This document shows, in pieces, positions 1 through 64,000 of a DNA stretch of 64,000 nucleotides. The stretch's first letter is position 1. Every line of letters begins with the position of its first letter. The DNA is from Dyella sp. C11 (lineage in GTDB: Bacteria > Pseudomonadota > Gammaproteobacteria > Xanthomonadales > Rhodanobacteraceae), in assembly GCF_003121485.1 (NCBI RefSeq), contig NZ_QAVX01000001.1, positions 310,001-374,000 on the forward strand, read 5' to 3'. Below the pieces are notes generated by a model. It was not told the origin of the DNA, searched no databases, and worked only from the letters and a program-made list of their open reading frames with translations. A program made the translations under genes and the position numbers.

Positions 1-555
1 TGGCGGCGCAAGTCCGAGGCCGAAGAAGAAACGCGCCTCATCAACACGCCCGACACCCTCCAGGCGGTCGCCGATGCCATGGCTACTGCCGGCGCCAAGG
101 GCAAGGTATTCATGATTGGCCTGGGCGACGACGACATCTACGCGCGCAGCTTTGCGCTGCGGCTGTCGCTGCTGGGCATTCCCACCGTGCACAACTTCGA
201 TGCGGCGCGCATGGCCGCCAGCGTCTCCGCGGCGGGCGCGGGCGACGTGCTGCTCGTGTTCTCGGAACATGGCAACCATCCGGCGTTGTGCAAGATCGGG
301 CGCTTTTTCCGTGAACGTCGCGGTCGCCTTATCACCGTCACGCGCCACACCTCCAATCCACTGCGTGCACTGGCAGACATCGCGCTGCTGGTCTCGGCGC
401 ACGATGACCGGCCGTACATCCAGCCCGTGCTCTACCAGTCCGCACTTCAGCACCTGCTCGACGGTGTGTTCGTGCAGTTGTGCGAAGGCGATGAGCAGCG
501 GCATGTGCAGCTGCTGTCCAATCTCGAACGCGTCCAGCAGATGCTGGACCCCTAG
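1..555 (+). CDS. RpiR/MurR-family transcriptional regulator, C-terminal part (5' end outside window)
   Basis: The frame is open from base 1, so only the last 184 codons are present. What remains is a sugar-isomerase (SIS) fold: a VFMIGLGDDD segment resembling the first strand and phosphosugar loop, then DVLLVFSEHG and RLITVTRHTSNPL strand-loop units. In RpiR regulators an N-terminal helix-turn-helix precedes such a SIS domain; here it must lie upstream. The stop is 21 bp before an L,D-transpeptidase-like gene on the same strand, and the run continues through a symporter and a D-amino-acid dehydrogenase, so it may be the local regulator. The effector cannot be read from the sequence. An isolated SIS-domain isomerase is the alternative. 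Confidence 0.75.
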   Translation, partial: WRRKSEAEEETRLINTPDTLQAVADAMATAGAKGKVFMIGLGDDDIYARSFALRLSLLGIPTVHNFDAARMAASVSAAGAGDVLLVFSEHGNHPALCKIGRFFRERRGRLITVTRHTSNPLRALADIALLVSAHDDRPYIQPVLYQSALQHLLDGVFVQLCEGDEQRHVQLLSNLERVQQMLDP

Positions 556-576
556 CCACTCCATTCACGGCATCGC

Positions 577-1362
577 ATGACTTTCTTCGCCCATCGTTTT
601 GTGAATCGCTGTTTGCTCGCCACCATCCTGGCCGCCACGGCGATCCCTGTTGTCGCTTTGGCAGATGCAGATACCGCATGGCAGGCATCGCGGCAGATGG
701 TGTTGGTCATCACGCCGGACTGGAACGCGGATCACGGCACGTTGCGGGCCTTCGAGCGCGATGGCGACGGCTGGAAAGCAACGGTCGAGGCGCAGGACGT
801 GACGGTCGGACGATCGGGATCGGCCTGGGGCATCGGCTTGAATCCAGCCCAGGCCGATGGTCCGCAAAAGCACGAAGGGGATGGTCGCGCCGCGGCCGGC
901 GTGTACCGCGTCGGGCCCATCTTCGGCTATGCCTCCTCGGCGGATACGCACATGCCCTACGAGGCCATGCAGTACACCGACTGGTGCGTCGATGTGGACG
1001 GCTCGCCGTACTACAACCAGATTGTCGATACGAAGAAGGTGGGCGAAAAGGCGGTCGAAGGCGCGAGCGAACCCATGCGCCGCGATCTCCATCTCGCGGG
1101 TGACCAGCGCTACAAGATCGGCTTCGTCATCGAGCACAACGCCGAAGGCAAGCGTGGCGGCGGCAGCTGCATCTTTGCCCATCTGTGGAAATCGCCCACG
1201 GATGCCACGGCGGGTTGCACGGCCATGCCCGAATCGGTGATGCGCCGACTGGTTGCATGGATGAAACCCGAAGAACACCCGGTCTTCGTCCTGTTGCCGC
1301 AGAGCGAATACGAACGCCTGCGCACGTCCTGGCATTTGCCCGCACTGGGCAAGCAGCCTTGA
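577..1362 (+). CDS. L,D-transpeptidase family protein (YkuD-like), exported
   Basis: A 261-residue protein with an N-terminal signal sequence (hydrophobic stretch at about residues 11-28, then ALADADT). The C-terminal half carries the family signature: a His in SCIFAHLW (His202) and, 12 residues later, the catalytic Cys in TAGCTAM (Cys214). The Arg that often follows the Cys is replaced by Thr, as in a divergent branch of the family. L,D-transpeptidases act in the periplasm, forming 3-3 crosslinks, attaching lipoproteins, or exchanging the terminal D-Ala for other D-amino acids. The gene lies 21 bp after the RpiR-like gene, and its TGA overlaps the TTG start of the next gene. Family assignment is good; the substrate is unknown. 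Confidence 0.8.
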   Translation: MTFFAHRFVNRCLLATILAATAIPVVALADADTAWQASRQMVLVITPDWNADHGTLRAFERDGDGWKATVEAQDVTVGRSGSAWGIGLNPAQADGPQKHEGDGRAAAGVYRVGPIFGYASSADTHMPYEAMQYTDWCVDVDGSPYYNQIVDTKKVGEKAVEGASEPMRRDLHLAGDQRYKIGFVIEHNAEGKRGGGSCIFAHLWKSPTDATAGCTAMPESVMRRLVAWMKPEEHPVFVLLPQSEYERLRTSWHLPALGKQP

Positions 1363-2606
1363 GTCCGACCACGCGTGTACTTGCGGGCCTCGTGCTCGGC
1401 GCTGCGGGCGGTCTTGCACTGGCGGCATGGTCACCGACCGCGGCAGTGCAAGTGGCCGATGCGGTGCAGCCCTTCGGGCGGCTGTGGCTCAACGCCCTGC
1501 AGATGACCGTGGTGCCGCTGGTGTTTGCCTTGGTGGTCATCGGCGTGAACACGGCAAGCGATGCCGCGGCGTCGGGCCGCATCGCACGGCGCGCCATCGT
1601 GGCCTTCATACTGATCCTGACCGGCGGTGCGCTATTCGCTGCTGCGGCCGCGCCGCGATTGTTCTCGATGTTTCCGCGCAATCCCTCACTGACCACGGCA
1701 CTCGAAAGTGCCGTGGCGACGCATGCACCTGCGGCAACGGCCGCCGTTGGCTGGGCGGAATGGTTCAACGGCATCGTGCCGTCCAACGCCATCAACGCCG
1801 CCGCGCAAAGCGCGATGCTGCCGCTGGTGGTGTTCGCGCTGTTCTTCGGCTTCGGCCTTACCCGCATCGACGCGGATCGTCGCGCGCTGGTGGTGTCGTT
1901 TTTCCAGGCCATTGCCGACACCATGATCGTGGTGGTGCGCTGGGTTTTGTGGGTGGCGCCGCTGGGCGTGTTCGCGCTGATTCTCGCGGTGTGCGCGCGA
2001 GCCGGTCTGCATATGCTCAGCGCCCTGGGCATCTATGTGCTGGTGGAATGCGTGCTGTATCTCTCCGTGACCGTGCTGATGCTGCCGATAGCGAAAGTGT
2101 GGGGTGGCGAGACGCTGAGGCGTTTCATTCCGGCAGTGGTGCCGGCACAGATCGTCGCCGCGAGCACGCAGTCGTCGCTGGCTTCCTTGCCGGCCATGCT
2201 GGAAAGCGCGGAACGTCGCCTGGGTTACCCGTCGCAGGTGAATGCGCTGGTGCTGCCGATGGCGGTGAGCCTTTTCCGTTTGACGAGTCCGGTTCAATAC
2301 GTGACGTCTGCGTGCTTCATTGCATGGGCCTACGGCATCGACGTGGGCGCTGCACCGCTGTTTGCGGCGGCGCTGCTCGCGGTAGTGATCAGCTTGGGTT
2401 CGGTCGGGTTGCCGGGGGCGGTGAGTTTTCTTGCCACCAACCTGCCGGTGGCGCAGGCGATGGGCGTGCCCGTGGGTCCGCTGGGCCTGATGCTCGCCGT
2501 CGACGCGCTGCCCGATGCACTCGCCACGCTGGGCAATGTCACGGCCGACCTTACGGCCACCAGCGTGGTGGCCCGCCAATCCGCCAAGGAAAGCACAAGC
2601 GCATGA
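1359..2606 (+). CDS. Dicarboxylate/amino acid:cation symporter (SDF/DAACS family)
   Basis: A multi-span inner-membrane symporter of about 415 residues. The TTG at 1359 was chosen over upstream in-frame starts because it overlaps the preceding stop (TTGA) and begins directly at the first membrane helix (TTRVLAGLVLGAAGG). The family pattern is visible: an N-terminal helix bundle with LQMTVVPLVFALVV, a serine-rich re-entrant segment (AASTQSSLASLPAML) and a late helix with SVGLPGAVSFL. Family members move glutamate, aspartate, C4-dicarboxylates or neutral amino acids with Na+ or H+. The ATGA overlap with a D-amino-acid dehydrogenase suggests it imports that enzyme's substrate or exports its product; this is inference. 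Confidence 0.85.
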   Translation: MSPTTRVLAGLVLGAAGGLALAAWSPTAAVQVADAVQPFGRLWLNALQMTVVPLVFALVVIGVNTASDAAASGRIARRAIVAFILILTGGALFAAAAAPRLFSMFPRNPSLTTALESAVATHAPAATAAVGWAEWFNGIVPSNAINAAAQSAMLPLVVFALFFGFGLTRIDADRRALVVSFFQAIADTMIVVVRWVLWVAPLGVFALILAVCARAGLHMLSALGIYVLVECVLYLSVTVLMLPIAKVWGGETLRRFIPAVVPAQIVAASTQSSLASLPAMLESAERRLGYPSQVNALVLPMAVSLFRLTSPVQYVTSACFIAWAYGIDVGAAPLFAAALLAVVISLGSVGLPGAVSFLATNLPVAQAMGVPVGPLGLMLAVDALPDALATLGNVTADLTATSVVARQSAKESTSA

Positions 2607-3739
2607 GCACGTTGCACGACGCCGATGTCATTGTGTTGGGTGCCGGCATGGCTGGCGCCTCCGTGGCCTACTTCCTGGCGCCGCACGTGCGTGTGCTGGT
2701 GCTTGAGCGCGAGGAGCATGCCGGCGTGCATTCGACCGGTCGATCCGCCGCCCTGTTTTCGGAGACTTACGGTTCGACGCAGGTACGCGCGCTGACGCGG
2801 GCGGCCCGGCGATTCTTCGATCATCCGCCGGAAGGTTTCGCGCAGCATCCGATTCTTGCGCCGCGTGGCTCGGTGAGCATCGGTACCCGTGAGCAGATGG
2901 AGAAAGTGCATGCCTTGCACGCGGACATGGCGCCGCGCACGCGCGGCTTGCGCGTGGTTGATGCAGCCTGGTTGCAATCGACCGTTCCGGTGCTGCGGCC
3001 GGAGGCTGCACACATCGGGCTTTACGAGCCGGGCGCGGCGGATATCGACGTCAACGAGTTGCACCAGGGCTTTCTGCGTGGCCTGCGCAGTCGCGGTGGA
3101 TCGTTGAAGTTCAACGTGGGCATTCAGTCGATCGAACGCGAACAGGGTCAATGGCTCGTCGACGCAGGCGACGCACGCTATCGCGCCCCCTTGCTGGTGA
3201 ACGCAGCGGGTGCCTGGGTCGACCAGGTCGCGGCGCTTGCCGGTGTCGCACCCATTGGCATCCAGCCACGCCGTCGTTCGGCCTTTTTGTTCGAGGCGCC
3301 CGCGGGCGTGGACATCGCGCACTGGCCGTTCGTGATGGATCTTGATGAAAGCTTCTACTTCAAGCCGGATGCCGGGCTTCTGCTGGGTTGTCCGGCGAAT
3401 GCCGATCCGGTGGAACCGCACGACGTACAGCCCGAGGAGCTCGATATCGCCATCGGCATTCACCGCATCGAACAAGCCACCACCCTGACCATTCGCCGCC
3501 CGACGCGAACCTGGGCGGGCCTGCGTTCGTTCGTGGCCGACGGCGATCTGGTCGGTGGTTTCGCGCCGAACGCCGATCATTTCTTCTGGGTGGCCGCCCA
3601 GGGCGGTTACGGCATCCAGACATCGGCCGCGATGGGCGAAGCGAGTGCACATCTGGTGCTGGGTCGCGCGTTGCCTGCGCATTTGCTGGACGCAGGCGTT
3701 ACCGCTGACATGCTCGATCCACGGCGGTTGCCGGGCTGA
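2603..3739 (+). CDS. dauA: FAD-dependent D-amino-acid dehydrogenase, DauA (D-arginine dehydrogenase) type
   Basis: A 378-residue DAO-fold flavoprotein. The N-terminus has a dinucleotide-binding GAGMAG at residues 13-18 and the glutamate-ending strand VLVLERE, followed by HSTGRSAALF. From memory, the sequence closely follows Pseudomonas aeruginosa DauA over its whole length, including LQPKRRSAF-like, LDESFYFKPDAG, GCPANADPVE, TWAGLRSFVADGD and AAQGGYGIQTSAAMGEAS segments. DauA oxidises D-Arg, D-Lys and other D-amino acids to 2-keto acids. The long upstream extension of the frame runs antiparallel in phase to the symporter and is not coding; the ATG at 2603 overlaps the symporter stop. No DauB (L-arginine-forming partner) is adjacent. 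Substrate range is inferred. Confidence 0.85.
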   Translation: MSTLHDADVIVLGAGMAGASVAYFLAPHVRVLVLEREEHAGVHSTGRSAALFSETYGSTQVRALTRAARRFFDHPPEGFAQHPILAPRGSVSIGTREQMEKVHALHADMAPRTRGLRVVDAAWLQSTVPVLRPEAAHIGLYEPGAADIDVNELHQGFLRGLRSRGGSLKFNVGIQSIEREQGQWLVDAGDARYRAPLLVNAAGAWVDQVAALAGVAPIGIQPRRRSAFLFEAPAGVDIAHWPFVMDLDESFYFKPDAGLLLGCPANADPVEPHDVQPEELDIAIGIHRIEQATTLTIRRPTRTWAGLRSFVADGDLVGGFAPNADHFFWVAAQGGYGIQTSAAMGEASAHLVLGRALPAHLLDAGVTADMLDPRRLPG

Positions 3740-3754
3740 GTCGTTCGACCGCTA

Positions 3755-4318
3755 TCAGGGGCGTCGTTTCGTTGGTTCGGGGTGTTCTTCGTCGGGCGAA
3801 TCGTGGACGTACGATGCGCGCGGCTCGGCCGGTGGCGGGTAGGGACGCCGCAGGGCAGTGTGCGTGGCGCGCCTGTTGTCGGCGTGCGAGTGGCTGGCTA
3901 TATGCGCATCGCTCCGATGCGTGATGCTGGCCCGCATGGTCCCGCTCAAGGTCAGATCACCTTCGGCCGCCACATGAAGATGCTGGAGAACAGCCTGCTC
4001 GTGCGCTGGGCCCATGCGCCGTGATCGCTCGAACAACGTGCTGAGCAACGGGCACAGGACCAGGTTGCGCAAGCGGCACGACACGCTGTTCAGACCGTAT
4101 GAAAGCACTCCGCGGATATAGGTACGCTGGTCATCCGTATAGGTGAGAAAGTGCTTGGCGATCTGGCCGCCTACCAGGGCGAAGTCCAACTGCACCGGGA
4201 CATGGTTTCCCCACACCTTCATGGCCTGCTGTCTTACGCGCGCCACCTCGGGAAGCAGCGACAGTGCCTCCAGAAATTTTTGTAGTTGCGGCATGAGTAC
4301 ACCGTCCGTGCTTGCCAT
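3755..4318 (-). CDS. Hypothetical protein of unknown function, possibly DUF7674-like
   Basis: An open frame of about 187 residues. Codon use in the N-terminal two thirds looks genuine (C/G-ending codons, few rare codons), but the last 50 residues are low-complexity and His/Arg/Pro rich, as if reading past a decayed end. The core reads as a small helical protein: LQKFLEALSLLPEV, then KVWGNHVP, GGQIAKHFL, RGVLSYGLNS and LRNLVLCPLLSTLFE. This spacing faintly recalls the DUF7674 family (a proline-tryptophan core and a C-terminal helix ending an N-V-less motif), but I cannot confirm it. The start is uncertain (4336, 4318 or 4294). It is convergent with dauA. It could also be a pseudogene. Confidence 0.4.
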   Translation of the reverse strand: MASTDGVLMPQLQKFLEALSLLPEVARVRQQAMKVWGNHVPVQLDFALVGGQIAKHFLTYTDDQRTYIRGVLSYGLNSVSCRLRNLVLCPLLSTLFERSRRMGPAHEQAVLQHLHVAAEGDLTLSGTMRASITHRSDAHIASHSHADNRRATHTALRRPYPPPAEPRASYVHDSPDEEHPEPTKRRP

Positions 4319-4663
4319 GAAGGTTGATCCGATCATGGATGTCGCCAAGCGCGGGCAGCATCGGCCGCCAGCGTCAGTTGGCGTCCGTCAATGCCCCTGT
4401 CTGGATCGGTCGAGGTTCAGCATTGCCGCGCAACGTTTGACGCCAGATTGCCGTTGCGGAAAGGCGAACAGGAGTGCGGCGTCATGGGGTGAGGATGCCC
4501 AGATGGGGGCGTTCCCACACGTCCAGGGCGCCTTCGAGAGCGCGGCAGGTAAGGCCGTTGGCGATCATTCCCGCACGCGACAACCTTGCGCCCCGGCACC
4601 AGCACTCACCTGGCTGCCGGCGATGGGCCGAACGCCATGCTGCACTGCCGCGACGGTGGCCGT

Positions 4664-4669
4664 TACAAT
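4664..4669 (+). promoter_or_regulatory. Possible -10 box of the trpG promoter
   Basis: TACAAT matches 5 of 6 bases of the sigma-70 -10 consensus and lies about 90 bp upstream of trpG in an otherwise GC-rich stretch. The -35 region is poor (CTGCAC with an 18-bp spacer), so the call is tentative. Confidence 0.3.
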
Positions 4670-4758
4670 CCAGAGTCTGGCCATCCAGGCCCTGACACCC
4701 TCGTCGCCGGCCGGCAAGGGTGTCCAGCCAACCCATGAGATTCCCGGTTAGGTCGCCT

Positions 4759-5355
4759 ATGCTCCTGATGATCGACAACTACGACAGCTTCACCTTCAAC
4801 CTCGTGCAGTACCTGGGCGAGCTGGGGCAGGCGGTGAAAGTGGTTCGCAACGATGCGCTGGACGTGGCGGGCATCCGGGCGCTGAAGCCCACGCACATCA
4901 TGATTTCGCCGGGTCCCGGCACGCCGGACGACGCGGGCGTGTCGCTGGACGTGCTGCGCGAACTGGCGGGCGAGATCCCGGTATTCGGCGTGTGCCTGGG
5001 GCATCAGGCCATCGGCCAGGTGTTCGGCGGGAAGGTGATCCGGGCCAAGCAGATCATGCACGGCAAGATTTCCCCGGTTCGCCATCGCGGTAAGGGCGTG
5101 TTCGCCGGCCTGCCCGATCCCTTCGAGGCTACGCGCTATCACTCGCTGGTAGTGGAGCAGGATTCGCTGCCCGATTGCCTGGAAGTGACTGCCTGGACGG
5201 AGAACGCCGACGGCACCATCGACGAGATCATGGGCCTGCGCCACAAGACGCTGAACGTCGAAGGCGTGCAGTTCCATCCCGAATCGATCCTCACCCAGCA
5301 CGGCCACGACCTGCTGCGCAATTTCCTCGGCCTTCCACTGAAGCTCGCCGCATGA
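4759..5355 (+). CDS. trpG: Anthranilate synthase component II (glutamine amidotransferase)
   Basis: Supplies ammonia from glutamine to TrpE for anthranilate synthesis, the first step of tryptophan biosynthesis. The 198 residues show the class I amidotransferase pattern: [11 protein letters not shown] at the start, oxyanion segment SPGPGTPDD, nucleophile Cys79 in GVCLGHQ, and the His-Glu pair in FHPESI near the C-terminus. The ATG at 4759 is used (4768 is an alternative); the frame extends upstream but without family similarity. The stop overlaps the trpD start (ATGA). trpE is not in the window, so the glutaminase is encoded apart from its partner. In many bacteria the same subunit also serves PabB for folate. 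Confidence 0.95.
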
Positions 5356-6419
5356 GCGCGACCGGAGACGTAGGGCGTCGTGTCACCATCACGCCGCAGG
5401 AAGCGCTTCAGCGAACCATCGAGCACCGTGAAATCTTCCACGACGAGATGATCGCGCTGATGCGGCAGATCATGCGTGGCGAAGTGAGCCCGCTGATGAC
5501 CGCTGCGATCATCACCGGCCTTCGCGTGAAGAAGGAAACGGTGGGTGAAATCACCGGTGCCGCGCGCGTGATGCGCGAGTTGTCGGCCAAGGTTGACCTT
5601 CCGCCGCACGAGCATTTCGTGGATATCGTCGGTACCGGTGGCGATGGTGCGTCCAGCTTCAATATTTCCACGGCGTCCATGTTCGTCGCGGCGGCGGCCG
5701 GCGCGCGCATTGCCAAGCACGGCGGGCGCAGCGTGTCGTCCAAGTCGGGCAGTGCAGATGTGCTCGAGGCACTCGGTGCCGTCATCGACCTGCCGCCGGC
5801 ACAGGTGGCGCAGTGCATGGACGAGGTGGGCATCGGCTTCATGTTCGCGCCAAACCATCATCCGGCCATGAAAGTGGTGGCACCGGTGCGCAAGGAAATG
5901 GGCGTGCGCACCTTGTTCAACATCCTGGGTCCGCTGACCAATCCCGCGGGCGCGCCGAACATCCTGATGGGCGTGTTCCATCCCGATCTCGTCGGTATCC
6001 AGGTACGCGTGTTGCAGGCGCTTGGTGCCAGGCACGCACTGGTCGTGTGGGGCCGCGATGGCATGGACGAGATTTCGCTGGGCGCCGCCACGCTGGTGGG
6101 CGAACTGCGCGATGGCGAGGTGCGCGAGTACGAAGTGGAGCCCGAGGATTTCGGCCTCGCCATGGCGTCCAGCCGAAACCTGCGCGTGGAAAATGCCGAG
6201 GAATCCCGGGCCATGCTGATCGAGGCGCTGGAAGGCCGCCGCGGCGTGCCGCACGACATCGTGTGTCTCAACGCGGGCGCCGCGCTGTATGCGGCCAATG
6301 TGGTGGATTCCATCGCGGCCGGTATCGAATTGGCGCGTGCCACCATTGCCAGCGGTGCGGCCCGTGCAAAAATGGACGCCTTCGTCGCCACCACGCGGCG
6401 GCTGGCCGGGGCGCCCTGA
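5352..6419 (+). CDS. trpD: Anthranilate phosphoribosyltransferase
   Basis: Transfers phosphoribose from PRPP to anthranilate, the second step of the tryptophan branch. The protein has 355 residues, slightly longer than the usual 335-345 because of a short N-terminal extension. The PRPP-binding glycine-rich loop [14 protein letters not shown] lies at residues 94-107, followed by [22 protein letters not shown] and the [10 protein letters not shown] motif typical of the family. The start overlaps the trpG stop by 4 bp and trpC follows after 42 bp, so the three genes form one transcription unit. Confidence 0.96.
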
Positions 6420-6461
6420 CGCTCACATCGCCTTCATCCCCCATCCCCGCAAGCTTTTGCC

Positions 6462-7256
6462 ATGACCGACATTCTCCAGCGCATCCTTACCCGCAAGACC
6501 GAAGAAGTCGCCGAGCGCAGCGCCAGGCTGCCGCTGGCCGAGCTCTCCGCTCGCGTGGCGGACTTGCCGGAAACCCGTGGTTTCGCCGCAGCCATCGAGG
6601 CGAAGATCGACGCCAGCCTGCCGGCCGTGATCGCCGAGGTGAAGCGCGCCAGCCCGAGCAAGGGCGTGATTCGTCCGGATTTCGATCCCGCCGCCATTGC
6701 GCGCAGCTACGAGAAGGGCGGCGCTGCCTGTCTTTCCGTGCTGACCGACAAGGACTTTTTCCACGGCAGTGAAGATTTCCTGCAGCAGGCGCGCGATGCC
6801 TGTTCGCTGCCCGTGCTGCGCAAGGATTTCGTGATCGACCCTTACCAGGTGTACGAGGCGCGCGCGATTGGTGCCGACTGCATCCTGTTGATCGTTGCCG
6901 CGCTCAATGACGCGGCGCTGCTGGAGCTGTCGCTGCTGGCAGCCGAGCTGGACCTCGACGTGCTGTGCGAAGTGCACGACGCCGAGGAGCTGGAGCGCGC
7001 GCTGGCGTTGCCGGTGCCGCTGATCGGCGTGAACAACCGCAACCTGCGCACGTTCCACACCTCGCTGGATACCTCGCTGGAGCTGCAGCAGTTGATGGAA
7101 TACGACCGCATCCTGGTCAGCGAGTCCGGCATTCACACGCCGGATGACGTGGCCACGCTGCGTGACGCCGGCATCAATGCCTTCCTGGTCGGCGAAGCGT
7201 TCATGCGCGCCGACGATCCGGGCGCGGAATTGCAGCGCCTTTTTGCCACGCCCTAA
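6462..7256 (+). CDS. trpC: Indole-3-glycerol-phosphate synthase
   Basis: Decarboxylates and closes the ring of carboxyphenylaminodeoxyribulose phosphate to form indole-3-glycerol phosphate. It is a stand-alone 264-residue TIM barrel, not fused to TrpF. Visible motifs are [11 protein letters not shown] (first catalytic Lys), [18 protein letters not shown] (general-acid Lys), LCEVHD, GVNNRNL and [10 protein letters not shown] with the phosphate-binding loop near the end. The RBS region AAGCTTTTGCC precedes the ATG. It is followed 21 bp later by a HAD phosphatase gene on the same strand. Confidence 0.97.
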
Positions 7257-7277
7257 GCGCCCGCCAGAAACCAACGT

Positions 7278-7979
7278 ATGACCACAGGGGAAACCAGTCT
7301 CGAGCCGGCAACGGTAGATGCGGCCGTTGCTGCGCCGCGCACCGTGCTGTTCGATTTCGATGGCGTGCTGATTCACGGTGACGCCTTCTACCTTTTCATG
7401 CGTGATCGCTACCAGCGCTCCTGGCTGTACAAGCTGGGCGCGCTGTTTGCGGTGCCGTGGATGCTGCTGGTGGTTCCGTTTTCGCGCCGACTGGCGGAAC
7501 GGGCGCTCGTGCACGTGGGCCTGCTGGGCCTCAATGAGCAGCGCTACCGGGCCGCGGCGGAAAGTTTCGGTGCGAGCCTGGTGCGCCGGCCGAAGCAGTT
7601 TTGCCGGGACGGCCTCAGCGCCCTGCGACGCCACCAGGCCGCCGGCGATCGCGTCATCGTCGTTACTGGCTGCGAACACGTGCTGGTGAGCCACATCCTG
7701 GCACAGCTGGGACTGGGAGACATTGACGTGCTGGCGTCGCAGCTCCGCCCGGGTCTGCTGGGCATGCGCGTGAAATTGCACAACGTGGGGCGGCGCAAAC
7801 CCGCGCAGCTGGCGGCTTTCGGGGTTGGCGAGTGGCATGTGGCCTATAGCGACTCGCTGGTCGATGCACCCATGCTCAAGCCTGCGGCGGAGGCTGTGCT
7901 GGTGAACGGCACGCCCCAGCTCTGCAAGAAGCTGGAGAAGGCGCTGGGCCGCACCATCACCCGTGTCGACTGGTTCTGA
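7278..7979 (+). CDS. HAD-superfamily hydrolase, phosphoserine-phosphatase-like (subclass IB)
   Basis: A cytosolic phosphatase-type protein of 233 residues. The four HAD motifs can be seen: nucleophile and acid Asp26/Asp28 in LFDFDGVLI, a Thr in VIVVTGCEH, a Lys in the GRRKPAQL region, and the metal-binding YSDSLVDAPML. A helical cap with a hydrophobic stretch (LGALFAVPWMLLVVP) sits between motifs I and II. The first 20 residues are a variable, disordered-looking extension. Members include SerB-like and CicA-like phosphatases; the substrate cannot be told. It sits 21 bp after trpC, so is probably co-transcribed with the trp genes, without a known role in that pathway. Confidence 0.8.
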   Translation: MTTGETSLEPATVDAAVAAPRTVLFDFDGVLIHGDAFYLFMRDRYQRSWLYKLGALFAVPWMLLVVPFSRRLAERALVHVGLLGLNEQRYRAAAESFGASLVRRPKQFCRDGLSALRRHQAAGDRVIVVTGCEHVLVSHILAQLGLGDIDVLASQLRPGLLGMRVKLHNVGRRKPAQLAAFGVGEWHVAYSDSLVDAPMLKPAAEAVLVNGTPQLCKKLEKALGRTITRVDWF

Positions 7980-8110
7980 CCAGCCTTGTTGAGGGGGGGC
8001 GCCCGTTTGCGGCCGCCGCCAAGGGGTGCTGTCGCCGTGCGGACCGGTTCTTGACCGGCCCATCGCATTGCTTGCGTTAGCATTTACATAATTCGTTCGG
8101 GAGCTATCGG

Positions 8111-9100
8111 ATGTACCTCCCTTCGCTTGCCCAGCTGGCGCTCGGCAGCCGCCTCAAATCCCTCAGCGACCACTTCTATGCCGCGGTGGACGAGGTTTAC
8201 CGCACCTGCGGTGCCGGCGTGGAGTCGCGCTGGTTCCCGGTGCTGCGCTTCCTTTGGGAGAACGGCGAAACCACCGTCAGCGACGTGGCGCAGGCCATTG
8301 GCCAGACCCATTCCGCGGTCAGCCAGTTGGCCGACAAACTGGTCGACGCCGGCCTGGTATGCCGCAAGAAGGACGCCCAGGACGGCCGTCGCAGCCTGCT
8401 CTCCTTGACCGAGAAGGGCCGGGCGGACCTCTCGGCGCTCGGTCCGATCTGGGTGTCCGTCCGCCGGGGCATCATGAAATCGCTGGGCGAAGAGGGCCTG
8501 GTGACCTTGCTCGATGCGCTCGCGGCGACGGAAGCCGCCCTGCAGGAGCGGCCCGTGGTGGAGGCCATGCTGGCCGAGCACGCGGCCGTGACCTCGGCGG
8601 CGGTCGAAGTGGTGGGCTACGAGCCGGGCCTCAAGGAGCACTTCTACCGGCTCAATGCCCAGTGGCTGGAGCGCCATTTCCGCATCGAGGACATCGACCG
8701 CGAGCTGCTGGGCGACCCCGAGCGCTACGTGCTCGCGCCGGGCGGCGCCATTTTCTTCGCGCGACTGGCTGGCGAAGTCATCGGCACCTGCGCTCTGCTG
8801 CAAGAGTCGCCGGGCGTTTATGAGCTTTCGAAGATGGGCGTGGACGAAACCTTCCGAGGCATGGGCGCCGGAAGGTGCCTGCTGGCGGCCGCCATCGCCG
8901 AATTCCATCGTCGCCAGGGCAGGGAGCTGTTCCTGGAATCCAACAGCCGCCTGAAGACCGCGTTGCGCATGTACGAGCAGGCGGGCTTCGTGCTGCAGCC
9001 GTCGGTGCGCCAGGGTTCGCACTACGAGCGCGCCGATGTGTACATGGTCTATCAACCAAGCCACGCCCAAGGCGTCAGGTCGGGCTCGGCCAAGGGCTGA
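8111..9100 (+). CDS. MarR-type regulator fused to a GNAT acetyltransferase
   Basis: A 329-residue two-domain protein. The N-terminal part (about residues 1-140) is a winged helix: TVSDVAQAIGQTHSAVSQL is the helix-turn-helix and RKKDAQDGRRSLLSLTEKG the wing. The C-terminal part (about 155-315) is an N-acetyltransferase fold with the acetyl-CoA loop VDETFRGMGAGRCLL and the ESNSRLKTALRMYEQAGF region. Such fusions are a recurrent family in proteobacteria, in which the acetyltransferase ligand may modulate DNA binding. It is monocistronic, with its own AT-rich upstream region (TTACATAATT near 8083) and a strong terminator after it. Target genes are unknown. Confidence 0.85.
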   Translation: MYLPSLAQLALGSRLKSLSDHFYAAVDEVYRTCGAGVESRWFPVLRFLWENGETTVSDVAQAIGQTHSAVSQLADKLVDAGLVCRKKDAQDGRRSLLSLTEKGRADLSALGPIWVSVRRGIMKSLGEEGLVTLLDALAATEAALQERPVVEAMLAEHAAVTSAAVEVVGYEPGLKEHFYRLNAQWLERHFRIEDIDRELLGDPERYVLAPGGAIFFARLAGEVIGTCALLQESPGVYELSKMGVDETFRGMGAGRCLLAAAIAEFHRRQGRELFLESNSRLKTALRMYEQAGFVLQPSVRQGSHYERADVYMVYQPSHAQGVRSGSAKG

Positions 9101-9121
9101 CCGACGGGGCTCGCAGGCATG

Positions 9122-9148
9122 AAAAAACCCGGCCTTGGCCGGGTTTTT
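9122..9148. terminator. Bidirectional intrinsic terminator between the MarR-GNAT gene and clp
   Basis: AAAAAACCCGGCC/TT/GGCCGGGTTTTT forms a perfect stem with an A-tract on one side and a T-tract on the other, serving both convergent genes. Confidence 0.9.
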
Positions 9149-9171
9149 CTTGTTGCTTGCCTTGAGAAGGC

Positions 9172-9879
9172 TCAGCGCGTGCCGCGGACCACGATGGTCT
9201 TGCCGGCCACGGCGATCATGCCTTGCTCTTCCAGCTGCTTGAGCACGCGGCCCACCATTTCGCGCGCGCAGCCGACGATACGGCTGACTTCCTGGCGGGA
9301 AATGCGGATCTGGGTGCCTTCCGGGTGAGTCATCGCATCCGGCTCCTGGCACAGGTCCAGCAGCGTCTTGGAGATGCGGTTGGTCACGTCCATGAAGGCC
9401 ATGCGGCTTACCTGGCGCGAGGTGCGCAGCAGGCGGTGCGTCAGCTGGGAGCCGATGGCGAACAGGATCTTGGGGCATTCCTCGCGCAGCGGGCCTTCCA
9501 TCAGCTGGAACAGGCGCTCGTAGCTGATTTCGGCCATTTCACAGGCTGTGCGGGTGCGCACCATGGATTCGCGCTGTGCCTGCTCCACGAACAGGCCCAT
9601 TTCGCCGATGAACTGGCCGCGGCTCAGGTACGCCAGGATCAATTCGCGGCCCTGTTCGTCCTCGGTGCAGACGGCCAGGGAGCCATCCACGATGTAGTAG
9701 AGGGTGTTGGCGGGGTCGCCGGGGCGGATGATGGCCGTCTTGCCCGGGTAGCGACGGCGGTGACAAAGCGCCAGGAAGCGCTCCATCGAAGCCGGGTCCG
9801 GGGCGAAGTTGGCTGGCGCCTGGGAACGTTCAAAAGCTTGCTGCAGCTGATATTTGAGTTGCGCCACGATAGATCCCAT
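9172..9879 (-). CDS. clp: CRP-like global regulator Clp
   Basis: A CRP/FNR-family protein of about 235 residues. The N-terminal cyclic-nucleotide-type beta barrel contains RRRYPGKTAIIRPGDPA, LYYIVDGSLAV and FIGEMGLF; the C-terminal winged helix contains RISRQEVSRIVGCAREMVGRVLKQLE followed by GKTIVVRGTR. The sequence matches the Xanthomonas Clp pattern, whose DNA binding is antagonised by cyclic di-GMP rather than needing cAMP, and which controls virulence factors, exopolysaccharide and motility. The ATG at 9879 matches the family length; a TTG at 9921 with a purine-rich upstream region is an alternative. It is divergent from speD. Ligand preference is inferred from the family. Confidence 0.9.
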   Translation of the reverse strand: MGSIVAQLKYQLQQAFERSQAPANFAPDPASMERFLALCHRRRYPGKTAIIRPGDPANTLYYIVDGSLAVCTEDEQGRELILAYLSRGQFIGEMGLFVEQAQRESMVRTRTACEMAEISYERLFQLMEGPLREECPKILFAIGSQLTHRLLRTSRQVSRMAFMDVTNRISKTLLDLCQEPDAMTHPEGTQIRISRQEVSRIVGCAREMVGRVLKQLEEQGMIAVAGKTIVVRGTR

Positions 9880-10146
9880 AGATGAAAACCCGGGGTCCGA
9901 AGACGCCCCCCGACAGTCCAATCCGTCCCCCCTTCGGCATTATGGCAGACTAATCTGGCCCACCGGAGGTTCAGTTTTCCATTTTTTTGCCGCATACTTC
10001 ACGGTCTTTCGGACGCGATCCCTTTGTCGCGCTCCGGTCACAAGGGTCGTGGAAGCTTCCTGCTTTCACGTCGAATTATCCAGCGGGGACCCTTGTAGCT
10101 AACCCGCCTCTACTGCTGGCCCTATCCCCGGCCATGGAGAGTCGCT
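9880..10146. promoter_or_regulatory. Divergent promoter region of clp and speD
   Basis: This 267-bp gene-free stretch must hold both promoters. On the minus strand CATAAT (about 9938-9943) is a plausible -10 box for clp. No clear CRP-type palindrome (TGTGA-N6-TCACA) was found by eye. Confidence 0.4.
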
Positions 10147-10932
10147 GTGGTGAAACCGCTTCCGCGCCTGCGTTTGCAGGGCTTCAACAATCTGACCAAG
10201 GCACTGAGCTTCAACATCTACGACATCTGCTATGCAGTGTCCGAAGAGCAACGCCAGCGCTACATCGAGTACATCGATGAGCAGTACGACGCCGATCGTC
10301 TCACCCAGATCCTGACGGATGTGGCCGAGATCATCGGTGCCAACATCCTGAACATTGCACGCCAGGACTACGATCCGCAAGGCGCGTCGGTGACGATCCT
10401 CATTTCCGAGGAGCCCGTGGTCGAGAAGCTCGGCCGCGACACGATCTCCGATGCCGTGGTCGCGCACCTGGACAAGAGCCACATCACCGTCCACACCTAC
10501 CCGGAAACGCATCCGCACAACGGCATCGCGACTTTCCGCGCGGACATCGATGTCGCCACCTGCGGCGTGATCTCGCCGCTGAAGGCCCTGAACTACCTGA
10601 TCGACAGCTTCGAGTCGGACATCGTCATCGCGGACTACCGCGTGCGCGGCTTCACGCGTGACGTGAAGGGCAAGAAGCACTTCATCGACCACAAGATCAA
10701 CTCCGTGCAGGACTACCTGGCCAAGCACATTCGCCAGAAGTACGAGATGTTCGACGTGAACGTGTACCAGGAAAACATGTTCCACACGAAGATGCACATC
10801 AAGGACTTCGACCTTGATACGTATCTGTTCGAGGCGCATGCGGATGATCTTTCGTTCAAGGAACGCCAGCGCATCGAGTCGCTGCTGCGCCGCGAGATCG
10901 AAGAGCTCTTCCACGGTCGCAACCTGATGTAA
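10147..10932 (+). CDS. speD: S-adenosylmethionine decarboxylase proenzyme (class 1A, E. coli type)
   Basis: Produces decarboxylated AdoMet, the aminopropyl donor for spermidine. At 261 residues it matches the long gammaproteobacterial class rather than the short class 1B. The self-cleavage site is visible as [13 protein letters not shown]: cleavage between Lys110 and Ser111 would turn the Ser into the pyruvoyl cofactor. The start is GTG at 10147. speE is not nearby. The last 24 codons and the terminator are repeated 240 bp downstream (see the repeat entries), leaving the gene itself intact. Confidence 0.96.
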
Positions 10933-10934
10933 CG

Positions 10935-10962
10935 AAAAACCCGCCGAAAGGCGGGTTTTTTT
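10935..10962 (+). terminator. speD intrinsic terminator, first copy
   Basis: AAAAACCCGCC/GAAA/GGCGGGTTTTTTTT directly after the stop codon: an 11-bp stem with a GNRA-type loop and a long T-tract. Confidence 0.92.
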
Positions 10963-10978
10963 TGGGGCGCGAAGTCAC

Positions 10979-11097
10979 TGTGGGAGCGCACCCTGTGCGC
11001 GACCGCGGCGCCTCCGGCATCTCAGTCGATGGTCGTCGCGAGGTTGCTTGTCGCCTTGGGCTCCCTCGGACAGTCGCGCACAGGGTGCGCTCCCACA
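10979..11097. repeat. REP-like inverted pair (REPIN A)
   Basis: Left arm TGTGGGAGCGCACCCTGTGC... (10979-11003) and its inverse ...GCACAGGGTGCGCTCCCACA (11073-11097) flank about 70 bp. The arms are 24-25 bp and nearly perfect complements. It resembles the REP doublets common in Pseudomonas and Xanthomonadales, which are mobilised by RAYT transposases; none is in the window. Confidence 0.85.
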
Positions 11098-11174
11098 AAG
11101 GAATGCCAGCGCATCGAGTCGCTGCTGCGCCGCGAGATCGAAGAGCTCTTCCACGGTCGCAACCTGATGTAACG

Positions 11175-11202
11175 AAAAACCCGCCGAAAGGCGGGTTTTT
11201 TC
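11175..11202 (+). terminator. Duplicated speD terminator, second copy
   Basis: The stem and loop are identical to the copy at 10935; the T-tract is interrupted by one C. It could act as a back-up terminator for speD. Confidence 0.8.
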
Positions 11203-11220
11203 TTTGAGGCGCCAGGTCAC

Positions 11221-11337
11221 TGTAGGAGCGCACTTGTGCGCGACCGCAGCATTCCCGCACCTCCTCAGTCAGCGGTTGTCGCGATGCCCGGGGCGCGCAG
11301 CCACTCTGAAGTGGTCGCGCACAAGTGCGCTCCTACA
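11221..11337. repeat. REP-like inverted pair (REPIN B)
   Basis: TGTAGGAGCGCACTTGTGCG... (11221-11244) pairs with ...GCACAAGTGCGCTCCTACA (11314-11337). The outer bases (TAGGAG, CTTG) differ from REPIN A (TGGGAG, CCCTG), so this is a different sequence variant. It lies just past the coq7 stop. Confidence 0.85.
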
Positions 11338-11360
11338 AAGAGCTTGTCGCCGGGCGGCGC

Positions 11361-12002
11361 TCAAACCCGGTACGCCACCGCCTTCATCACCATCGACGTC
11401 ACATGCATCACGCCGGGAATCGGAAACGGCAAGTCGATGCCGCCACGCTCCCGCGCGTTGTGCGCATGGCGAATCTCGTCCGCCTGCATCTGCGACAGCA
11501 CGGCACGCGAACGCTCATCCTGCGGCGGCAGCCTGTCGAGGTGTTCCTCCAGATGCGCTTCCACCTGACGCTCGGTTTCCACCACAAAGCCCAGGCTCAC
11601 CGGATCGCCTGCCAGCGCGGCCAGCGCGCCGATGGCGTAGCTGCCGGCGTACCACAACGGATTGAACAGGCTAGGGCGGCTGTCCAGCTCCTTCAGGCGT
11701 TCGCTGCACCAGGCCAGATGGTCGGTTTCCTCGGCGGCGGCGTGCAGCAGGTGCTCGCGCGTTTCTTCGTTGCGCGCCAGGGCGGCCTGGCCGTCATAGA
11801 GCGCTTGTGCGCACACCTCGCCCGTGTGGTTGATGCGCATCAGGCCGGCGGCGTGACGGCGCTCGGCGTCGTCCATGTCGGCTTCTTCGAAGGCATCGGC
11901 GGGTGACGGGCGCGCAGCTTCCGGTGCACCGGACACGGTTTCCAGCGCGCGTTCGATGCCGGCGAGCAGACGGTCGAGCGGGGAAAGCGTGCGAGCGTTC
12001 AT
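11361..12002 (-). CDS. coq7: 3-demethoxyubiquinol 3-hydroxylase (Coq7/UbiF-type di-iron monooxygenase)
   Basis: Carries out the penultimate hydroxylation of ubiquinone biosynthesis at the inner membrane. At 213 residues it shows the two-fold di-iron carboxylate pattern: an early Glu in [22 protein letters not shown] (ExxH), a Glu in [13 protein letters not shown], and EIRHAHNA (second ExxH). Many Xanthomonadales use Coq7 in place of UbiF. Its ATG overlaps the stop of an upstream GlcF-like gene (ATGA), implying coupled translation. It is convergent with speD. Confidence 0.95.
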
Positions 12003-13210
12003 GGCGACATCTCCAGTTGCTGCGCCAGCAGCGTAAGCGGATGCATGTGCGGCCAGTGCGCACCGTGCTCATCCATGCCGGCGGCGAGATGCAGCCGGCA
12101 TCCGATATTGGACGACAACAGCTGCTGTGGTGCCAAGGTGGCGATCTGTCCCAGCACGCCGTCGCGAAGGCGCGCAGCGCGCTCGGGGAATTCCAGCATG
12201 TGCGAGCCCGCTGCGCCGCAACAGTGGGGCGGGCGCGGCACGACCGCCACGTCGAGCGAAGGGATCTTGCTCAACAGTTTTTGCAGGGCGGACTCACTGC
12301 GGGCCACGTTGAGCTGAGTGCATGGCAAGTGGAGCGCCACACGACGAGCCAACGGACGAAACGTGAGCTGGTCCAGGCGCGCAGCCAATAGCGAGACAGG
12401 GTCGACGACGGCGACCTCCGGCAGTGCGCGCCGCAACGTGCCCAGGCAACCGGGCGTCACCGTCACCAGCTGGCTGGCGCCGGAGCGTTGCCAGTTGTCG
12501 CGCACGCGTTCGGCAAGGCGATCGGCGGCCTCCATGTCACCACCGTGAAGATCCATGGCGCCGCAACAGAACGCAGGCAGCCGTTCCACGCGATAACCGG
12601 CCGCGCGTAACAGCGCGATGGCCGAACGTTCCGCCGCTTCATCTTCGACGCTGGCCACGCAGCCGGGAAAAATCGCGACGGTGATTGAATCGGCGTCGCT
12701 CCTTGGCGAAATCGAGGGCACCGTCTCGTCGGTGGCTTCTTCGGGCCACGTCTGCAGTGCCGCCCGCCACGGAGAGCCCGCGGGAAGTCGATGGGTGAGC
12801 CGATTCTTCCAGCGCGCCACGCCGCTCGCCCCTGCAAGCCTGGCGGCAAGCCGCAAAAGGGTTGGCTGCTTCAGCGCCGCCAGCAGCTGTTTGGGACGTT
12901 CCGGCGAGGGGCCGATGAGCGCACGCGTTTCAACCAACAGCTCGTCGTATTTGACGTTGGCGGGGCATACGCGCTGGCAATTGAGGCAGCCCAGGCAGTG
13001 GTCCAGATGGATACGCAGGGCCGCCGTGGGTTCTGCGTCGCCCCGGGCCAGTGCCGCGGCAATGGCAATGCGGCCGCGCGGCGATTCCGCCTCGTTGCCG
13101 TCCAGGCCGTAGGTAGGGCAGGTGGGCAGGCACAGGCCACACTGCACGCACTGGTCGGCGAGCGCGGCGATCTTCTGTTTTCGAGTAAGGGGGGGCTTTT
13201 CAAGCGCCAT
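11999..13210 (-). CDS. GlcF-like iron-sulfur protein with two CCG domains
   Basis: A 403-residue protein, close to the length of glycolate oxidase subunit GlcF. The N-terminus has two 4Fe-4S ferredoxin motifs: Cys21, 24, 27 and 31 ([11 protein letters not shown]), and Cys72, 75, 78 and 82 ([11 protein letters not shown]). Two cysteine-rich (CCG) domains follow, with FPGCVAS...[12 protein letters not shown] and LPCTQLN...PHCCGAAGS. Such subunits pass electrons from a flavoprotein dehydrogenase to quinone, but no GlcD/GlcE-like flavoprotein is adjacent. Its stop overlaps the coq7 start, linking it to ubiquinone synthesis. An ATG at 13219 is an alternative start. The exact partner is unknown; a glcF label would be premature. 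Confidence 0.8.
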
Positions 13211-13257
13211 GGTGATCATGCTATCATTGCCAGCTCGCATCCCACCGGTCGGTGGGC

Positions 13258-13287
13258 TTGCGCGATTGATGAAAACTCCGTTATCAT
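13258..13287 (+). promoter_or_regulatory. Probable rplM-rpsI promoter
   Basis: TTGCGC (13258-13263) and TATCAT (13282-13287) are separated by 18 bp and lie about 65 bp upstream of rplM. Confidence 0.45.
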
Positions 13288-13316
13288 CTCGCGCCTTTGT
13301 TCCACCGATTATGTGA

Positions 13317-13334
13317 ACCGCCCGTTGTGGCGGC
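13317..13334 (+). promoter_or_regulatory. Leader hairpin upstream of rplM
   Basis: ACCGCC/CGTTGT/GGCGGC forms a short GC-rich hairpin 18 nt before the rplM start. L13 operons of gammaproteobacteria are autoregulated through their leader, so this may be the target; the assignment is inference. Confidence 0.3.
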
Positions 13335-13351
13335 AGACTAGGTATTCTGAA

Positions 13352-13780
13352 ATGAAAACGTTCAGCGCCAAGCCGGAAAGCGTCAAGCGCGATTGGTTCG
13401 TGATTGACGCCACGGATAAGACGCTCGGTCGTCTCTCGACCGAGATCGCCCGCCGTCTGCGTGGCAAGCACAAGCCGGAATTCACCCCGCACGTCGACAC
13501 CGGCGATTACATCGTTGTGGTCAACGCCGAGAAGGTGGCTGTCACCGGTGCCAAGCTGGACGACAAGATGTATCACCGCTTCACCGGTTACGTCGGCAAC
13601 CTCAAGACCACGAGTCTGAAGGACCTGCTGGCTTCGCACCCGGAGCGCGTCATCGAAATCGCCGTCAAGGGCATGCTGCCGAAGAATCCGCTCGGCCGCG
13701 CGATGTACCGCAAGCTCAAGGTGTACGGTGGTGCCGAGCATCCGCACACCGCTCAGCAGCCGCAGGCGCTGGAAATCTAA
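13352..13780 (+). CDS. rplM: 50S ribosomal protein L13
   Basis: A large-subunit protein of 142 residues, the normal family length. Recognisable stretches are [18 protein letters not shown] near the N-terminus, [16 protein letters not shown] in the middle, and the C-terminal [18 protein letters not shown] with the family signature. It is followed after 9 bp by rpsI in the conserved L13-S9 pair. The frame extends far upstream, but the region before the ATG is the leader. Confidence 0.98.
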
Positions 13781-13789
13781 GGAATCATC

Positions 13790-14182
13790 ATGGCTATCCA
13801 GCAGAACTACGGCACCGGCCGCCGCAAGACCTCCGCCGCTCGCGTGTTCCTTCGCAAGGGCACCGGCGCGATCACCGTCAACGGCAAGACGCTCGACCAG
13901 TTCTTCGGTCGTGAAACGTCGCGCATGATCGTTCGTCAGCCGCTTGAGCTGATCGATGCGACCGAGAAGTTCGACGTGAACGTCACCGTCGCTGGCGGCG
14001 GCATCACCGGCCAGGCTGGCGCGATCCGTCTCGGCATCGCCCGCGCCCTGATCGAATACGACGAAAGCCTGAAGTCCCAGCTCCGCAAGGCTGGCTTCGT
14101 GACCCGCGACGCCCGCGAGGTCGAGCGCAAGAAGGTCGGTCTGCACAAGGCCCGCCGCGCTACCCAGTTCTCGAAGCGCTAA
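13790..14182 (+). CDS. rpsI: 30S ribosomal protein S9
   Basis: A small-subunit protein of 130 residues. It begins with the family-typical [15 protein letters not shown], contains [19 protein letters not shown], and ends in the conserved SKR tail that reaches the P-site tRNA. It has an AAGGAA-type ribosome binding site in the short gap after rplM and is co-transcribed with it. Confidence 0.98.
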
Positions 14183-14205
14183 TTCTCCTCGGAGAGTTGC
14201 TTCGA

Positions 14206-14247
14206 CGGTTCGGTGCATCAAGTCAGAGCGCACCGAACTGAAGGGTT
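14206..14247 (+). terminator. Terminator-like hairpin after rpsI
   Basis: GTTCGGTGC (14208-14216) pairs with GCACCGAAC (14230-14238) around a 13-nt loop, followed by GGGTTTT just before the tRNA. Confidence 0.55.
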
Positions 14248-14248
14248 T

Positions 14249-14322
14249 TGGGAGATCGTCTAACGGTAGGACAACGGACTCTGACTCCGTTTATCTAGGT
14301 TCGAATCCTAGTCTCCCAGCCA
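14249..14322 (+). tRNA. tRNA-Gln (anticodon CTG)
   Basis: A 74-nt cloverleaf: acceptor TGGGAGA/TCTCCCA, discriminator G and encoded CCA. The anticodon stem ACGGA/TCCGT encloses the loop CTCTGAC, so the anticodon is CTG and reads CAG. The T-arm contains GGTTCGAATCC. Confidence 0.96.
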
Positions 14323-14362
14323 AAAACAAAAAGCCCGCCTTCATGGCGGGCTTTTTGTTTTT
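14322..14362. terminator. Terminator after tRNA-Gln
   Basis: An 18-bp perfect stem, AAAAACAAAAAGCCCGCC and its complement, with a TTCAT loop, starting at the last base of the tRNA. A/T tracts on both sides make it symmetric. Confidence 0.9.
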
Positions 14363-14460
14363 GATTGGGAGGGTGAGGACTCGGACCCCGTTCGACAAAT
14401 TTGCTGGGAGCAAATTTGGACAGCGCATAGCGCTGGCCCCGGAGCGCGCAGCGCGGAGGG

Positions 14461-14494
14461 GTGAGCCCCAAGGATGGGGCGAACAATCCAAGCC
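14461..14494 (+). repeat. Direct repeat copy 1 downstream of tRNA-Gln
   Basis: A 34-bp element with the stem GCCCCA/TGGGGC; it matches 14601-14634 at all but three or so positions. Confidence 0.75.
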
Positions 14495-14600
14495 TTCACG
14501 CAATCGCCCATCACCTGAGCCAATCTGCGCTTGTCCATATAGTTTTCGAACTTGTTTGGACCGAGCCTCAGTGATCGCCCCGTTACGCGCAACGCTGGGA

Positions 14601-14634
14601 GTGAGCCCCACGGCTGGGGCGAACAATCCAAACC
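14601..14634 (+). repeat. Direct repeat copy 2 downstream of tRNA-Gln
   Basis: Second copy, exactly 140 bp after the first, in the same orientation. Confidence 0.75.
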
Positions 14635-14880
14635 TCCGCGACACCACGCTCCATCTGAGCCGAGCTGTGCTCTTGGCAAAACTTCACCCCAGACGTTTGC
14701 GTCGATCTACGGACCAGGACTAGAGCGCGCAATTCGCAGTCTTGCGCGCTTCGATTCCCAACGCCTCCGCGAAAGCTATCAACCAGCCGAACCAACCACC
14801 CCACCCCATTCACAACCCAAGTACACCCCGCCACCCACGCTACCGCCAACGCCGGCTTTCCCGGCAGCGATGCGACGCCC

Positions 14881-16551
14881 ATGCTCCAATCCTCCACCCC
14901 GCAGCTGGATGGCGCCGTCAAGCCGACGGAGAAACGTGAATCCGGTTTGCTGGCACCGCTTCGCATCGGTGTCTTCCGGCGCATCTGGGTCGCCAACCTG
15001 TTCGGCAATCTCGGCACCTGGGCGCAATCGGTCGCGGGGGCCTGGGTGATCACGGCGGCGCATGCCGGTCCGATCATGGTGGCGATGGTGCAGGTGGCGT
15101 CAGCGGCGCCGCTGGTCGTGCTGTCCATTGCCACCGGCGTGCTGGCCGACAACTACGACAAGCGAAAAATCATGCTGGTAGGCCAGTTGGTGGAGATGGC
15201 CGGCGCGATCTTCCTCACCGCACTGGCTTTCCTGGGAAGGCTCGACCCTTCGCTGCTGATCCTGGCGGTACTGTGGATTTCGCTCGGCAGTGCGATCACG
15301 GTACCGGCGTGGCAATCGGCGGTGGGCGAACAGGTGCCGCATGGCATGGTGAGTTCGGCGGTGCTGCTCAACGGCGTCAACTACAACGTGGCGCGCGCCG
15401 TCGGACCGGCCATCGGCGGCCTGATGCTGAGCGTGCTGGCGCCGAGCTGGGTCTTCATGGTCAACACGATCAGCTATGTCGGGTTGATCGCGGCGTTGTG
15501 GTACTGGCGGCGCGACGTGCCGGTGCACTCGCTGCCGCCGGAGAGCATCCGCGAAGGCGTGGTGGCTGCGATGCGCTTCACCTGGAATTCCACGGTGACG
15601 CGCCTGGCGATGCTGCGCTCCTTCATGTTCGGCTTCACCGCCAGCGTGATCTGGGCACTGCTGCCTTTGGTGGCCCGCGGGCGTCCTGATGGCACGGCGG
15701 CCCTCTACGGTTACATGCTCGGCATGCTGGGCATCGGCGCCATCTTCGGCAGCCTGCTCGTGCCGATGCTGCGACGATTGCTGGGTTCAAGTCGCTTGAT
15801 CAGCGTGGCGGCGCTTGTCCTGGCGGGCATGATGTTGCTGCTCGCCTATGCAGGTTCGCTGGCGGTGATCATGCCGGCGCTCGGGGTATCCGGTGCCTGC
15901 TGGATCGCTGCACTCACCGAATACAACGCCAACGTGCAGTTGCTGGTGCCGGCCTGGGTGAAGGGCAGGGCGCTCGCGCTCTATCAGACGGCGCTTTACG
16001 CGGGCCTGGCCATCGGCTCGTTCCTGTGGGGACATCTGGCGGAGACGATGGGTGTATCTGGTGCCATTCTGTCGGCCGCGATCACCACGGCGATATCCGC
16101 GTTGCTGCTGTATCACTCGCAGTTTCCGATGCTGGACGCCGGCTCGGTGGAACTGGTTGCACGTAGCAGGAGCAAGCTCACCCAGCTGACATTCGATCAT
16201 CGACGCGGCGAAGTCGTGATGGCGATCGAATACCTGGTGGCCCCAGAACACGCGACGGACTTCGTGGCGTTGGCCGACGACTTGCGGCACCTTCGTCTAC
16301 GCAATGGCGTGCGCTACTGGGGGCTGTTCCGCGACGTGCGTGACGGGAATATCTGGCGCGAGGTCTTCCTCGTCGAGTCGTGGCTGCAGCACCTGCGCAT
16401 GCTCGACCGCATGACGCTTGCCGACAAGGCGCTGATCGATCGCGCGAGGGCGCTGCATCAGGGATCCGATCCACCCAAAATGACGGTGAGCGTGACCTAC
16501 GATTCCATTCCCTATGCGTCGACGGACGTCCAAACGAAAACGCCTCCCTGA
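14881..16551 (+). CDS. MFS exporter (EntS/MFS_3 type) with a C-terminal monooxygenase-like domain
   Basis: A 556-residue inner-membrane protein. After a 25-residue polar N-terminus, residues 26 to about 425 form a 12-helix major-facilitator domain with the loop 2-3 motif GVLADNYDKRK (the family GxLaDrxxrr signature). A soluble tail of about 130 residues follows (from about KLTQLTFDHRRGEV), containing VVMAIEYLVAPEH, YWGLFRDV and REVFLVESWLQHLRM, which resembles the ferredoxin-like antibiotic-biosynthesis-monooxygenase fold. Relatives export siderophores or drugs. It is monocistronic; a terminator hairpin overlaps its stop codon. The substrate is unknown. Confidence 0.85.
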   Translation: MLQSSTPQLDGAVKPTEKRESGLLAPLRIGVFRRIWVANLFGNLGTWAQSVAGAWVITAAHAGPIMVAMVQVASAAPLVVLSIATGVLADNYDKRKIMLVGQLVEMAGAIFLTALAFLGRLDPSLLILAVLWISLGSAITVPAWQSAVGEQVPHGMVSSAVLLNGVNYNVARAVGPAIGGLMLSVLAPSWVFMVNTISYVGLIAALWYWRRDVPVHSLPPESIREGVVAAMRFTWNSTVTRLAMLRSFMFGFTASVIWALLPLVARGRPDGTAALYGYMLGMLGIGAIFGSLLVPMLRRLLGSSRLISVAALVLAGMMLLLAYAGSLAVIMPALGVSGACWIAALTEYNANVQLLVPAWVKGRALALYQTALYAGLAIGSFLWGHLAETMGVSGAILSAAITTAISALLLYHSQFPMLDAGSVELVARSRSKLTQLTFDHRRGEVVMAIEYLVAPEHATDFVALADDLRHLRLRNGVRYWGLFRDVRDGNIWREVFLVESWLQHLRMLDRMTLADKALIDRARALHQGSDPPKMTVSVTYDSIPYASTDVQTKTPP

Positions 16552-16564
16552 GGGGAGGCGTTTC
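16534..16564. terminator. Bidirectional terminator between the MFS gene and rpiA
   Basis: CGAAAACGCCTCCC/TGAG/GGGAGGCGTTTCG; the TGA in the loop is the MFS stop codon itself, so the stem begins inside the coding region. Confidence 0.8.
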
Positions 16565-16585
16565 GTGACTGCCGATGGCGGCGAG

Positions 16586-17224
16586 TTACATCACCTTGTC
16601 GCCGACCAGCACCACATCCGCCGCGCGCCGCGCGAACAGGCCGACCGCGACAACGCCCGGAATCTGGTTGAGGTCGCTTTCCAGGCCCACCGGATCGGTG
16701 ATCTGCCAGCCGTGCACGTCGATCACCCAGTTGCCGTTGTCGGTGACCACGCCGTCGCGCCACACGGGCTGGCCGCCGCGCTTGACGATTTCGCGGCCAC
16801 CCAGGCTGCGCGCCATGGGAATGACTTCGATCGGCAGCGGGAATTTGCCGAGCAGCTTCACCTGCTTCGTCGAATCGATGATGCAGACGAACTTCTGGCT
16901 GGCTTCGGCAATGATCTTTTCGCGTGTGAGCGCGGCACCGCCGCCCTTGATCAGGCGCTTGTGCGTATCGCACTCGTCGGCACCGTCCACGTACAGCGTG
17001 AGCGCGCCGGTGGCGTTCAGGTCGAGCACCGGAATGCCCAGGCGCTTGAGGTGCGCGGTGGATTGCTCGGAGCTGGAAACAGCACCCTGGATGCGATCTT
17101 TCAGGTCGGCCAGCGCATCGATGAAGAAGGCGACGGTGGAGCCTGTGCCGACGCCGATGATGGCGCCGTCTTCGACGTAGCGGATGGCGGCTTCGCCGGC
17201 CTGGCGTTTTTCGTTGGCGCTCAT
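16586..17224 (-). CDS. rpiA: Ribose-5-phosphate isomerase A
   Basis: Interconverts ribose-5-phosphate and ribulose-5-phosphate in the pentose-phosphate pathway. The 212 residues contain the phosphate-binding GVGTGST (residues 24-30), SSSEQST, the catalytic Asp pair of YVDGADE (80-84), and [11 protein letters not shown] (93-103) with its catalytic Glu. The ATG at 17224 sits 29 bp after the stop of the EVE-domain gene. The upstream extension of the frame overlaps that gene and is rejected. Together with the EVE gene and ygfA it forms a minus-strand cluster downstream of 6S RNA. Confidence 0.97.
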
Positions 17225-17253
17225 GGGCTTGGTTTCCAATAAGGGAGAAAGTG

Positions 17254-17718
17254 TTAGGCCATCGCCTCGATGTGATGCCACTCGTCGGCACCCACGGGCA
17301 TCACGGACAGACGGTTGCCCTTGCGCACGAGCGCCATGTCGGCCAGGGCGGGATCCGCCTGCAACGCCTTCAACGTGATGGTGTGCTTGAGCTTCTTGAC
17401 GAACTTCACTTCCACCAGCATCCAGCGCGGATTGTCGCGCGAGCTGGCGGCATCGAAATATTTGCTCTTCGGATCGAACTGGCTGGGATCGGGGTAGGCG
17501 TCGGTGGCCACTTCGGCAATGCCGACAATGCCCGGTTCCGCGCAGTTGGAGTGATAGAAGAAAACCTTGTCGCCCACGCGCATGCCGTCGCGCATGAAGT
17601 TGCGCGCCTGATAGTTGCGCACGCCGTCCCAGGCTTCCTGGCCCTTGCGCTTCAAATCGTCGATGGAAAAGGCGTCCGGTTCGGACTTCATCAGCCAGTA
17701 CTGCTTGTTCTTGCTCAT
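17254..17718 (-). CDS. EVE-domain protein (thymocyte nuclear protein 1 family)
   Basis: A single-domain protein of 154 residues related to PUA/YTH folds. It shows the EVE hallmarks: [16 protein letters not shown] at the N-terminus, [29 protein letters not shown] in the middle and GIAEV for the first barrel strands. Family members bind modified bases in nucleic acids (5-methylcytosine derivatives in some); the cellular role in bacteria is unsettled. Its start overlaps the ygfA stop by 4 bp, and this ygfA-EVE-rpiA order recurs in Xanthomonadales, so co-transcription with the 6S RNA-ygfA unit is likely. Confidence 0.93.
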
Positions 17719-18362
17719 GCGTGGGCTTCTCCGTCCTCACGGTTGGCGTGGCAATCGATCAGTTCCTGATCGGTGGCGATGAAATCGAGCGGAACGTCCC
17801 AGGGTTCCTCGTCGATGGATGGCAGCTCCTGGAACGCATAAGCGATGCCAACCAGCAGCGGTTCGGTGGGGCGCACCTGGTCGTTGAGGAAGGCAAAGGC
17901 GCGGTCATAGTAGCCACCGCCGGTACCCAGCCGATTGCCGCGACGGTCAAAACCCGTCAGCGGGACCAGCACCAGGTCGAGCTGGAAAGGCTCAAGCAAT
18001 TCGCCAGGTTGCGCGGGCTCGGGGATGCCGTAGCGGTTCGGCTGAACGTCTTCGCCGGATTGCCAGGGCGCGAAACGCAGCTGGAAGTGGGGGCCAATGA
18101 CCGGCAGCAGGAACTGCTGGCCGCGCGAGGCCAGCGGCGGGATGACCAGGTTCAGGGGCAATTCCCCGTCACAGGCCCAGTAACCGGCCACGCGGGCGTC
18201 GGTGAGGTATTCGGGCAGCTGCTCCAGGCTTCGGCGCAGGCCTTGGGCGGCGGCGATGCGCTGCCCCGGTGTCAGGGCCCGGCGCTGATCGGCCAGTTGC
18301 CGGCGTAATTCGCGTCGCTGGGCGATGGCGTCCACGTTCGCGTCTCCTGCTGAGCGAGCCAT
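17715..18362 (-). CDS. ygfA: 5-formyltetrahydrofolate cyclo-ligase
   Basis: Converts 5-formyl-THF with ATP to 5,10-methenyl-THF, removing an inhibitory folate. The 215 residues show an N-terminal helical region rich in Arg ([15 protein letters not shown]), a PEP-type substrate loop ([10 protein letters not shown]) and the ATP-binding [12 protein letters not shown] at about residues 145-156. The order zapA-6S RNA-ygfA is strongly conserved in gammaproteobacteria, where ygfA is expressed by readthrough of the 6S transcript and has been linked to persister formation. The annotated ATG at 18362 lies only 8 bp from the 6S RNA terminator stem. Confidence 0.95.
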
Positions 18363-18367
18363 CCTTG

Positions 18368-18397
18368 GACTTACGGCGCCCTTGGGCGCCGTAAGTT
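18368..18397 (-). terminator. Hairpin after 6S RNA, before ygfA
   Basis: A 12-bp perfect stem, CTTACGGCGCCC/GGGCGCCGTAAG, with almost no loop, directly downstream of the 6S RNA 3' end and just before ygfA. There is no long T-tract, so termination may be partial, which would allow ygfA readthrough. Confidence 0.6.
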
Positions 18398-18410
18398 AAG
18401 GAATAAGGTG

Positions 18411-18596
18411 GCGTTACCGCGATGCCGCTGCCCACCAAACGACCTTGATCCACGATGGATCAGGTGGGAGGGCGACATGGTCTCAAGGCTTTCCGCACGC
18501 GGCGGACATGCACAACAACCGATGAAAAGCCGACCCGGGGCCGTATTTAGGAACAAGGCAAATGTAAGAGTGTGCTGGCGCACACCGCAGAGAACG
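18411..18596 (-). ncRNA. ssrS: 6S RNA
   Basis: This RNA of about 186 nt, in the conserved zapA-ssrS-ygfA position, mimics an open promoter and binds sigma-70 RNA polymerase. Read on the minus strand it begins TTCTCTGCGG and ends near GCGGCATCGCGGTAAC, which can pair as the closing stem. The downstream half carries the 6S-specific run AAAGCCTTGAGACC...GTCG, then the hairpin CTGATCC-ATC-GTGGATCAAGG, followed by GGCAGCGGCATC, all in the E. coli order. The upstream half supplies the other side of the central bubble. The ends are estimates within a few bases. Confidence 0.85.
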
Positions 18597-18603
18597 CCGT
18601 GGA

Positions 18604-18927
18604 CTATTTTATGTGGGCGTCGAGTGCTGCTTCAAGCTTGCGACGCAATGCGGCGATGCCGTCAGTCACGCTCTGATCAGAACCCGTGTGCTGCTTGCGC
18701 AGCGCGAGAAATTCGTGGGTGACGCTGATGGCGGCCAGCACGGCGAGGCGATCGAAGCCCGGCGCCTTCGCGTTGGCACGCAATTCGCGCATCTTGCGGT
18801 CGAGGAAGGCTGCCGATTCCAGCAGGCCTTCGCGTTCTTCCGGCGCGCAGGCGATCAGGAATTCGCGGTCGACCAGGCGCAGGGCGACCGGCACGCTGGC
18901 GTTGGTTTCCACGGTGCTGTCAGCCAT
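18604..18927 (-). CDS. zapA: Cell division protein ZapA
   Basis: A cytosolic protein of 107 residues that binds FtsZ filaments and promotes Z-ring bundling. The N-terminal globular part includes VALRLVDREFLIACAPEEREGLLESAAFLDRKM, the family signature region, and the C-terminal half is a coiled-coil helix (LRRKLEAALDAH). It is translationally coupled to the upstream TIGR02449 gene by an 8-bp overlap, and 6S RNA follows immediately after its stop. This is the standard gammaproteobacterial arrangement. Confidence 0.93.
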   Translation of the reverse strand: MADSTVETNASVPVALRLVDREFLIACAPEEREGLLESAAFLDRKMRELRANAKAPGFDRLAVLAAISVTHEFLALRKQHTGSDQSVTDGIAALRRKLEAALDAHIK

Positions 18928-19156
18928 TGTTCTCGAGCGCCTTCAGTCGCTGGATCATTGCTTCAACGCGGCTGCGCGCCTGTTCGTTGCGCGCCATCAG
19001 GCCGGCCCGTTCACTCGCCAGTTGTTCCTGGCTGTGACGCAGGCTGCGGTTTTCTTCGGAGAGGCGGCGCACGGCATCAAGCAACCGGTCGACTTGTTCG
19101 CCGAGGGCTGCAAGCTCTTGCTTGGAATCTGACTTGACGGAATCGGGCGCGCTCAT
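18920..19156 (-). CDS. TIGR02449-family coiled-coil protein (ZapB-like)
   Basis: A 78-residue, almost entirely helical protein with heptad-like Leu spacing (LAALGEQVDRLLDAVRRL, then RSLRHSQEQL and MIQRLKALE). The family is found next to zapA in Xanthomonadales and pseudomonads and resembles ZapB, the coiled-coil partner of ZapA at the division ring; the functional link is inference from position and form. Its 3' end overlaps zapA by 8 bp. It is divergent from ygfB. Confidence 0.85.
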   Translation of the reverse strand: MSAPDSVKSDSKQELAALGEQVDRLLDAVRRLSEENRSLRHSQEQLASERAGLMARNEQARSRVEAMIQRLKALENNG

Positions 19157-19257
19157 GGTCGAAACTATAACAGGAGGCCTGACGAAAACAGCAGGCTGGA
19201 CAACGTTTTCAAAGCGGGTGCATTAAACTTGCCGCTTGTCTTGAAAGGAGCCAAGCC

Positions 19258-19821
19258 ATGACAGCGAACGAGCTGATCGGCTACGACGAACTGGATGCCG
19301 CCGCCGCCCGCCTGCAGCTGGCCGAGGACGCCAGCGGCCTGCACGGTTCGCTGTGCGGATTCCTGGCCGGTGGCGGTCGCATCGGCAAGCAGTCGCTGGT
19401 GGAAGCGCTGCACATGGATGCGGAAGCCGCAACGCCATCGGCGGGCGACAAGGCCCTGCTGGAGCGTCTGGTGAAACAGACCGAGTCCGAGCTGGCCGAT
19501 CCGGAACTGGGCTTTGAACCGCTGATGCCCGCCGATGACCGACCGCTGGCCGAACGCGCCGACGCGCTGGTCGATTGGTGCCGCGGGTTCCTCGGTGGCT
19601 TTGGCCTCGGTGGTGCGCAGACGCACGGCAAGCTGTCGGACGAGGCGCAGGAAATCCTCAAGGACCTGGGCGCCATCGCCGCATCGTCCTTCGAATTCGG
19701 TGATGAAGCCGAGGACGAAGACGCCTTGATCGAAGTGCATGAATTCGTGCGCATGGGCGCCATGCTGCTGTTCGCCGAGTGCTCGAACCGCCACGGCCCA
19801 AGCAGCGACACCGTGCATTGA
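19258..19821 (+). CDS. ygfB: UPF0149/YgfB family protein
   Basis: A cytosolic helical protein of 187 residues with the YecA/YgfB pattern: GLHGSLCGFLAGGG near residues 27-40, LVDWCRGFLGGFGLGG in the middle, and ILKDLGAIA with an acidic DEAEDEDALIEVHEFVRMGAMLLFAE tail. It lacks the C-terminal SEC-C zinc motif. In pseudomonads YgfB counteracts a transcription regulator of ampDh3; whether this holds here is unknown. Its stop overlaps the TTG start of pepP, matching the E. coli ygfB-pepP order, but ubiH does not follow. Confidence 0.92.
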   Translation: MTANELIGYDELDAAAARLQLAEDASGLHGSLCGFLAGGGRIGKQSLVEALHMDAEAATPSAGDKALLERLVKQTESELADPELGFEPLMPADDRPLAERADALVDWCRGFLGGFGLGGAQTHGKLSDEAQEILKDLGAIAASSFEFGDEAEDEDALIEVHEFVRMGAMLLFAECSNRHGPSSDTVH

Positions 19822-21128
19822 ACATCTCGTCCGAGGAATACACCCGTCGCCGCCGCCAGTTGATGCGCATGGCGGGCGACGATGCTGTTCTGTTGATTGC
19901 CGCCGCCCCCGAGCGGGTGCGCAACGCGGACGCCAACTGGCCCTATCGGCAGGACTCGGACCTGCATTATCTCTCGGGTTTTCCCGAGCCCGATGCCGTG
20001 CTGGCCTTGCTGCCGGGGCGCAAGCATGGTGAAGCGGTGTTGTTCTGTCGCGAACGCGACGAGGAACACGAACGCTGGCATGGCGAGTCCATCGGCACCG
20101 ACCGCGCCGTCAGTGAGCACGGCATGGATGATGCGTTCCCCATCGACGACATCGACGACATCCTGCCCGGCATGATCGAAGGGCGGGCACGCGTCTACTG
20201 TCACTTTGGGCGCGAGCCCGAATTCGACGCGCGACTGCTTGGCTGGATGCGCCGCTTGCGCCAATTGCGCGGCGGTGGCGTGGTGCCCAAGGAATTCGTG
20301 GCGCTGGGCCACCTGCTGCACGACCTGCGCCTGTACAAGTCACGCGGCGAGTTGAAGCTGATGCGTGAATCGGCCTCCATCGCTGCCGATGCGCATCTGG
20401 CGGCCATGCGTGCGGCCATCGCGGGTCGCCACGAATACGAGGTGGAAGCGGAAGTGCTGCGCGTCATGCGCAGCCGCGGTGCGGTGCCCGCGTTTCCGCC
20501 GATCGTGGCAAGTGGCGTGAATGCCTGCACCATGCACTACACCGCCAATCGTGCGGTGCTGCGCGATGGCGATCTGTTGCTGGTGGATGCCGGCGCCGAA
20601 GTGGATTGCTACGCCTCGGACATCACCCGCACATTCCCCATCAGCGGCCGTTACAGCCGCGAGCAGCGTGCGCTTTACGAAGTGGTGCTCGCGGCGCAAC
20701 TTGCGGCTATCGACGAAGTCTTGCCTGGGCGCGCTTTCAACGCGGCGCACGAAGCGGCCGTGCGCGTCATCACGGAAGGTCTTTGCGCGCTGGGGATTAT
20801 CAAGGGAAGCGCGGACGCCGCCGTCGCCGATGGCAGCTACAAGCGTTTCTTTCCCGCCAAGACGGGCCACTGGCTGGGACTGGATGTGCATGACGTCGGC
20901 GACTATCGCGTCGATGGCGAGCCGCGCGTGCTTGAGCCCGGCATGGTGGTGACGGTGGAACCCGGCATCTACGTGCCGCCGGGCGATTTCACCGTGGCCG
21001 AGCGCTGGCGTGGCATCGGCATCCGCATCGAAGACGATGTGGCGATTACCAAGGATGGCAACGACGTGCTGACGGACGGCGTGCCCAAGGATGCGGACGA
21101 GATCGAGGCGCTGCTGGCCTCGCGCTGA
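19818..21128 (+). CDS. pepP: Xaa-Pro aminopeptidase (aminopeptidase P, M24B)
   Basis: Removes N-terminal residues followed by proline. From the TTG at 19818 (TTGA overlap with ygfB) the product is 436 residues, the usual length. The start gives NISSEEYTRRRRQLM, matching the family N-terminus. The C-terminal creatinase fold carries the dinuclear metal ligands: Asp in LVDAGAE, Asp in SDITRTFP, His in GLDVHDVGDY, Glu in VTVEPGIY and Glu in GIRIEDDV. The substrate His in THWLG-like GHWLGLD is also present. A REPIN lies immediately downstream. Confidence 0.95.
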   Translation: MNISSEEYTRRRRQLMRMAGDDAVLLIAAAPERVRNADANWPYRQDSDLHYLSGFPEPDAVLALLPGRKHGEAVLFCRERDEEHERWHGESIGTDRAVSEHGMDDAFPIDDIDDILPGMIEGRARVYCHFGREPEFDARLLGWMRRLRQLRGGGVVPKEFVALGHLLHDLRLYKSRGELKLMRESASIAADAHLAAMRAAIAGRHEYEVEAEVLRVMRSRGAVPAFPPIVASGVNACTMHYTANRAVLRDGDLLLVDAGAEVDCYASDITRTFPISGRYSREQRALYEVVLAAQLAAIDEVLPGRAFNAAHEAAVRVITEGLCALGIIKGSADAAVADGSYKRFFPAKTGHWLGLDVHDVGDYRVDGEPRVLEPGMVVTVEPGIYVPPGDFTVAERWRGIGIRIEDDVAITKDGNDVLTDGVPKDADEIEALLASR

Positions 21129-21143
21129 GGCGCTATTTGTTTC

Positions 21144-21221
21144 TGTAGGAGCGCACTTGTGCGCGACCGTCACATAGCCTGATCACTGCTACGACCGGTC
21201 GCGCCCAAGTGCGCTCCTGCA
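21144..21221. repeat. REP-like inverted pair (REPIN C)
   Basis: TGTAGGAGCGCACTTGTGCG... (21144-21167) and the imperfect inverse ...CGCCCAAGTGCGCTCCTGCA (21198-21221) flank a 30-bp spacer. It fills the gap between convergent pepP and cydX and is the same variant as REPIN B. Confidence 0.85.
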
Positions 21222-21227
21222 TGGCGG

Positions 21228-21365
21228 TTAGGGCAGCTTGTCGCGGGGATGCGGATCCTTGCGGTTATGCGCATCGTCGGTGGCGTAAACCTCGTACCAC
21301 ATCGCGTTGAGGATGCCGAAGGCGCAGGCCAGGCCGAGGCCGAGGATCCAGGCGAAATACCACAT
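21228..21365 (-). CDS. cydX: Cytochrome bd oxidase small subunit CydX
   Basis: A 45-residue single-span membrane protein, beginning MWYFAWILGLGLACAFGILNA and continuing with the family-typical MWYE and a polar tail ending in RDKLP. CydX binds next to the haem groups of CydA and stabilises the bd-type quinol oxidase. It begins 15 bp after the cydB stop, in the usual cydABX order. A near-identical longer reading in another frame of the opposite phase is not coding. Confidence 0.93.
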   Translation of the reverse strand: MWYFAWILGLGLACAFGILNAMWYEVYATDDAHNRKDPHPRDKLP

Positions 21366-21380
21366 GGTGTCGTTCCTCTC

Positions 21381-22511
21381 TCAGTAGCCGTGGCCGGACT
21401 GGCGCACGTGGTCCAGCGTGACGCGACCGCGTACCACGCGATACACCCAGCTGGTGTAGATGATGATGATGGGCATGAAGATCGCCGTCATCGCCAGCAT
21501 CAGGCCCAACGTGCCCTGGCTCGACGATGCGTCCCACACGGTAAGGCTGGAGCGCGGATCGAGCCGGGAAGGCAGCAGGAACGGAAACAGCGCGAAGCCC
21601 GCGGAAAGAATGGTGCCCGCCACCATCAGGCTGCTGCACACGAAACCGCCGAGTCCCTTCTTGCCCACCGTGAGCTGCACGCCAATGGCACCTGCGAATG
21701 CGACCACGGGAGCGAGCCAGAACAGCGGATGCTGCATGTAGCTCGCGAACCAGCTGCTGCCCTGTGCGACCTGCTTGAAGAGCGGATTGGACACGCCATC
21801 CGTCACGACCGGACCGACGATGGCGAAGCCTGCCACGCCGTAGGCAAGCCAGATACCAGCAGCCACGTACAACACAACATAGGCCAGCGTGGCGAAGCGT
21901 GCCACGCGCACCGCGCGGTCCGCGATGATGTGGTCCGCCTTGTACGCCGCCCAGCACGCACCATGAGCCAGCAGCATGCTCAGTGACACCAGACCTGCCA
22001 CCAGCGCGAACGGGTGCAGCAGTTCGAAGAAACTGCCGTGCCAGGTCATGCGCAGGTCGTTGTCGAACTGGAAGGGCGCGCCAAGGAACAAATTGCCGAA
22101 GGCCACGCCGGAAATCAGCATCACCACGATGCCGGATGCGGTGAGCACGTAGTCCCACACGGTGCGCCAGCGTTCGTCGTGCACCTTGCCGCGAAAGTTG
22201 AAGCCCACCGGCCGCAGGATCAGCGCAACCAGCACGAGGAAGATCGCCAGGTACATGCCGGAGAACGACACTGCGTAAAGCTGCGGCCACGCCGCAAACG
22301 CCGCGCCGCCGCCCAGCACGAACCACACCTGGTTGCCTTCCCACGTGGGCTCGATGGTCTCGAGCATCACCAGGCGTTCGTCCTCCGTCTTGCCCAGCAC
22401 GCGCAGCAGCGCCGCGATGCCGAAGTCGAAGCCGTCCATGATGGCGAAGCCGATCAGCAGCACGCCGAGCAGGGCCCACCAGATCACGCGTAGTGTTTCG
22501 TAGTCGAACAT
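21381..22511 (-). CDS. cydB: Cytochrome bd ubiquinol oxidase subunit II
   Basis: An inner-membrane subunit of 376 residues with 8-9 hydrophobic helices. It starts [31 protein letters not shown], the standard CydB N-terminus, and includes [23 protein letters not shown]. The ATG at 22511 was chosen for this match; the frame runs on upstream into cydA in another phase. It lies 10 bp after cydA. With CydA and CydX it forms the high-affinity oxidase that reduces oxygen with ubiquinol without pumping protons. Confidence 0.96.
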
Positions 22512-22521
22512 GGCGTTCTCC

Positions 22522-24108
22522 TCAGGCGCCGACGTGGGCAGCGGACTTGGTGATCGGTGGCACCGGTTCCGATGCCGGCCACAAGCCCAGGCCATCCGGT
22601 CCCTTCTTGGCGTACTTCACCATCAGCACGGCGTCGATGATGGCCAGCGCGCTGTAGAACAACACGAAGCCGCCAAGCGAGGTCCATACCTGTCCTGCCG
22701 TGACACTGGATACACCCAGTGCGGTGGGCAGCACGCCCTCGATGGCCCACGGTTGACGGCCATACTCGGCCACGATCCAGCCCAGTTCGGTGGATATCCA
22801 TGGCAGCGGCAGACTCCACAGCGCCAGCTTCAGATACCAGCGGCGCTTGTCGAGTTGGCGCTTGCTTGCCTGCCAGAACGAGAACGCGAACAGCGCGATG
22901 AAATAGAAGCCCAGCGCCACCATGATGCGGAACGACCAGAACAGCACGGGCACGTTCGGGATGGTGCTTTCCGCGGCCTTCTGGATATCGGCCGCCGTTG
23001 CCTTGCGGGGATCGTCCATGGTGCGCTTGAGCAACAGCGCGTAGCCCATGTCCTTGTCGTGCGCAGCGAGAATGGCCTGGGCCTGCGCGTTGTTCTTGTC
23101 CTCGCGCAGCACGAGCATGGCGTCATACGCCTGGATGCCGGTGCTGATTCGTCCCTTGGTGTCTTCCACCAGGTTGGCAATACCCGGAATCGGTTTGTCG
23201 ATGGAACGCGTGCCGATCAGGCCCATCACCCAGGGAATGCGCACGGCGTAGTGCGTGGTGTGGTTCTCCACGTCAGGCAGGCCAAACAGCGTGAACGATG
23301 GCGGAGCCGGTTCGGTTTCCCACATGGCTTCGATGGCAGCCATCTTCATCTTCTGGTTTTCCGAAACGGCGTAACCCGATTCGTCACCCAGCACCACCAC
23401 GGAAAGCGCCGCGGCCAGGCCAAAACTTGCGGCCACCGTCATCGAACGCTTGGCGAAATCCACATTGCGACCACGCAGCAGATACCAGGCGCTGATGGAC
23501 AGCACGAACATCGAGCCGATCACATAGCCCGCACTCACCGTGTGCACGAACTTCGCCTGTGCCACCGGGTTGAACATCACCTCGGTGAACGACGTGACTT
23601 CCATGCGCATCGTCTGCGCGTTGAACGCCGAACCCACCGGGTTCTGCATCCAGCCGTTGGCGATGAGAATCCACAGCGCGGACAGGTTGGTGCCCAGCGC
23701 GAGGAACCATGTCGTTAGCAGGTGCGAGAAGCGCGACATGCGATCCCAGCCCATGAAGAACAGGCCCACCAGCGTCGCTTCGAGGAAGAACGCCATCAAA
23801 CCTTCGATGGCCAGCGGCGTACCGAACACGTCGCCCACGTAGTGCGCGTAATAGGCCCAGTTCATGCCGAACTGGAATTCCATGGTGACGCCGGTGGCGA
23901 CGCCCATGGCGAAGTTGATGCCAAACAGCACGCCCCAGAACTGCACCATGCGCTTCCATACTTCGCGCCCGGTCATCACATAGACACTCTCCATGATGGC
24001 GAGAATCCACACGATGCCCAATGTCAGCGGCACGAACAGGAAGTGATAGAGCGCAGTCAGCGCGAACTGCAGGCGTGAGAGCGTGACGACATCGGAGTCG
24101 ATGATCAT
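22522..24108 (-). CDS. cydA: Cytochrome bd ubiquinol oxidase subunit I
   Basis: The haem-bearing subunit of 528 residues. Visible landmarks are the haem b595 ligand His22 in [12 protein letters not shown], the [17 protein letters not shown] and [17 protein letters not shown] helices with the conserved acidic residues of the proton path, and the GWDRMSR loop. The length and the insert around [21 protein letters not shown] to AESTIP indicate the long Q-loop (L-subfamily) as in E. coli. The ATG at 24108 overlaps the stop of cydP (ATGA), so oxidase translation begins in a coupled unit. Confidence 0.97.
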
Positions 24109-24347
24109 GGGCTGTCTGCTTGCGTTGAGGAAGAAGAAGCGGCCGGCGCGAGCAAATGCTCGATGGCAGCGGGACGGGTGTCGGGCCGCGCGTAGTGGGC
24201 GGCCACGGCCCACCAGATGAGCGAGATGAACGCGATCTTGGCGACCACCAGGAAAATCAGTTCGCGCGCCAGGCGACGCAGCGGAGGTCTTGGCAGGTCA
24301 ACGGGAACCGGCACCGGATCGACCGGGCCGGCGTGTGTCTTGGTCAT
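24105..24347 (-). CDS. cydP: Putative cytochrome oxidase small subunit CydP
   Basis: An 80-residue protein with a single membrane helix (about residues 27-48: ARELIFLVVAKIAFISLIWWAV), a Pro-rich cytosolic N-terminus and a short Ser/Ala-rich tail. Small proteins of this shape immediately upstream of cydA are named CydP. The ATG at 24347 gives the compact product; the longer reading to 24470 crosses the presumed promoter. The 4-bp overlap with cydA suggests stoichiometric production. Its biochemical role is not established. Confidence 0.8.
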   Translation of the reverse strand: MTKTHAGPVDPVPVPVDLPRPPLRRLARELIFLVVAKIAFISLIWWAVAAHYARPDTRPAAIEHLLAPAASSSSTQADSP

Positions 24348-24492
24348 GCGACGCGCCCCTAGCTGTACCTTGGGGCGAGCATACGCAACGAGCGTGAAGT
24401 TGTCGTGCGGAGGGATGACGCAGCGGCGCAAGGCCGCGCGGGCTGAAATGCCGCAGCGGCGATGGCTCAAGTTGGTGTAGGTGTTTCTACTG

Positions 24493-24520
24493 AAGCCTCG
24501 CCCGTCGCCGGGCGAGGCCA
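24493..24520 (-). terminator. Hairpin after pepQ
   Basis: GCCTCGCCC/GTCGCC/GGGCGAGGC lies 14 bp after the pepQ stop; no T-tract follows, so it may stabilise the mRNA end rather than terminate. Confidence 0.45.
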
Positions 24521-24531
24521 GCCGGGAATGG

Positions 24532-25857
24532 TCAGCCGATCAGCGCGAAGGCATCGCGCGTCAGGTTCTCGGGTGCGCCATCGGTGCACACCACGTCGTC
24601 TTCGATGCGGATGCCGCCATACGGACGGAACTGCGCGACACGATCCCACTGGATGTCGCTTGCCACCGGCTTGTCACGAAGTTCGTCGAGCAGCATGTCG
24701 ATGAAGTACAGGCCCGGCTCGATCGTCACCACCATGCCCGGTTCCAGCGCACGCGTCATGCGCAGGTACGGGTGACCCTGCGGGCGCGCAATGGTGCCGC
24801 CGGTTTCGGAGGCCTGGAAGCCGGCCACGTCGTGCACCTGCAGGCCAATGGGATGACCCAGGCCGTGCGGGAAGAAGGCGGACGTGACGCCGGATGCCAC
24901 CGCACTTTCCGCGCTCATGCGGATGATGCCGTGCTCGCGCAGCACATCGGCCAGCACGTGATGTGCGTGGATGTGCAGCTCGGGATAACTCTGGCCCGCA
25001 CGCACTTTCGCCGCGAAAGCCTGCTGAGCGGCATCCATGCTGTCGATCAATGCCTGGAATTCCGCATGCCCCTTCGCGGCATACGTACGCGTGATGTCGC
25101 TGGCATAACCCGCTGCGCTGGCACCGGCATCGATCAGGAACGACCGGCTTTCCGCCGGGGCGTGGCGATCAAAGTGCGTGTAGTGCAACACCGCGCCATG
25201 TTCGTTGAGGCCAACGATGCTGGCGTAGGGCAGCTCCGCGTCGATCTGGCGTGCGGCGGCGAGATGCGCCATGTGAATGCCGAACTCGCTTTCACCTGCG
25301 CGGAAGGCCTGTTCGGCAGCGCGGTGCGCACGCGCGCCAATACGGCTGGCCTCGCGCATCAGTTCAAGCTCGTACGGCGTCTTGTAGGAGCGATGCCAAT
25401 GCAGGTAATCCAACACGGCCTGCGGATTGTTGGCTTCCGCGCCGGGCACGGTCGGGCATTCCGGACCGATGATGGCGCGGCGAGTGTTCGTGGCAGGCAA
25501 CAGCGCGACGGCATCCGTGGCGTTGCGCACGATCTCGATGTCGAAGTGTTCCACCCAATAGCCGCTCGGTGCGGCGGGCACCACATGCCAGTAATCCTTG
25601 GGCTGCAGAAAGATCAGCTTGGGCTTGTGGCCCGGGGTGTAGACGATCCAGCTTCCCGGCGTGTCCGTGAGCGGCAGCCAGTGGCGGAAGTGTGGATTGG
25701 CGACGAAAGGGTAGTCCTGGTCGTCAAGGAATTTCCGCAGCGGCGTGCCGGCGGCTATCACGAGATGATCGAACCCGCCGAGTGCAAGCGCCTTGTCGGC
25801 GCGTTCGCGCAGCGTGGCGAGGTGCTGGGGATAAAGCGGGGCAAGGCGATCGTGCAT
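24532..25857 (-). CDS. pepQ: Xaa-Pro dipeptidase (prolidase)
   Basis: Splits dipeptides with C-terminal proline. The 441 residues match the 443-residue E. coli PepQ. The M24 ligands are visible as LIDAGASAAGYASDITRTY (two Asp), GLGHPIGLQVHDV (His), VTIEPGLYF (Glu) and GGIRIEDDV (Glu). The N-terminal domain includes HDRLAPLYPQHLATL and FANPHF-like VANPHFRHWLPL. The ATG at 25857 gives the family N-terminus; the upstream frame runs into repeats. It is the second M24 peptidase in the window, with pepP, but a clearly different subfamily. Confidence 0.95.
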   Translation of the reverse strand: MHDRLAPLYPQHLATLRERADKALALGGFDHLVIAAGTPLRKFLDDQDYPFVANPHFRHWLPLTDTPGSWIVYTPGHKPKLIFLQPKDYWHVVPAAPSGYWVEHFDIEIVRNATDAVALLPATNTRRAIIGPECPTVPGAEANNPQAVLDYLHWHRSYKTPYELELMREASRIGARAHRAAEQAFRAGESEFGIHMAHLAAARQIDAELPYASIVGLNEHGAVLHYTHFDRHAPAESRSFLIDAGASAAGYASDITRTYAAKGHAEFQALIDSMDAAQQAFAAKVRAGQSYPELHIHAHHVLADVLREHGIIRMSAESAVASGVTSAFFPHGLGHPIGLQVHDVAGFQASETGGTIARPQGHPYLRMTRALEPGMVVTIEPGLYFIDMLLDELRDKPVASDIQWDRVAQFRPYGGIRIEDDVVCTDGAPENLTRDAFALIG

Positions 25858-25990
25858 GGTGACGCCGGACGGCGGCGCCGGGCTTGATGGTGGGCCGGGC
25901 GGTTGGGGAAGGGGACATGATGGCGCGGAGGGGAGGGTATCGCCAGTTTTGGGGTGTGTGCGGCGCCGTTTGGCGCGTTTTGGCTTGGCT

Positions 25991-26027
25991 CCCTCTCCCC
26001 GCTGGGGAGAGGGTTGGGGTGCGGGGC
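25991..26027 (-). repeat. CCCTCTCCCC hairpin repeat element, inverted copy
   Basis: CCCTCTCCCC/GCTG/GGGAGAGGG followed by TTGGGGTGCGGGG. Its reverse complement matches 26583-26618. Confidence 0.75.
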
Positions 26028-26046
26028 GGGTGCTCGCGGGAACGTG

Positions 26047-26145
26047 TCTATCCCTCACCGCCGCCTTTGCAATGACGCTTCTATCCCTCACCGCCATCTT
26101 AGCGACGATGTCTCTACCCCTCACCGTCATTCCCGCGAAGGCGGG
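26047..26145 (+). repeat. Three imperfect 33-bp tandem repeats
   Basis: TCTATCCCTCACCGCC recurs at 26047, 26080 and (as TCTACCCCTCACCGTC) 26113, a period of exactly 33 bp. The third unit runs into the large inverted repeat. Confidence 0.75.
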
Positions 26146-26286
26146 AATCCAGTGACTTTGCTTTTGCTCTGTCGTTCGGCTGAAACGTTGCCGCGACCTG
26201 GCTCGCCTGCCGCGGGCTTCCGACGATCTGCCGATCGCCGGGTCACTTTTCTTTGCTTGCCCAAAGAAAAGTAACCAAAAGAAAAG
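26114..26286 (+). repeat. Left arm of a large imperfect inverted repeat
   Basis: Modules in order: CCTCACCGTCATTCCCGCGA...CCAGTGACTTTG, GTTGCCGCGACCTGGC, then GGTCACTTTTCTTTGCTTGC with CCAAAGAAAAGTAACC. The same modules occur in reverse order and orientation at 26951-27147, with diverged spacers. Confidence 0.8.
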
Positions 26287-26446
26287 GCACCCCCACTTGG
26301 CGCTGTCTGGGCTACGCCCAGCCAGTCCGTGAGGGGCGGCCGGGCTTTTCGACCGGGCTCCTGCCCGGGCGAAAAGTGCCTGACATCCATGTCAGGCACC
26401 CCTGCGGGGCCTGATCGTCCACCCCTCACCGCCGCACAGGGGGCCC

Positions 26447-26485
26447 AAGATCAAGATCAAGATCAAGAGCAGAGCAGAGCAGAGC
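26447..26485 (+). repeat. Compound microsatellite (AAGATC)3 then (AGAGC)4
   Basis: Three exact AAGATC hexamers at 26447-26464 are followed by four exact AGAGC pentamers at 26466-26485. Confidence 0.85.
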
Positions 26486-26582
26486 GGACGGCTCGTGCAG
26501 CTGCGCTACACATCGCATCGTGGGCAGGTCGCTGCGCTCCTGTCTTCAAGAAGGATCGCTTGGAAGGGAGAGGTTAGGTTGG

Positions 26583-26618
26583 CCCCTCACCCCAACCCTC
26601 TCCCCGGAGGGGAGAGGG
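26583..26618 (+). repeat. CCCTCTCCCC hairpin repeat element, direct copy
   Basis: CCCCTCACCCCAACCCTCTCCCC followed by GGAGGGGAGAGGG; the inverse of 25991-26027. Confidence 0.75.
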
Positions 26619-26950
26619 AGCAAAAGCGGCGGGTGCGCACCGCCGCGCGTACTGGAGTTCATTACCCACGACGGTCGGAGAGCGAAGCGCGCCTCTTGAG
26701 TCGACCATGAGATCGGAAAACAGGGCAAGGGCTTTGTCACACTACGGCGGTCGGCAAGCGTAGCGTTCGCCTTGAACCATCGCAGAGGTTGGGAAGCGTA
26801 GCGATCACCTGCTTTCAGCCCTCTTCGCTTCGGCGCGTTGCGAAGCGCAATGAAGTACCCGCTGTGTCTCGGCGAAGGTTGCCAAGCACCAACACACCTC
26901 AACCGTTCGGGCTTATCCCCACGCAATGCTATGAGCCGTGGCTCTGAAGG

Positions 26951-27147
26951 CCATTTTCTTTGGGTTACTTTTCTTTTGGGCCAGCAAAAGAAAAGTGACT
27001 CGAGCGCCGGCAGGCGATCGAAACGCCGCCGCGGCGTGAGCGGCCAGGTCGCGGCAACGCCCGCACAAGCGATACCCGCGTACAACGCAAAAAAGGAAAC
27101 AAAGTCATTGGACCCCCGCCTTCGCGGGAGTGACGGTGAGGGAGTAG
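26951..27147 (-). repeat. Right arm of a large imperfect inverted repeat
   Basis: The reverse complement of the left-arm modules: GGGTTACTTTTCTTTTGGGC with AAAAGAAAAGTGACT, GCCAGGTCGCGGCAAC, and CAAAGTCATTGGACCCCCGC with TTCGCGGGAGTGACGGTGAGG. It is 24 bp longer than the left arm. Confidence 0.8.
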
Positions 27148-27413
27148 CGAAGGCTTTCGAAGCGTGGAAGCAGGCGTGCAAAAGCTGCACCGCTCGAAGA
27201 AGCGATCCAAGCGCAACGCGAAAACCAAAGGCCAAGCCACATGCTGGCGCATCAAGGCTGTTGAAAGCGCCGCGAGCCTGTATCGGGATGACTGCGAGGA
27301 AAATTCGGAACGAAAACGGAAAGGCTGCACCGGCGTCGATCGCCAAAACGGCTTCGCGAAAAAGCCCAACCCTCAAACCCTGGCGGGACGGCCCAGCCAG
27401 ACAGCCGCAACCC

Positions 27414-27773
27414 TCAATCCCTCTCCGGCTGCTCCAACCACGCATCCAGCAACGCCGCATCCGCGTCATCAATCGCCACGATGCGATACCCCGACCACAC
27501 TTGCCCCGGGCTGGCCGCCGCTTCGTGCCATTGCTCCTGGATGCCCACCTCGATGCTCTGCGGTGAGCTGCCCAGGCCGGGCAGCGACAGGCTTACCTGG
27601 TAGATCGCCTCGCTGCGCGGTGGATGCGTGCTGATGAGCAGCATGCCGTTGGCGGAAAGGTTGCCCAGGTGGCCGATGGGCTGGCCGGTGATCACGTCGG
27701 TCACCACCGCCGTGAAGTTGGCGCGCTTGCGCAGGGCGCGGCGCTGGTCGATGGAGGCAATGTTCTCGCTCAC
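27414..27773 (-). CDS. PilZ-domain protein (cyclic di-GMP receptor)
   Basis: A 119-residue single PilZ domain. Both ligand motifs are intact: RxxxR in DQRRALRKR (Arg11-Arg15) and NxSxxG in GNLSANGMLL (residues 38-43), so it should bind cyclic di-GMP. GTG at 27773 was chosen because it overlaps the DUF1631 stop (GTGA) and places the RxxxR motif at the normal distance from the N-terminus; the upstream extension is antisense-phase noise. It forms a two-gene unit with DUF1631, so it may act as its cyclic-di-GMP-sensing partner. The target process is unknown. Confidence 0.88.
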   Translation of the reverse strand: MSENIASIDQRRALRKRANFTAVVTDVITGQPIGHLGNLSANGMLLISTHPPRSEAIYQVSLSLPGLGSSPQSIEVGIQEQWHEAAASPGQVWSGYRIVAIDDADAALLDAWLEQPERD

Positions 27774-30076
27774 GTCGGTGCTCCGGGGCGTGAGTGGGCG
27801 GCGTGGCCGCTGGTGAGCTGGCGTAATTGGCTGGTCAGTGCGTGCCACGCACGATCCAGCAGGTTTTCCTTGATCTGCGGCATCTCGCGCACGCGGCCGC
27901 AAGCCATTTCGTGGGCGAGTTGTTCCAGCGTCATTTCCTGTCCGCGCAGGCCGCGGCGCGTGACGAAAAGGCTGTTGCCGGACACCGGCGAATACCACGC
28001 CAGCTTGCGCTGGGTGATGCGGCCGTTGCTTGGATCGATGAACTCGAACCAGCTGCCGAAAGGAAGCTGGCGCAGGCGCTGACGAATGCGTCGTTCCGGT
28101 GATTCGGGCGAGGGCGGCGGTGTGGAAATGGGCGGCGGGGCAACGGGTGTTTCCGGTGCCACGTTTTCGCCCAGTCGCTGGCGCTGCTTGAGCTTGAGTG
28201 CCAGTTCCGTCGCCGTCGCCGCTTCGGTGTTTGCCGGCGCGGTGGCCGGCACGCCCAGCAGGCGCTGCGCGACCTGCACGGCTTCTTCGGCGTGCATGCC
28301 GATCTGTTGCAAGCCCGATTCCACTTCAGCCTGCAACAGGCCGCGATCGGCGACCGGCTGTTGGCCGAGCAACTGGTCGGTAATGCGAAGACGCAGGGTG
28401 AAGGCTTCGCTGTCTTCGCCATGCCGCAACAATGTCAGTGCCAGCACGTCGGACCACGCGCGTTCCAGCAAGGTGCGCAGGAGGCCGCGTGGATTGCACT
28501 TCTCGAAGCGCTCGGTCATCAACTCGGCGGCGCGATGGCGCGCCTGCTCGAGACGTTCGCGGCCCTGCATCGCTTCGACCTGGCGGCGTTCGGCGATCTG
28601 CGCCTTGCGATTGAGTAGGCCGAGATGATGTTCGATATCCGCCAGCAGGCTCGTGTAGAGGCCGGTGCTGGGCGGCTCGCGGCGTGCACGGTCCACCAAT
28701 TGGTTGAGCTTGGCTTCGAGCGTGCGGTCGACATCGCCTTCGGGACCATCCAGCCAGTCGTTCGCCGCTTCGGTAACGACACCGAGCAGCTTGCGGGCGG
28801 GATGTTCGCTCTGGTTGAAGAAGCCCTGGTCGGTCACCGCCATGCGCAGCAGCGGCAGCTGCAGTTCGCCCAGCAGCGAGTGCGCATTGCCCTGGTGATG
28901 CAGCTGGCGATCCAGTTGTTCGAACAGCATGGCGACCAGTTCGACCGTGTCGCCCTGTTCGTCGCTCAGGTGCATCTGCGCGGCACCGTCCGGTCGGCCG
29001 GAGTTGAGCTGCGTCAGCAGTTCCTCGCGCAGCGCCTGCGCACTCAGCAGCTCACGCTTGGCCTGGTCGGCCACGTCGCTGACGTGCAGTTGCAGGGCAT
29101 CGAGTGCCAGCTGCAGTTCTTCGGGGGATGCCGAGCGTCCGCCTTGATAATCGAGTGCACCCTGGCCGGAACGATGCTGCGCCAGCATTTCGCGCAGGTT
29201 GTCGAGCACGGCGATGCTGTCGCTGCGTGGCGCGGCATTCTGGGCAGGCGCCGCTGCCGCCGCGCCCGGTGCCGGCTGTCGATTGAATGCAGCAGGCGGA
29301 TTGTCCTGGGCGCCCGCGCGCGAGGGGCGTTCCATCTGAATGCGTGGCGTCGTGGGAAACGCGCGCAGCTGCGGCAGGATGCCGTCGGCGCGCAGGTGTT
29401 CGTTCACCGTGTCGTACAGCGTGGATAGCCCGGCCACCACCGTTGCGTCGAAACACTGCAACAGCAGCAAGCGATGTTCGACGGGCAGTTCCATGGGTGC
29501 CATCGCTTCGCGGAAAGCGGTGGCCAGCGAATGCGGGCCCAGCGGCAGGTGCTCGCCTTCCAGCGGCGGCTGGCTTACCAGCACGGCGTAGCGATAACCC
29601 AGCTCGAACAGCGCCGTGCCGTGGCGTGCTTCGCCGCGGGCAACGAGTTTGTCCAACGCCACGGTTTGTTCGTGTTCGGTCGGGTCGAGCAGTTCGAGCG
29701 GCCGACGCGGCGCATCCGCATGAACTTCCGTTTCAACGATGACGCCGACGCGGCTGAAGTGCTGGCGCATACCGTCCATGAAACGGCGTTCCAGCGCTGC
29801 ACGCTGCTGCTGCACCAGCTGGCGCGAATACAGGCACTGCTGTTGTTCCACGGGGCTGCGCGACCGCTCGGCCTGCCCATAGAGCCGTTGCTCGGCTTCG
29901 CCCACACACTGGCGCAGCGGCGCTTCCAGCCAGCTAGTGCAGAGTGCGTGCGTTTCTTCGATCAGTCGACGGGCGCGCGGCGACCAGCCAGCATGGTCGG
30001 GACGTGTGTCTCGATCGGATGCAAGCGGCGGCCGTCGACCCTGCTGTTCGACTTCCATGACAGACCTTGGTTTCAT
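27770..30076 (-). CDS. DUF1631-family protein
   Basis: A large, soluble, mostly helical protein of 768 residues without signal peptide or membrane span. Many segments are rich in Glu, Gln, Arg and Leu with coiled-coil character (for example LNRKAQIAERRQVEAMQGRERLEQ), and a C-terminal block with LRQLPFGSWFEFIDPSNGRITQRKLAWYSPVSGNSLFV is a conserved small-barrel-like module that itself recalls a PilZ-type fold. DUF1631 proteins occur next to PilZ genes in Xanthomonadales and pseudomonads. The ATG at 30058 is an alternative start. Function is unknown; a role in cyclic-di-GMP-linked motility or surface behaviour is inference. Confidence 0.82.
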   Translation of the reverse strand: MKPRSVMEVEQQGRRPPLASDRDTRPDHAGWSPRARRLIEETHALCTSWLEAPLRQCVGEAEQRLYGQAERSRSPVEQQQCLYSRQLVQQQRAALERRFMDGMRQHFSRVGVIVETEVHADAPRRPLELLDPTEHEQTVALDKLVARGEARHGTALFELGYRYAVLVSQPPLEGEHLPLGPHSLATAFREAMAPMELPVEHRLLLLQCFDATVVAGLSTLYDTVNEHLRADGILPQLRAFPTTPRIQMERPSRAGAQDNPPAAFNRQPAPGAAAAAPAQNAAPRSDSIAVLDNLREMLAQHRSGQGALDYQGGRSASPEELQLALDALQLHVSDVADQAKRELLSAQALREELLTQLNSGRPDGAAQMHLSDEQGDTVELVAMLFEQLDRQLHHQGNAHSLLGELQLPLLRMAVTDQGFFNQSEHPARKLLGVVTEAANDWLDGPEGDVDRTLEAKLNQLVDRARREPPSTGLYTSLLADIEHHLGLLNRKAQIAERRQVEAMQGRERLEQARHRAAELMTERFEKCNPRGLLRTLLERAWSDVLALTLLRHGEDSEAFTLRLRITDQLLGQQPVADRGLLQAEVESGLQQIGMHAEEAVQVAQRLLGVPATAPANTEAATATELALKLKQRQRLGENVAPETPVAPPPISTPPPSPESPERRIRQRLRQLPFGSWFEFIDPSNGRITQRKLAWYSPVSGNSLFVTRRGLRGQEMTLEQLAHEMACGRVREMPQIKENLLDRAWHALTSQLRQLTSGHAAHSRPGAPT

Positions 30077-30140
30077 TCCCCCCGGATGGCCAAGAGTCTA
30101 AGGCCGCCAGGGCACGACCGCCATCGGCCGGACGGTGGAT

Positions 30141-31307
30141 TCAGTCAAGAAATCCGGAAATGACGTCATTGAGGAAGCGTTGCCCAAGCGCCGTGGTGTG
30201 CAACCGGTCGGTTGTCTCGGCGAGCCAACCGCGTTGGCGCGCCTGGGCGAGGGCACCGGCGATGCGGTCGAGTGGCAGGCCGGTGCGCTCGGTGAAGTCC
30301 GCCATCGGTACGCCGTCGATCAGGCGCAAGGCGTTGAGCATGTATTCGAAAGGCAGTTCGTCCACGGCCACCGGGTTGCTGCCGCCGATGCGTTCTGCGG
30401 CTCCCGGCGCGGCAAGGTAAGCCTTCGGGTGGCGGGTTTTCCAGCGACGCAGCACCTCGCCGTTGGCAACATCGGTGATCTTGCCGTGGGCTCCGGCACC
30501 GATGCCCAGGTAATCGCCGAAGCGCCAGTAGTTGAGGTTGTGCACGCAGCGACGCCCTTCCTGGGCATACGCGGATACCTCGTATTGCCTATAGCCGGCC
30601 GCGCCCAGCTGTTGTTCGCAGGCTTCCTGCATGGCCCAGGCGTGGTCGTCGTCGGGCAGCGGAGGCGGGTTGGCGGCAAAGGCGGTATTGGGTTCCAGCG
30701 TCAGCTGGTAGTGGGAGACGTGAGTCGGCGCGAGCGCGATGGCGCGTGCCACGTCGTCCTGGGCGCCCTCCAGCGTTTGCTCGGGCAGGGCGTACATCAG
30801 GTCGAGGTTGATGTTGGCGTAGCCGGCATCCTGGGCCGACTTCACCGCCGCCTCGGCCTCGCTGGCCGAATGGATGCGGCCGAGGCGGCGCAGCTTGGCA
30901 TCGTCGAAACTCTGGATGCCAAAGGACAGGCGGTTCACCCCTGCCGCCAGATAGCCGTCAAAACGTCCATGCTCGACCGTGCCCGGGTTGGTTTCCAGGG
31001 TGATCTCGGCATCGGCATTCAGCGGCAGCCGTTCGCGCACGCCTTCCAGGAAGCGGTCGATCAACTCCGGCGCGAACAGGCTGGGCGTGCCGCCACCGAA
31101 AAAGATGCTATGCACCGGGCGGCCATGTACCGCGGCGCCGAAATCGCGCAGGTCGGCGTCGAGGTCGGCGAACAACGCGTCGACATACGTCTCGTAGGGT
31201 GGCGCTTCGCCCTTCACGCCGTGCGAGTTGAAGTCGCAGTACGGGCACTTCTTCACGCACCACGGCATGTGGACGTACAGCGACAGCGGCGGTGCGATCA
31301 GGGACAT
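30141..31307 (-). CDS. hemW: Radical SAM haem chaperone HemW
   Basis: A 388-residue radical-SAM protein that binds haem and inserts it into respiratory enzymes; it was long mislabelled as coproporphyrinogen oxidase HemN. The cluster motif is CVKKCPYC (Cys17, Cys21 and Cys24, Cx3CxxC), with the SAM motif FFGGGTPSL downstream. The C-terminal HemN-like domain includes YWRFGDYLGIGAGAHG. It is co-directional with rdgB, 3 bp after that stop. Supply of haem to the nearby cytochrome bd is plausible but speculative. Confidence 0.94.
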   Translation of the reverse strand: MSLIAPPLSLYVHMPWCVKKCPYCDFNSHGVKGEAPPYETYVDALFADLDADLRDFGAAVHGRPVHSIFFGGGTPSLFAPELIDRFLEGVRERLPLNADAEITLETNPGTVEHGRFDGYLAAGVNRLSFGIQSFDDAKLRRLGRIHSASEAEAAVKSAQDAGYANINLDLMYALPEQTLEGAQDDVARAIALAPTHVSHYQLTLEPNTAFAANPPPLPDDDHAWAMQEACEQQLGAAGYRQYEVSAYAQEGRRCVHNLNYWRFGDYLGIGAGAHGKITDVANGEVLRRWKTRHPKAYLAAPGAAERIGGSNPVAVDELPFEYMLNALRLIDGVPMADFTERTGLPLDRIAGALAQARQRGWLAETTDRLHTTALGQRFLNDVISGFLD

Positions 31308-31310
31308 GGC

Positions 31311-31910
31311 TTAGCGGCGTAGTACGTCGAGTTCGTGGCGAAGCTGCACCAGCGCGCGGCCGCGATGGCTGATGCGGTTCTTCATGCCGGGCGACAGTTC
31401 GGCCGCGCTTGCGGTTTCGCCGTCGGGCAGGAACAGCGGGTCGTAGCCGAAGCCGTGGGCGCCGCGCTGTTCGGTCAGCACGCGGCCATGCCAGCGGCCT
31501 TCAGCGATGAGTGGCGCCGGGTCGTCGGCGTGCTGCAACAACACCAATACGCAGATGAAGAACGCGCCGCGCTGCTCTGTCGGCACGCCGTCCAGCTCAC
31601 GCAAAAGGCGCGCATTGTTCGCGGCGTTGTCACCATGTGTACCCGCATAGCGCGCCGAGTACAGCCCAGGTGCGCCGCGCAGATGGGACACGCACAGGCC
31701 CGAATCGTCTGCCAACGCCGGCAGGCCGCTGATGCGCGACGCGTGGCGCGCCTTGAGCAGTGCGTTCTCCACGAACGTCAGGCCGGTTTCCTCCGCATCG
31801 GACACATTGAACGCCGATTGCGGCTCCACCTGCAGGCCGCTGTCGGCGAGCAGGTCGTTGAACTCGGCAAGCTTGCCGGGGTTGCTGCTGGCCAGCACGA
31901 TGCGCGTCAT
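31311..31910 (-). CDS. rdgB: XTP/dITP pyrophosphatase (RdgB/HAM1 family)
   Basis: Hydrolyses non-canonical purine nucleoside triphosphates (XTP, dITP) and so protects DNA. The 199 residues include the N-terminal LASSNPGKLAEFNDLL substrate loop, VENALLKARHAS, the catalytic ADDSGLCV, and HGFGYDPLFLPDG near the C-terminus. It follows rph by 15 bp and precedes hemW by 3 bp; rph-rdgB-hemW is a recurring gammaproteobacterial order. Confidence 0.97.
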   Translation of the reverse strand: MTRIVLASSNPGKLAEFNDLLADSGLQVEPQSAFNVSDAEETGLTFVENALLKARHASRISGLPALADDSGLCVSHLRGAPGLYSARYAGTHGDNAANNARLLRELDGVPTEQRGAFFICVLVLLQHADDPAPLIAEGRWHGRVLTEQRGAHGFGYDPLFLPDGETASAAELSPGMKNRISHRGRALVQLRHELDVLRR

Positions 31911-31925
31911 GGGCGTTCCTGCGGA

Positions 31926-32657
31926 TTACGCCAGACCGAGCGCAGTGCGCTGCGCGGCCACCAGCTCGGTGATGCCCTTTTCGGCAAGACCCAGCAGCGC
32001 GTCCATCTCGTCGCGGCGGAAGGCGTGGCCTTCGGCGGTGCCTTGTACTTCAATGAAACCGCCACCGTCGTTCATCACAACATTCATGTCGGTATCGCAG
32101 TTGGAATCTTCGGCGTAGTCCAGGTCGAGTACGGGCACGCCCTGGTAAATGCCCACAGACACCGCGGCCACGGCGCCCACCACTGGATTGCGGCGCAGGT
32201 TTTCGCGCTTCATCAGCAGGCTCACGGCGTCCACCAGTGCCACATAGGCGCCGGTGATGGCGGCCGTGCGCGTGCCGCCGTCGGCCTGGATCACGTCGCA
32301 GTCCAGCGTGATCACGCGTTCTCCCAGCGCCTGGCGATCCACGCAGGCACGCAGGCTGCGGCCGATCAGTCGCTGGATTTCCATGGTGCGGCCGCCCTGG
32401 CCGCCGCGCGCGGCTTCGCGCTGCATGCGGGTGTTGGTGGCGCGCGGCAACATGCCGTATTCGGCCGTGACCCAACCCTCGCCCTTGCCGCGCAACCACG
32501 GCGGCACGCGGGCTTCCACGCTGGCGGTGCACAACACCTTGGTGTCACCGAAACTCACCAGCACGGAGCCCTCGGCGTGGCGGGTGTAGTGGCGTTCGAT
32601 GCTGACGGTGCGCAACTGGTCGGCGGCGCGGCCACTCGGGCGGCTGAAAGAGGTCAT
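31926..32657 (-). CDS. rph: Ribonuclease PH
   Basis: A phosphate-dependent 3'-5' exoribonuclease that trims tRNA 3' ends. The 243 residues match the family length (238). Motifs include [38 protein letters not shown], the phosphate-binding RSLRACVDR and [19 protein letters not shown] with the catalytic Asp residues. ATG at 32657 gives the expected N-terminus; an upstream in-frame start would overlap the divergent yicC promoter region. E. coli K-12 carries a frameshift in this gene, but here it is intact. Confidence 0.97.
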
Positions 32658-32733
32658 GGGATAGGAGGCCATTGGGCAAGGCAGGGCGGGAAAGTTTACC
32701 ATTGCAGCCTTTCTCACCGTTCGAAGGCCTCCA
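32658..32733. promoter_or_regulatory. Short divergent promoter region rph / yicC
   Basis: Only 76 bp separate the two start codons, so the divergent promoters must overlap. No clear consensus boxes were seen. Confidence 0.4.
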
Positions 32734-33594
32734 ATGACCCGCAGCATGACGGCTTACGCCTCCGCCGAGACGACCGGCCCTGCTGGCACGCTCAGCTGCG
32801 AGCTTCGCACGGTCAATCACCGTTACCTGGAATTGAGCCCGCGCCTGCCGGACGAGCTGCGCGTGTTCGAGTCGGCCTTGCGCGAGCGCATCGCGGCCAA
32901 GCTGTCGCGCGGCAAGGTGGACCTTACCGTGCGCCTGCGTGGCGAGGCCCGTGCGGAGTCGATGCAGGTGAACGCCACGGCGCTGGCCCGCCTGTCGGAA
33001 CTGGCAGCGGACATGGAAGCGCGCTTTCCGCGCATGTCCATCGAATTCACCGAGCTGTTGCGCTTTCCCGGCGTGCTGCAGCAGTCCGAGGTGGACCCGG
33101 ATGTGCTGCAGGCGGCCTTGATGGACGTGCTGGATCGCGCACTTGCCGCGCTCACGGCCACCCGTGAACGTGAAGGCGCCAAGCTGGCCGATCTGCTCAA
33201 GGAGCGCCTGGATGCCATCGAGCGCATCGTGGCTGACGTGCGCAGCTTCATGCCGCAGATTCGCGAAGGCCTGCGCGCCCGCCTGGAATCGCGCCTGGCC
33301 GACATCAAGCAACCGGTTGATCCGGGTCGCCTCGAGCAGGAACTGGTGCTGCAGATCACCCGCAGCGACGTTGACGAAGAGCTGGATCGCCTGGCGACGC
33401 ATATCGCCGAAACGCGTCGCGTCTTGAGCACCAGGGAGCCGGTGGGCCGTCGCCTGGACTTCCTCATGCAGGAATTCAACCGCGAAGCGAACACGCTGGG
33501 TTCCAAGGCCGTCGACGTGCGCAGCACCAACGCGGCGGTGGACCTGAAGGTGTTGATCGAGCAGATGCGCGAACAGGTGCAGAACATCGAATGA
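32734..33594 (+). CDS. yicC: YicC-family endoribonuclease
   Basis: A 286-residue protein with the YicC_N domain (MTRSMTAYA start and [17 protein letters not shown]) and the C-terminal DUF1732 helical domain, which contains [28 protein letters not shown] and the [11 protein letters not shown] ending. E. coli YicC is an RNase that participates in turnover of small RNAs such as RyhB. The ATG is consistent with the conserved N-terminus. Its stop overlaps the gmk start by 4 bp (ATGA). Confidence 0.95.
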
Positions 33595-34232
33595 ACACGA
33601 ACGCGTCCAACGCCGACCATCCCCAGTGCACGCTGTTCGTGGTGGCAGCGCCTTCGGGCGCGGGCAAGTCCACGCTGGTCAACGCGCTGCTGGAGCGCGA
33701 GCCATCCATCTCGCTGTCGATCTCGCACACGACGCGCCCGCCGCGTCCGGGCGAGCTGTATGGACGCCATTATTTTTTCGTCGAGCGTGAGGCGTTCGAA
33801 CAGGAAATTGCCGACGGCATTTTCCTGGAGCATGCCGAAGTGCACGGCAACCTGTATGGCACCTCGCGCAACACGGTGGACACGCTGCTCGCCGAAGGCT
33901 GCGACGTGCTGCTGGAAATCGACTGGCAGGGCGCGCGACAGATTCGCAAGAGCAAGCCCGACTGCGTGAGCGTTTTCATTCTTCCGCCTTCCCGTGCGGA
34001 ACTGGAACGCCGCCTGCGCGGCCGCGGTTCGGACAGCCCGGAAGTGATCGCGCGTCGGCTGCACAACTCGCGCGAGGAAATCGCCCACGCGCATGAGTTC
34101 GACTACATCATCGTCAACGACAACTTCGACGATGCGCTCAACGACTTGCAGTCCATCGTGCATGCCGTGCGCGGACGCAGCCCGTTGGCCGGTGAGCGCC
34201 ACGAGGCATTGATCCAGGAACTGTTGGCCTGA
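33591..34232 (+). CDS. gmk: Guanylate kinase
   Basis: Phosphorylates GMP to GDP, an essential step in GTP supply and thus also for (p)ppGpp and cyclic di-GMP. The 213 residues show the P-loop APSGAGKSTLV near residues 21-31, the GMP-binding SISHTTRPPRPGE and YFFVEREAFE, and EIDWQGARQIRK. It is translationally coupled to yicC. In E. coli gmk heads the rpoZ-spoT operon; here rpoZ-spoT lies 4.8 kb downstream, separated by the mla cluster. Confidence 0.97.
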   Translation: MNTNASNADHPQCTLFVVAAPSGAGKSTLVNALLEREPSISLSISHTTRPPRPGELYGRHYFFVEREAFEQEIADGIFLEHAEVHGNLYGTSRNTVDTLLAEGCDVLLEIDWQGARQIRKSKPDCVSVFILPPSRAELERRLRGRGSDSPEVIARRLHNSREEIAHAHEFDYIIVNDNFDDALNDLQSIVHAVRGRSPLAGERHEALIQELLA

Positions 34233-34370
34233 GGGCGCAGTTCCTTGCGACGTCTGTTGTTCGTAAGCTCTTGTTTCATTAGCTGTTCCTGAGCAGACCA
34301 AGACAGCGCTCATGGTCTTCACGCCACGATTCAGCTACTTTGGCGGCTTTCCCCAAGCCAGCTTTCGCCC

Positions 34371-35207
34371 ATGACCGACTCCGTTAGCGCCAAGCCCGAC
34401 GACAGCGCCCTGGTGCGCGTCCGTGGCCTGACCACGGTGCTCAATGGCAAGAAGGTCTTCGACGCACTGGATATCGATATCCCGCGCGGCAAGATCACCG
34501 CCATCATGGGCCCCAGCGGTACCGGCAAGACCACCCTGCTGAAACACATCACCGGCCAGATGCGCGGCGACGCGGGCGAGGTGTGGGTGGATGGCCATAA
34601 CGTGCCGAAACTGTCGCGCGAGAAGCTGTTCGAGTTGCGCGAACGCATTGGTTACCTGTTCCAGAATTCCGCGCTGCTCACTGACTACGACGTGTTCGAG
34701 AACGTGGCGTTTCCGCTGCGCCAGCACACCGATCTGCCGGAAGTGCTGATCCGTAACATCGTGCTCACCAAGCTGCAGGCCGTGGGCTTGCGCGGCGCGG
34801 CGGGTTTGATGCCGACGGAGCTGTCCGGCGGCATGGCGCGTCGCGTGGCGCTGGCGCGCGCCATCGTGTTCGACCCCATGCTGATCCTGTACGACGAGCC
34901 GTTCGTGGGTCTCGATCCCATCGCGCTCAATCAGGTCTTGAAGCTGATCCGTACGCTCAACGAGACGCTTGGCATCACCAGCGTGCTGGTGGCACACGAA
35001 CTGGAAGCGATCAAGCAGGTGGCCGATCACATCTATCTCATCGCCAACGGCAAGGTCGTGGCGCAGGGCGATCCGAAGACCATCGCCGACGACGGTTCGC
35101 CGTGGACGCGCCAGTTCTTCGGCGGCGATGCCGATGGTCCCGTGCCGTTCCAGTATCCGGCCGGCGATCTGGGTCAGGCGCTTGGTTTTCCAGGGAGTGG
35201 TGCATGA
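34371..35207 (+). CDS. mlaF: Phospholipid transport ATP-binding protein MlaF
   Basis: The ATPase of the Mla system that moves phospholipids between the outer and inner membranes. The 278 residues contain Walker A GPSGTGKTT (about 45-53), the Q-loop in YLFQNSALL, signature LSGGMARR, Walker B LILYDEPF and the switch His in VAHE. The C-terminal 40 residues include the tail typical of MlaF that wraps a partner subunit. It starts the mlaFEDCB unit, with a 4-bp overlap to mlaE. It follows a 138-bp gap after gmk, long enough for its own promoter. Confidence 0.95.
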   Translation: MTDSVSAKPDDSALVRVRGLTTVLNGKKVFDALDIDIPRGKITAIMGPSGTGKTTLLKHITGQMRGDAGEVWVDGHNVPKLSREKLFELRERIGYLFQNSALLTDYDVFENVAFPLRQHTDLPEVLIRNIVLTKLQAVGLRGAAGLMPTELSGGMARRVALARAIVFDPMLILYDEPFVGLDPIALNQVLKLIRTLNETLGITSVLVAHELEAIKQVADHIYLIANGKVVAQGDPKTIADDGSPWTRQFFGGDADGPVPFQYPAGDLGQALGFPGSGA

Positions 35208-35977
35208 GTGCGGCGATGAAGAACGACAACATCGTGGTGCGCTCGCTCGCACAGATCGGCGACTGCGCGCTGTTCCTGCTGCGCATGCTCGCCGCCGTGC
35301 CGCGCAGCATGCGCCACTGGCGCGAGACCGTGCGCCAGCTGTGGTTTGTCGGTGCGATGAGCCTGATCATCATCATGGTCTGCGGCCTGTTCGTCGGCAT
35401 GGTGCTGGGCCTGCAGCTGTATGACGTGCTGTCGATTTTCGGTGGCACGTCGGCCACGGGCACGGTGGTGGCCATCGCCATCTATCGCGAACTGGGTCCG
35501 GTGGTAACGGCGTTGCTCTTCGCTGGCCGCGCGGGCACGTCGGTCACGGCCGAGATCGGCCTGATGCGCGCCACCGACCAGATCGCCGCGATGGAGATGA
35601 TGGCGGTCGACCCGATTGCCTACGTGGCCGTGCCGCGCTTTCTTGCCGGCGTCATCGCCATGCCGCTGCTGGCCTGCGTGTTCTGCGCGCTGGGCATCTT
35701 CGGCGGTCACCTGGTCGGCGTGAGCTGGCTGGGCATCGACAACGGTACCTTCTGGTCGAACATGACCGCCACCGTCGAGGTGGTGAAGGATGTCATCAAC
35801 GGCGTGATCTGGAAGAGCGTCGTGTTCGGCATCGTCGTGTCGTTGATCGCCGTGTTCCAGGGCTACACCACGCCGCCTACCAGCGAAGGCGTCGCCTATG
35901 CGACGACACGCACCGTGGTCGCTTCATCCATCGCCATCCTGGCGCTGGACTTCGTGCTCACCGCCTTCCTGATGTGA
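35204..35977 (+). CDS. mlaE: Phospholipid ABC transporter permease MlaE
   Basis: An inner-membrane permease of 257 residues with five hydrophobic helices. Family features are VGAMSLIIIMVCGLFVGMVLGLQL, the ELGPVVTALLFAGRAGTSVTAEIGLM re-entrant region, and PRFLAGVIAMPLL. The ATG at 35204 overlaps the mlaF stop; the upstream extension of the frame is out-of-phase mlaF sequence. The protein forms a dimer at the centre of MlaF2E2B2 beneath the MlaD ring. Confidence 0.96.
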   Translation: MSAAMKNDNIVVRSLAQIGDCALFLLRMLAAVPRSMRHWRETVRQLWFVGAMSLIIIMVCGLFVGMVLGLQLYDVLSIFGGTSATGTVVAIAIYRELGPVVTALLFAGRAGTSVTAEIGLMRATDQIAAMEMMAVDPIAYVAVPRFLAGVIAMPLLACVFCALGIFGGHLVGVSWLGIDNGTFWSNMTATVEVVKDVINGVIWKSVVFGIVVSLIAVFQGYTTPPTSEGVAYATTRTVVASSIAILALDFVLTAFLM

Positions 35978-36023
35978 CCCGAGCCATGAATTTTTCCAAC
36001 CACTTTTCCATGAGGAACGTGCC

Positions 36024-36884
36024 GTGAGCCAGAGACAATCCTATGCCGTCGGCACCGGCCTGTTCATCGCGCTTGGCTTTGCCGCGCTCGGCTATCTCGC
36101 CACCCAGACCACGTCGGTGGCCAACTCCAGCCGCGGCCCCAGCTACACCGTCGAGGCGCACTTCGCCAACATCGGCCAGCTCAAGGAGCGTGCGCCGGTG
36201 AAGGTGGCGGGCGTGCGCATCGGCCAGGTGCAGTCGATCGTGCTCGATCCGGGCAAGGAAACGGCCGACGTGAAGCTGTCCATCGACAAGCGCTACGACC
36301 AGATTCCCGACAACTCGGTCGCCACCATCTTCACCAGCGGCCTGCTGGGCGACCAGTACGTGGGCCTGCAGTACGGCAACTCGAAGAAGAGCCTTGCCGA
36401 TGGCGGCACGCTGGCGCTTACGCGTCCGGCGCAGCAGCTGGAAGAAATGCTCGGCAAGTTCTTTGGTGCCGGCGGCGTGGCCGACAACCTTGGCGGCAGC
36501 TACAGCGTCAAGGGGCGCTTCACCAACGTGGGTTCGCTGTCCGTGGGCGCCCCGGTGAAGATGGCCGGCGTGGCCATCGGCACCGTGCAGTCGATCCAGG
36601 CGGACCCGGTGAAGCTGGATGCCGAGGTCACCCTTTCCATCGACAAGCGCTACGACCAGATCCCCGACGATTCGGCCGCCGCGGTGTTCACCAGTGGTTT
36701 GATCGGCACCCAGTACGTTGCCATCCAGCCCGGCGGTTCGCCGGACATGCTCAAGAACGGCGATGAGCTGGTGCTGACGCAGTCGGCGATGCAGATCGAA
36801 GATTTGATCGGCAAGTTCCTGGTCAGCGGCTCGCCCAGCGCCAAGCCGGCCGATGGCGGCAAGACCGACGGCGACAAGCATTGA
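36024..36884 (+). CDS. mlaD: MlaD-like phospholipid-binding protein with two tandem MCE domains
   Basis: A membrane-anchored periplasmic protein. After one N-terminal helix (about residues 8-26) come two MCE domains in tandem, roughly 41-118 and 160-237, each followed by the same kind of amphipathic helix (QQLEEMLGKFFG and MQIEDLIGKFLV). The repeat unit is exactly 119 residues; the peptide SIDKRYDQIPD occurs in both. Canonical MlaD has about 183 residues and a single MCE domain, so this 286-residue form is a duplicated version. A GTG at 36024 is the start. In the Mla complex MlaD forms a hexameric ring; two domains per chain could form stacked rings. Position and neighbours support mlaD. Confidence 0.92.
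   Translation: MSQRQSYAVGTGLFIALGFAALGYLATQTTSVANSSRGPSYTVEAHFANIGQLKERAPVKVAGVRIGQVQSIVLDPGKETADVKLSIDKRYDQIPDNSVATIFTSGLLGDQYVGLQYGNSKKSLADGGTLALTRPAQQLEEMLGKFFGAGGVADNLGGSYSVKGRFTNVGSLSVGAPVKMAGVAIGTVQSIQADPVKLDAEVTLSIDKRYDQIPDDSAAAVFTSGLIGTQYVAIQPGGSPDMLKNGDELVLTQSAMQIEDLIGKFLVSGSPSAKPADGGKTDGDKH
36279..36304 (+). repeat. Intragenic direct repeat, copy 1 (mlaD MCE 1)
   Basis: TCCATCGACAAGCGCTACGA plus CCAGAT is identical to 36636-36661, 357 bp (119 codons) later, marking the MCE domain duplication. Confidence 0.9.
36636..36661 (+). repeat. Intragenic direct repeat, copy 2 (mlaD MCE 2)
   Basis: Second copy of the 26-bp identical stretch, in the same reading frame. Confidence 0.9.
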
Positions 36885-36937
36885 ACCGGCGCATCGCGCA
36901 CCGATATCCCAACGACATGTTCCCCAGGAGTTTCCCC

Positions 36938-37621
36938 ATGTTGCGCAGTCTGGCTCTTGCCACCGCCATCGCTTTCGGCAGCGTGATTGCCGCCCCCGTG
37001 CTTGCGCAGGACGCCGCCCAGGGCGCGGCCAGCCAGCAGACGCCGAACGAAGTCGTGCAGCACATCTCCGATGAGCTGGGCAAGGCGATCGAAGGCCACC
37101 AGCAGGAGCTGAAGAACAATCGCGAGAAGTTGATCGGCGTGATCGACGGCGTGTTCCTGCCTAATTTCGACATCGACTACGCCTCGATCCTGGTGCTCGG
37201 CCAGCACGCCCGTGAAGCCACGCCCGACCAGCGTTCGCGCTTCGCCAAGGCGTTCTACAACTCCATCACCCATCGTTACGCCGAAGGCCTGCTGGACTAC
37301 ACCCGTGGCCGCGTGAAGGTGTTGCCGTTCTCGGGCGACCTCAACGACAAGCGCACCATCGTGCGCAGCCAGGTGGTGCTGGACGATGGCAAGACCATCG
37401 CTGTCGACTACGCCTTCCGCAAGGACAAGAGCGGCACGTGGAAGGCCTACGACGTGATCATCGAGGGCATTTCCTACATCACCAACTATCGCAACCAGGT
37501 GGATGCCGAGATTCGCAAGGTGGGCATCGACAAGCTCACCAGCAACCTCGAAAACCAGGGTGATCAGGCGCTGAAGGAAATGGAGCAGGACACCAAGGGT
37601 CAGCCGGGCAGCAAGCAGTGA
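36938..37621 (+). CDS. mlaC: Periplasmic phospholipid-binding protein MlaC
   Basis: The soluble carrier that shuttles phospholipid between MlaA and MlaD. It has 227 residues with a signal peptide (MLRSLALATAIAFGSVIAAPVLAQ, cleavage after ALAQ-D). The ATG at 36938 is preceded by AGGAG at a 7-nt distance (36926-36930); an ATG at 36917 and a TTG at 36881 are alternatives. The Tol_Tol_Ttg2 domain includes FDIDYASILVLG, AFYNSITHRYAEGLLDY and a C-terminal SYITNYRNQVD stretch. Its stop overlaps the GTG start of mlaB. Confidence 0.94.
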   Translation: MLRSLALATAIAFGSVIAAPVLAQDAAQGAASQQTPNEVVQHISDELGKAIEGHQQELKNNREKLIGVIDGVFLPNFDIDYASILVLGQHAREATPDQRSRFAKAFYNSITHRYAEGLLDYTRGRVKVLPFSGDLNDKRTIVRSQVVLDDGKTIAVDYAFRKDKSGTWKAYDVIIEGISYITNYRNQVDAEIRKVGIDKLTSNLENQGDQALKEMEQDTKGQPGSKQ

Positions 37622-37923
37622 ACACGGCTTCCGCGCCCGTGCGCATCGACGACAGTGCCGCCGACGCCGTGCGCGTCAGCGGCGAGCTGACGTTCGGCAA
37701 CGCCGCCGCCGCGCTCGATGCGATCGGTGCGGCGGTGTCGCGCGATGGCCGCTCGGTGCTGGATCTGTCCGGCATCACCCGCAGCGACAGCGCCGGCCTG
37801 GCCTGCGTGCTGGCGGTGCTGGCGCAGTCGGCCGAGCGCGGTCGCAGGCTCAGCGTGCGCAACATGCCTGAGGGTATGCACCTGCTGGCCAGCGTGTGCG
37901 AGGTTGAAAGCCTGATGGCGTGA
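37618..37923 (+). CDS. mlaB: STAS-domain protein MlaB
   Basis: A 101-residue cytosolic STAS protein that binds MlaF and stabilises the transporter. The signature DLSGITRSDSAGLACVLAVL is the STAS core; the conserved Ser-Ala-Gly loop corresponds to the site that contacts the ATPase. GTG at 37618 overlaps the mlaC stop. It closes the mlaFEDCB operon and is followed by a terminator. Confidence 0.92.
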   Translation: MNTASAPVRIDDSAADAVRVSGELTFGNAAAALDAIGAAVSRDGRSVLDLSGITRSDSAGLACVLAVLAQSAERGRRLSVRNMPEGMHLLASVCEVESLMA

Positions 37924-37945
37924 GGCTTCGGCCGCACACGGCATG

Positions 37946-37973
37946 AAAAAGGGGCCTCGCGGCCCCTTTTTTT
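37946..37973. terminator. Terminator between mlaB and mlaA
   Basis: AAAAAGGGGCC/TCGC/GGCCCCTTTTTTT lies between convergent genes and works in both directions. Confidence 0.92.
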
Positions 37974-37992
37974 GTCCTGCCGAAAGAAGCGA

Positions 37993-38841
37993 TCAGTCTT
38001 TCTTCGGTTCCGGCTGGTCCTGCGTCGCCTGCGGCTTCTTGCTGTTTTCCCACTTCTGCTGCTCGTCGAGCAGTTCATCGGGATCGAAGCTCTTGTCGTG
38101 CAGACCCTGCAGCTGCTCGATGACCTCTTCCGGCGGATTGCCGTCGTAGATCTTGTAGATGCGCTGCTGGCGGTAAGCGTCGCGGATGAAGGCGTACGGA
38201 TCGTAGGCCGAATTGAGGAAGCTCTCCGCATCGATCGCGCTGGCGCGAATCGTCACCAGGTACATCAGCTCAGGCAGGTACTGCTGGCCGTATTCGTAGT
38301 GGTTGTTGCGCTCGAAGTAGCTGATGGGGTCGAAGAAGTAGCCATCGACCGGCACCTGCCAGAAATCGCGTCCGGTGGTCGGGCCGAAGAACGGCACCAT
38401 CAGGTACGGACCGTCCGGCACGCCCCAGCGGGCCAGGGTGACGCCGAAATCGGTGTCGTCCAGCGGAATACCCAGCTGGCTGGCCGGGTCGAAGAAGCCG
38501 CCAATACCCAGCGTCAGGTTGACCAGGAAGCGGCCGCTGCCCTGCAGCGCCTGCTTCGGGCGCGCCTGCAGCAGGTCGTTGGCCACCGTGATCGGCATGC
38601 GGATGTTGGTGAAGAAATCACTCATGCACCGACGGATGGTCGGGTTGGTCACCTTGCGGTAACCCACGGCGACGGGCCGGATGATCGCCTGGTCCAGCGA
38701 GTTGTTGAAGGCGTAGACCTTGCGGTTCATCTTCTCGTACGGGTCATCCGTACGCGGTTTGGCGATGGAACAGCCAGCAAGCAGCGTGATGGCCACCAGG
38801 GGCAGGCTGCGCATGACGAAAGAGCGAAAAGCGGACGGCAT
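37993..38841 (-). CDS. mlaA: Outer-membrane lipoprotein MlaA (VacJ)
   Basis: Removes phospholipids from the outer leaflet of the outer membrane together with a porin. The 282 residues begin with a lipoprotein signal (lipobox LAGC, Cys near residue 24). The core shows DPYEKMNRKVYAFNNSLD, LTLGIGGFFDPAS and GPYLMVPFFGPTTGRD, all family hallmarks, and ends in a charged tail of about 40 residues (QQKWENSKKPQ...). In E. coli mlaA is far from mlaFEDCB; here it is adjacent and convergent. Confidence 0.96.
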   Translation of the reverse strand: MPSAFRSFVMRSLPLVAITLLAGCSIAKPRTDDPYEKMNRKVYAFNNSLDQAIIRPVAVGYRKVTNPTIRRCMSDFFTNIRMPITVANDLLQARPKQALQGSGRFLVNLTLGIGGFFDPASQLGIPLDDTDFGVTLARWGVPDGPYLMVPFFGPTTGRDFWQVPVDGYFFDPISYFERNNHYEYGQQYLPELMYLVTIRASAIDAESFLNSAYDPYAFIRDAYRQQRIYKIYDGNPPEEVIEQLQGLHDKSFDPDELLDEQQKWENSKKPQATQDQPEPKKD

Positions 38842-38870
38842 GGGGGCAACTGTCCTGGGGGCATGAGGGA

Positions 38871-38884
38871 GTACAATATTGTAC
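38871..38884. promoter_or_regulatory. 14-bp perfect palindrome upstream of mlaA
   Basis: GTACAATATTGTAC is a perfect inverted repeat in an AT-rich island 30 bp upstream of the mlaA start, followed by TTTTTTATTATGTAC, which repeats the half-site GTAC. It may be an operator for mlaA; the factor is unknown. Confidence 0.4.
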
Positions 38885-38974
38885 TGTTGGGTTTTTTATT
38901 ATGTACAGGCCCCCATAGTCTTATAGGACGCAGGCTGCAGGCGGCGTGAGGCACGCATGATAAGCCTTGCTGCA

Positions 38975-39003
38975 TTGCCAGCAAAGCCGCCTCTGGCTAC
39001 ACT
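38975..39003 (+). promoter_or_regulatory. rpoZ promoter
   Basis: TTGCCA (38975-38980) and TACACT (38998-39003) are separated by exactly 17 bp and end 38 bp before the rpoZ start. Confidence 0.65.
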
Positions 39004-39041
39004 GACAGATGATAAGTCGCTTTATTCTCTAAGGATTTCAG

Positions 39042-39332
39042 ATGGCCCGCATTACTGTCGAAGACTGCCTGCAGGTGGTCGACAACCGCTTCGAACTGGT
39101 GTTGATGGCGACCAAGCGCGCCCGCCAGCTCGCAAATGGCGCCGAGCCGGCAGTCCATCCCGACCATGACAAGCCGACGGTGCTCGCACTGCGCGAAATC
39201 GCCGACCGCCGCATCGACCAGGCCACCATCGACGAGATCGACAAGGCCGAGCGCGAGCGCGCCGAGCGCGAAGCGCTGGAGTGGGCCGCGGCCGAAGTGG
39301 ACGACGACCTCTCCAAGGGCGGAGATGACTGA
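39042..39332 (+). CDS. rpoZ: RNA polymerase omega subunit
   Basis: A 96-residue subunit that clasps the beta-prime C-terminus and forms part of ppGpp site 1. It begins [30 protein letters not shown], nearly the E. coli sequence, including the MAR motif that contacts ppGpp, and ends in an acidic helix. The ATG follows a purine-rich AAGGA site. It is followed by spoT after 133 bp, as in most gammaproteobacteria, coupling the ppGpp-binding subunit with ppGpp metabolism. Confidence 0.97.
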
Positions 39333-39362
39333 TGGATGGCGGCGGCTGTAGCCACAAACGCC

Positions 39363-39394
39363 TGAGCGCCGGCTTGTCCGGCGTTTTGCGCTGT
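39363..39394 (+). terminator. Hairpin between rpoZ and spoT
   Basis: CGCCGG/CTTGT/CCGGCG followed by TTTTGCG; the T-run is short, so readthrough into spoT is likely. Confidence 0.45.
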
Positions 39395-39465
39395 GGGCTC
39401 CACGTCGCCAACCTCGTAGCGCCTTACGGCAGCGAGGCGGTCGCCTGAGCGGGGACCGAACATCC

Positions 39466-41631
39466 ATGCCAGCCGTCACGGACTCCACCACCAAGGATTC
39501 GTCGACGCTGCCACCCTACGTGCTGGCGCTCAAGGAGCGCGTGTCCTACCTGCCTGAAGCGCAGGTGGCGAAGGTGGTCCGCGCCTACGAAGTGGGCGCC
39601 GTGGCGCACGAGGGCCAGGCCCGCAAGAGCGGCGAGCCCTACATCACCCATCCCGTGGCCGTGGCCGGCATCCTGGCCGAGCTGGGGATGGACGCCGAGA
39701 CCATCATCGCGGCGATCCTGCACGACACCCTGGAAGACACCTCGCTGAGCCGCACCGAGCTCGCCGGCGAGTTCGGCGAAACCGTGGCCGAGCTGGTCGA
39801 TGGTGTCACCAAGCTGGACAAGATGCGCTTCTCCAGCCGGCAGGAGGCGGATGCCGAAAGCTTCCGCAAGATGCTCCTGGCCATGGCGCGCGACCTGCGC
39901 GTCATCCTGATCAAGCTGGCCGACCGCCTGCACAACATGCGCACGCTGGGCGCGAAAGATGGCCCGTCACGTCGCCGCATCGCGCGCGAGACGCTGGAAA
40001 TCTACTCGCCCATCGCGCAGCGCCTGGGCATGAACAAGTTCAAGGCGGAGCTGCAGGACCTGGGCTTCCGTGCGCTGTATCCCGATCGTTACCGCGTGAT
40101 CAGCGAGCGCATCCGCGCGGCGCTGGGCAATCGTCGCGAGGCGATGGGCAAGATCGAGACCGCATTGTCCACGCGCCTGTCGGCCGACCACATCACCGCC
40201 AAGGTGGTGGGGCGCATCAAGTCGCCGTGGAGCATCTATTCGAAGATGCGCAACGAGCACAAGAGCTTTGCGCAGCTGATGGACGTGTATGGCTTCCGCG
40301 TCGTGGTCGATTCGGCCATGAGCTGCTACATGGCGCTGGGCGCCGTGCATGGGCTCTACAAGCCGGTGGATCGCCGTTTCAAGGATTTCATCGCCATTCC
40401 CAAGGCGAACGGTTACCAGTCGCTGCACACCGTGCTGCTGGGGCCGTTCGGCGCGCCCATCGAAGTGCAGATCCGCACCGCGGAAATGGATTCGGTGGCC
40501 GAGCGCGGCGTGGCGGCACACTGGGCGTACAAGACCGATTCCGGCCCGGCGAACAGCGCGCAGGCGCGCGCCCGCGAGTGGCTGTCGTCGCTGGCGGACA
40601 GCCAGGCCAATACCGTTTCATCGTCCGAGTTCATCGAGAACGTCAAGATCGACCTGTTCCCGGACGAGGTCTACCTGTTCACGCCGCGCGGCGACATTCT
40701 CGCGCTGCCGCGCAATGCCACCGCACTCGACTTCGCCTACGCCGTGCATACCGATGTGGGCGACCACGCCGTGGCCGCGCGCGTGGACAAGAAGCTGGTG
40801 CCGCTGCGCACGCGCCTGGAGTCGGGCCAGCTGGTGGAAATCATCACCGCGCCGTCGGCGTTGCCGAACCCGGCGTGGCTGGAATCGGTGGTCACCGGCA
40901 AGGCGCGCACGGCGATTCGCCAGTACCTGAAGCATCTCCAGCACGAAGATGCGGTGGACTTCGGACACCGCATGCTCGATCGCGCGCTCGACGCGCTGGG
41001 CACCAGCCTCGATGCGATTCCGCCGGCCGTGCTCGATCGCTTCCTCGAAACATCCAAGCTCAAGCGCCTGGAAGAACTGTTGTCCGATATCGCGCTGGGC
41101 AACCGCATTCCGCACCTCGTGGCCAGCCAGCTGGTGGCGGCACGCGGCAAGAAGTCCACCGACGTGCAGCAGTCGCCGCATGCGATGGAGAAGATCCGCA
41201 TCACCGGCGCCGAGCGCGGCGTGCTCAGTTTCAGCAACTGCTGTCATCCGCTGCCGGGCGACGAGATCATCGGTTATCTCTCCTCGGGCAAGGGCATTGT
41301 GGTGCACCGCGTGGAATGCCCGAACGTGGTGGAACTGCGCAAGTCGCCGGAACGCTGCGTGGCCATCGAGTGGGACCGCGACGTGCAGGGCGATTACCGC
41401 GCCGAACTGCGCATCGAAGTCATCAACCGCCCGGGTGTGCTCGCCACCGTGGCGGCAGCCATTGCGGCGGCGAACTCCAACATCGAGAACGTGGAATACG
41501 TCGAGCGCGACGCCGCGGCGGCCACGCTGTTGTTCGCGCTCGAAGTGAAGAACCGCAAGCATCTCGCGGAAGTGATCCGTCGCGTGCGCCGCACCGGCGT
41601 GGTGAGTGGCGCGTACCGCTATCCGCTGTAA
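39466..41631 (+). CDS. spoT: Bifunctional (p)ppGpp synthetase/hydrolase SpoT
   Basis: Synthesises and degrades the stringent-response alarmone. The 721 residues carry, in order: the HD hydrolase domain (His62 in YITHPV and His86-Asp87 in LHDTLEDT), the synthetase domain (GRIKSPWSIYSKM, FAQLMDVYGFRVVV, ANGYQSLHT and EVQIRT), a TGS domain (VYLFTPRGDILALPRNATALDFAYAVHTDVG), a linker with Cys-rich FSNCCHPLPGDEI, and a C-terminal ACT domain (ELRIEVINRPGVLATVAAAIA). The intact HD motif marks it as SpoT rather than RelA. It has an intact start 133 bp after rpoZ. Confidence 0.97.
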   Translation: MPAVTDSTTKDSSTLPPYVLALKERVSYLPEAQVAKVVRAYEVGAVAHEGQARKSGEPYITHPVAVAGILAELGMDAETIIAAILHDTLEDTSLSRTELAGEFGETVAELVDGVTKLDKMRFSSRQEADAESFRKMLLAMARDLRVILIKLADRLHNMRTLGAKDGPSRRRIARETLEIYSPIAQRLGMNKFKAELQDLGFRALYPDRYRVISERIRAALGNRREAMGKIETALSTRLSADHITAKVVGRIKSPWSIYSKMRNEHKSFAQLMDVYGFRVVVDSAMSCYMALGAVHGLYKPVDRRFKDFIAIPKANGYQSLHTVLLGPFGAPIEVQIRTAEMDSVAERGVAAHWAYKTDSGPANSAQARAREWLSSLADSQANTVSSSEFIENVKIDLFPDEVYLFTPRGDILALPRNATALDFAYAVHTDVGDHAVAARVDKKLVPLRTRLESGQLVEIITAPSALPNPAWLESVVTGKARTAIRQYLKHLQHEDAVDFGHRMLDRALDALGTSLDAIPPAVLDRFLETSKLKRLEELLSDIALGNRIPHLVASQLVAARGKKSTDVQQSPHAMEKIRITGAERGVLSFSNCCHPLPGDEIIGYLSSGKGIVVHRVECPNVVELRKSPERCVAIEWDRDVQGDYRAELRIEVINRPGVLATVAAAIAAANSNIENVEYVERDAAAATLLFALEVKNRKHLAEVIRRVRRTGVVSGAYRYPL

Positions 41632-41700
41632 GGCGCGCCGGCTCCTCATCGGCCGCATGAGGTTTTAGACTGGGGGTCTGAACAACCCACGAGGCTCCCC

Positions 41701-42084
41701 ATGTCCCGCGACATCATCTCCACCGACAAGGCTCCGGCCGCCATTGGCCCGTATTCGCAGGCCGTTCGCGCCGGCAACACGGTCTATTTCTCGGGCCAGA
41801 TCCCGCTTGATGCAGCCACGGGCCATACGGTCGAAGGCGACATTGCGCTGCAGGCGCGCAAGGTGTTCGAGAACATCAAGGCCGTGGCCGAGGCCGCTGG
41901 CGGTTCGCTCGACAAGATCGTGCGCGTGGGCATTTACGTGACCAACCTTGGCCATTTCGCCACGGTCAACGAAATCATGTCCGAGTATTTCCAGAAGCCG
42001 TTCCCGGCGCGCTCGACCATCGAAGTGTCGGCACTACCCAAGCTGGTCGACATCGAAGTCGACGCCATCATGGTGCTCGACTGA
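41701..42084 (+). CDS. ridA: 2-iminobutanoate/2-iminopropanoate deaminase RidA
   Basis: Hydrolyses reactive enamine/imine intermediates released by PLP enzymes. The 127 residues fit the YjgF/YER057c/UK114 family: APAAIGPYSQAVRAGNTVYFSGQIPLD at the start, GGSLDKIVRVGIYVTNL, and the substrate-binding Arg104 in PARSTIEVSALP. It commonly follows spoT in gammaproteobacteria. The spacing after spoT is 69 bp. Imines formed by flavin D-amino-acid oxidases such as the dauA product at the start of the window are also RidA-type substrates in principle. Confidence 0.97.
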   Translation: MSRDIISTDKAPAAIGPYSQAVRAGNTVYFSGQIPLDAATGHTVEGDIALQARKVFENIKAVAEAAGGSLDKIVRVGIYVTNLGHFATVNEIMSEYFQKPFPARSTIEVSALPKLVDIEVDAIMVLD

Positions 42085-42164
42085 TCGATTTGCGCGCTCT
42101 GCGCCGACGGCCGGTCGCGAGTGGCCGGCTGCCGCTGATCGATCCGCTCGGTTAGGCTTCTTCG

Positions 42165-44282
42165 ATGCCGCCCTCTCGCGCCAATGCCGCCAAGATCCTC
42201 TCCGACCCTGGCGCAACGCCGGTATCGGCGTTGCCTGGCGTGGGTCCTGCCCTGGCGGAGACGCTGGCGCGGTTGGGACTCGAGCGCGTGCAGGATCTGT
42301 GGTTCCACCTGCCACTGCGCTATGAAGATCGCACGCGCGTCACGCCGATTGCCGATCTTCGACCGGGTGAGCGAGCGCAGGTCGAAGGTGTGATCGAGGC
42401 CGTCGAACGTGGCTTTCGTTATCGGCCGCAGCTGAAAGTGGCGATCAGCGACGACTCGCATCAGACCCTGGTGCTGCGTTTTTTCCACTTCAACCGTAAC
42501 CAGTCGGAGCAGCTCAAGCCCGGCACGCGCCTGCTGTGTTATGGCGAAGTGCGGCAGGCGGGGCAGGGGCTGGAGATGGTGCATCCGCAATACCAGCGAC
42601 TGAGTGGCGATGAACCTGCCGCCGTCGACGACCTGCTCACGCCCGTCTACCCGACAACCGAAGGTCTGGGACAGAAACGCCTCGCAGGTGTCGTGGCAAA
42701 AGCGCTCGCGCTGTTGCCGCCCGATGCGCAGCTCGAATTGATTCCCACGGAACTGTGCGTCGAGCATGGCCTCACCTCGTTGCGTGAGGCGCTGCTTTAC
42801 GTGCATCGGCCGCCACCGGATGCCCACCTTGGACAGCTCACGACGGGGCGTCACCCGGCGCAGCAACGTCTGGCCTTCGAGGAATTGCTCCCCCAGCATC
42901 TCAGCCTGAAGCGTATGCGCGAGGCCGTGCGACGTCGCCATTCACCGCGCTTGAAAGGAACGGGTGACCTCCGTCAGCGGTTGCTGGCGAGCCTTCCGTT
43001 CGGGCTCACCGGCGCCCAGCAGCGCGTCAGCGCCGAGATTGCGAAGGACATCGCCGAACCTCGTCCGATGCTGCGCCTGGTGCAGGGCGATGTGGGCAGC
43101 GGCAAGACCATTGTTGCTGCCTTGGCTGCGCTTGCTGCGGTGGAGTCGGGTCAGCAGGTGGCGTTGGTGGCGCCTACGGAATTGCTGGCGGAGCAGCACC
43201 TTCATCATTTCCGTCATTGGCTGACGCCGCTCGGTGTCGAAGTCGCCTGGCTTGCCGGCAAGGTCACCGGCAAGGCGCGCACGCAGGCACTGGAGCGTGT
43301 GGCTTCCGGTGCGCATGTGGTGATCGGTACGCATGCGTTGATGCAGGAAGGCGTGTCGTTCGCGCGCCTGGGCTTGGTGATCGTGGACGAACAGCACCGC
43401 TTCGGCGTGCAGCAGCGCCTTTCCCTGCGTGACAAGGGTGCCGATCACGCCTCCGGCCTGGTGCCGCATCAGCTGGTGCTCACCGCCACGCCGATTCCGC
43501 GCACGCTTGCCATGAGTGCGTACGCCGACCTCGACGTTTCCGCCATCGACGAACTGCCGCCAGGTCGTACGCCGGTGCAGACCATTGCGATTTCCAATGC
43601 TCGCCGCTTCGACGTGATCGAACGCATCCATGCCGCATGCCTAGAAGGAAGGCAGGTGTATTGGGTATGCACGTTGATCGAGGAATCCGAACAGTTGCGC
43701 GCGCAGGCGGCTGAAGTGGCACATGCGGAGTTGTCCGCTGCGCTGTCCGACTGCCGCATCGGGCTTATCCATGGACGCATGAAGCCCAAGGAAAAGCAGG
43801 TGGTGATGGATGCCTTCAAGGCTGGCGAGCTGTCGGTGCTGGTGGCGACCACGGTGATCGAAGTGGGCGTGGATGTGCCCAACGCCAGCCTGATGGTGAT
43901 CGAAAACAGCGAGCGCCTGGGCTTGTCCCAATTGCACCAGCTGCGCGGGCGCGTGGGTCGTGGCGCCATTGCCTCCAATTGCGTGCTGCTCTATCAGCCG
44001 CCGCTCGGGCAGCTGGCGCAGGAGCGCCTGCAGGTGATGCGCGAGACCAACGATGGTTTCCGCATCGCAGAGAAAGACCTGGAGTTGCGTGGCCCCGGCG
44101 AGGTGTTGGGAACGCGACAAACGGGTCAGTTGAGTTTCCGCATTGCGGACCTTGCGCGGGACGCCCATTTGTTGCCCGCCGTGCAGGATGTCGGTGCCCA
44201 ACTGCTGGCGCGTCATCCGGAACAGGCCGAGTTGCTGATCACGCGCTGGATCGGCTCTGCCGCCCGCTACGCGCACGCCTGA
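42165..44282 (+). CDS. recG: ATP-dependent DNA helicase RecG
   Basis: Remodels stalled replication forks and branched DNA. The 705 residues include the N-terminal wedge/OB domain (LPGVGPALAETLARLGLERVQDLWFHLPLRYEDR and RFFHFN), Walker A GDVGSGKTI, the DEAH-type box in IVDEQHRFGVQQR, motif III LTATPIPRTLA, and the helicase C motifs VVIEVGVDVPNASLM and QLHQLRGRVGRG. The spoT-ridA-recG order is conserved in gammaproteobacteria. Confidence 0.97.
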   Translation: MPPSRANAAKILSDPGATPVSALPGVGPALAETLARLGLERVQDLWFHLPLRYEDRTRVTPIADLRPGERAQVEGVIEAVERGFRYRPQLKVAISDDSHQTLVLRFFHFNRNQSEQLKPGTRLLCYGEVRQAGQGLEMVHPQYQRLSGDEPAAVDDLLTPVYPTTEGLGQKRLAGVVAKALALLPPDAQLELIPTELCVEHGLTSLREALLYVHRPPPDAHLGQLTTGRHPAQQRLAFEELLPQHLSLKRMREAVRRRHSPRLKGTGDLRQRLLASLPFGLTGAQQRVSAEIAKDIAEPRPMLRLVQGDVGSGKTIVAALAALAAVESGQQVALVAPTELLAEQHLHHFRHWLTPLGVEVAWLAGKVTGKARTQALERVASGAHVVIGTHALMQEGVSFARLGLVIVDEQHRFGVQQRLSLRDKGADHASGLVPHQLVLTATPIPRTLAMSAYADLDVSAIDELPPGRTPVQTIAISNARRFDVIERIHAACLEGRQVYWVCTLIEESEQLRAQAAEVAHAELSAALSDCRIGLIHGRMKPKEKQVVMDAFKAGELSVLVATTVIEVGVDVPNASLMVIENSERLGLSQLHQLRGRVGRGAIASNCVLLYQPPLGQLAQERLQVMRETNDGFRIAEKDLELRGPGEVLGTRQTGQLSFRIADLARDAHLLPAVQDVGAQLLARHPEQAELLITRWIGSAARYAHA

Positions 44283-44370
44283 GTGCGTCGCCACAGCGCC
44301 ACGTCCGGGCGGGCTTTGCGCGCGCACCGCGAGGCCCTAAGCTAACCAATCCCCCCAAAGAAAAATCGTC

Positions 44371-45297
44371 ATGAGCCAGCTGCAGCTGTTGATCGACACC
44401 GACCCGGGCGTGGATGACGCGCTCGCCATCCTGATGGCGCACGCGCATGCTGACGTGCTTGGCTTGACGATCGCCGCCGGCAATGTCGGCCTGGGCCACA
44501 CCGTGCGTAACGCACGCACGCTGGTCGACCTGGTGGACAAGGCGACGCCGGTTTTTCCGGGATGCCCGACGCCGCTCGTGCGCTTGCCCGAGGAAGATGC
44601 CGTGCATGTGCACGGCGCCGATGGCCTGGGCGATGTGGGTTTTCCCGAGCCCAGGACCGTTGCCTCGGGCGAGCATGCCGTGCACGCCATCCTGCGCCTC
44701 ACCCGCGAGCATCCTGATCTCACGCTGGTGTGCCTCGGCCCGCTGACCAATCTCGCGCTGGCGGTGCGTCTGGATCCTTCGTTGCCGCAGCGCGTGAAGC
44801 GCCTGGTGATCATGGGTGGCGCCGTCACGGGCCTGGGCAACACCGGCAAGATCCCGGCGGAATTCAACATCGGTTTCGATCCCGAGGCGGCGCACGTGGT
44901 GTTCGAGGCGTTTCCTTCGTTCGACCTGGTCGATTGGGAAGTCGTGCTGCGCCATGCGTTCGACGACGAAGAGTTCAACGGCTGGATCGCGGCAGGCGAT
45001 CAGCGCGCCACGTTCTTCGACAAGGTGTTTGGCACGGCGCGCGCATTCAATGCAAAGCGTGGTCGTCACGGTGTCATCGCCGCTGACGCATTGGCGATGG
45101 CTGTGGCGATCGATCCGGGCATCGTCACGCGCATGGAAGAACGCCACGTGGCCGTGGAAATGGATGGTCGCCTGACGCGTGGCGCGACCGTGGTCGACTG
45201 GACCGCACGCCATGGCAAGCCGGCGAATGCACGCATCGTGATGGAAGTGGACCAGGCCGGTTTTGCGGCCATGGTGAAGCGGGCGCTGGGGGCCTGA
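44371..45297 (+). CDS. Inosine-uridine-type nucleoside hydrolase
   Basis: Cleaves the N-glycosidic bond of ribonucleosides for salvage. The 308 residues carry the calcium-binding signature DTDPGVDDA at residues 9-17, LGLTIAAGNV, TLVCLGPLTNLALA, MGGAV, and the active-site EFNIGFDPEAA region. The specificity-determining C-terminal His region is DWTARHGKP. IunH/RihA-type subfamilies cannot be separated by eye. It is probably monocistronic, 88 bp after recG. Confidence 0.9.
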   Translation: MSQLQLLIDTDPGVDDALAILMAHAHADVLGLTIAAGNVGLGHTVRNARTLVDLVDKATPVFPGCPTPLVRLPEEDAVHVHGADGLGDVGFPEPRTVASGEHAVHAILRLTREHPDLTLVCLGPLTNLALAVRLDPSLPQRVKRLVIMGGAVTGLGNTGKIPAEFNIGFDPEAAHVVFEAFPSFDLVDWEVVLRHAFDDEEFNGWIAAGDQRATFFDKVFGTARAFNAKRGRHGVIAADALAMAVAIDPGIVTRMEERHVAVEMDGRLTRGATVVDWTARHGKPANARIVMEVDQAGFAAMVKRALGA

Positions 45298-45405
45298 AAC
45301 GGCCCGCTGGGCCGGTTTCCCCGGCCCAAGTCACTGACCTACTTGCCAATGAGTGCGGCCTGTGGTTAAAATGCCGCTCTTTTCACCCACCGCTTTGAGT
45401 CTGTC

Positions 45406-45651
45406 ATGAAGCCCGATACCCATCCGAATTATCGCCCGGTGGTGTTCCAGGACCTGTCGTCGGATTTCGCGTTCCTTACGCGTTCGACGATCGCCACCAA
45501 GGATTCCGTCAAGTGGGAAGACGGTAACGAGTACCCGCTGATCAAGGTGGATATCTCGAGCCACTCCCATCCGTTCTACACCGGCAAGCAGAAGACGCTT
45601 GATACCGGCGGCCGCGTGGACAAGTTCCGCAAGCGCTACGCGCAGAAGTAA
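45406..45651 (+). CDS. rpmE2: 50S ribosomal protein L31, type B (zinc-independent)
   Basis: An 81-residue L31 of the C-minus type. It has no cysteine at all, so it lacks the zinc-binding site of the shorter type A. Features are [28 protein letters not shown] and the basic tail [12 protein letters not shown]. In E. coli the corresponding gene is derepressed by Zur under zinc starvation; no convincing Zur-type palindrome is seen upstream here (TTAAAATGCCG near 45366 is AT-rich only). It is probably the only L31 if no rpmE exists elsewhere in the genome. Confidence 0.95.
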
Positions 45652-45706
45652 TCGCGCGAACGCATAGGCTGTCACGCGGCGGTTACGCAGCGTGTCCAGG
45701 CTTGAT

Positions 45707-45743
45707 CGCACGGGGCGAGCATCAGCTCGCCCCGTGCGTTTTT
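45707..45743 (+). terminator. Intrinsic terminator after rpmE2
   Basis: CGCACGGGGCGAGC/ATCA/GCTCGCCCCGTGCG followed by TTTTT; a 14-bp perfect stem. Confidence 0.93.
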
Positions 45744-45789
45744 GCGTCCGCCATCCGACCATCCGCTAGGGCATGTTGGTGGGTCGATA

Positions 45790-45798
45790 TGTGATAAT
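45790..45798 (+). promoter_or_regulatory. Possible extended -10 promoter of gltA
   Basis: TG-T-GATAAT fits an extended -10 element about 110 bp upstream of gltA; no good -35 box is visible. Confidence 0.4.
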
Positions 45799-45907
45799 GG
45801 GCGGCGAGGTGTCGCAGCCATCCCCATACGCGACATCAACCCTACCTCGTCGGCCATCGCCCCACGGGCGAGACGTCGGCGACGACATTTCGTGAAGGAG
45901 GTTTTCC

Positions 45908-47203
45908 GTGTCCGATTCCAAGATCGTCAAGTTGGTGGATGAGTCGACCAACCGCAGCAGTGAACTGCCCCTGCTGAGCGGTACGCTCGGTCCCGCATGC
46001 ATCGACATCGGAACGCTGTACAAGGACACGGGGCATTTCACCTATGACCCGGGTTACGGCAGCACTGCCAGCACCAAGAGCGCCATCACCTATATCGACG
46101 GCGACGAGGGCGTCCTGCTGTATCGCGGTTACCCGATCGAGCAGCTCGCCGAGAAGTCGAACTTCCTCGAAACCTCGTACCTGCTGCTCAATGGCGAGTT
46201 GCCGAACAAGGACCAGTTCGCCAAGTTTGAGCACGACATCACGCATCACACGATGATGCACGAGTCCCTGAAGGACTTCTTCAAGGGCTTCCACCACGAC
46301 GCGCACCCGATGGCCATGCTGGCCGCCTCGGTGGCTTCGCTGTCGGCCTTCTATCACGACGACATCGACGTCGATAACGCCGAAGACCGCAAGCTGGCCG
46401 CGATCCGCCTGATCGCCAAGATGCCGACCATCGCCGCTGCCTGCTACCGCTATTCCATCGGCTGGCCGTTCCGCTACCCGCGCAACAATCTCGAGTACGT
46501 CGACCGCTTCCTGCACATGATGTTCGAAGTGCCGAGCGAGCCGCTGGAAATGAGCCCGGTTGCCGCCAAGGCGCTGGACCTGCTGTTCATCCTGCATGCC
46601 GACCACGAGCAGAATGCGTCGACCTCGACCGTTCGCCTGGTGGGTTCGACCGGTGCCAATCCGTACGCTTCCATCGCTGCCGGCATCACGGCGCTTTGGG
46701 GCCCGGCGCACGGTGGTGCCAACGAAGCCGTGCTGAAGATGCTCGAAGAGATCGGTACGGCCGACAAGGTCGAGACTGCCGTCAAGCGCGCGAAGGACAA
46801 GAACGACAACTTCCGCCTGATGGGCTTCGGCCACCGCGTGTACAAGAACTTCGATCCGCGCGCGAAGATCATCCGCGAAATGTGCCACAAGGTGCTGAAC
46901 GAGCTGGGCGTCAACGACCCGCTGCTCGACGTGGCCATGAAGCTGGAAGAAGCCGCGCTGAAGGACGACTACTTCGTGGAGCGCAAGCTGTACCCGAATG
47001 TCGACTTCTACTCCGGCATCATCTACAAGGCGCTGGGCATCCCGACCGAAATGTTCACGGTGATGTTCGCCATCGCCCGCACGTCCGGCTGGATCTCGCA
47101 CTGGATCGAACAGCACGAAACCCCGGGATCGCGCATCGGCCGTCCGCGCCAGATCTACACCGGCGCCAACGTGCGTGACTACGTGTCGACCGACAAGCGC
47201 TGA
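45908..47203 (+). CDS. gltA: Citrate synthase (type II, hexameric)
   Basis: Condenses acetyl-CoA and oxaloacetate at the entry of the TCA cycle. It has 431 residues and an N-terminal beta domain ([27 protein letters not shown]) typical of the NADH-inhibited Gram-negative type. Catalytic residues lie in [12 protein letters not shown] and [14 protein letters not shown] (two His) and [10 protein letters not shown] (Asp); [14 protein letters not shown] is the substrate loop. A strong AAGGAGG ribosome binding site precedes the GTG at 45908. A terminator and then a REPIN follow. Confidence 0.98.
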
Positions 47204-47220
47204 TCGGCTTGTTCAAGGCA

Positions 47221-47253
47221 TGAAAAAAGCCCCGGTTTTCCGGGGCTTTTTTT
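47221..47253. terminator. gltA terminator
   Basis: AAAAAAGCCCCGG/TTTT/CCGGGGCTTTTTTT, 17 bp after the gltA stop. Confidence 0.93.
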
Positions 47254-47270
47254 GTGGGCTTTCGCCAGAT

Positions 47271-47340
47271 TGTGTCGCGCACAGGGAGCGCTCCCACAGA
47301 CGAGCGAGCCCATGTGGGACCGCACCCTGTGCGCGACACA
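47271..47340. repeat. REP-like inverted pair (REPIN D), opposite arm orientation
   Basis: TGTGTCGCGCACAGGGAGCG... (47271-47298) and ...GGGACCGCACCCTGTGCGCGAC... (47313-47340). The GTGGGAGCGC ends face inwards, whereas in REPINs A-C they face outwards. Confidence 0.8.
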
Positions 47341-47422
47341 TGCCGGCGATATCGCCGCCAAGTCATCCGATGCGCTGCATGGCAGCCATCCAGTGTCATG
47401 TCATCGTGCCTTCGCGGCGCAC

Positions 47423-47452
47423 GAAAAAGCCCCGGTTTCCGGGGCTTTTTCG
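47423..47452. terminator. Second terminator, related to that of gltA
   Basis: GAAAAAGCCCCGG/TTT/CCGGGGCTTTTTC; almost the same stem as at 47221, on the other side of REPIN D. It probably serves the convergent minus-strand gene. Confidence 0.88.
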
Positions 47453-47476
47453 TTCTTCACCTGACGGTACCGCTGT

Positions 47477-48154
47477 TCAACGCAACGCCGACGACAGCAT
47501 CCGCTCGAACTCATCCTCCTGGCCGTCGTTGGCGGCAAGCAGTTCTTCGACGGCGGCGAGCGATGCGCGTCGCATGGGTTTTTCGTCGATGCGATCGAGT
47601 GGCGCCTGCTTCAAGGCGTCGCGGGGCAGCACGGTGATATCAAAGGGAAGGCCGTCGGCGGCGAACAGCAGGACGGGATATTCCACCTGATCGTCGCGCG
47701 TGACGCGCAGGCGGCGGGTCTGCTGGGTCAGTGGCACGCCTCGCTCCTGCAGGAACAGCACGACGTTCTCGGCGGTATCGCTGAAGACATGCAGGCACAC
47801 GGCCGAATGTGTATCGGCGGTACCCTCGAGCACCGCGCCGACCAGGCGTGGATCGAAGCGGTCGAGGAAGCGCATGGCTTCCGCTGCGGCTTCGCGGCGT
47901 TCCTGCAGCAGTTGCGGATGGGAGTCGGCGTGGAAGATGCGCTGGTGTTCGCGCAGTGCATCTTCGATTTCGTTGTTACGCGGCAACGCCTGTGCGTCGA
48001 TGATGCCCAGCCGCTCGGCGGCCTTGATCTTGGCGTGATGGAAATCGCGGATGCCGTGTTCGCTCATCAGTCGCGCCGCTTCCTGGGCAACGAGCAGACG
48101 TTTGCGCTGAAGACGATCCTGCGCGTGGATGCGATGGTGCTGACCTCGTGCCAT
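47477..48154 (-). CDS. Conserved protein of unknown function, possibly nucleotidyltransferase-like
   Basis: A soluble protein of 225 residues. The N-terminal half is helical and basic (QDRLQRKRLLVAQEAARLMSEHGIRDFHHAKIKAAERLGI) with the conserved-looking PRNNEIEDALREHQRIF. The middle, RFDPRLVGAVLEGTADTHSAVCLHVFSDTAENVVLFLQ, has the alternation of a minimal nucleotidyltransferase core (G-S-like GTAD and a following acidic strand), but the usual GSxxxGxxxxxSDxD motif is absent, so catalysis is doubtful. Homologues seem to sit next to ponA in Xanthomonadales and are sometimes given a misleading Mur ligase name. I do not know its function. It is 85 bp downstream of ponA on the same strand. Confidence 0.75.
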   Translation of the reverse strand: MARGQHHRIHAQDRLQRKRLLVAQEAARLMSEHGIRDFHHAKIKAAERLGIIDAQALPRNNEIEDALREHQRIFHADSHPQLLQERREAAAEAMRFLDRFDPRLVGAVLEGTADTHSAVCLHVFSDTAENVVLFLQERGVPLTQQTRRLRVTRDDQVEYPVLLFAADGLPFDITVLPRDALKQAPLDRIDEKPMRRASLAAVEELLAANDGQEDEFERMLSSALR

Positions 48155-48239
48155 GCCTCATTCCTCCGGCAATCTGGCGCTCGCTGGTGCGAGCGCGGGC
48201 GGCAGTGCGGCCTGGGCGAAGAACCGGCGCTGCCGACGA

Positions 48240-50777
48240 TTAGAAGATGTCGTAGGCGTGCTGCTGATCCTGGTCCTCCTGCTGCTGGTTGGCCTGGTTG
48301 CGCAACCGGTCCACGTCCTCGACCTTGAAGATCTCGGACATGATGTTCGGGTCGTCCGACCCGGCCGGCAAACCGCTTTGGCGGTCGATCTGTACCGTAG
48401 TGATACCGGGCGGCATCGGCAAGATGGCCGGCGGCTGGTCCTTGAGTACTGTGCCCATGTAGGACATCCAGATCGGCAGGGCGGCCTTGGCGCCGAACTC
48501 GCCCTTGCCGAGCGAGCTGAAGTCGTCGAAGCCGACCCAAACGGTGGTGACCACGTTGCCGTTGAAGCCGGCGAACCATGCATCGCGGTGATCGTTGGTC
48601 GAGCCGGTCTTGCCGGCCAGGTCGGTGCGGCCAAGCGTGGCCGCGGCCGCGGCGGTACCGCGCTTCACGACATCCTGCATCAGCGAGGTGACCAGGTAGT
48701 CGTTGCGCACTTCGATCACTTGCGGGGCCAGGACGGGGGCATGGGCGCCGTCACCGTGGGCGTCGGCCGGCAACACCGCGTCGCCTACGCCAGCCACGCT
48801 GCCGGAGGTCGTCGGAACCCCACCGGCGCTGCCAGCGGCCGCCACGCTGTTGCCCGGCGCGGCGCTCGCGTTGGCTGGCGGCGGACCCGGAGGGCGGGTG
48901 TCGAGCAGGCGTTCGGCGCAGGTACGGCACGCACGGGCCGGGTTGGCGGCGTAGACGGGCTTGCCGTCGCGGTCGTCGATTTCGCTGATGAAGTACGGCG
49001 TGACGAGGTAGCCGCCATTGGCAAACACCGAGTAGCCACGGGCCATGCTCATGGGCGACACCGAGGCCGTACCCAGTGCCATGGACAGGGTGCCGGGCAA
49101 GGAGTCGAGCGCGAAGCCGAAACGGGTGGCGTACTCGCGGGCAAAGCGCACGCCGATGGCGTCGAGCAATCGCACCGACACCAGGTTCTTGGACAGCACC
49201 AGCGCTTCGCGCAGGCGGATGGGGCCGTCGAACTTGTCGTCGTCGTTTGAGGGCGTCCACAGGCCGCCCGGTCGCGACGGATCGGGCAGGGCGAGCGGGG
49301 CATCGTTGACGATGGAGGCTGGCGTGAAGCCGCGTTCGAAGGCCGCCGAGTAAATGAAGGGCTTGAAGCTGGAGCCCGGCTGGCGGGCTGCCATCACCGC
49401 ACGGTTGAACTTGCTGCGCAGGAAGTTGAAGCCGCCAACCAGGGCCTGCAGCGAGCCATCTTCCGGATTGAGCGACACCAGCGCGCTCTGGGCGGCCGGG
49501 ATCTGCGTGAGCTGCCACTGACCCTTTTCATCACGCGTCACGCGCACGATGTCGCCGCGCTTGAGCACGGTGGACACGCTCTTGGGCGTGGCACCGACGC
49601 GGGTGTCGTCGATGCGGGGGCGGGCCCAGCTCATGGATTCAAGGCTGAGCTTTACCTCGTCACGGTTGACCAGGTAGATGCTGGCCTCGCTGGCGGTGGA
49701 CTGGGTGACGATGCCCGGCTGCATGCCGGCAATGTCGCCGTAGCCGGCCAAGGCGCGGTCCAGGTCGTCCGTGCTGGCTTCGGCAGCCAGTTCCTGATGG
49801 GCCTCGGGGCCGCGCCAGCCGTGGCGGTGGTCGTACTCCACCAGGCCGGAGCGGACGGCGTCCACGGCGGCCTGCTGGTGCTTGCTGTCCACCGTGGTCT
49901 TGACCACGTAGCCCTCGGTCAGGGCGTCGTTGCCGAGGCGGTCAAGCACCTGCAGGCGCACCATCTCGGCCAGGTACGGCGCATCCACCTCGATTGCCGG
50001 CTCATGCGGCGAGGCGTTGAGCGGTTCCTCGATGGCCTGGTCGTACTCGGCCTTGGAGATGAAACGGTTTTCCAGCATCTGGCCCAGGACCCAGTTGCGG
50101 CGGGCGACCATGCGCTTGGGGCTGTTGAGCGGGTTCACCAGCGAGGGCAACTGGAAGGTGGAGGCCAGGGCGGCGCATTCGGCCACGGTTAGCTGGTCCA
50201 GCGTCTTGCCGTAGTAGTAGGACGCCGCGGCGGCCACGCCATAGGAGCGGTGGCCCAGGAACATCTTGTTGAGGTAGAGCTCCAGGATCTGGTCCTTGGT
50301 CAGCTCGCTCTCCATGCGCAGGGCAATGAAGATCTCGGTCAGCTTGCGGGAATAGAGCTTTTCCGGGCTCAGGAAGAAGTTGCGGGCCACCTGCTGGGTA
50401 ATGGTGGAACCGCCCGATCCCTTGTCGCCGCCGGAGGACACCACGTGCCAGCTGGCGCGGGCGATGCCATGCCAGTCCACGCCCGGGTGCTGGTAGAAGC
50501 TGGCGTCCTCGGCGGCCAGCACGGCGTGCTTGAGGCGCTCGGGGACATCGCCCACGGCCACCGGGATGCGGCGGGTTTCACCAAAGCTCGCAATCAGTTT
50601 GCCATCCGAAGAGAGCACCCTGAGCGGCACCTGCATGTGGTAATCCTTGAGGACGGCCACCGAGGGGAGACGGGGGGAAATAAGCCAGTAGGCCACGCCA
50701 ATCGCCGCCACGCCCAGCAGCAAACCTGTAAAAGCCAGGACCAGTATCCAGCGCAGCAACCGCTTAAGAATTTGCAT
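48240..50777 (-). CDS. mrcA: Penicillin-binding protein 1A (bifunctional transglycosylase/transpeptidase)
   Basis: A class A PBP of 845 residues. An N-terminal membrane anchor (about residues 8-32) is followed by the GT51 domain with catalytic Glu90 in LAAEDASFYQHPGVD, then GSGGSTITQQVARN and RKLTEIFIALRME. The transpeptidase domain has the three penicillin-binding motifs: SSFK in RQPGSSFKPF, SKN in LVLSKNLVS and KTG in LAGKTGSTND. An OB-like insertion and a 60-residue Ala/Gly/Pro-rich insertion (after ERLLDTRPPG) lie before the last motif. ATG at 50777 gives the normal N-terminus. It is divergent from pilMNOPQ, a classic pairing also seen in Pseudomonas (ponA). Confidence 0.96.
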   Translation of the reverse strand: MQILKRLLRWILVLAFTGLLLGVAAIGVAYWLISPRLPSVAVLKDYHMQVPLRVLSSDGKLIASFGETRRIPVAVGDVPERLKHAVLAAEDASFYQHPGVDWHGIARASWHVVSSGGDKGSGGSTITQQVARNFFLSPEKLYSRKLTEIFIALRMESELTKDQILELYLNKMFLGHRSYGVAAAASYYYGKTLDQLTVAECAALASTFQLPSLVNPLNSPKRMVARRNWVLGQMLENRFISKAEYDQAIEEPLNASPHEPAIEVDAPYLAEMVRLQVLDRLGNDALTEGYVVKTTVDSKHQQAAVDAVRSGLVEYDHRHGWRGPEAHQELAAEASTDDLDRALAGYGDIAGMQPGIVTQSTASEASIYLVNRDEVKLSLESMSWARPRIDDTRVGATPKSVSTVLKRGDIVRVTRDEKGQWQLTQIPAAQSALVSLNPEDGSLQALVGGFNFLRSKFNRAVMAARQPGSSFKPFIYSAAFERGFTPASIVNDAPLALPDPSRPGGLWTPSNDDDKFDGPIRLREALVLSKNLVSVRLLDAIGVRFAREYATRFGFALDSLPGTLSMALGTASVSPMSMARGYSVFANGGYLVTPYFISEIDDRDGKPVYAANPARACRTCAERLLDTRPPGPPPANASAAPGNSVAAAGSAGGVPTTSGSVAGVGDAVLPADAHGDGAHAPVLAPQVIEVRNDYLVTSLMQDVVKRGTAAAAATLGRTDLAGKTGSTNDHRDAWFAGFNGNVVTTVWVGFDDFSSLGKGEFGAKAALPIWMSYMGTVLKDQPPAILPMPPGITTVQIDRQSGLPAGSDDPNIMSEIFKVEDVDRLRNQANQQQEDQDQQHAYDIF

Positions 50778-50816
50778 GATTTGGGTGTTTGCGAGACGTG
50801 AGTCAAAACAAGACAG

Positions 50817-50822
50817 AGTATA
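50817..50822 (-). promoter_or_regulatory. Possible -10 box of the mrcA promoter
   Basis: TATACT on the minus strand, 40 bp upstream of the mrcA start; the -35 region is weak. Confidence 0.35.
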
Positions 50823-50941
50823 GATGTAGCAGTATCCACGGCATGAACCGAGCGCGTCACAGCAAAAAACAGGCCATCCGGTCATTCGCCCAACCTGTGG
50901 AAGCCGTCACGCGAATGAGTCGAGAAAAAGCTCGTAGGCCG

Positions 50942-50970
50942 TTGCCAATACGTTAATTTTTGGATTAAAT
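50942..50970 (+). promoter_or_regulatory. Probable pilMNOPQ promoter
   Basis: TTGCCA (50942-50947), 17-bp spacer, TTAAAT (50965-50970), in an AT-rich patch 55 bp upstream of pilM. Confidence 0.5.
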
Positions 50971-50995
50971 GCCGACGCGTACCAGACCAATCTGA

Positions 50996-52083
<1,088 letters not shown>

Positions 52084-52084
<1 letters not shown>

Positions 52085-52818
52085 TGGCACACATCAACCT
52101 ACTTCCGTGGCGCATCGAGCGCCGCAAGCAGCGCGAGCGCGAGTTCTTCATGCAGCTCGGCGCGGCCTTCGTGGCCGCCGTGCTGGTGGTGCTGCTGTGG
52201 TCGTTCTGGATGGATTCGCGCATCAGCACGCAGAACGATCGCAACACCTACCTGCAAGGTGAGATCAAGCAGCTCGACGAACGCATCGCGAAGATCAAGG
52301 ACCTGGAAAAGGTTCGCGAGAGCCTGCTGGCCCGCAAGCAGATCATCGAGCAGCTGCAGGCCAACCGCTCGCAGATGGTCCACCTGTTCGACGAGCTGGT
52401 GAAGACGATTCCCGCCAGCGCACGACTCAACGGCCTCAAGCAGTCCGGCGATTCGATGTCGCTCGATGGCGTGGCGCAGTCCAACGCCAGCGTGGCCGAG
52501 TACATGCGCAACATCGAGGCATCGCCCTGGATGGGACATGCCGACCTGCGCAAGACCGAGAACACGCACGGCGACAGTCGTCTGCCTTATTCGTTCGGCC
52601 TGGACGTAGCGCTGAGCCGTCCCAAGTCTGAAGAGGACAGCGATGGCACCGATGACGGCCACGGCCCGGCCGCTGCCAGCACGTCGGCGGCGCATCCGGC
52701 GGCTGCCAGCGTGACGCAGCCCACCCAGCCTGCGCCGGCCACCACGGCGGCCACGATGGCCAAGCCCGCAACGCCCGCTGCGCCGGCGGCACCTGCAGCC
52801 AACGGAGGAGCCAAGTAA
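52084..52818 (+). CDS. pilN: Type IV pilus assembly protein PilN, with an extended C-terminus
   Basis: A single-span inner-membrane protein. It starts with the PilM-binding peptide AHINLLPWR, followed by one membrane helix (about 26-43), a coiled coil and a ferredoxin-like periplasmic domain (LNGLKQSGDSMSLDGVAQSNASVAEYMRNIE). At 244 residues it is longer than usual (about 200) because of an Ala/Pro/Thr-rich tail of about 65 residues starting after ALSRPKSEEDSDG. The ATG overlaps the pilM stop by one base (TGATG). It pairs with PilO. Confidence 0.94.
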
Positions 52819-53507
52819 TGAAGTTCCTCACGGATCTGCAGACACTTGATCGCAACAACATCGGCGGCTGGCCGAAGTCGATCAAGATCTTCTTCACCGG
52901 CCTCTTGTTTGCCCTGATCGTGTTCTTCGGCTGGTACCTGTTCATCAGCGACCAGCAGGACCAGCTTCAGGCAGCGGTAGGCAAGGAAGGCCAGCTGAAG
53001 AAGGAGTTCTCCGAGAAGCAGGCCAAGTCGGTCAATCTCGAAGCGCTTCAGCAACAGCTCGATGAAATGCAGGACATGCTGCGCCAGTTGCTGCGCCAGC
53101 TGCCCAGCAAGACCGAAATGCCCGAACTGCTGGTCGACATCTCCCAGACGGCGCTGTCGGCGGGCCTGGAAACCGAGCTGTTCCAGCCGGGTCCGGAATC
53201 GCCGAAGGATTTCTACGCGGAGAAGCCGATCCAGTTGCGCATGGTAGGTACCTATCACCAGTTCGGCACGTTCATCAGCGGCGTGGCTTCGCTGCCGCGC
53301 GTGGTGATCCTGACCATGCACGACGTGTCGCTGACGCCCAAGAACAAGGACCCCAAGGGTGGTGCAACCGCCAATGGCCTGCTGGTCCTGCAGGGTACGG
53401 TCAAGACATATCGCTATCTGGATGAAGACGAAAGCGCATCGGCCAAGGCGGCCAATGCCAAGTCGCAGCACGGTAAGCCGGCCGCGAAGACAGGGGGGCA
53501 GAAATGA
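52818..53507 (+). CDS. pilO: Type IV pilus assembly protein PilO
   Basis: The heterodimer partner of PilN. It has 229 residues with a membrane helix at about 22-42 (IKIFFTGLLFALIVFFGWYLF), a coiled coil (LQAAVGKEGQLKKEFSEKQ...LQQQLDEMQDMLRQLLRQL) and a ferredoxin-like domain with IQLRMVGTYHQFGTFISGVASLPRVVIL. The start overlaps the pilN stop by one base, and the end overlaps the pilP start by four. Confidence 0.95.
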   Translation: MKFLTDLQTLDRNNIGGWPKSIKIFFTGLLFALIVFFGWYLFISDQQDQLQAAVGKEGQLKKEFSEKQAKSVNLEALQQQLDEMQDMLRQLLRQLPSKTEMPELLVDISQTALSAGLETELFQPGPESPKDFYAEKPIQLRMVGTYHQFGTFISGVASLPRVVILTMHDVSLTPKNKDPKGGATANGLLVLQGTVKTYRYLDEDESASAKAANAKSQHGKPAAKTGGQK

Positions 53508-54037
53508 GCAAGTTGACTGCCATCAGGCCTGCCTTCATGGCGAAAGCCTCGCTGGTGTTGTGCACCGTCCTTACGCTCGCCGCGTGTAGCGGGCAGGACG
53601 ACCTGCACCAGTGGGTCGCGCAGGAAAAGCAGAAGAAGGGTGCGCCGATTCCGCCGCTGCCCGTGATCAAGACCTTCGAAACCTTCCAGTACAACGATCA
53701 AGATAAACGCGATCCGTTCAGCCCAAGCACGGCGGAACTCCAGACCAGCAACAGCGGTCCGCGGCCTGACGAAAACCGCGCCAAGGAACCGCTGGAAATG
53801 TTCGCGCTGGACAGCTTGAAGATGGTCGGCACCGTGGGGACGGGTGCCGGAATGGAAGTGCTCGTCAAGGATCCTGGTGGCGTGATCCATCGCGTCCACC
53901 GCAACGAATACATGGGCCAGAACTACGGTCGGGTCACCGGGATCGGCGAGGACCACATCGATCTGGTTGAACTGGTTTCCAACGGCAATGGTGGCTGGAT
54001 GGAGCGTTCCGCCAGCATCGCGCTTGGCGAGAAATAA
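53504..54037 (+). CDS. pilP: Type IV pilus lipoprotein PilP
   Basis: A 177-residue inner-membrane lipoprotein linking PilN/PilO to the PilQ secretin. The lipobox LAAC lies near residue 28. An unstructured linker (QKKGAPIPPLPVIKTFETFQYNDQDKRDPFSP) carries the PilNO-binding sequence, followed by a beta-sandwich domain with LDSLKMVGTVGTGAGMEVLVKDPGG and YGRVTGIGEDHIDLVELV. It is coupled to pilO by ATGA. Confidence 0.95.
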   Translation: MSKLTAIRPAFMAKASLVLCTVLTLAACSGQDDLHQWVAQEKQKKGAPIPPLPVIKTFETFQYNDQDKRDPFSPSTAELQTSNSGPRPDENRAKEPLEMFALDSLKMVGTVGTGAGMEVLVKDPGGVIHRVHRNEYMGQNYGRVTGIGEDHIDLVELVSNGNGGWMERSASIALGEK

Positions 54038-54055
54038 GAAACAGGGGCTGATGCA

Positions 54056-56209
54056 ATGACGAACCAATTCAAAACTGTTCGGGGCCGTGTCATGCGCCAG
54101 GCTAGCCGTTACATGGTGGTGGGCCTGCTGACGCTGGGCGCCGCCTGGTCGAACGCTGCCTTCGCTGCCAGCAGTACCCTGAAGGACATCAGCTACGACA
54201 CGCTGCCCGGTGGCCGCGTCGAGCTGCATTTGAACTTCGCTCAGGGTCCGGTGCCGGAACCGAAGATCTTCACCACGGGCAACCCGCCGCGCATCGCGGT
54301 GGATTTCCCTGATACCGACAACGCGGCTGCGCGCCACCTCGACGTCAACAAGGGCTCCACCACCGGTGTCTCGGCGGTGTCGGCCGGCGGTCGCACGCGC
54401 GTCGTCGTCGAGCTGGTACGCGACTCCACCTACCGCTCGCGTGTCGAAGGCAACAGCCTGGTGCTGACCGTGAACAACGGCACCGACGCGCAGACCACCA
54501 CCACGGCAGCCACCATCGACCCGTCGAAGGCGTTGCCGTCGATGAGCAGTGGCCCGGCGGTGTCCAACATCGACTTCCGTCGCGGTCCGAATGGTGAAGG
54601 CCGCATCCTGATCGACTTCAGCGCGGCGGGTGCCAGCGCCGACATGAAGAACCAGGGCGACAAGGTCATCGTGGACATCAGCCACGCCAACCTGCCTGCC
54701 AACCTCGCCCAGCGCCTGGATGTGCTCGACTTCGCCACGCCGGTGCAGTCGATCGTCACCAAGGCAGGCGGCGGTGGTGCACACATGGAAATCGCCGTGA
54801 AGGGTCAGGTCGACACCTCGGCCTACCAGAGCGGCAACCAGTACGTGGTCGAAGTGGCCCCGCGCAAGAAGGACCCCAAGGCCGACGCCATTGCAGCCAA
54901 GGGCCAGGAGCCGGTCTACACGGGCAACCGCGTGACCTTCAACTTCCAGGACATCCCGGTACGTTCGGCACTTCAGCTGCTGGCTGATATTTCCGGCCTG
55001 AACCTGGTGGCGTCCGACACGGTGGGCGGCAGCGTCACGCTGCGACTCGTCAACGTGCCGTGGGATCAGGCCCTGGATGTGGTGCTGCGTGCCAAGGGCC
55101 TGGACAAGCGTCGCAACGGCAACGTCATCTGGATCGCTCCGCAGGAAGAGCTGGCCAAGTACGAGCAGAACGTGGCCGATGCCCGCCTGAAGGCAGAGGA
55201 CAACGCCGAGCTCATTACGGACTATGTGCCGATCAGCTACGGCAAGGCCAAGGACATCGCCAAGTTGCTGACGACGGGCAGCCAGACTTCGGGTGGTGCT
55301 GGTAACAATACGAATGCGTCGCATGGCTTCCTGTCCTCCCGCGGCAGCGTCTCCTTCGACGACCGTACCAACACACTGCTGATCAACGACAACCCGGAGA
55401 AGATTCGCCAGATCCGCGGCTTGATTGCCGTGCTTGATCGCCCGGTACAGCAGGTGCTTATCGAATCGCGCATCGTCATCGCCACCGACAACTTCACCCG
55501 CGAACTGGGCGCCAAGTTCGGTGTGCAGGGCACGAAGACCAATCCGAGCGGCCAGCAGATCTCGACCGGTGGTCAGGATCTGGGCAACGGCACCACCGGT
55601 GGCTACAACGTGAACCTGCCCGCGAGTGGTGGCGGCAGCTTCGCCCTGGGCATCCTGGGCAAGAACTACGCCCTGGATCTGGAACTGTCGGCGGCGCAGA
55701 CCGAAGGTCGCGGTGAAGTGATCTCCAGCCCCCGCGTCATTACCGCCAACCAGCAGGAAGCGGTCATCCGTCAGGGTCAGGAAATCGGCTACGTCACCTA
55801 CCAGAACAGTGCGACTGGTGCGGCTGGCAGCGGCACCGCCACCGTGCAGTTCAAGGATGCCGTGCTTGAGCTGAAGGTCACGCCGACGATTACCGCCGAC
55901 AACCGCGTGTACCTGATGATCAACGTGAAGAAGGACGCGCTGGCCCAGTTCATCACCGTGCCGGGCAGTGGCCAGGTGCCGCAGATCGACACGCGTGAGA
56001 TCAACACCTCGGTGCTGGTGGACAACGGTCAAACCGTGGTGCTGGGTGGCATTTACGAGATCACCAAGCAGGATACGGTCACCAAGGTTCCTGGTCTGGG
56101 CGACATCCCGGGGCTTGGCATGCTGTTCCGCAACACCTCGCGTGAAAGCGACAAGGCGGAGCTGCTGATCTTCGTGACGCCGCGCATCCTGAGCGAAAGC
56201 CTGCAGTAA
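54056..56209 (+). CDS. pilQ: Type IV pilus secretin PilQ
   Basis: The outer-membrane pore for the pilus. It has 717 residues: a signal peptide ending NAAFAAS, two AMIN peptidoglycan-binding domains (about 38-140 and 165-262), N0/N1 secretin domains (VTFNFQDIPVRSALQLLADISGLNLV and ITDYVPISYGKAKDIAKLL) and the C-terminal secretin barrel with GRGEVISSPRVITANQQEAVIRQGQEI, TPTITADNRVYL and VPGLGDIPGLGMLFRN. It lies 18 bp after pilP and ends the operon at a strong terminator. Confidence 0.97.
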   Translation: MTNQFKTVRGRVMRQASRYMVVGLLTLGAAWSNAAFAASSTLKDISYDTLPGGRVELHLNFAQGPVPEPKIFTTGNPPRIAVDFPDTDNAAARHLDVNKGSTTGVSAVSAGGRTRVVVELVRDSTYRSRVEGNSLVLTVNNGTDAQTTTTAATIDPSKALPSMSSGPAVSNIDFRRGPNGEGRILIDFSAAGASADMKNQGDKVIVDISHANLPANLAQRLDVLDFATPVQSIVTKAGGGGAHMEIAVKGQVDTSAYQSGNQYVVEVAPRKKDPKADAIAAKGQEPVYTGNRVTFNFQDIPVRSALQLLADISGLNLVASDTVGGSVTLRLVNVPWDQALDVVLRAKGLDKRRNGNVIWIAPQEELAKYEQNVADARLKAEDNAELITDYVPISYGKAKDIAKLLTTGSQTSGGAGNNTNASHGFLSSRGSVSFDDRTNTLLINDNPEKIRQIRGLIAVLDRPVQQVLIESRIVIATDNFTRELGAKFGVQGTKTNPSGQQISTGGQDLGNGTTGGYNVNLPASGGGSFALGILGKNYALDLELSAAQTEGRGEVISSPRVITANQQEAVIRQGQEIGYVTYQNSATGAAGSGTATVQFKDAVLELKVTPTITADNRVYLMINVKKDALAQFITVPGSGQVPQIDTREINTSVLVDNGQTVVLGGIYEITKQDTVTKVPGLGDIPGLGMLFRNTSRESDKAELLIFVTPRILSESLQ

Positions 56210-56231
56210 TCAGGGGCCGGGTGCAGAACCG

Positions 56232-56258
56232 AAAAGGGCGGCCTTGGCCGCCCTTTTT
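56232..56258 (+). terminator. Terminator after pilQ
   Basis: AAAAGGGCGGCC/TT/GGCCGCCCTTTTT. Confidence 0.92.
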
Positions 56259-56349
56259 CTTTGCCCGACCTTGGCCTTCACAGGGGGCCGGAAGTCATGG
56301 GTATTAAACTTCCCGGGCCAGTTAAGGTCTGTCGTCAGGTACAACCCCG

Positions 56350-57357
56350 ATGGAACCCCCGATGGATATGCCCGAGGCTTCAACCTCTGCCCGCCTGCAG
56401 CAGGCGTTTCTGCACGTGCGCGATGAGCTGCAGCGCAGCGTCATTGGCCAACCGCATCTGATCGATTGCCTGCTGGTCGCCTTGCTGGCCGACGGCCATC
56501 TGCTGGTCGAGGGCGCGCCAGGCCTGGCCAAGACCACCGTGGTGAAGGCGCTGGCGGGGTGCATCGAAGCCGACTTTCACCGTGTCCAGTTCACCCCGGA
56601 TCTGCTGCCCGCCGACCTCACCGGGACCGACGTGTTCCGGCCGCAGGCGGGAAGTTTCGAGTTCGAGAAAGGCCCGCTGTTCCACAACATCGTGCTGGCC
56701 GACGAAATAAACCGCGCGCCGGCCAAGGTGCAGTCGGCGCTGCTCGAGGCCATGGCCGAGCGACAGATCACGGTGGGTCGCAGCACCTGGCGCCTGCCGG
56801 ATCTCTTCATGGTGATGGCAACCCAGAATCCCATCGAGCAGGAGGGCACGTTCGCCTTGCCCGAAGCGCAGCTCGATCGTTTCGTGATGCACGTGACGAT
56901 CGGCTATCCGGATGCCGCGGCGGAACTGGCCATCCTTCAGCTGGCACGCGAACAGGCCCGCAGGACGCTGCACCCGGCACCGGTTGAGCGCCCGAGCCTG
57001 ACCCAATCCGATGTTTTCAGTGCACGAGACGCCGTGCTCGACGTACACATGGCGCCCGCATTGGAGGAATACATCACCCAGCTGGTGCTGGCCACGCGCG
57101 AGCCGGGCGTCTATGGACCCGAGCTCAAGCGCTGGATCGCCTGGGGCGCCAGCCCGCGCGGCACGATTGCGCTGGATCGTTGCGCGCGAGCGCATGCATG
57201 GCTGGCGGGGCGCGACTATGCGTTGCCGGAGGACGTCCATGCCATCGCCCACGAGGTGCTGCGCCATCGCGTGCTGTTGAGTTACGAGGCGGAAGCCGAA
57301 GGCGTTCGCAGCGACGATGTCATTCGTCGCGTGCTGGATCTCGTGCCATTGCCGTGA
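56350..57357 (+). CDS. MoxR-family AAA+ ATPase
   Basis: A 335-residue AAA+ chaperone. Walker A is GAPGLAKTT (55-63), Walker B IVLADEINRAPAKVQ, sensor 1 MATQNPIEQEG and arginine-finger region LPEAQLDRF, with the family-specific C-terminal lid. MoxR ATPases act on VWA-domain proteins encoded beside them, and here DUF58 and two VWA genes follow directly. The start codon at 56350 is preceded by a weak site; 56368 is an alternative. Its stop overlaps the next gene (GTGA). Confidence 0.94.
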   Translation: MEPPMDMPEASTSARLQQAFLHVRDELQRSVIGQPHLIDCLLVALLADGHLLVEGAPGLAKTTVVKALAGCIEADFHRVQFTPDLLPADLTGTDVFRPQAGSFEFEKGPLFHNIVLADEINRAPAKVQSALLEAMAERQITVGRSTWRLPDLFMVMATQNPIEQEGTFALPEAQLDRFVMHVTIGYPDAAAELAILQLAREQARRTLHPAPVERPSLTQSDVFSARDAVLDVHMAPALEEYITQLVLATREPGVYGPELKRWIAWGASPRGTIALDRCARAHAWLAGRDYALPEDVHAIAHEVLRHRVLLSYEAEAEGVRSDDVIRRVLDLVPLP

Positions 57358-58286
57358 ATGCCGTCGTGGATATGACCCCCGACGCGGATGGGCGTACCCG
57401 CGTTCGCCTTGCCGAACTGGTCGCACTGCGCTCGCGCGTCGCGAAAGCCGCGCTGCCGCGGCTGGAGAGCCGTGCCATGCGCGCCGGCCAGCAATCCAGC
57501 CGTCTATACGGCCGAGGCATGGATTATGCCGAGTCGCGCGTGTATCAGCCTGGTGATGACGTGCGCCGGATGGACTGGCGACTCACCGCGCGCAGCGGGC
57601 GCCTGCACACCAAGCTGTTCCAGGAGGAACGCGAGGGTCGCCTGCTGATCCTGCTCGACGCCCACGAGAGCATGCGGTTCGGCACGCGCGCGCGCTTCAA
57701 GTCCGTGCAGGCCGCGCGTGCTGCCGCGCTTGCCGCATGGTATGCAGTACGGGCAGGCGAACGCGTCGGCTTGTTGTCCTTTGGTGCCGGTCACCGCTTG
57801 CTGAAGCCCGTCGGTGGCACGCGAGGCGCGCTGGCGGTGTGCGGTGCGCTGGCGGAATGGGACGCCGACGACGCCTCGGCGTCCGGTGAGCTGCTGTCCG
57901 ATGCCCTGTTGCGTGCCGGGCGGTTGATGCATGGCGCCAACCGCGTGCTGTTGATCAGCGACGGGCTCAGCTGCGATGAGGCGGCACGCGGCCGGTTGCT
58001 CGATCTCTCGCACAAGGCCGGTGTGCGCGTGCTTGTGGTGGCGGATGCGCTGGAGTTGGGCATGCCGCCGTCTGGGCGTTATCCGATGGAACACGATGGC
58101 GTGCGTCGCGAGGTTGCCCTGTTTGGCGAGCGCCAGCGCCGGGAATTCCAGCAGGCGCTTGGCGCAGGACAGACACGCCTGAATGCCATGGCGCAGTCGC
58201 TGGGTGTGCCGCACGTCACCATCGATACCGCGGCCGATCCGCTCGACGCGGTGATGTCGCTGCTGGCTCCCGGAGTACGCCGATGA
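57354..58286 (+). CDS. DUF58 domain protein of the MoxR/Bat operon
   Basis: A cytosolic protein of about 310 residues. The DUF58 core appears as GRGMDYAESRVYQPGDDVRRMDWRLTARSGRLHTKLFQEE, and a degenerate VWA-like fold follows (LLILLDAHESMRFG and NRVLLISDGLSC). In this second fold the first acidic motif reads LDAHESM, an imperfect MIDAS. GTG at 57354 overlaps the MoxR stop; an ATG at 57372 is an alternative. It ends with a 4-bp overlap to the DUF4381 gene. Confidence 0.9.
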   Translation: MNAVVDMTPDADGRTRVRLAELVALRSRVAKAALPRLESRAMRAGQQSSRLYGRGMDYAESRVYQPGDDVRRMDWRLTARSGRLHTKLFQEEREGRLLILLDAHESMRFGTRARFKSVQAARAAALAAWYAVRAGERVGLLSFGAGHRLLKPVGGTRGALAVCGALAEWDADDASASGELLSDALLRAGRLMHGANRVLLISDGLSCDEAARGRLLDLSHKAGVRVLVVADALELGMPPSGRYPMEHDGVRREVALFGERQRREFQQALGAGQTRLNAMAQSLGVPHVTIDTAADPLDAVMSLLAPGVRR

Positions 58287-58813
58287 ATGCACCGGCCGCC
58301 GCGCAGCCCAACGGCCCGCTGTTGCGCGACATCCACCTGCCACCGCACCCATCCTGGTGGCCCCTGGCGCCGGGATGGTGGGGGCTGGCCGCGCTGGGCC
58401 TGATCCTGCTGGCGCTGGCCGTGTGGTGGTGGCGACTGCGTCATCGTCGCCGTGTGGCCGAGCAGCGAGTCCTGGCGGAGGTCGATCGGATGCTCGCGCT
58501 GTGGCGCGATCAGCCCCAGGCGTTGGCCACCGGACTGCACCAGCTGCTGCGACGCGCAGCCGTGCGCTTGAACCCGCATGCCGCACAGCAGCGCGGCGAA
58601 GAATGGCGGCAGACCCTGGCCAGCCTTCGCGTGGATACCGCAACGCTCGATCATTTGCGCGCGCTGGACGCGGCCATGTTTCAGCCCCATGCGACGCTTG
58701 ACCCCGATGCCGCAGCTCATGCCACGCGCCGATGGTTGCAGCTGGCATGGCGCGAAGGCGTTCGATCCGGCCCCCGAGCGCGCGCCGCGTTACCCGTGGG
58801 AGCACGCACGTGA
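58283..58813 (+). CDS. DUF4381 domain protein
   Basis: A 176-residue bitopic membrane protein. A short N-terminal segment (LRDIHLPPHPSWWPLAPGWW) leads to one membrane helix (about 34-51) and a cytosolic Arg-rich helical domain with LHQLLRRAAVRLNP and WLQLAWREG. DUF4381 is found only in MoxR-DUF58-VWA operons of this kind. It is coupled at both ends by 4-bp overlaps. Its function is unknown. Confidence 0.88.
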   Translation: MNAPAAAQPNGPLLRDIHLPPHPSWWPLAPGWWGLAALGLILLALAVWWWRLRHRRRVAEQRVLAEVDRMLALWRDQPQALATGLHQLLRRAAVRLNPHAAQQRGEEWRQTLASLRVDTATLDHLRALDAAMFQPHATLDPDAAAHATRRWLQLAWREGVRSGPRARAALPVGART

Positions 58814-59790
58814 CCGAATTCGTCTGGCCGTGGGTGGCCGTGCTTCTGCCGTTGCCCTGGTTGCTGCGCTGGTGGCTGCGACCTGCAGCGCCGGGACAGG
58901 CCTTGCATTTGCCTCATCCCGGCGTGCACCTGGATACGCCACAACGCCAGGGCCGTGCAGGTTGGCGCACGTGGCTGCTGGTGCTGGCCTGGCTTTGCCT
59001 GCTGGTTGCCGCCGCGCGTCCGCAATGGGTTGGCCCGCCGCAGGCGCAGCAGCGCAGCGGACGTGCGTTGATGTTGGCCGTGGATCTTTCCGGCAGCATG
59101 CGCACGGAAGACATGCAGCTTGGCGCGCAGCCCGTGAGTCGCTTCGGTGCGGTCGAAGCCATCGCGGGTGATTTCATTTCGCGTCGCAGTGGCGACGAAA
59201 TGGGCTTGATCCTGTTTGGCAGTCGCGCGTTCCTGGTCACGCCACTCACGTACGACCTGCAAGCCGTGCGTGCGCAGCTTCAAGGCGCGGCCGTTGGACT
59301 TGCCGGCACGGAAACCGCCATCGGCGACGCCATTGCCGTGGCCGTGAAGCGACTCGCGGGGTTGCCCGAACAAGCCCGCGTGGTGGTGCTGCTGACCGAT
59401 GGCGTCAACAACGCCGGCAACATCACGCCGCTCGATGCAGCGCATGCCGCCAAGGCTGCCGGGGTGCGCATCTACACCATCGGCATCGGTGCCAACGAGA
59501 TGAGCATTCCGGATCTGTTCGGCACGCACACGGTCAATCCGTCGGCGGATCTGGACGAAGGCATGCTGCGTTCGATCGCCACGCAAACGGGCGGCCGCTA
59601 TTTCCGCGCCATGGATTCCTCGCAGCTCACCGACGCCTACCGCGCTATTGATGCCCTGGAGCCGATGCCGCAGCAAGGGCCGACGTTGCGCCCCCGGCAT
59701 GAGTTGTTCCGTTGGCCGCTGGCCATCGCCGTGTTGGCATGGCTGCTTGCCTTCGTACCGGCGTCGCGTCGCCGGGAGGCCTTGGCATGA
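58810..59790 (+). CDS. batA: VWA-domain membrane protein, BatA type
   Basis: A 326-residue protein with two N-terminal helices (about 3-20 and 52-70), a VWA domain and a C-terminal helix (WPLAIAVLAWLLAFVP). The metal-ion-dependent adhesion site is intact: Asp92, Ser94 and Ser96 in VDLSGSMRTED, a Thr in TETAIGDA, and Asp in LLTDGVNN. GTG at 58810 overlaps the DUF4381 stop. BatA-like proteins in Bacteroides are linked to aerotolerance; the role in proteobacteria is less clear. Confidence 0.9.
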   Translation: MTEFVWPWVAVLLPLPWLLRWWLRPAAPGQALHLPHPGVHLDTPQRQGRAGWRTWLLVLAWLCLLVAAARPQWVGPPQAQQRSGRALMLAVDLSGSMRTEDMQLGAQPVSRFGAVEAIAGDFISRRSGDEMGLILFGSRAFLVTPLTYDLQAVRAQLQGAAVGLAGTETAIGDAIAVAVKRLAGLPEQARVVVLLTDGVNNAGNITPLDAAHAAKAAGVRIYTIGIGANEMSIPDLFGTHTVNPSADLDEGMLRSIATQTGGRYFRAMDSSQLTDAYRAIDALEPMPQQGPTLRPRHELFRWPLAIAVLAWLLAFVPASRRREALA

Positions 59791-61703
59791 TCGAGGCCCT
59801 GCAGCAGTTTCATTTCCTTCGCCCGGCGTGGTTGCTCGCCTTGCTCGCGTTGCCGGTGCTCGTTGCATTGGCCGCGCGCCGGCATGGCGCGCGCGATCAA
59901 CTGTCGCGACTGGTCGATCCTGAATTGTTGCCGTTCCTGCTGAAGGGGCAGGCGGTGCGTCGGCGTATTTCGCCGTGGCTGCTGGCGGGTGGCTGGATCA
60001 TCGCTACGTTGGCCATGGCCGGTCCCACGTGGAGTCGCGTGGCACAGCCGCTGTATGCCAGGCGCGCTGCCCAGGTCATTGCGGTGTCGATGTCGCAGCA
60101 CATGCTCGCACGCGATGTGGCACCCAGTCGGGTGGATCGCGCGCGCTACAAGGTGCGCGACCTGCTCGCGGCCGATCACGACGGTCTCAATGCACTCATC
60201 GCGTATGCCGGCGAAGCGTTCGTCGTGGCGCCGCTGACATCGGATGCCTCGGCACTCAATGATCTGCTCGACGCACTCGCGCCGGACACCATGCCGGTCG
60301 ATGGCGACAATGCGGCCCAGGCTATCGAACGGGGTGTTGCACTCATCCGTGATGCGAAGGTTGGTGGCGGTACGATCGTGCTGGTCACCGACGACGCCGA
60401 CGCTTCCGCACAGGCGGCAGCGCGCAAGGCGGAGGCGGCTGGCGTGCACGTTTCCGTGCTGGGCATCGGTACCACGCAGGGTGGCCCGGTGCCGTTGGCC
60501 GACAACAGTTTCCGCCGCGATGACCAGGGCAACATGCTGTTTGCGCGGCGCAACGACGATGCTCTGCGAGCACTCGCCTCCAGTGGCGGTGGTGCGTATG
60601 TGCCGATGACCGACGATGACCGCGATGTGCGTGCGCTTGCCAGTCAACTCACGGCCAGCGGTCCTGCTGAGGAAACGGCTGATCTGCATGGCGACGAATG
60701 GCAGGATCGCGGACCGTGGTTGTTGTTGCTGCTGCTGCCGATTGCCGCGGCGTCGTTCCGGCGTGGCTGGCTGATGATGCTGGCGCTTGCGTTGCTGCCT
60801 GCCGCGCCCAATGCAGCGCATGCCAATGCCTGGAACGATTTGTGGCAACGCCCTGATCAGCAGGCTGATGCCGCGCTCCGCCAGGGCGATGCCAAACGCG
60901 CGCAGCAGCTTGCGCGTGATCCCGCGCTTCGCGGCAGCGCGGCGTATCGCGCTGGCGATTACACGGCGGCAGCCAAGGATCTCCACGGTCTTCCCGGCAC
61001 CGATGCTCAATACAACCTGGGCAATGCGCTGGCGAAGCAGGGCGATTACCAGGGAGCCATCGACGCTTACGATCGAGCGCTCAAGGCCAATCCCGACAAC
61101 GCCGACGCCACCGCCAACCGCAAGGCCGTTGAAGACTGGATGCATCGCCAGCCGAAGAATCCGCAAAACGACAACGGTGCGAAGGACAACAAGGGCAAAG
61201 CCGGTTCGGGTCCGTCGACCACGCCTCCCGACAATGCCCAAGGACAGTCCGGACAGCAGCAGGACAAGGACAAGCAGGATCAGGGGCAGGGCAAATCCTC
61301 ACAGGACGCGCATGGCAACTCGCAAGGTCAGGACAACGCGCAGAACCCGCAGGGCAACAACCAGCCGATGGATCAACACCCTGACCAGAACGGCAGCAAT
61401 GCACCGCAAACGCCCGAACAGCAGGCCCAGGAACGTGCACGCCAGGAGCAGGCGCAACAGGCGTTGCAGAAACAGATGGATCAGGCGCTTGGCAAGCAGG
61501 GCAAGGGCGACAAGCCACAGAACGGTCCGCACGAACTGGGTGTGATCGACAAGGAAGACGCGCAATCGAAATTGCCTGCCGATGTGCGACAGGCCTTGCA
61601 GCGCGTTCCCGACGATCCCGGCGCGCTGCTGCGTCGCAAGTTCGATCTTGAATACCGGCAGCGCCATGATGGTGCCGCGCCGTCCGAAGGTGATTCCCAG
61701 TGA
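59787..61703 (+). CDS. VWA-domain protein fused to TPR repeats (BatB-BatC type), with a degenerate MIDAS
   Basis: A 638-residue protein. Two N-terminal helices (about 11-30 and 62-80) lead to a VWA domain whose metal motif reads AVSMSQHM at residues 99-106: the Asp of DxSxS is Ser101 and the last Ser is His105, so metal binding is probably lost. A helix at about 310-325 and a second signal-like helix (MMLALALLPAAP) precede two TPR-like units (AQYNLGNALAKQGDYQGAIDAYDRALKANPDN). A Gln/Asn/Asp-rich low-complexity stretch of about 110 residues follows. This combines BatB and BatC in one chain. It is coupled to batA (ATGA) and to the BatD gene (GTGA). Confidence 0.87.
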   Translation: MIEALQQFHFLRPAWLLALLALPVLVALAARRHGARDQLSRLVDPELLPFLLKGQAVRRRISPWLLAGGWIIATLAMAGPTWSRVAQPLYARRAAQVIAVSMSQHMLARDVAPSRVDRARYKVRDLLAADHDGLNALIAYAGEAFVVAPLTSDASALNDLLDALAPDTMPVDGDNAAQAIERGVALIRDAKVGGGTIVLVTDDADASAQAAARKAEAAGVHVSVLGIGTTQGGPVPLADNSFRRDDQGNMLFARRNDDALRALASSGGGAYVPMTDDDRDVRALASQLTASGPAEETADLHGDEWQDRGPWLLLLLLPIAAASFRRGWLMMLALALLPAAPNAAHANAWNDLWQRPDQQADAALRQGDAKRAQQLARDPALRGSAAYRAGDYTAAAKDLHGLPGTDAQYNLGNALAKQGDYQGAIDAYDRALKANPDNADATANRKAVEDWMHRQPKNPQNDNGAKDNKGKAGSGPSTTPPDNAQGQSGQQQDKDKQDQGQGKSSQDAHGNSQGQDNAQNPQGNNQPMDQHPDQNGSNAPQTPEQQAQERARQEQAQQALQKQMDQALGKQGKGDKPQNGPHELGVIDKEDAQSKLPADVRQALQRVPDDPGALLRRKFDLEYRQRHDGAAPSEGDSQ

Positions 61704-63397
61704 AGCCACGCCATGTGATGTTCCTGCTGTGGTGCCTGGCCTTGTTGGCGCCGGTCACGACGTTCGCTGCTGACGTGCAGGCCACGCTCGACCGCAACCA
61801 CGTCGAGCTGGGCGAGACAGTCACGCTGAATTTGCGTGCCAGCGGCGGGCTGGCGGCTACGCCGGATCTGAGCGTGCTGTCACCGGACTTTGCCGTGCTC
61901 GGCTCGTCCACGAATACCAGCGTTACGTTCATCAATGGCCACCAGACGACGCAATTGACGATAGGCATCGCGTTGCGCCCGCTGCATGTGGGTACGTTGC
62001 ACATTCCTCCCTTGTCCTTCGCGGGCGGTACGACGGCACCGGTGGATCTGGAGGTGGTGCAGCCTGACGCAAACGCCGCCGCTGCGGGACGCAAGGATGT
62101 CTTCCTCGAATCCACCGTCGATCCGGCGAGCGCCTATGTGGGCCAGCAGATGGTCTTCACCGTGCGCCTGTTCTTCGCGACGGACCTCACCAGTGGAGCG
62201 CTTGAAGACCCTCAAGTGGCAGGCGTGGATTTCCGCCGTCTGGGCGACGAGATCAACTACCAGGCCGAACGCGGCGGGCGTCGCTACAACGTCATCGAGC
62301 GCCGTTACGCCGCCACGCCGCAGCGGGAAGGCCGCTTGCAGATTCCGCCGATCGCCTTCCAGGGCGAGTCGGTCAACATGGCCAACCCGGATGCCTTCTT
62401 CGGCAACGGCACGCCGATCACCGCGTCATCGCCGGCGGTCGACATCGATGTGCGCGCCGCGCCTGCGCAGGCGGCGAAGGGTGCATGGCTGCCGGCGCGC
62501 GCGCTCACGCTTTCATTGGATGGTGGCCCGTCCCATGGCGAGCTTCATGTGGGTGAGCCCCTGAACCTGGTGATGAACCTGCAGGCCACGGGATTGCCGT
62601 ACGAGGCGCTGCCGTCGTTGAGCCTGCCGGCGCTTGATGGCGCGACGGTGTATCCGGACAAACCGGTGAATGGCACACGCGTGGAAGGCGAGTGGTTGGT
62701 GGGGCGCCGGCAGCAGAGCTTCGCCGTGGTACCCAATCGGGCCGGTACGCTCGCCATTCCCGAAACCACGCTCACGTGGTGGAACGTGGTCGACAACCGT
62801 GAAGAGACGGCCCGTGTTCCCGCCCAGACATTCACCGTACTGGCCGCAGTCGGTGCACCGGCTGCGCCACCCTCGGCAACACAGGCCGCGCCCAGCGCCA
62901 CTGCGGTTCCGGCGACGAGCGACGTCGCGCAGTCGGCAGCGAATACGCCGTGGCGCCTCGTGGCGCTGGCGAGCGTGGGTCTGTGGGTGATCAGCGTGCT
63001 GGCGTGGCTGATGTGGCGCCGTCGTCGTCCCCGACAGCCAAGGGAGGCTTCGGTGCCGCCGGATGCAAAGGCATCTACCTCCCGCTTGCGGGCGGCCTTC
63101 CTCGCCGAGGCGCGTGGCAACGATGCGGCACGTCAGGCCCATACCTTGCTGGCGTGGGCGCGGGCCGAGCGTCCGGCGATGCAGAATCTTGGCGAGCTGG
63201 CGCTGGCGCTGTCGGCGGGCCCCCAGCGCGAGGCCATCGATGCCCTGCAGCGCAAGCGCTACGCGAATGCCGACGAAACCGGGCTGGGGGCGCGTCTGGC
63301 CAGTGCTTTCCGCGACGGCTTTGCGTGGCAGCCCGTCACCGGCGCTTCCCATGATTCTCCGCTCGCGCCGTTGTATCCCTTCAACCTGCGTCGTTGA
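61700..63397 (+). CDS. batD: BatD-family protein (oxygen-tolerance domain)
   Basis: A 565-residue periplasmic protein with a signal peptide ([25 protein letters not shown]), several beta-sandwich segments ([20 protein letters not shown] and [27 protein letters not shown]), a membrane helix near 435-455 ([20 protein letters not shown]) and a cytosolic C-terminal helical domain. It belongs to the BatD/BatE branch that accompanies BatA and BatB. GTG at 61700 overlaps the previous stop. It ends the operon and overlaps the convergent macrodomain gene by 17 bp. Confidence 0.9.
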
Positions 63398-63908
63398 GCG
63401 CGGCCAGCCAGAGGTCGGCCATCGCATCGCTGAAGCAGCAGATCTGCACCTGCGACGGGCCGCCTTCGGGCGCTTCGAGCAGGCTGCGCAGTGCCACGTG
63501 CGAGGCCAGTTCGGGCGGATAGCCATAAACCCCGCAGCTGATCGCCGGAAACGCGATGGCATCCACGTCGTATTGCATCGCCAATGTCATGCTCTGCCGG
63601 TAGCAGCTGGCGAGCAGCGCCGGTTCGCCGCTGTTGCCGCCCTGCCATATCGGCCCCACCGTATGGATGATGTACCGTGCCGGCAGGTCGAAACCCGGCG
63701 TGACGCGAGCCTCTCCGGTGGGGCAGCGGATGCCCGGGGCGACCTCCGGAATGGCCCGGCAGGCTTGCAGCAGACGCGGGCCTGCGGCACGGTGAATGGC
63801 GCCGTCCACGCCGCCGCCGCCCAGCAGCGACGGGTTGGCCGCGTTGACGATGGCGTCCACGTTCAGGCGCGTAATGTCGCCGGTGATGATCTCGATGTTC
63901 ATGGGCAT
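63381..63908 (-). CDS. Macrodomain protein (O-acetyl-ADP-ribose deacetylase type)
   Basis: A single macrodomain of 175 residues, similar in size to E. coli YmdB. Ligand motifs are [34 protein letters not shown] near the N-terminus and [12 protein letters not shown] later. Such enzymes remove acetyl from O-acetyl-ADP-ribose or ADP-ribose from proteins. The ATG at 63908 is chosen; 63902 is an alternative. Its 3' end overlaps batD by 17 bp on the opposite strand. The 92 bases downstream of its start to the window end hold its promoter. Confidence 0.92.
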
Positions 63909-64000
63909 GAACTCATGGGTATTGGATTCGTAAAAAGTTGCGACGTATGCTTGGCCTTCCCACTCGCCCGCAGGGACTGATCGATCGACATGACTAAGGC

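Follow-up and report, generated by a model that had tools for sequence, protein, structure and literature searches.

A MlaD with two MCE domains in the mla operon of Dyella and its relatives: putative stacked rings beside a retained MlaC

Could an Mla system that keeps its MlaC shuttle be built on a MlaD with two MCE domains instead of one? Under one published definition, a 'true Mla' has a single MCE domain (PMC7790496). Other multi-MCE proteins of Proteobacteria, found at low frequency, are mentioned in passing in the accessible text of Isom et al. (2017); they share with the present case a non-standard number of MCE domains, and that text does not describe any MlaD with two domains from an Mla operon (PMC5561183). 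The question is raised by a stretch of 64,000 nucleotides from Dyella sp. C11, called the window here, in which the mlaD gene encodes two MCE units in tandem. Here, we describe this gene and its operon, its distribution and duplication history, and the surfaces of the two domains, and we weigh how the domains are likely to be arranged.

The mlaD gene and its operon

The gene is an open reading frame on the forward strand (36024..36884) with a GTG start, encoding 286 aa. PF02470 (MCE) matches the protein twice, and a search of the own genome gives the two hits 80.1 and 75.8 bits; TIGR04430 (OM_asym_MlaD) gives 285 bits, above the cut-off of 135. The N-terminal transmembrane helix (aa 9-28; 36048..36107, forward strand) is hydrophobic and aligns to the transmembrane helix of E. 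coli MlaD; it is helical in both AlphaFold2 models, at low confidence. When the protein is compared with itself, the top offset is exactly 119 residues, with 66 identities (runner-up offset, 25), and aa 38-150 align with aa 157-269 without gaps at a local score of 317, while the maximum of 200 shuffles is 53. Self-alignment and the AlphaFold2 fold delimit MCE unit 1 (aa 38-150; 36135..36473, forward strand), which would be the inner-membrane-proximal domain with its helix, and MCE unit 2 (aa 157-269; 36492..36830, forward strand), the distal domain with its helix. The closest named relative is Dyella sp. ASV24, at 97% identity.

An earlier note, made from the letters of the window, had described a pair of MCE domains, both followed by a helix, as exact 119-residue units sharing an identical 26-bp stretch. 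The domains are borne out by the two PF02470 matches and the 119-aa register, and the 26-bp run was located at 36279..36304 and 36636..36661, both on the forward strand. The word 'exact' holds for the period and not for the sequence, since the protein identity of the two units is about 55-57%. The identity between domain 1 and domain 2 is equal within a genome (0.502) and between genomes (0.501), so the 26-bp run does not point to a recent copying event, and gene conversion between the halves of MlaD is ruled out. An assembly artefact or a recent local duplication is ruled out by the clade-wide presence of the double form. The same codon is used at 50 of the 65 domain-identical residues, a mild excess over the approximately 40 expected from local codon usage. 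An antisense ORF of 307 codons (35958-36881, reverse strand) covers nearly all of mlaD; it is most likely the shadow of a high G+C coding sequence.

The gene belongs to a complete mlaF-mlaE-mlaD-mlaC-mlaB operon, with mlaA convergent just downstream. The ATPase gene mlaF (34371..35207, forward strand) has MlaF (NF008809) as its top NCBIfam match, with 347.6 bits, which is under the cut-off of 441. It is followed by the permease gene mlaE (35204..35977, forward strand; PF02405, NF033619), then, after mlaD, by mlaC for the periplasmic lipid shuttle (36938..37621, forward strand; PF05494), the gene of a mlaB-like STAS protein (37618..37923, forward strand; PF13466 and a weak NF033618 match) and, on the reverse strand, mlaA for the outer-membrane lipoprotein (37993..38841; PF04333). 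Thus, mlaC is indeed still encoded beside the double-MCE mlaD, as had been noted, with mlaE, mlaF, mlaB and mlaA also adjacent. The EGIS docking loop of MlaC is conserved. In MlaE, D179, E192 and R95 correspond to D181, D194 and R97 of E. coli, and the acidic D179 and E192 are kept at the positions paired with MlaD arginines.

Distribution and duplication history

A MlaD-like match is present in 299 of 299 genomes of Xanthomonadales, and the best-scoring match mostly lies in short single-domain frames. Among the 233 genomes of Rhodanobacteraceae, 145 in 17 genera match over nearly the full two-domain length (in one of them the match is broken up over contigs). Another 86, from nine further genera, match only as single-domain pieces. 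Genera were tallied by hand, and for most of the 86 the single status was deduced from the score. The single loci of the family whose sequences were read, namely those in the domain tree, hold one domain each. The double form occurs in every genus (17/17) of one clade of the family, a group of soil bacteria including Dyella, Frateuria, Rhodanobacter, Luteibacter, Fulvimonas and Pinirhizobacter. The distribution across Xanthomonadales, which had been suggested as a check, is therefore that of one Rhodanobacteraceae clade and not of the order in general. An even draw of 370 genomes over the class gave one additional full-length double match, and all carriers in an even draw of 397 genomes over the phylum came from Rhodanobacteraceae. 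Such draws sample species; therefore, other rare double MlaDs can exist.

Of 97 double loci, 84 show the F-E-D-C-B-A' order; the other 13 are truncated where a contig ends, or their order is altered by the bounds of the open frames. The operon is the same in the sister genera that carry a single MlaD. In MlaE, one residue is inserted (NGVIWKS versus NGVWKS) in all 127 double loci checked. This insertion was ruled out as a change of partner peculiar to the double form, because it is shared by a genus with single-MCE MlaD (g7) and by six further single loci. In Dyella jiangningensis SBZ 3-12 (CP007444.1; L045, L105), the mla region occurs twice, once at about 16-24 kb and once at 5,068-5,076 kb, and both copies have the same match scores. 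These two copies at the ends of the record are likely an assembly duplication, since a genome with the same two-copy pattern (G338) was scored 9% contaminated.

In a tree for which 269 MCE domains were taken separately, the first domains of the clade are monophyletic (support 1.0), as are the second domains (0.94), and both groups nest among the single MlaDs of Rhodanobacteraceae. Because each domain is monophyletic and nested among the singles of its own family, one tandem duplication before the genera of the clade split is indicated. The domain tree is thus taken to show that the MCE-plus-helix unit was duplicated once in tandem, in an ancestor of the Dyella/Rhodanobacter/Luteibacter clade. 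Domain 1 diverged more on its stem, with a branch of 0.515 substitutions per site, 3.5 times the 0.147 of domain 2.

We also found the double form in an unrelated gammaproteobacterial family, to which the additional match of the class draw belongs and where three genomes of two genera carry a double MlaD (loci L192, in genome G684, L210 and L211) and nine carry a single one. Since this second lineage groups with the single MlaDs of its own family (support 0.99), it represents an independent duplication, and a transfer of the double MlaD from the Rhodanobacteraceae clade is unsupported. At locus L192, mlaF, mlaE and mlaC adjoin the double mlaD, and a STAS-like frame is adjacent. The earlier note had regarded a double-ring Mla with MlaC as a mechanistic novelty; a two-MCE MlaD in an operon that keeps mlaC is fixed throughout a clade and has arisen twice.

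Division of surfaces between the two domains

Relative to the single MlaDs of the family, domain 1 is the nearer in columns 1-35 (0.68 versus 0.57 for domain 2), whereas domain 2 is the nearer in the columns after 35 (0.72 versus 0.50 for domain 1). Only 0.24% of 20,000 column shuffles gave a split as strong (permutation p = 0.0024).

The first of these stretches includes the side that faces the inner membrane. In E. coli MlaD, Lys53 and Arg55 touch the headgroups of phospholipids above MlaE, whose D181 and D194 are the partners of Arg55 and Arg67 (PMC7784689). Domain 1 carries a basic patch, K54, R56 and R65 (36183..36218, forward strand), that includes the equivalents of E. coli K53/R55. The equivalent of R67 is unconserved in the family, and the third arginine lies three residues earlier on the same strand. 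The K/R/R patch is present in 94/94 domain 1 sequences and 0/90 domain 2 sequences, being replaced by Ser/Thr/Gln, Gly and Ala/Pro/Val in 90/90 second domains; the sequences of the clade are related, so counts of this kind are not independent events.

As for the other side, MlaC binding in E. coli involves the acidic β6-β7 loop of MlaD and the helix residues M141, Q149 and Y152 (PMC11289387). The loop and helix of domain 2 (aa 236-268; 36729..36827, forward strand) have the ancestral, acidic form and constitute a predicted MlaC dock, whereas those of domain 1 (aa 117-148; 36372..36467, forward strand) have diverged and the helix ends in FFG. The mean net charge of the loop is -2.1 in the family singles and -2.3 in domain 2, versus +1.1 in domain 1. 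The helix reads TQSSMQLEDLIGKFLV in the singles, TQSAMQLEDLIGKFLV in domain 2 and TRPAQQLEEMLGKFFG in domain 1.

Both domains keep the MCE core, and in both the pore loop is short, the long loop of the PqiB/LetB type being absent. The loop of domain 1 is TSGLLG (aa 104-109; 36333..36350, forward strand), equivalent to E. coli L106/L107 and invariant in 94/94 sequences; that of domain 2 is TSGLIG (aa 223-228; 36690..36707, forward strand), with Leu replaced by Ile at the position of E. coli L107. The hydrophobic pair is thus LL in 94/94 first domains and LI in 89/90 second domains.

Judging from conservation, domain 1 has kept the basic patch facing the inner membrane and has lost the loop and helix residues that bind MlaC in E. 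coli, while the reverse holds for domain 2. The patch for MlaE and headgroups and the loop and helix for MlaC are both present in MlaD, on different domains, with the binding itself predicted. The second lineage repeats most of this pattern: its loop charge is +1.0 in domain 1 and -3.0 in domain 2 (-2.5 in the singles of its family), the underside of domain 2 is without a basic residue, glycine ends the helix of domain 1 in the two sequences resolved there, and the Leu-to-Ile change in the pore loop of domain 2 occurs in 3/3. As two of the three distinct sequences are nearly identical, the repeat counts as one event, not three.

Arrangement of the domains and comparison with known systems

AlphaFold2 monomer models, built with 32 relatives (mean pLDDT 61.1) and 72 relatives (64.6), contain both MCE folds; the linker and the helices have pLDDT below 50, and these are models of the single domains rather than of their arrangement. 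Foldseek ranks the stacked tandem domains of LetB highest, with MlaD and PqiB next.

We consider that this is probably the MlaD of a working Mla system (MlaFEDB, MlaC and MlaA) in which six chains assemble into a stack of two hexameric rings, with ring 1 sitting on MlaE and ring 2 serving as the dock for MlaC. The two rings of the earlier note gain in this way a MlaE side and a MlaC side, divided between the domains; the stacking itself we infer from that division. In such an assembly, ring 1 would contact MlaE and lipid headgroups through its basic underside, and would take or give lipid there. Because the pore loop has the short form of MlaD in both domains, the connection between the rings would rest on helices and not on stacked pore loops: the six glycine-ended helices of domain 1, together with the altered loop, could form a collar linking ring 1 to ring 2. 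Lipid tails could pass from the Leu-Leu constriction of ring 1 through this collar to the Leu-Ile constriction of ring 2, so that the pore pairs of both rings would line one path of about two ring thicknesses. MlaC is predicted, on the basis of conservation, to dock and exchange lipid at ring 2, through the acidic β6-β7 loop and the ancestral helix. Two rings would be too short for a periplasm that takes the seven of LetB, which would fit with MlaC and MlaA having been kept. MlaC would still cross the remaining distance through the periplasm, and the system would be a shuttle with a taller porch on the inner membrane and not a LetB-like bridge.

Could the two domains be arranged or retained otherwise? 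Three two-domain chains could instead make one pseudo-hexameric ring with three MlaD transmembrane helices, just as one subunit of two domains can take the place of a pair of single-domain subunits. The number of domains and the symmetry permit it, both domains keep the MCE core, and the linker that follows the helix of domain 1, with about 10 residues, could perhaps reach from the top of a ring to its bottom. However, domains placed side by side would each face MlaE below and MlaC above, whereas in two independent lineages domain 2 is without the basic underside and domain 1 without the MlaC-facing top; moreover, the solved multi-MCE proteins PqiB and LetB stack their domains (PMC8420772). 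A single ring is therefore improbable in our view. It is still less probable that one domain is the working ring and the other an add-on that is flexible or has a regulatory role, such as a closed ring gating the access of MlaC. The low confidence of the linker in the AlphaFold2 models and the longer stem of domain 1 would agree with such a role, but both domains have kept the MCE fold as well as the hydrophobic pore pair, with near-perfect conservation.

Another explanation accepts the stacked rings and denies them any function beyond height, the duplication being kept by the mutual dependence of its halves. The partition of surfaces is the expected leftover of neutral subfunctionalisation, and the shared operon of the sister genera with single MlaD would be in keeping with it. 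Nevertheless, 17 genera retain the double form with no loss detected, and the independent second origin shows the same Leu-to-Ile substitution in the pore of domain 2. We regard a neutral history as unlikely.

Compared with known systems, two stacked rings would occupy an intermediate position. Like the MlaD of E. coli and P. aeruginosa (TIGR04430; PDB 6xbd, 7ch8, 8oj4), the Dyella protein has the transmembrane helix, the MCE core, the amphipathic helix, the short pore loop with two hydrophobic residues, and an operon with mlaF, mlaE, mlaC and mlaB. However, those proteins have one MCE domain and one ring, whereas the Dyella protein has two domains, between which the inner-membrane-facing and MlaC-facing surfaces appear to be split. 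PqiB (three MCE domains) and LetB/YebT (seven) also carry tandem MCE domains in each chain, and theirs are known to stack as hexameric rings; yet they have long pore-lining loops of 17-27 residues (PMC8420772), a PqiA or LetA partner and no MlaC, while Dyella MlaD has short loops, an ABC transporter and MlaC. Its membership in the PqiB/LetB group is ruled out by the two domains, the MlaE, MlaF and MlaC neighbours and a PqiB score (NF008070) of 26.7 bits against a cut-off of 525. The longer tunnel between MlaD and PqiB/YebT that had been imagined for this locus is an apt picture in part, given the short pore loops of MlaD type and the retention of mlaC with its docking loop. MpcD of Brucella and the long MlaD of Veillonella are also lengthened MlaDs with a Mla-type ABC transporter, but they are lengthened by helices or a C-terminal barrel bridging to the outer membrane, not by a second MCE domain (PMC12436622, PMC10665443).

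No description of a two-MCE MlaD was found in a search of open-access papers. Dyella MlaD departs from the definition of a 'true Mla' in the number of its MCE domains and agrees with it in the other features tested. The number of MCE domains in Mla systems is thus not fixed at one, and surveys requiring a single domain miss the double form. On balance, we favour the view that this is a natural two-ring Mla with a MlaC shuttle and at least two tandem origins, in which the proximal ring is a MlaE-facing collar and the distal ring a MlaC dock, and which is intermediate between a one-ring shuttle and the multi-ring tunnels. A clade-wide, operonic two-ring MlaD with divided surfaces would be a test object for how the tunnels of PqiB and LetB grew from single-ring proteins, and for how MlaD receives lipid from MlaC away from the ATPase. 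In it, the pump-facing ring would be apart from the shuttle-facing ring (one ring in E. coli), and each could be mutated alone.

As to other MCE proteins in the own genome, no seven-MCE LetB was found there; it encodes a further single-MCE protein in a 346-aa frame (C23:377547-377780, L003) and a three-MCE PqiB-like protein (C42, L004-L006).
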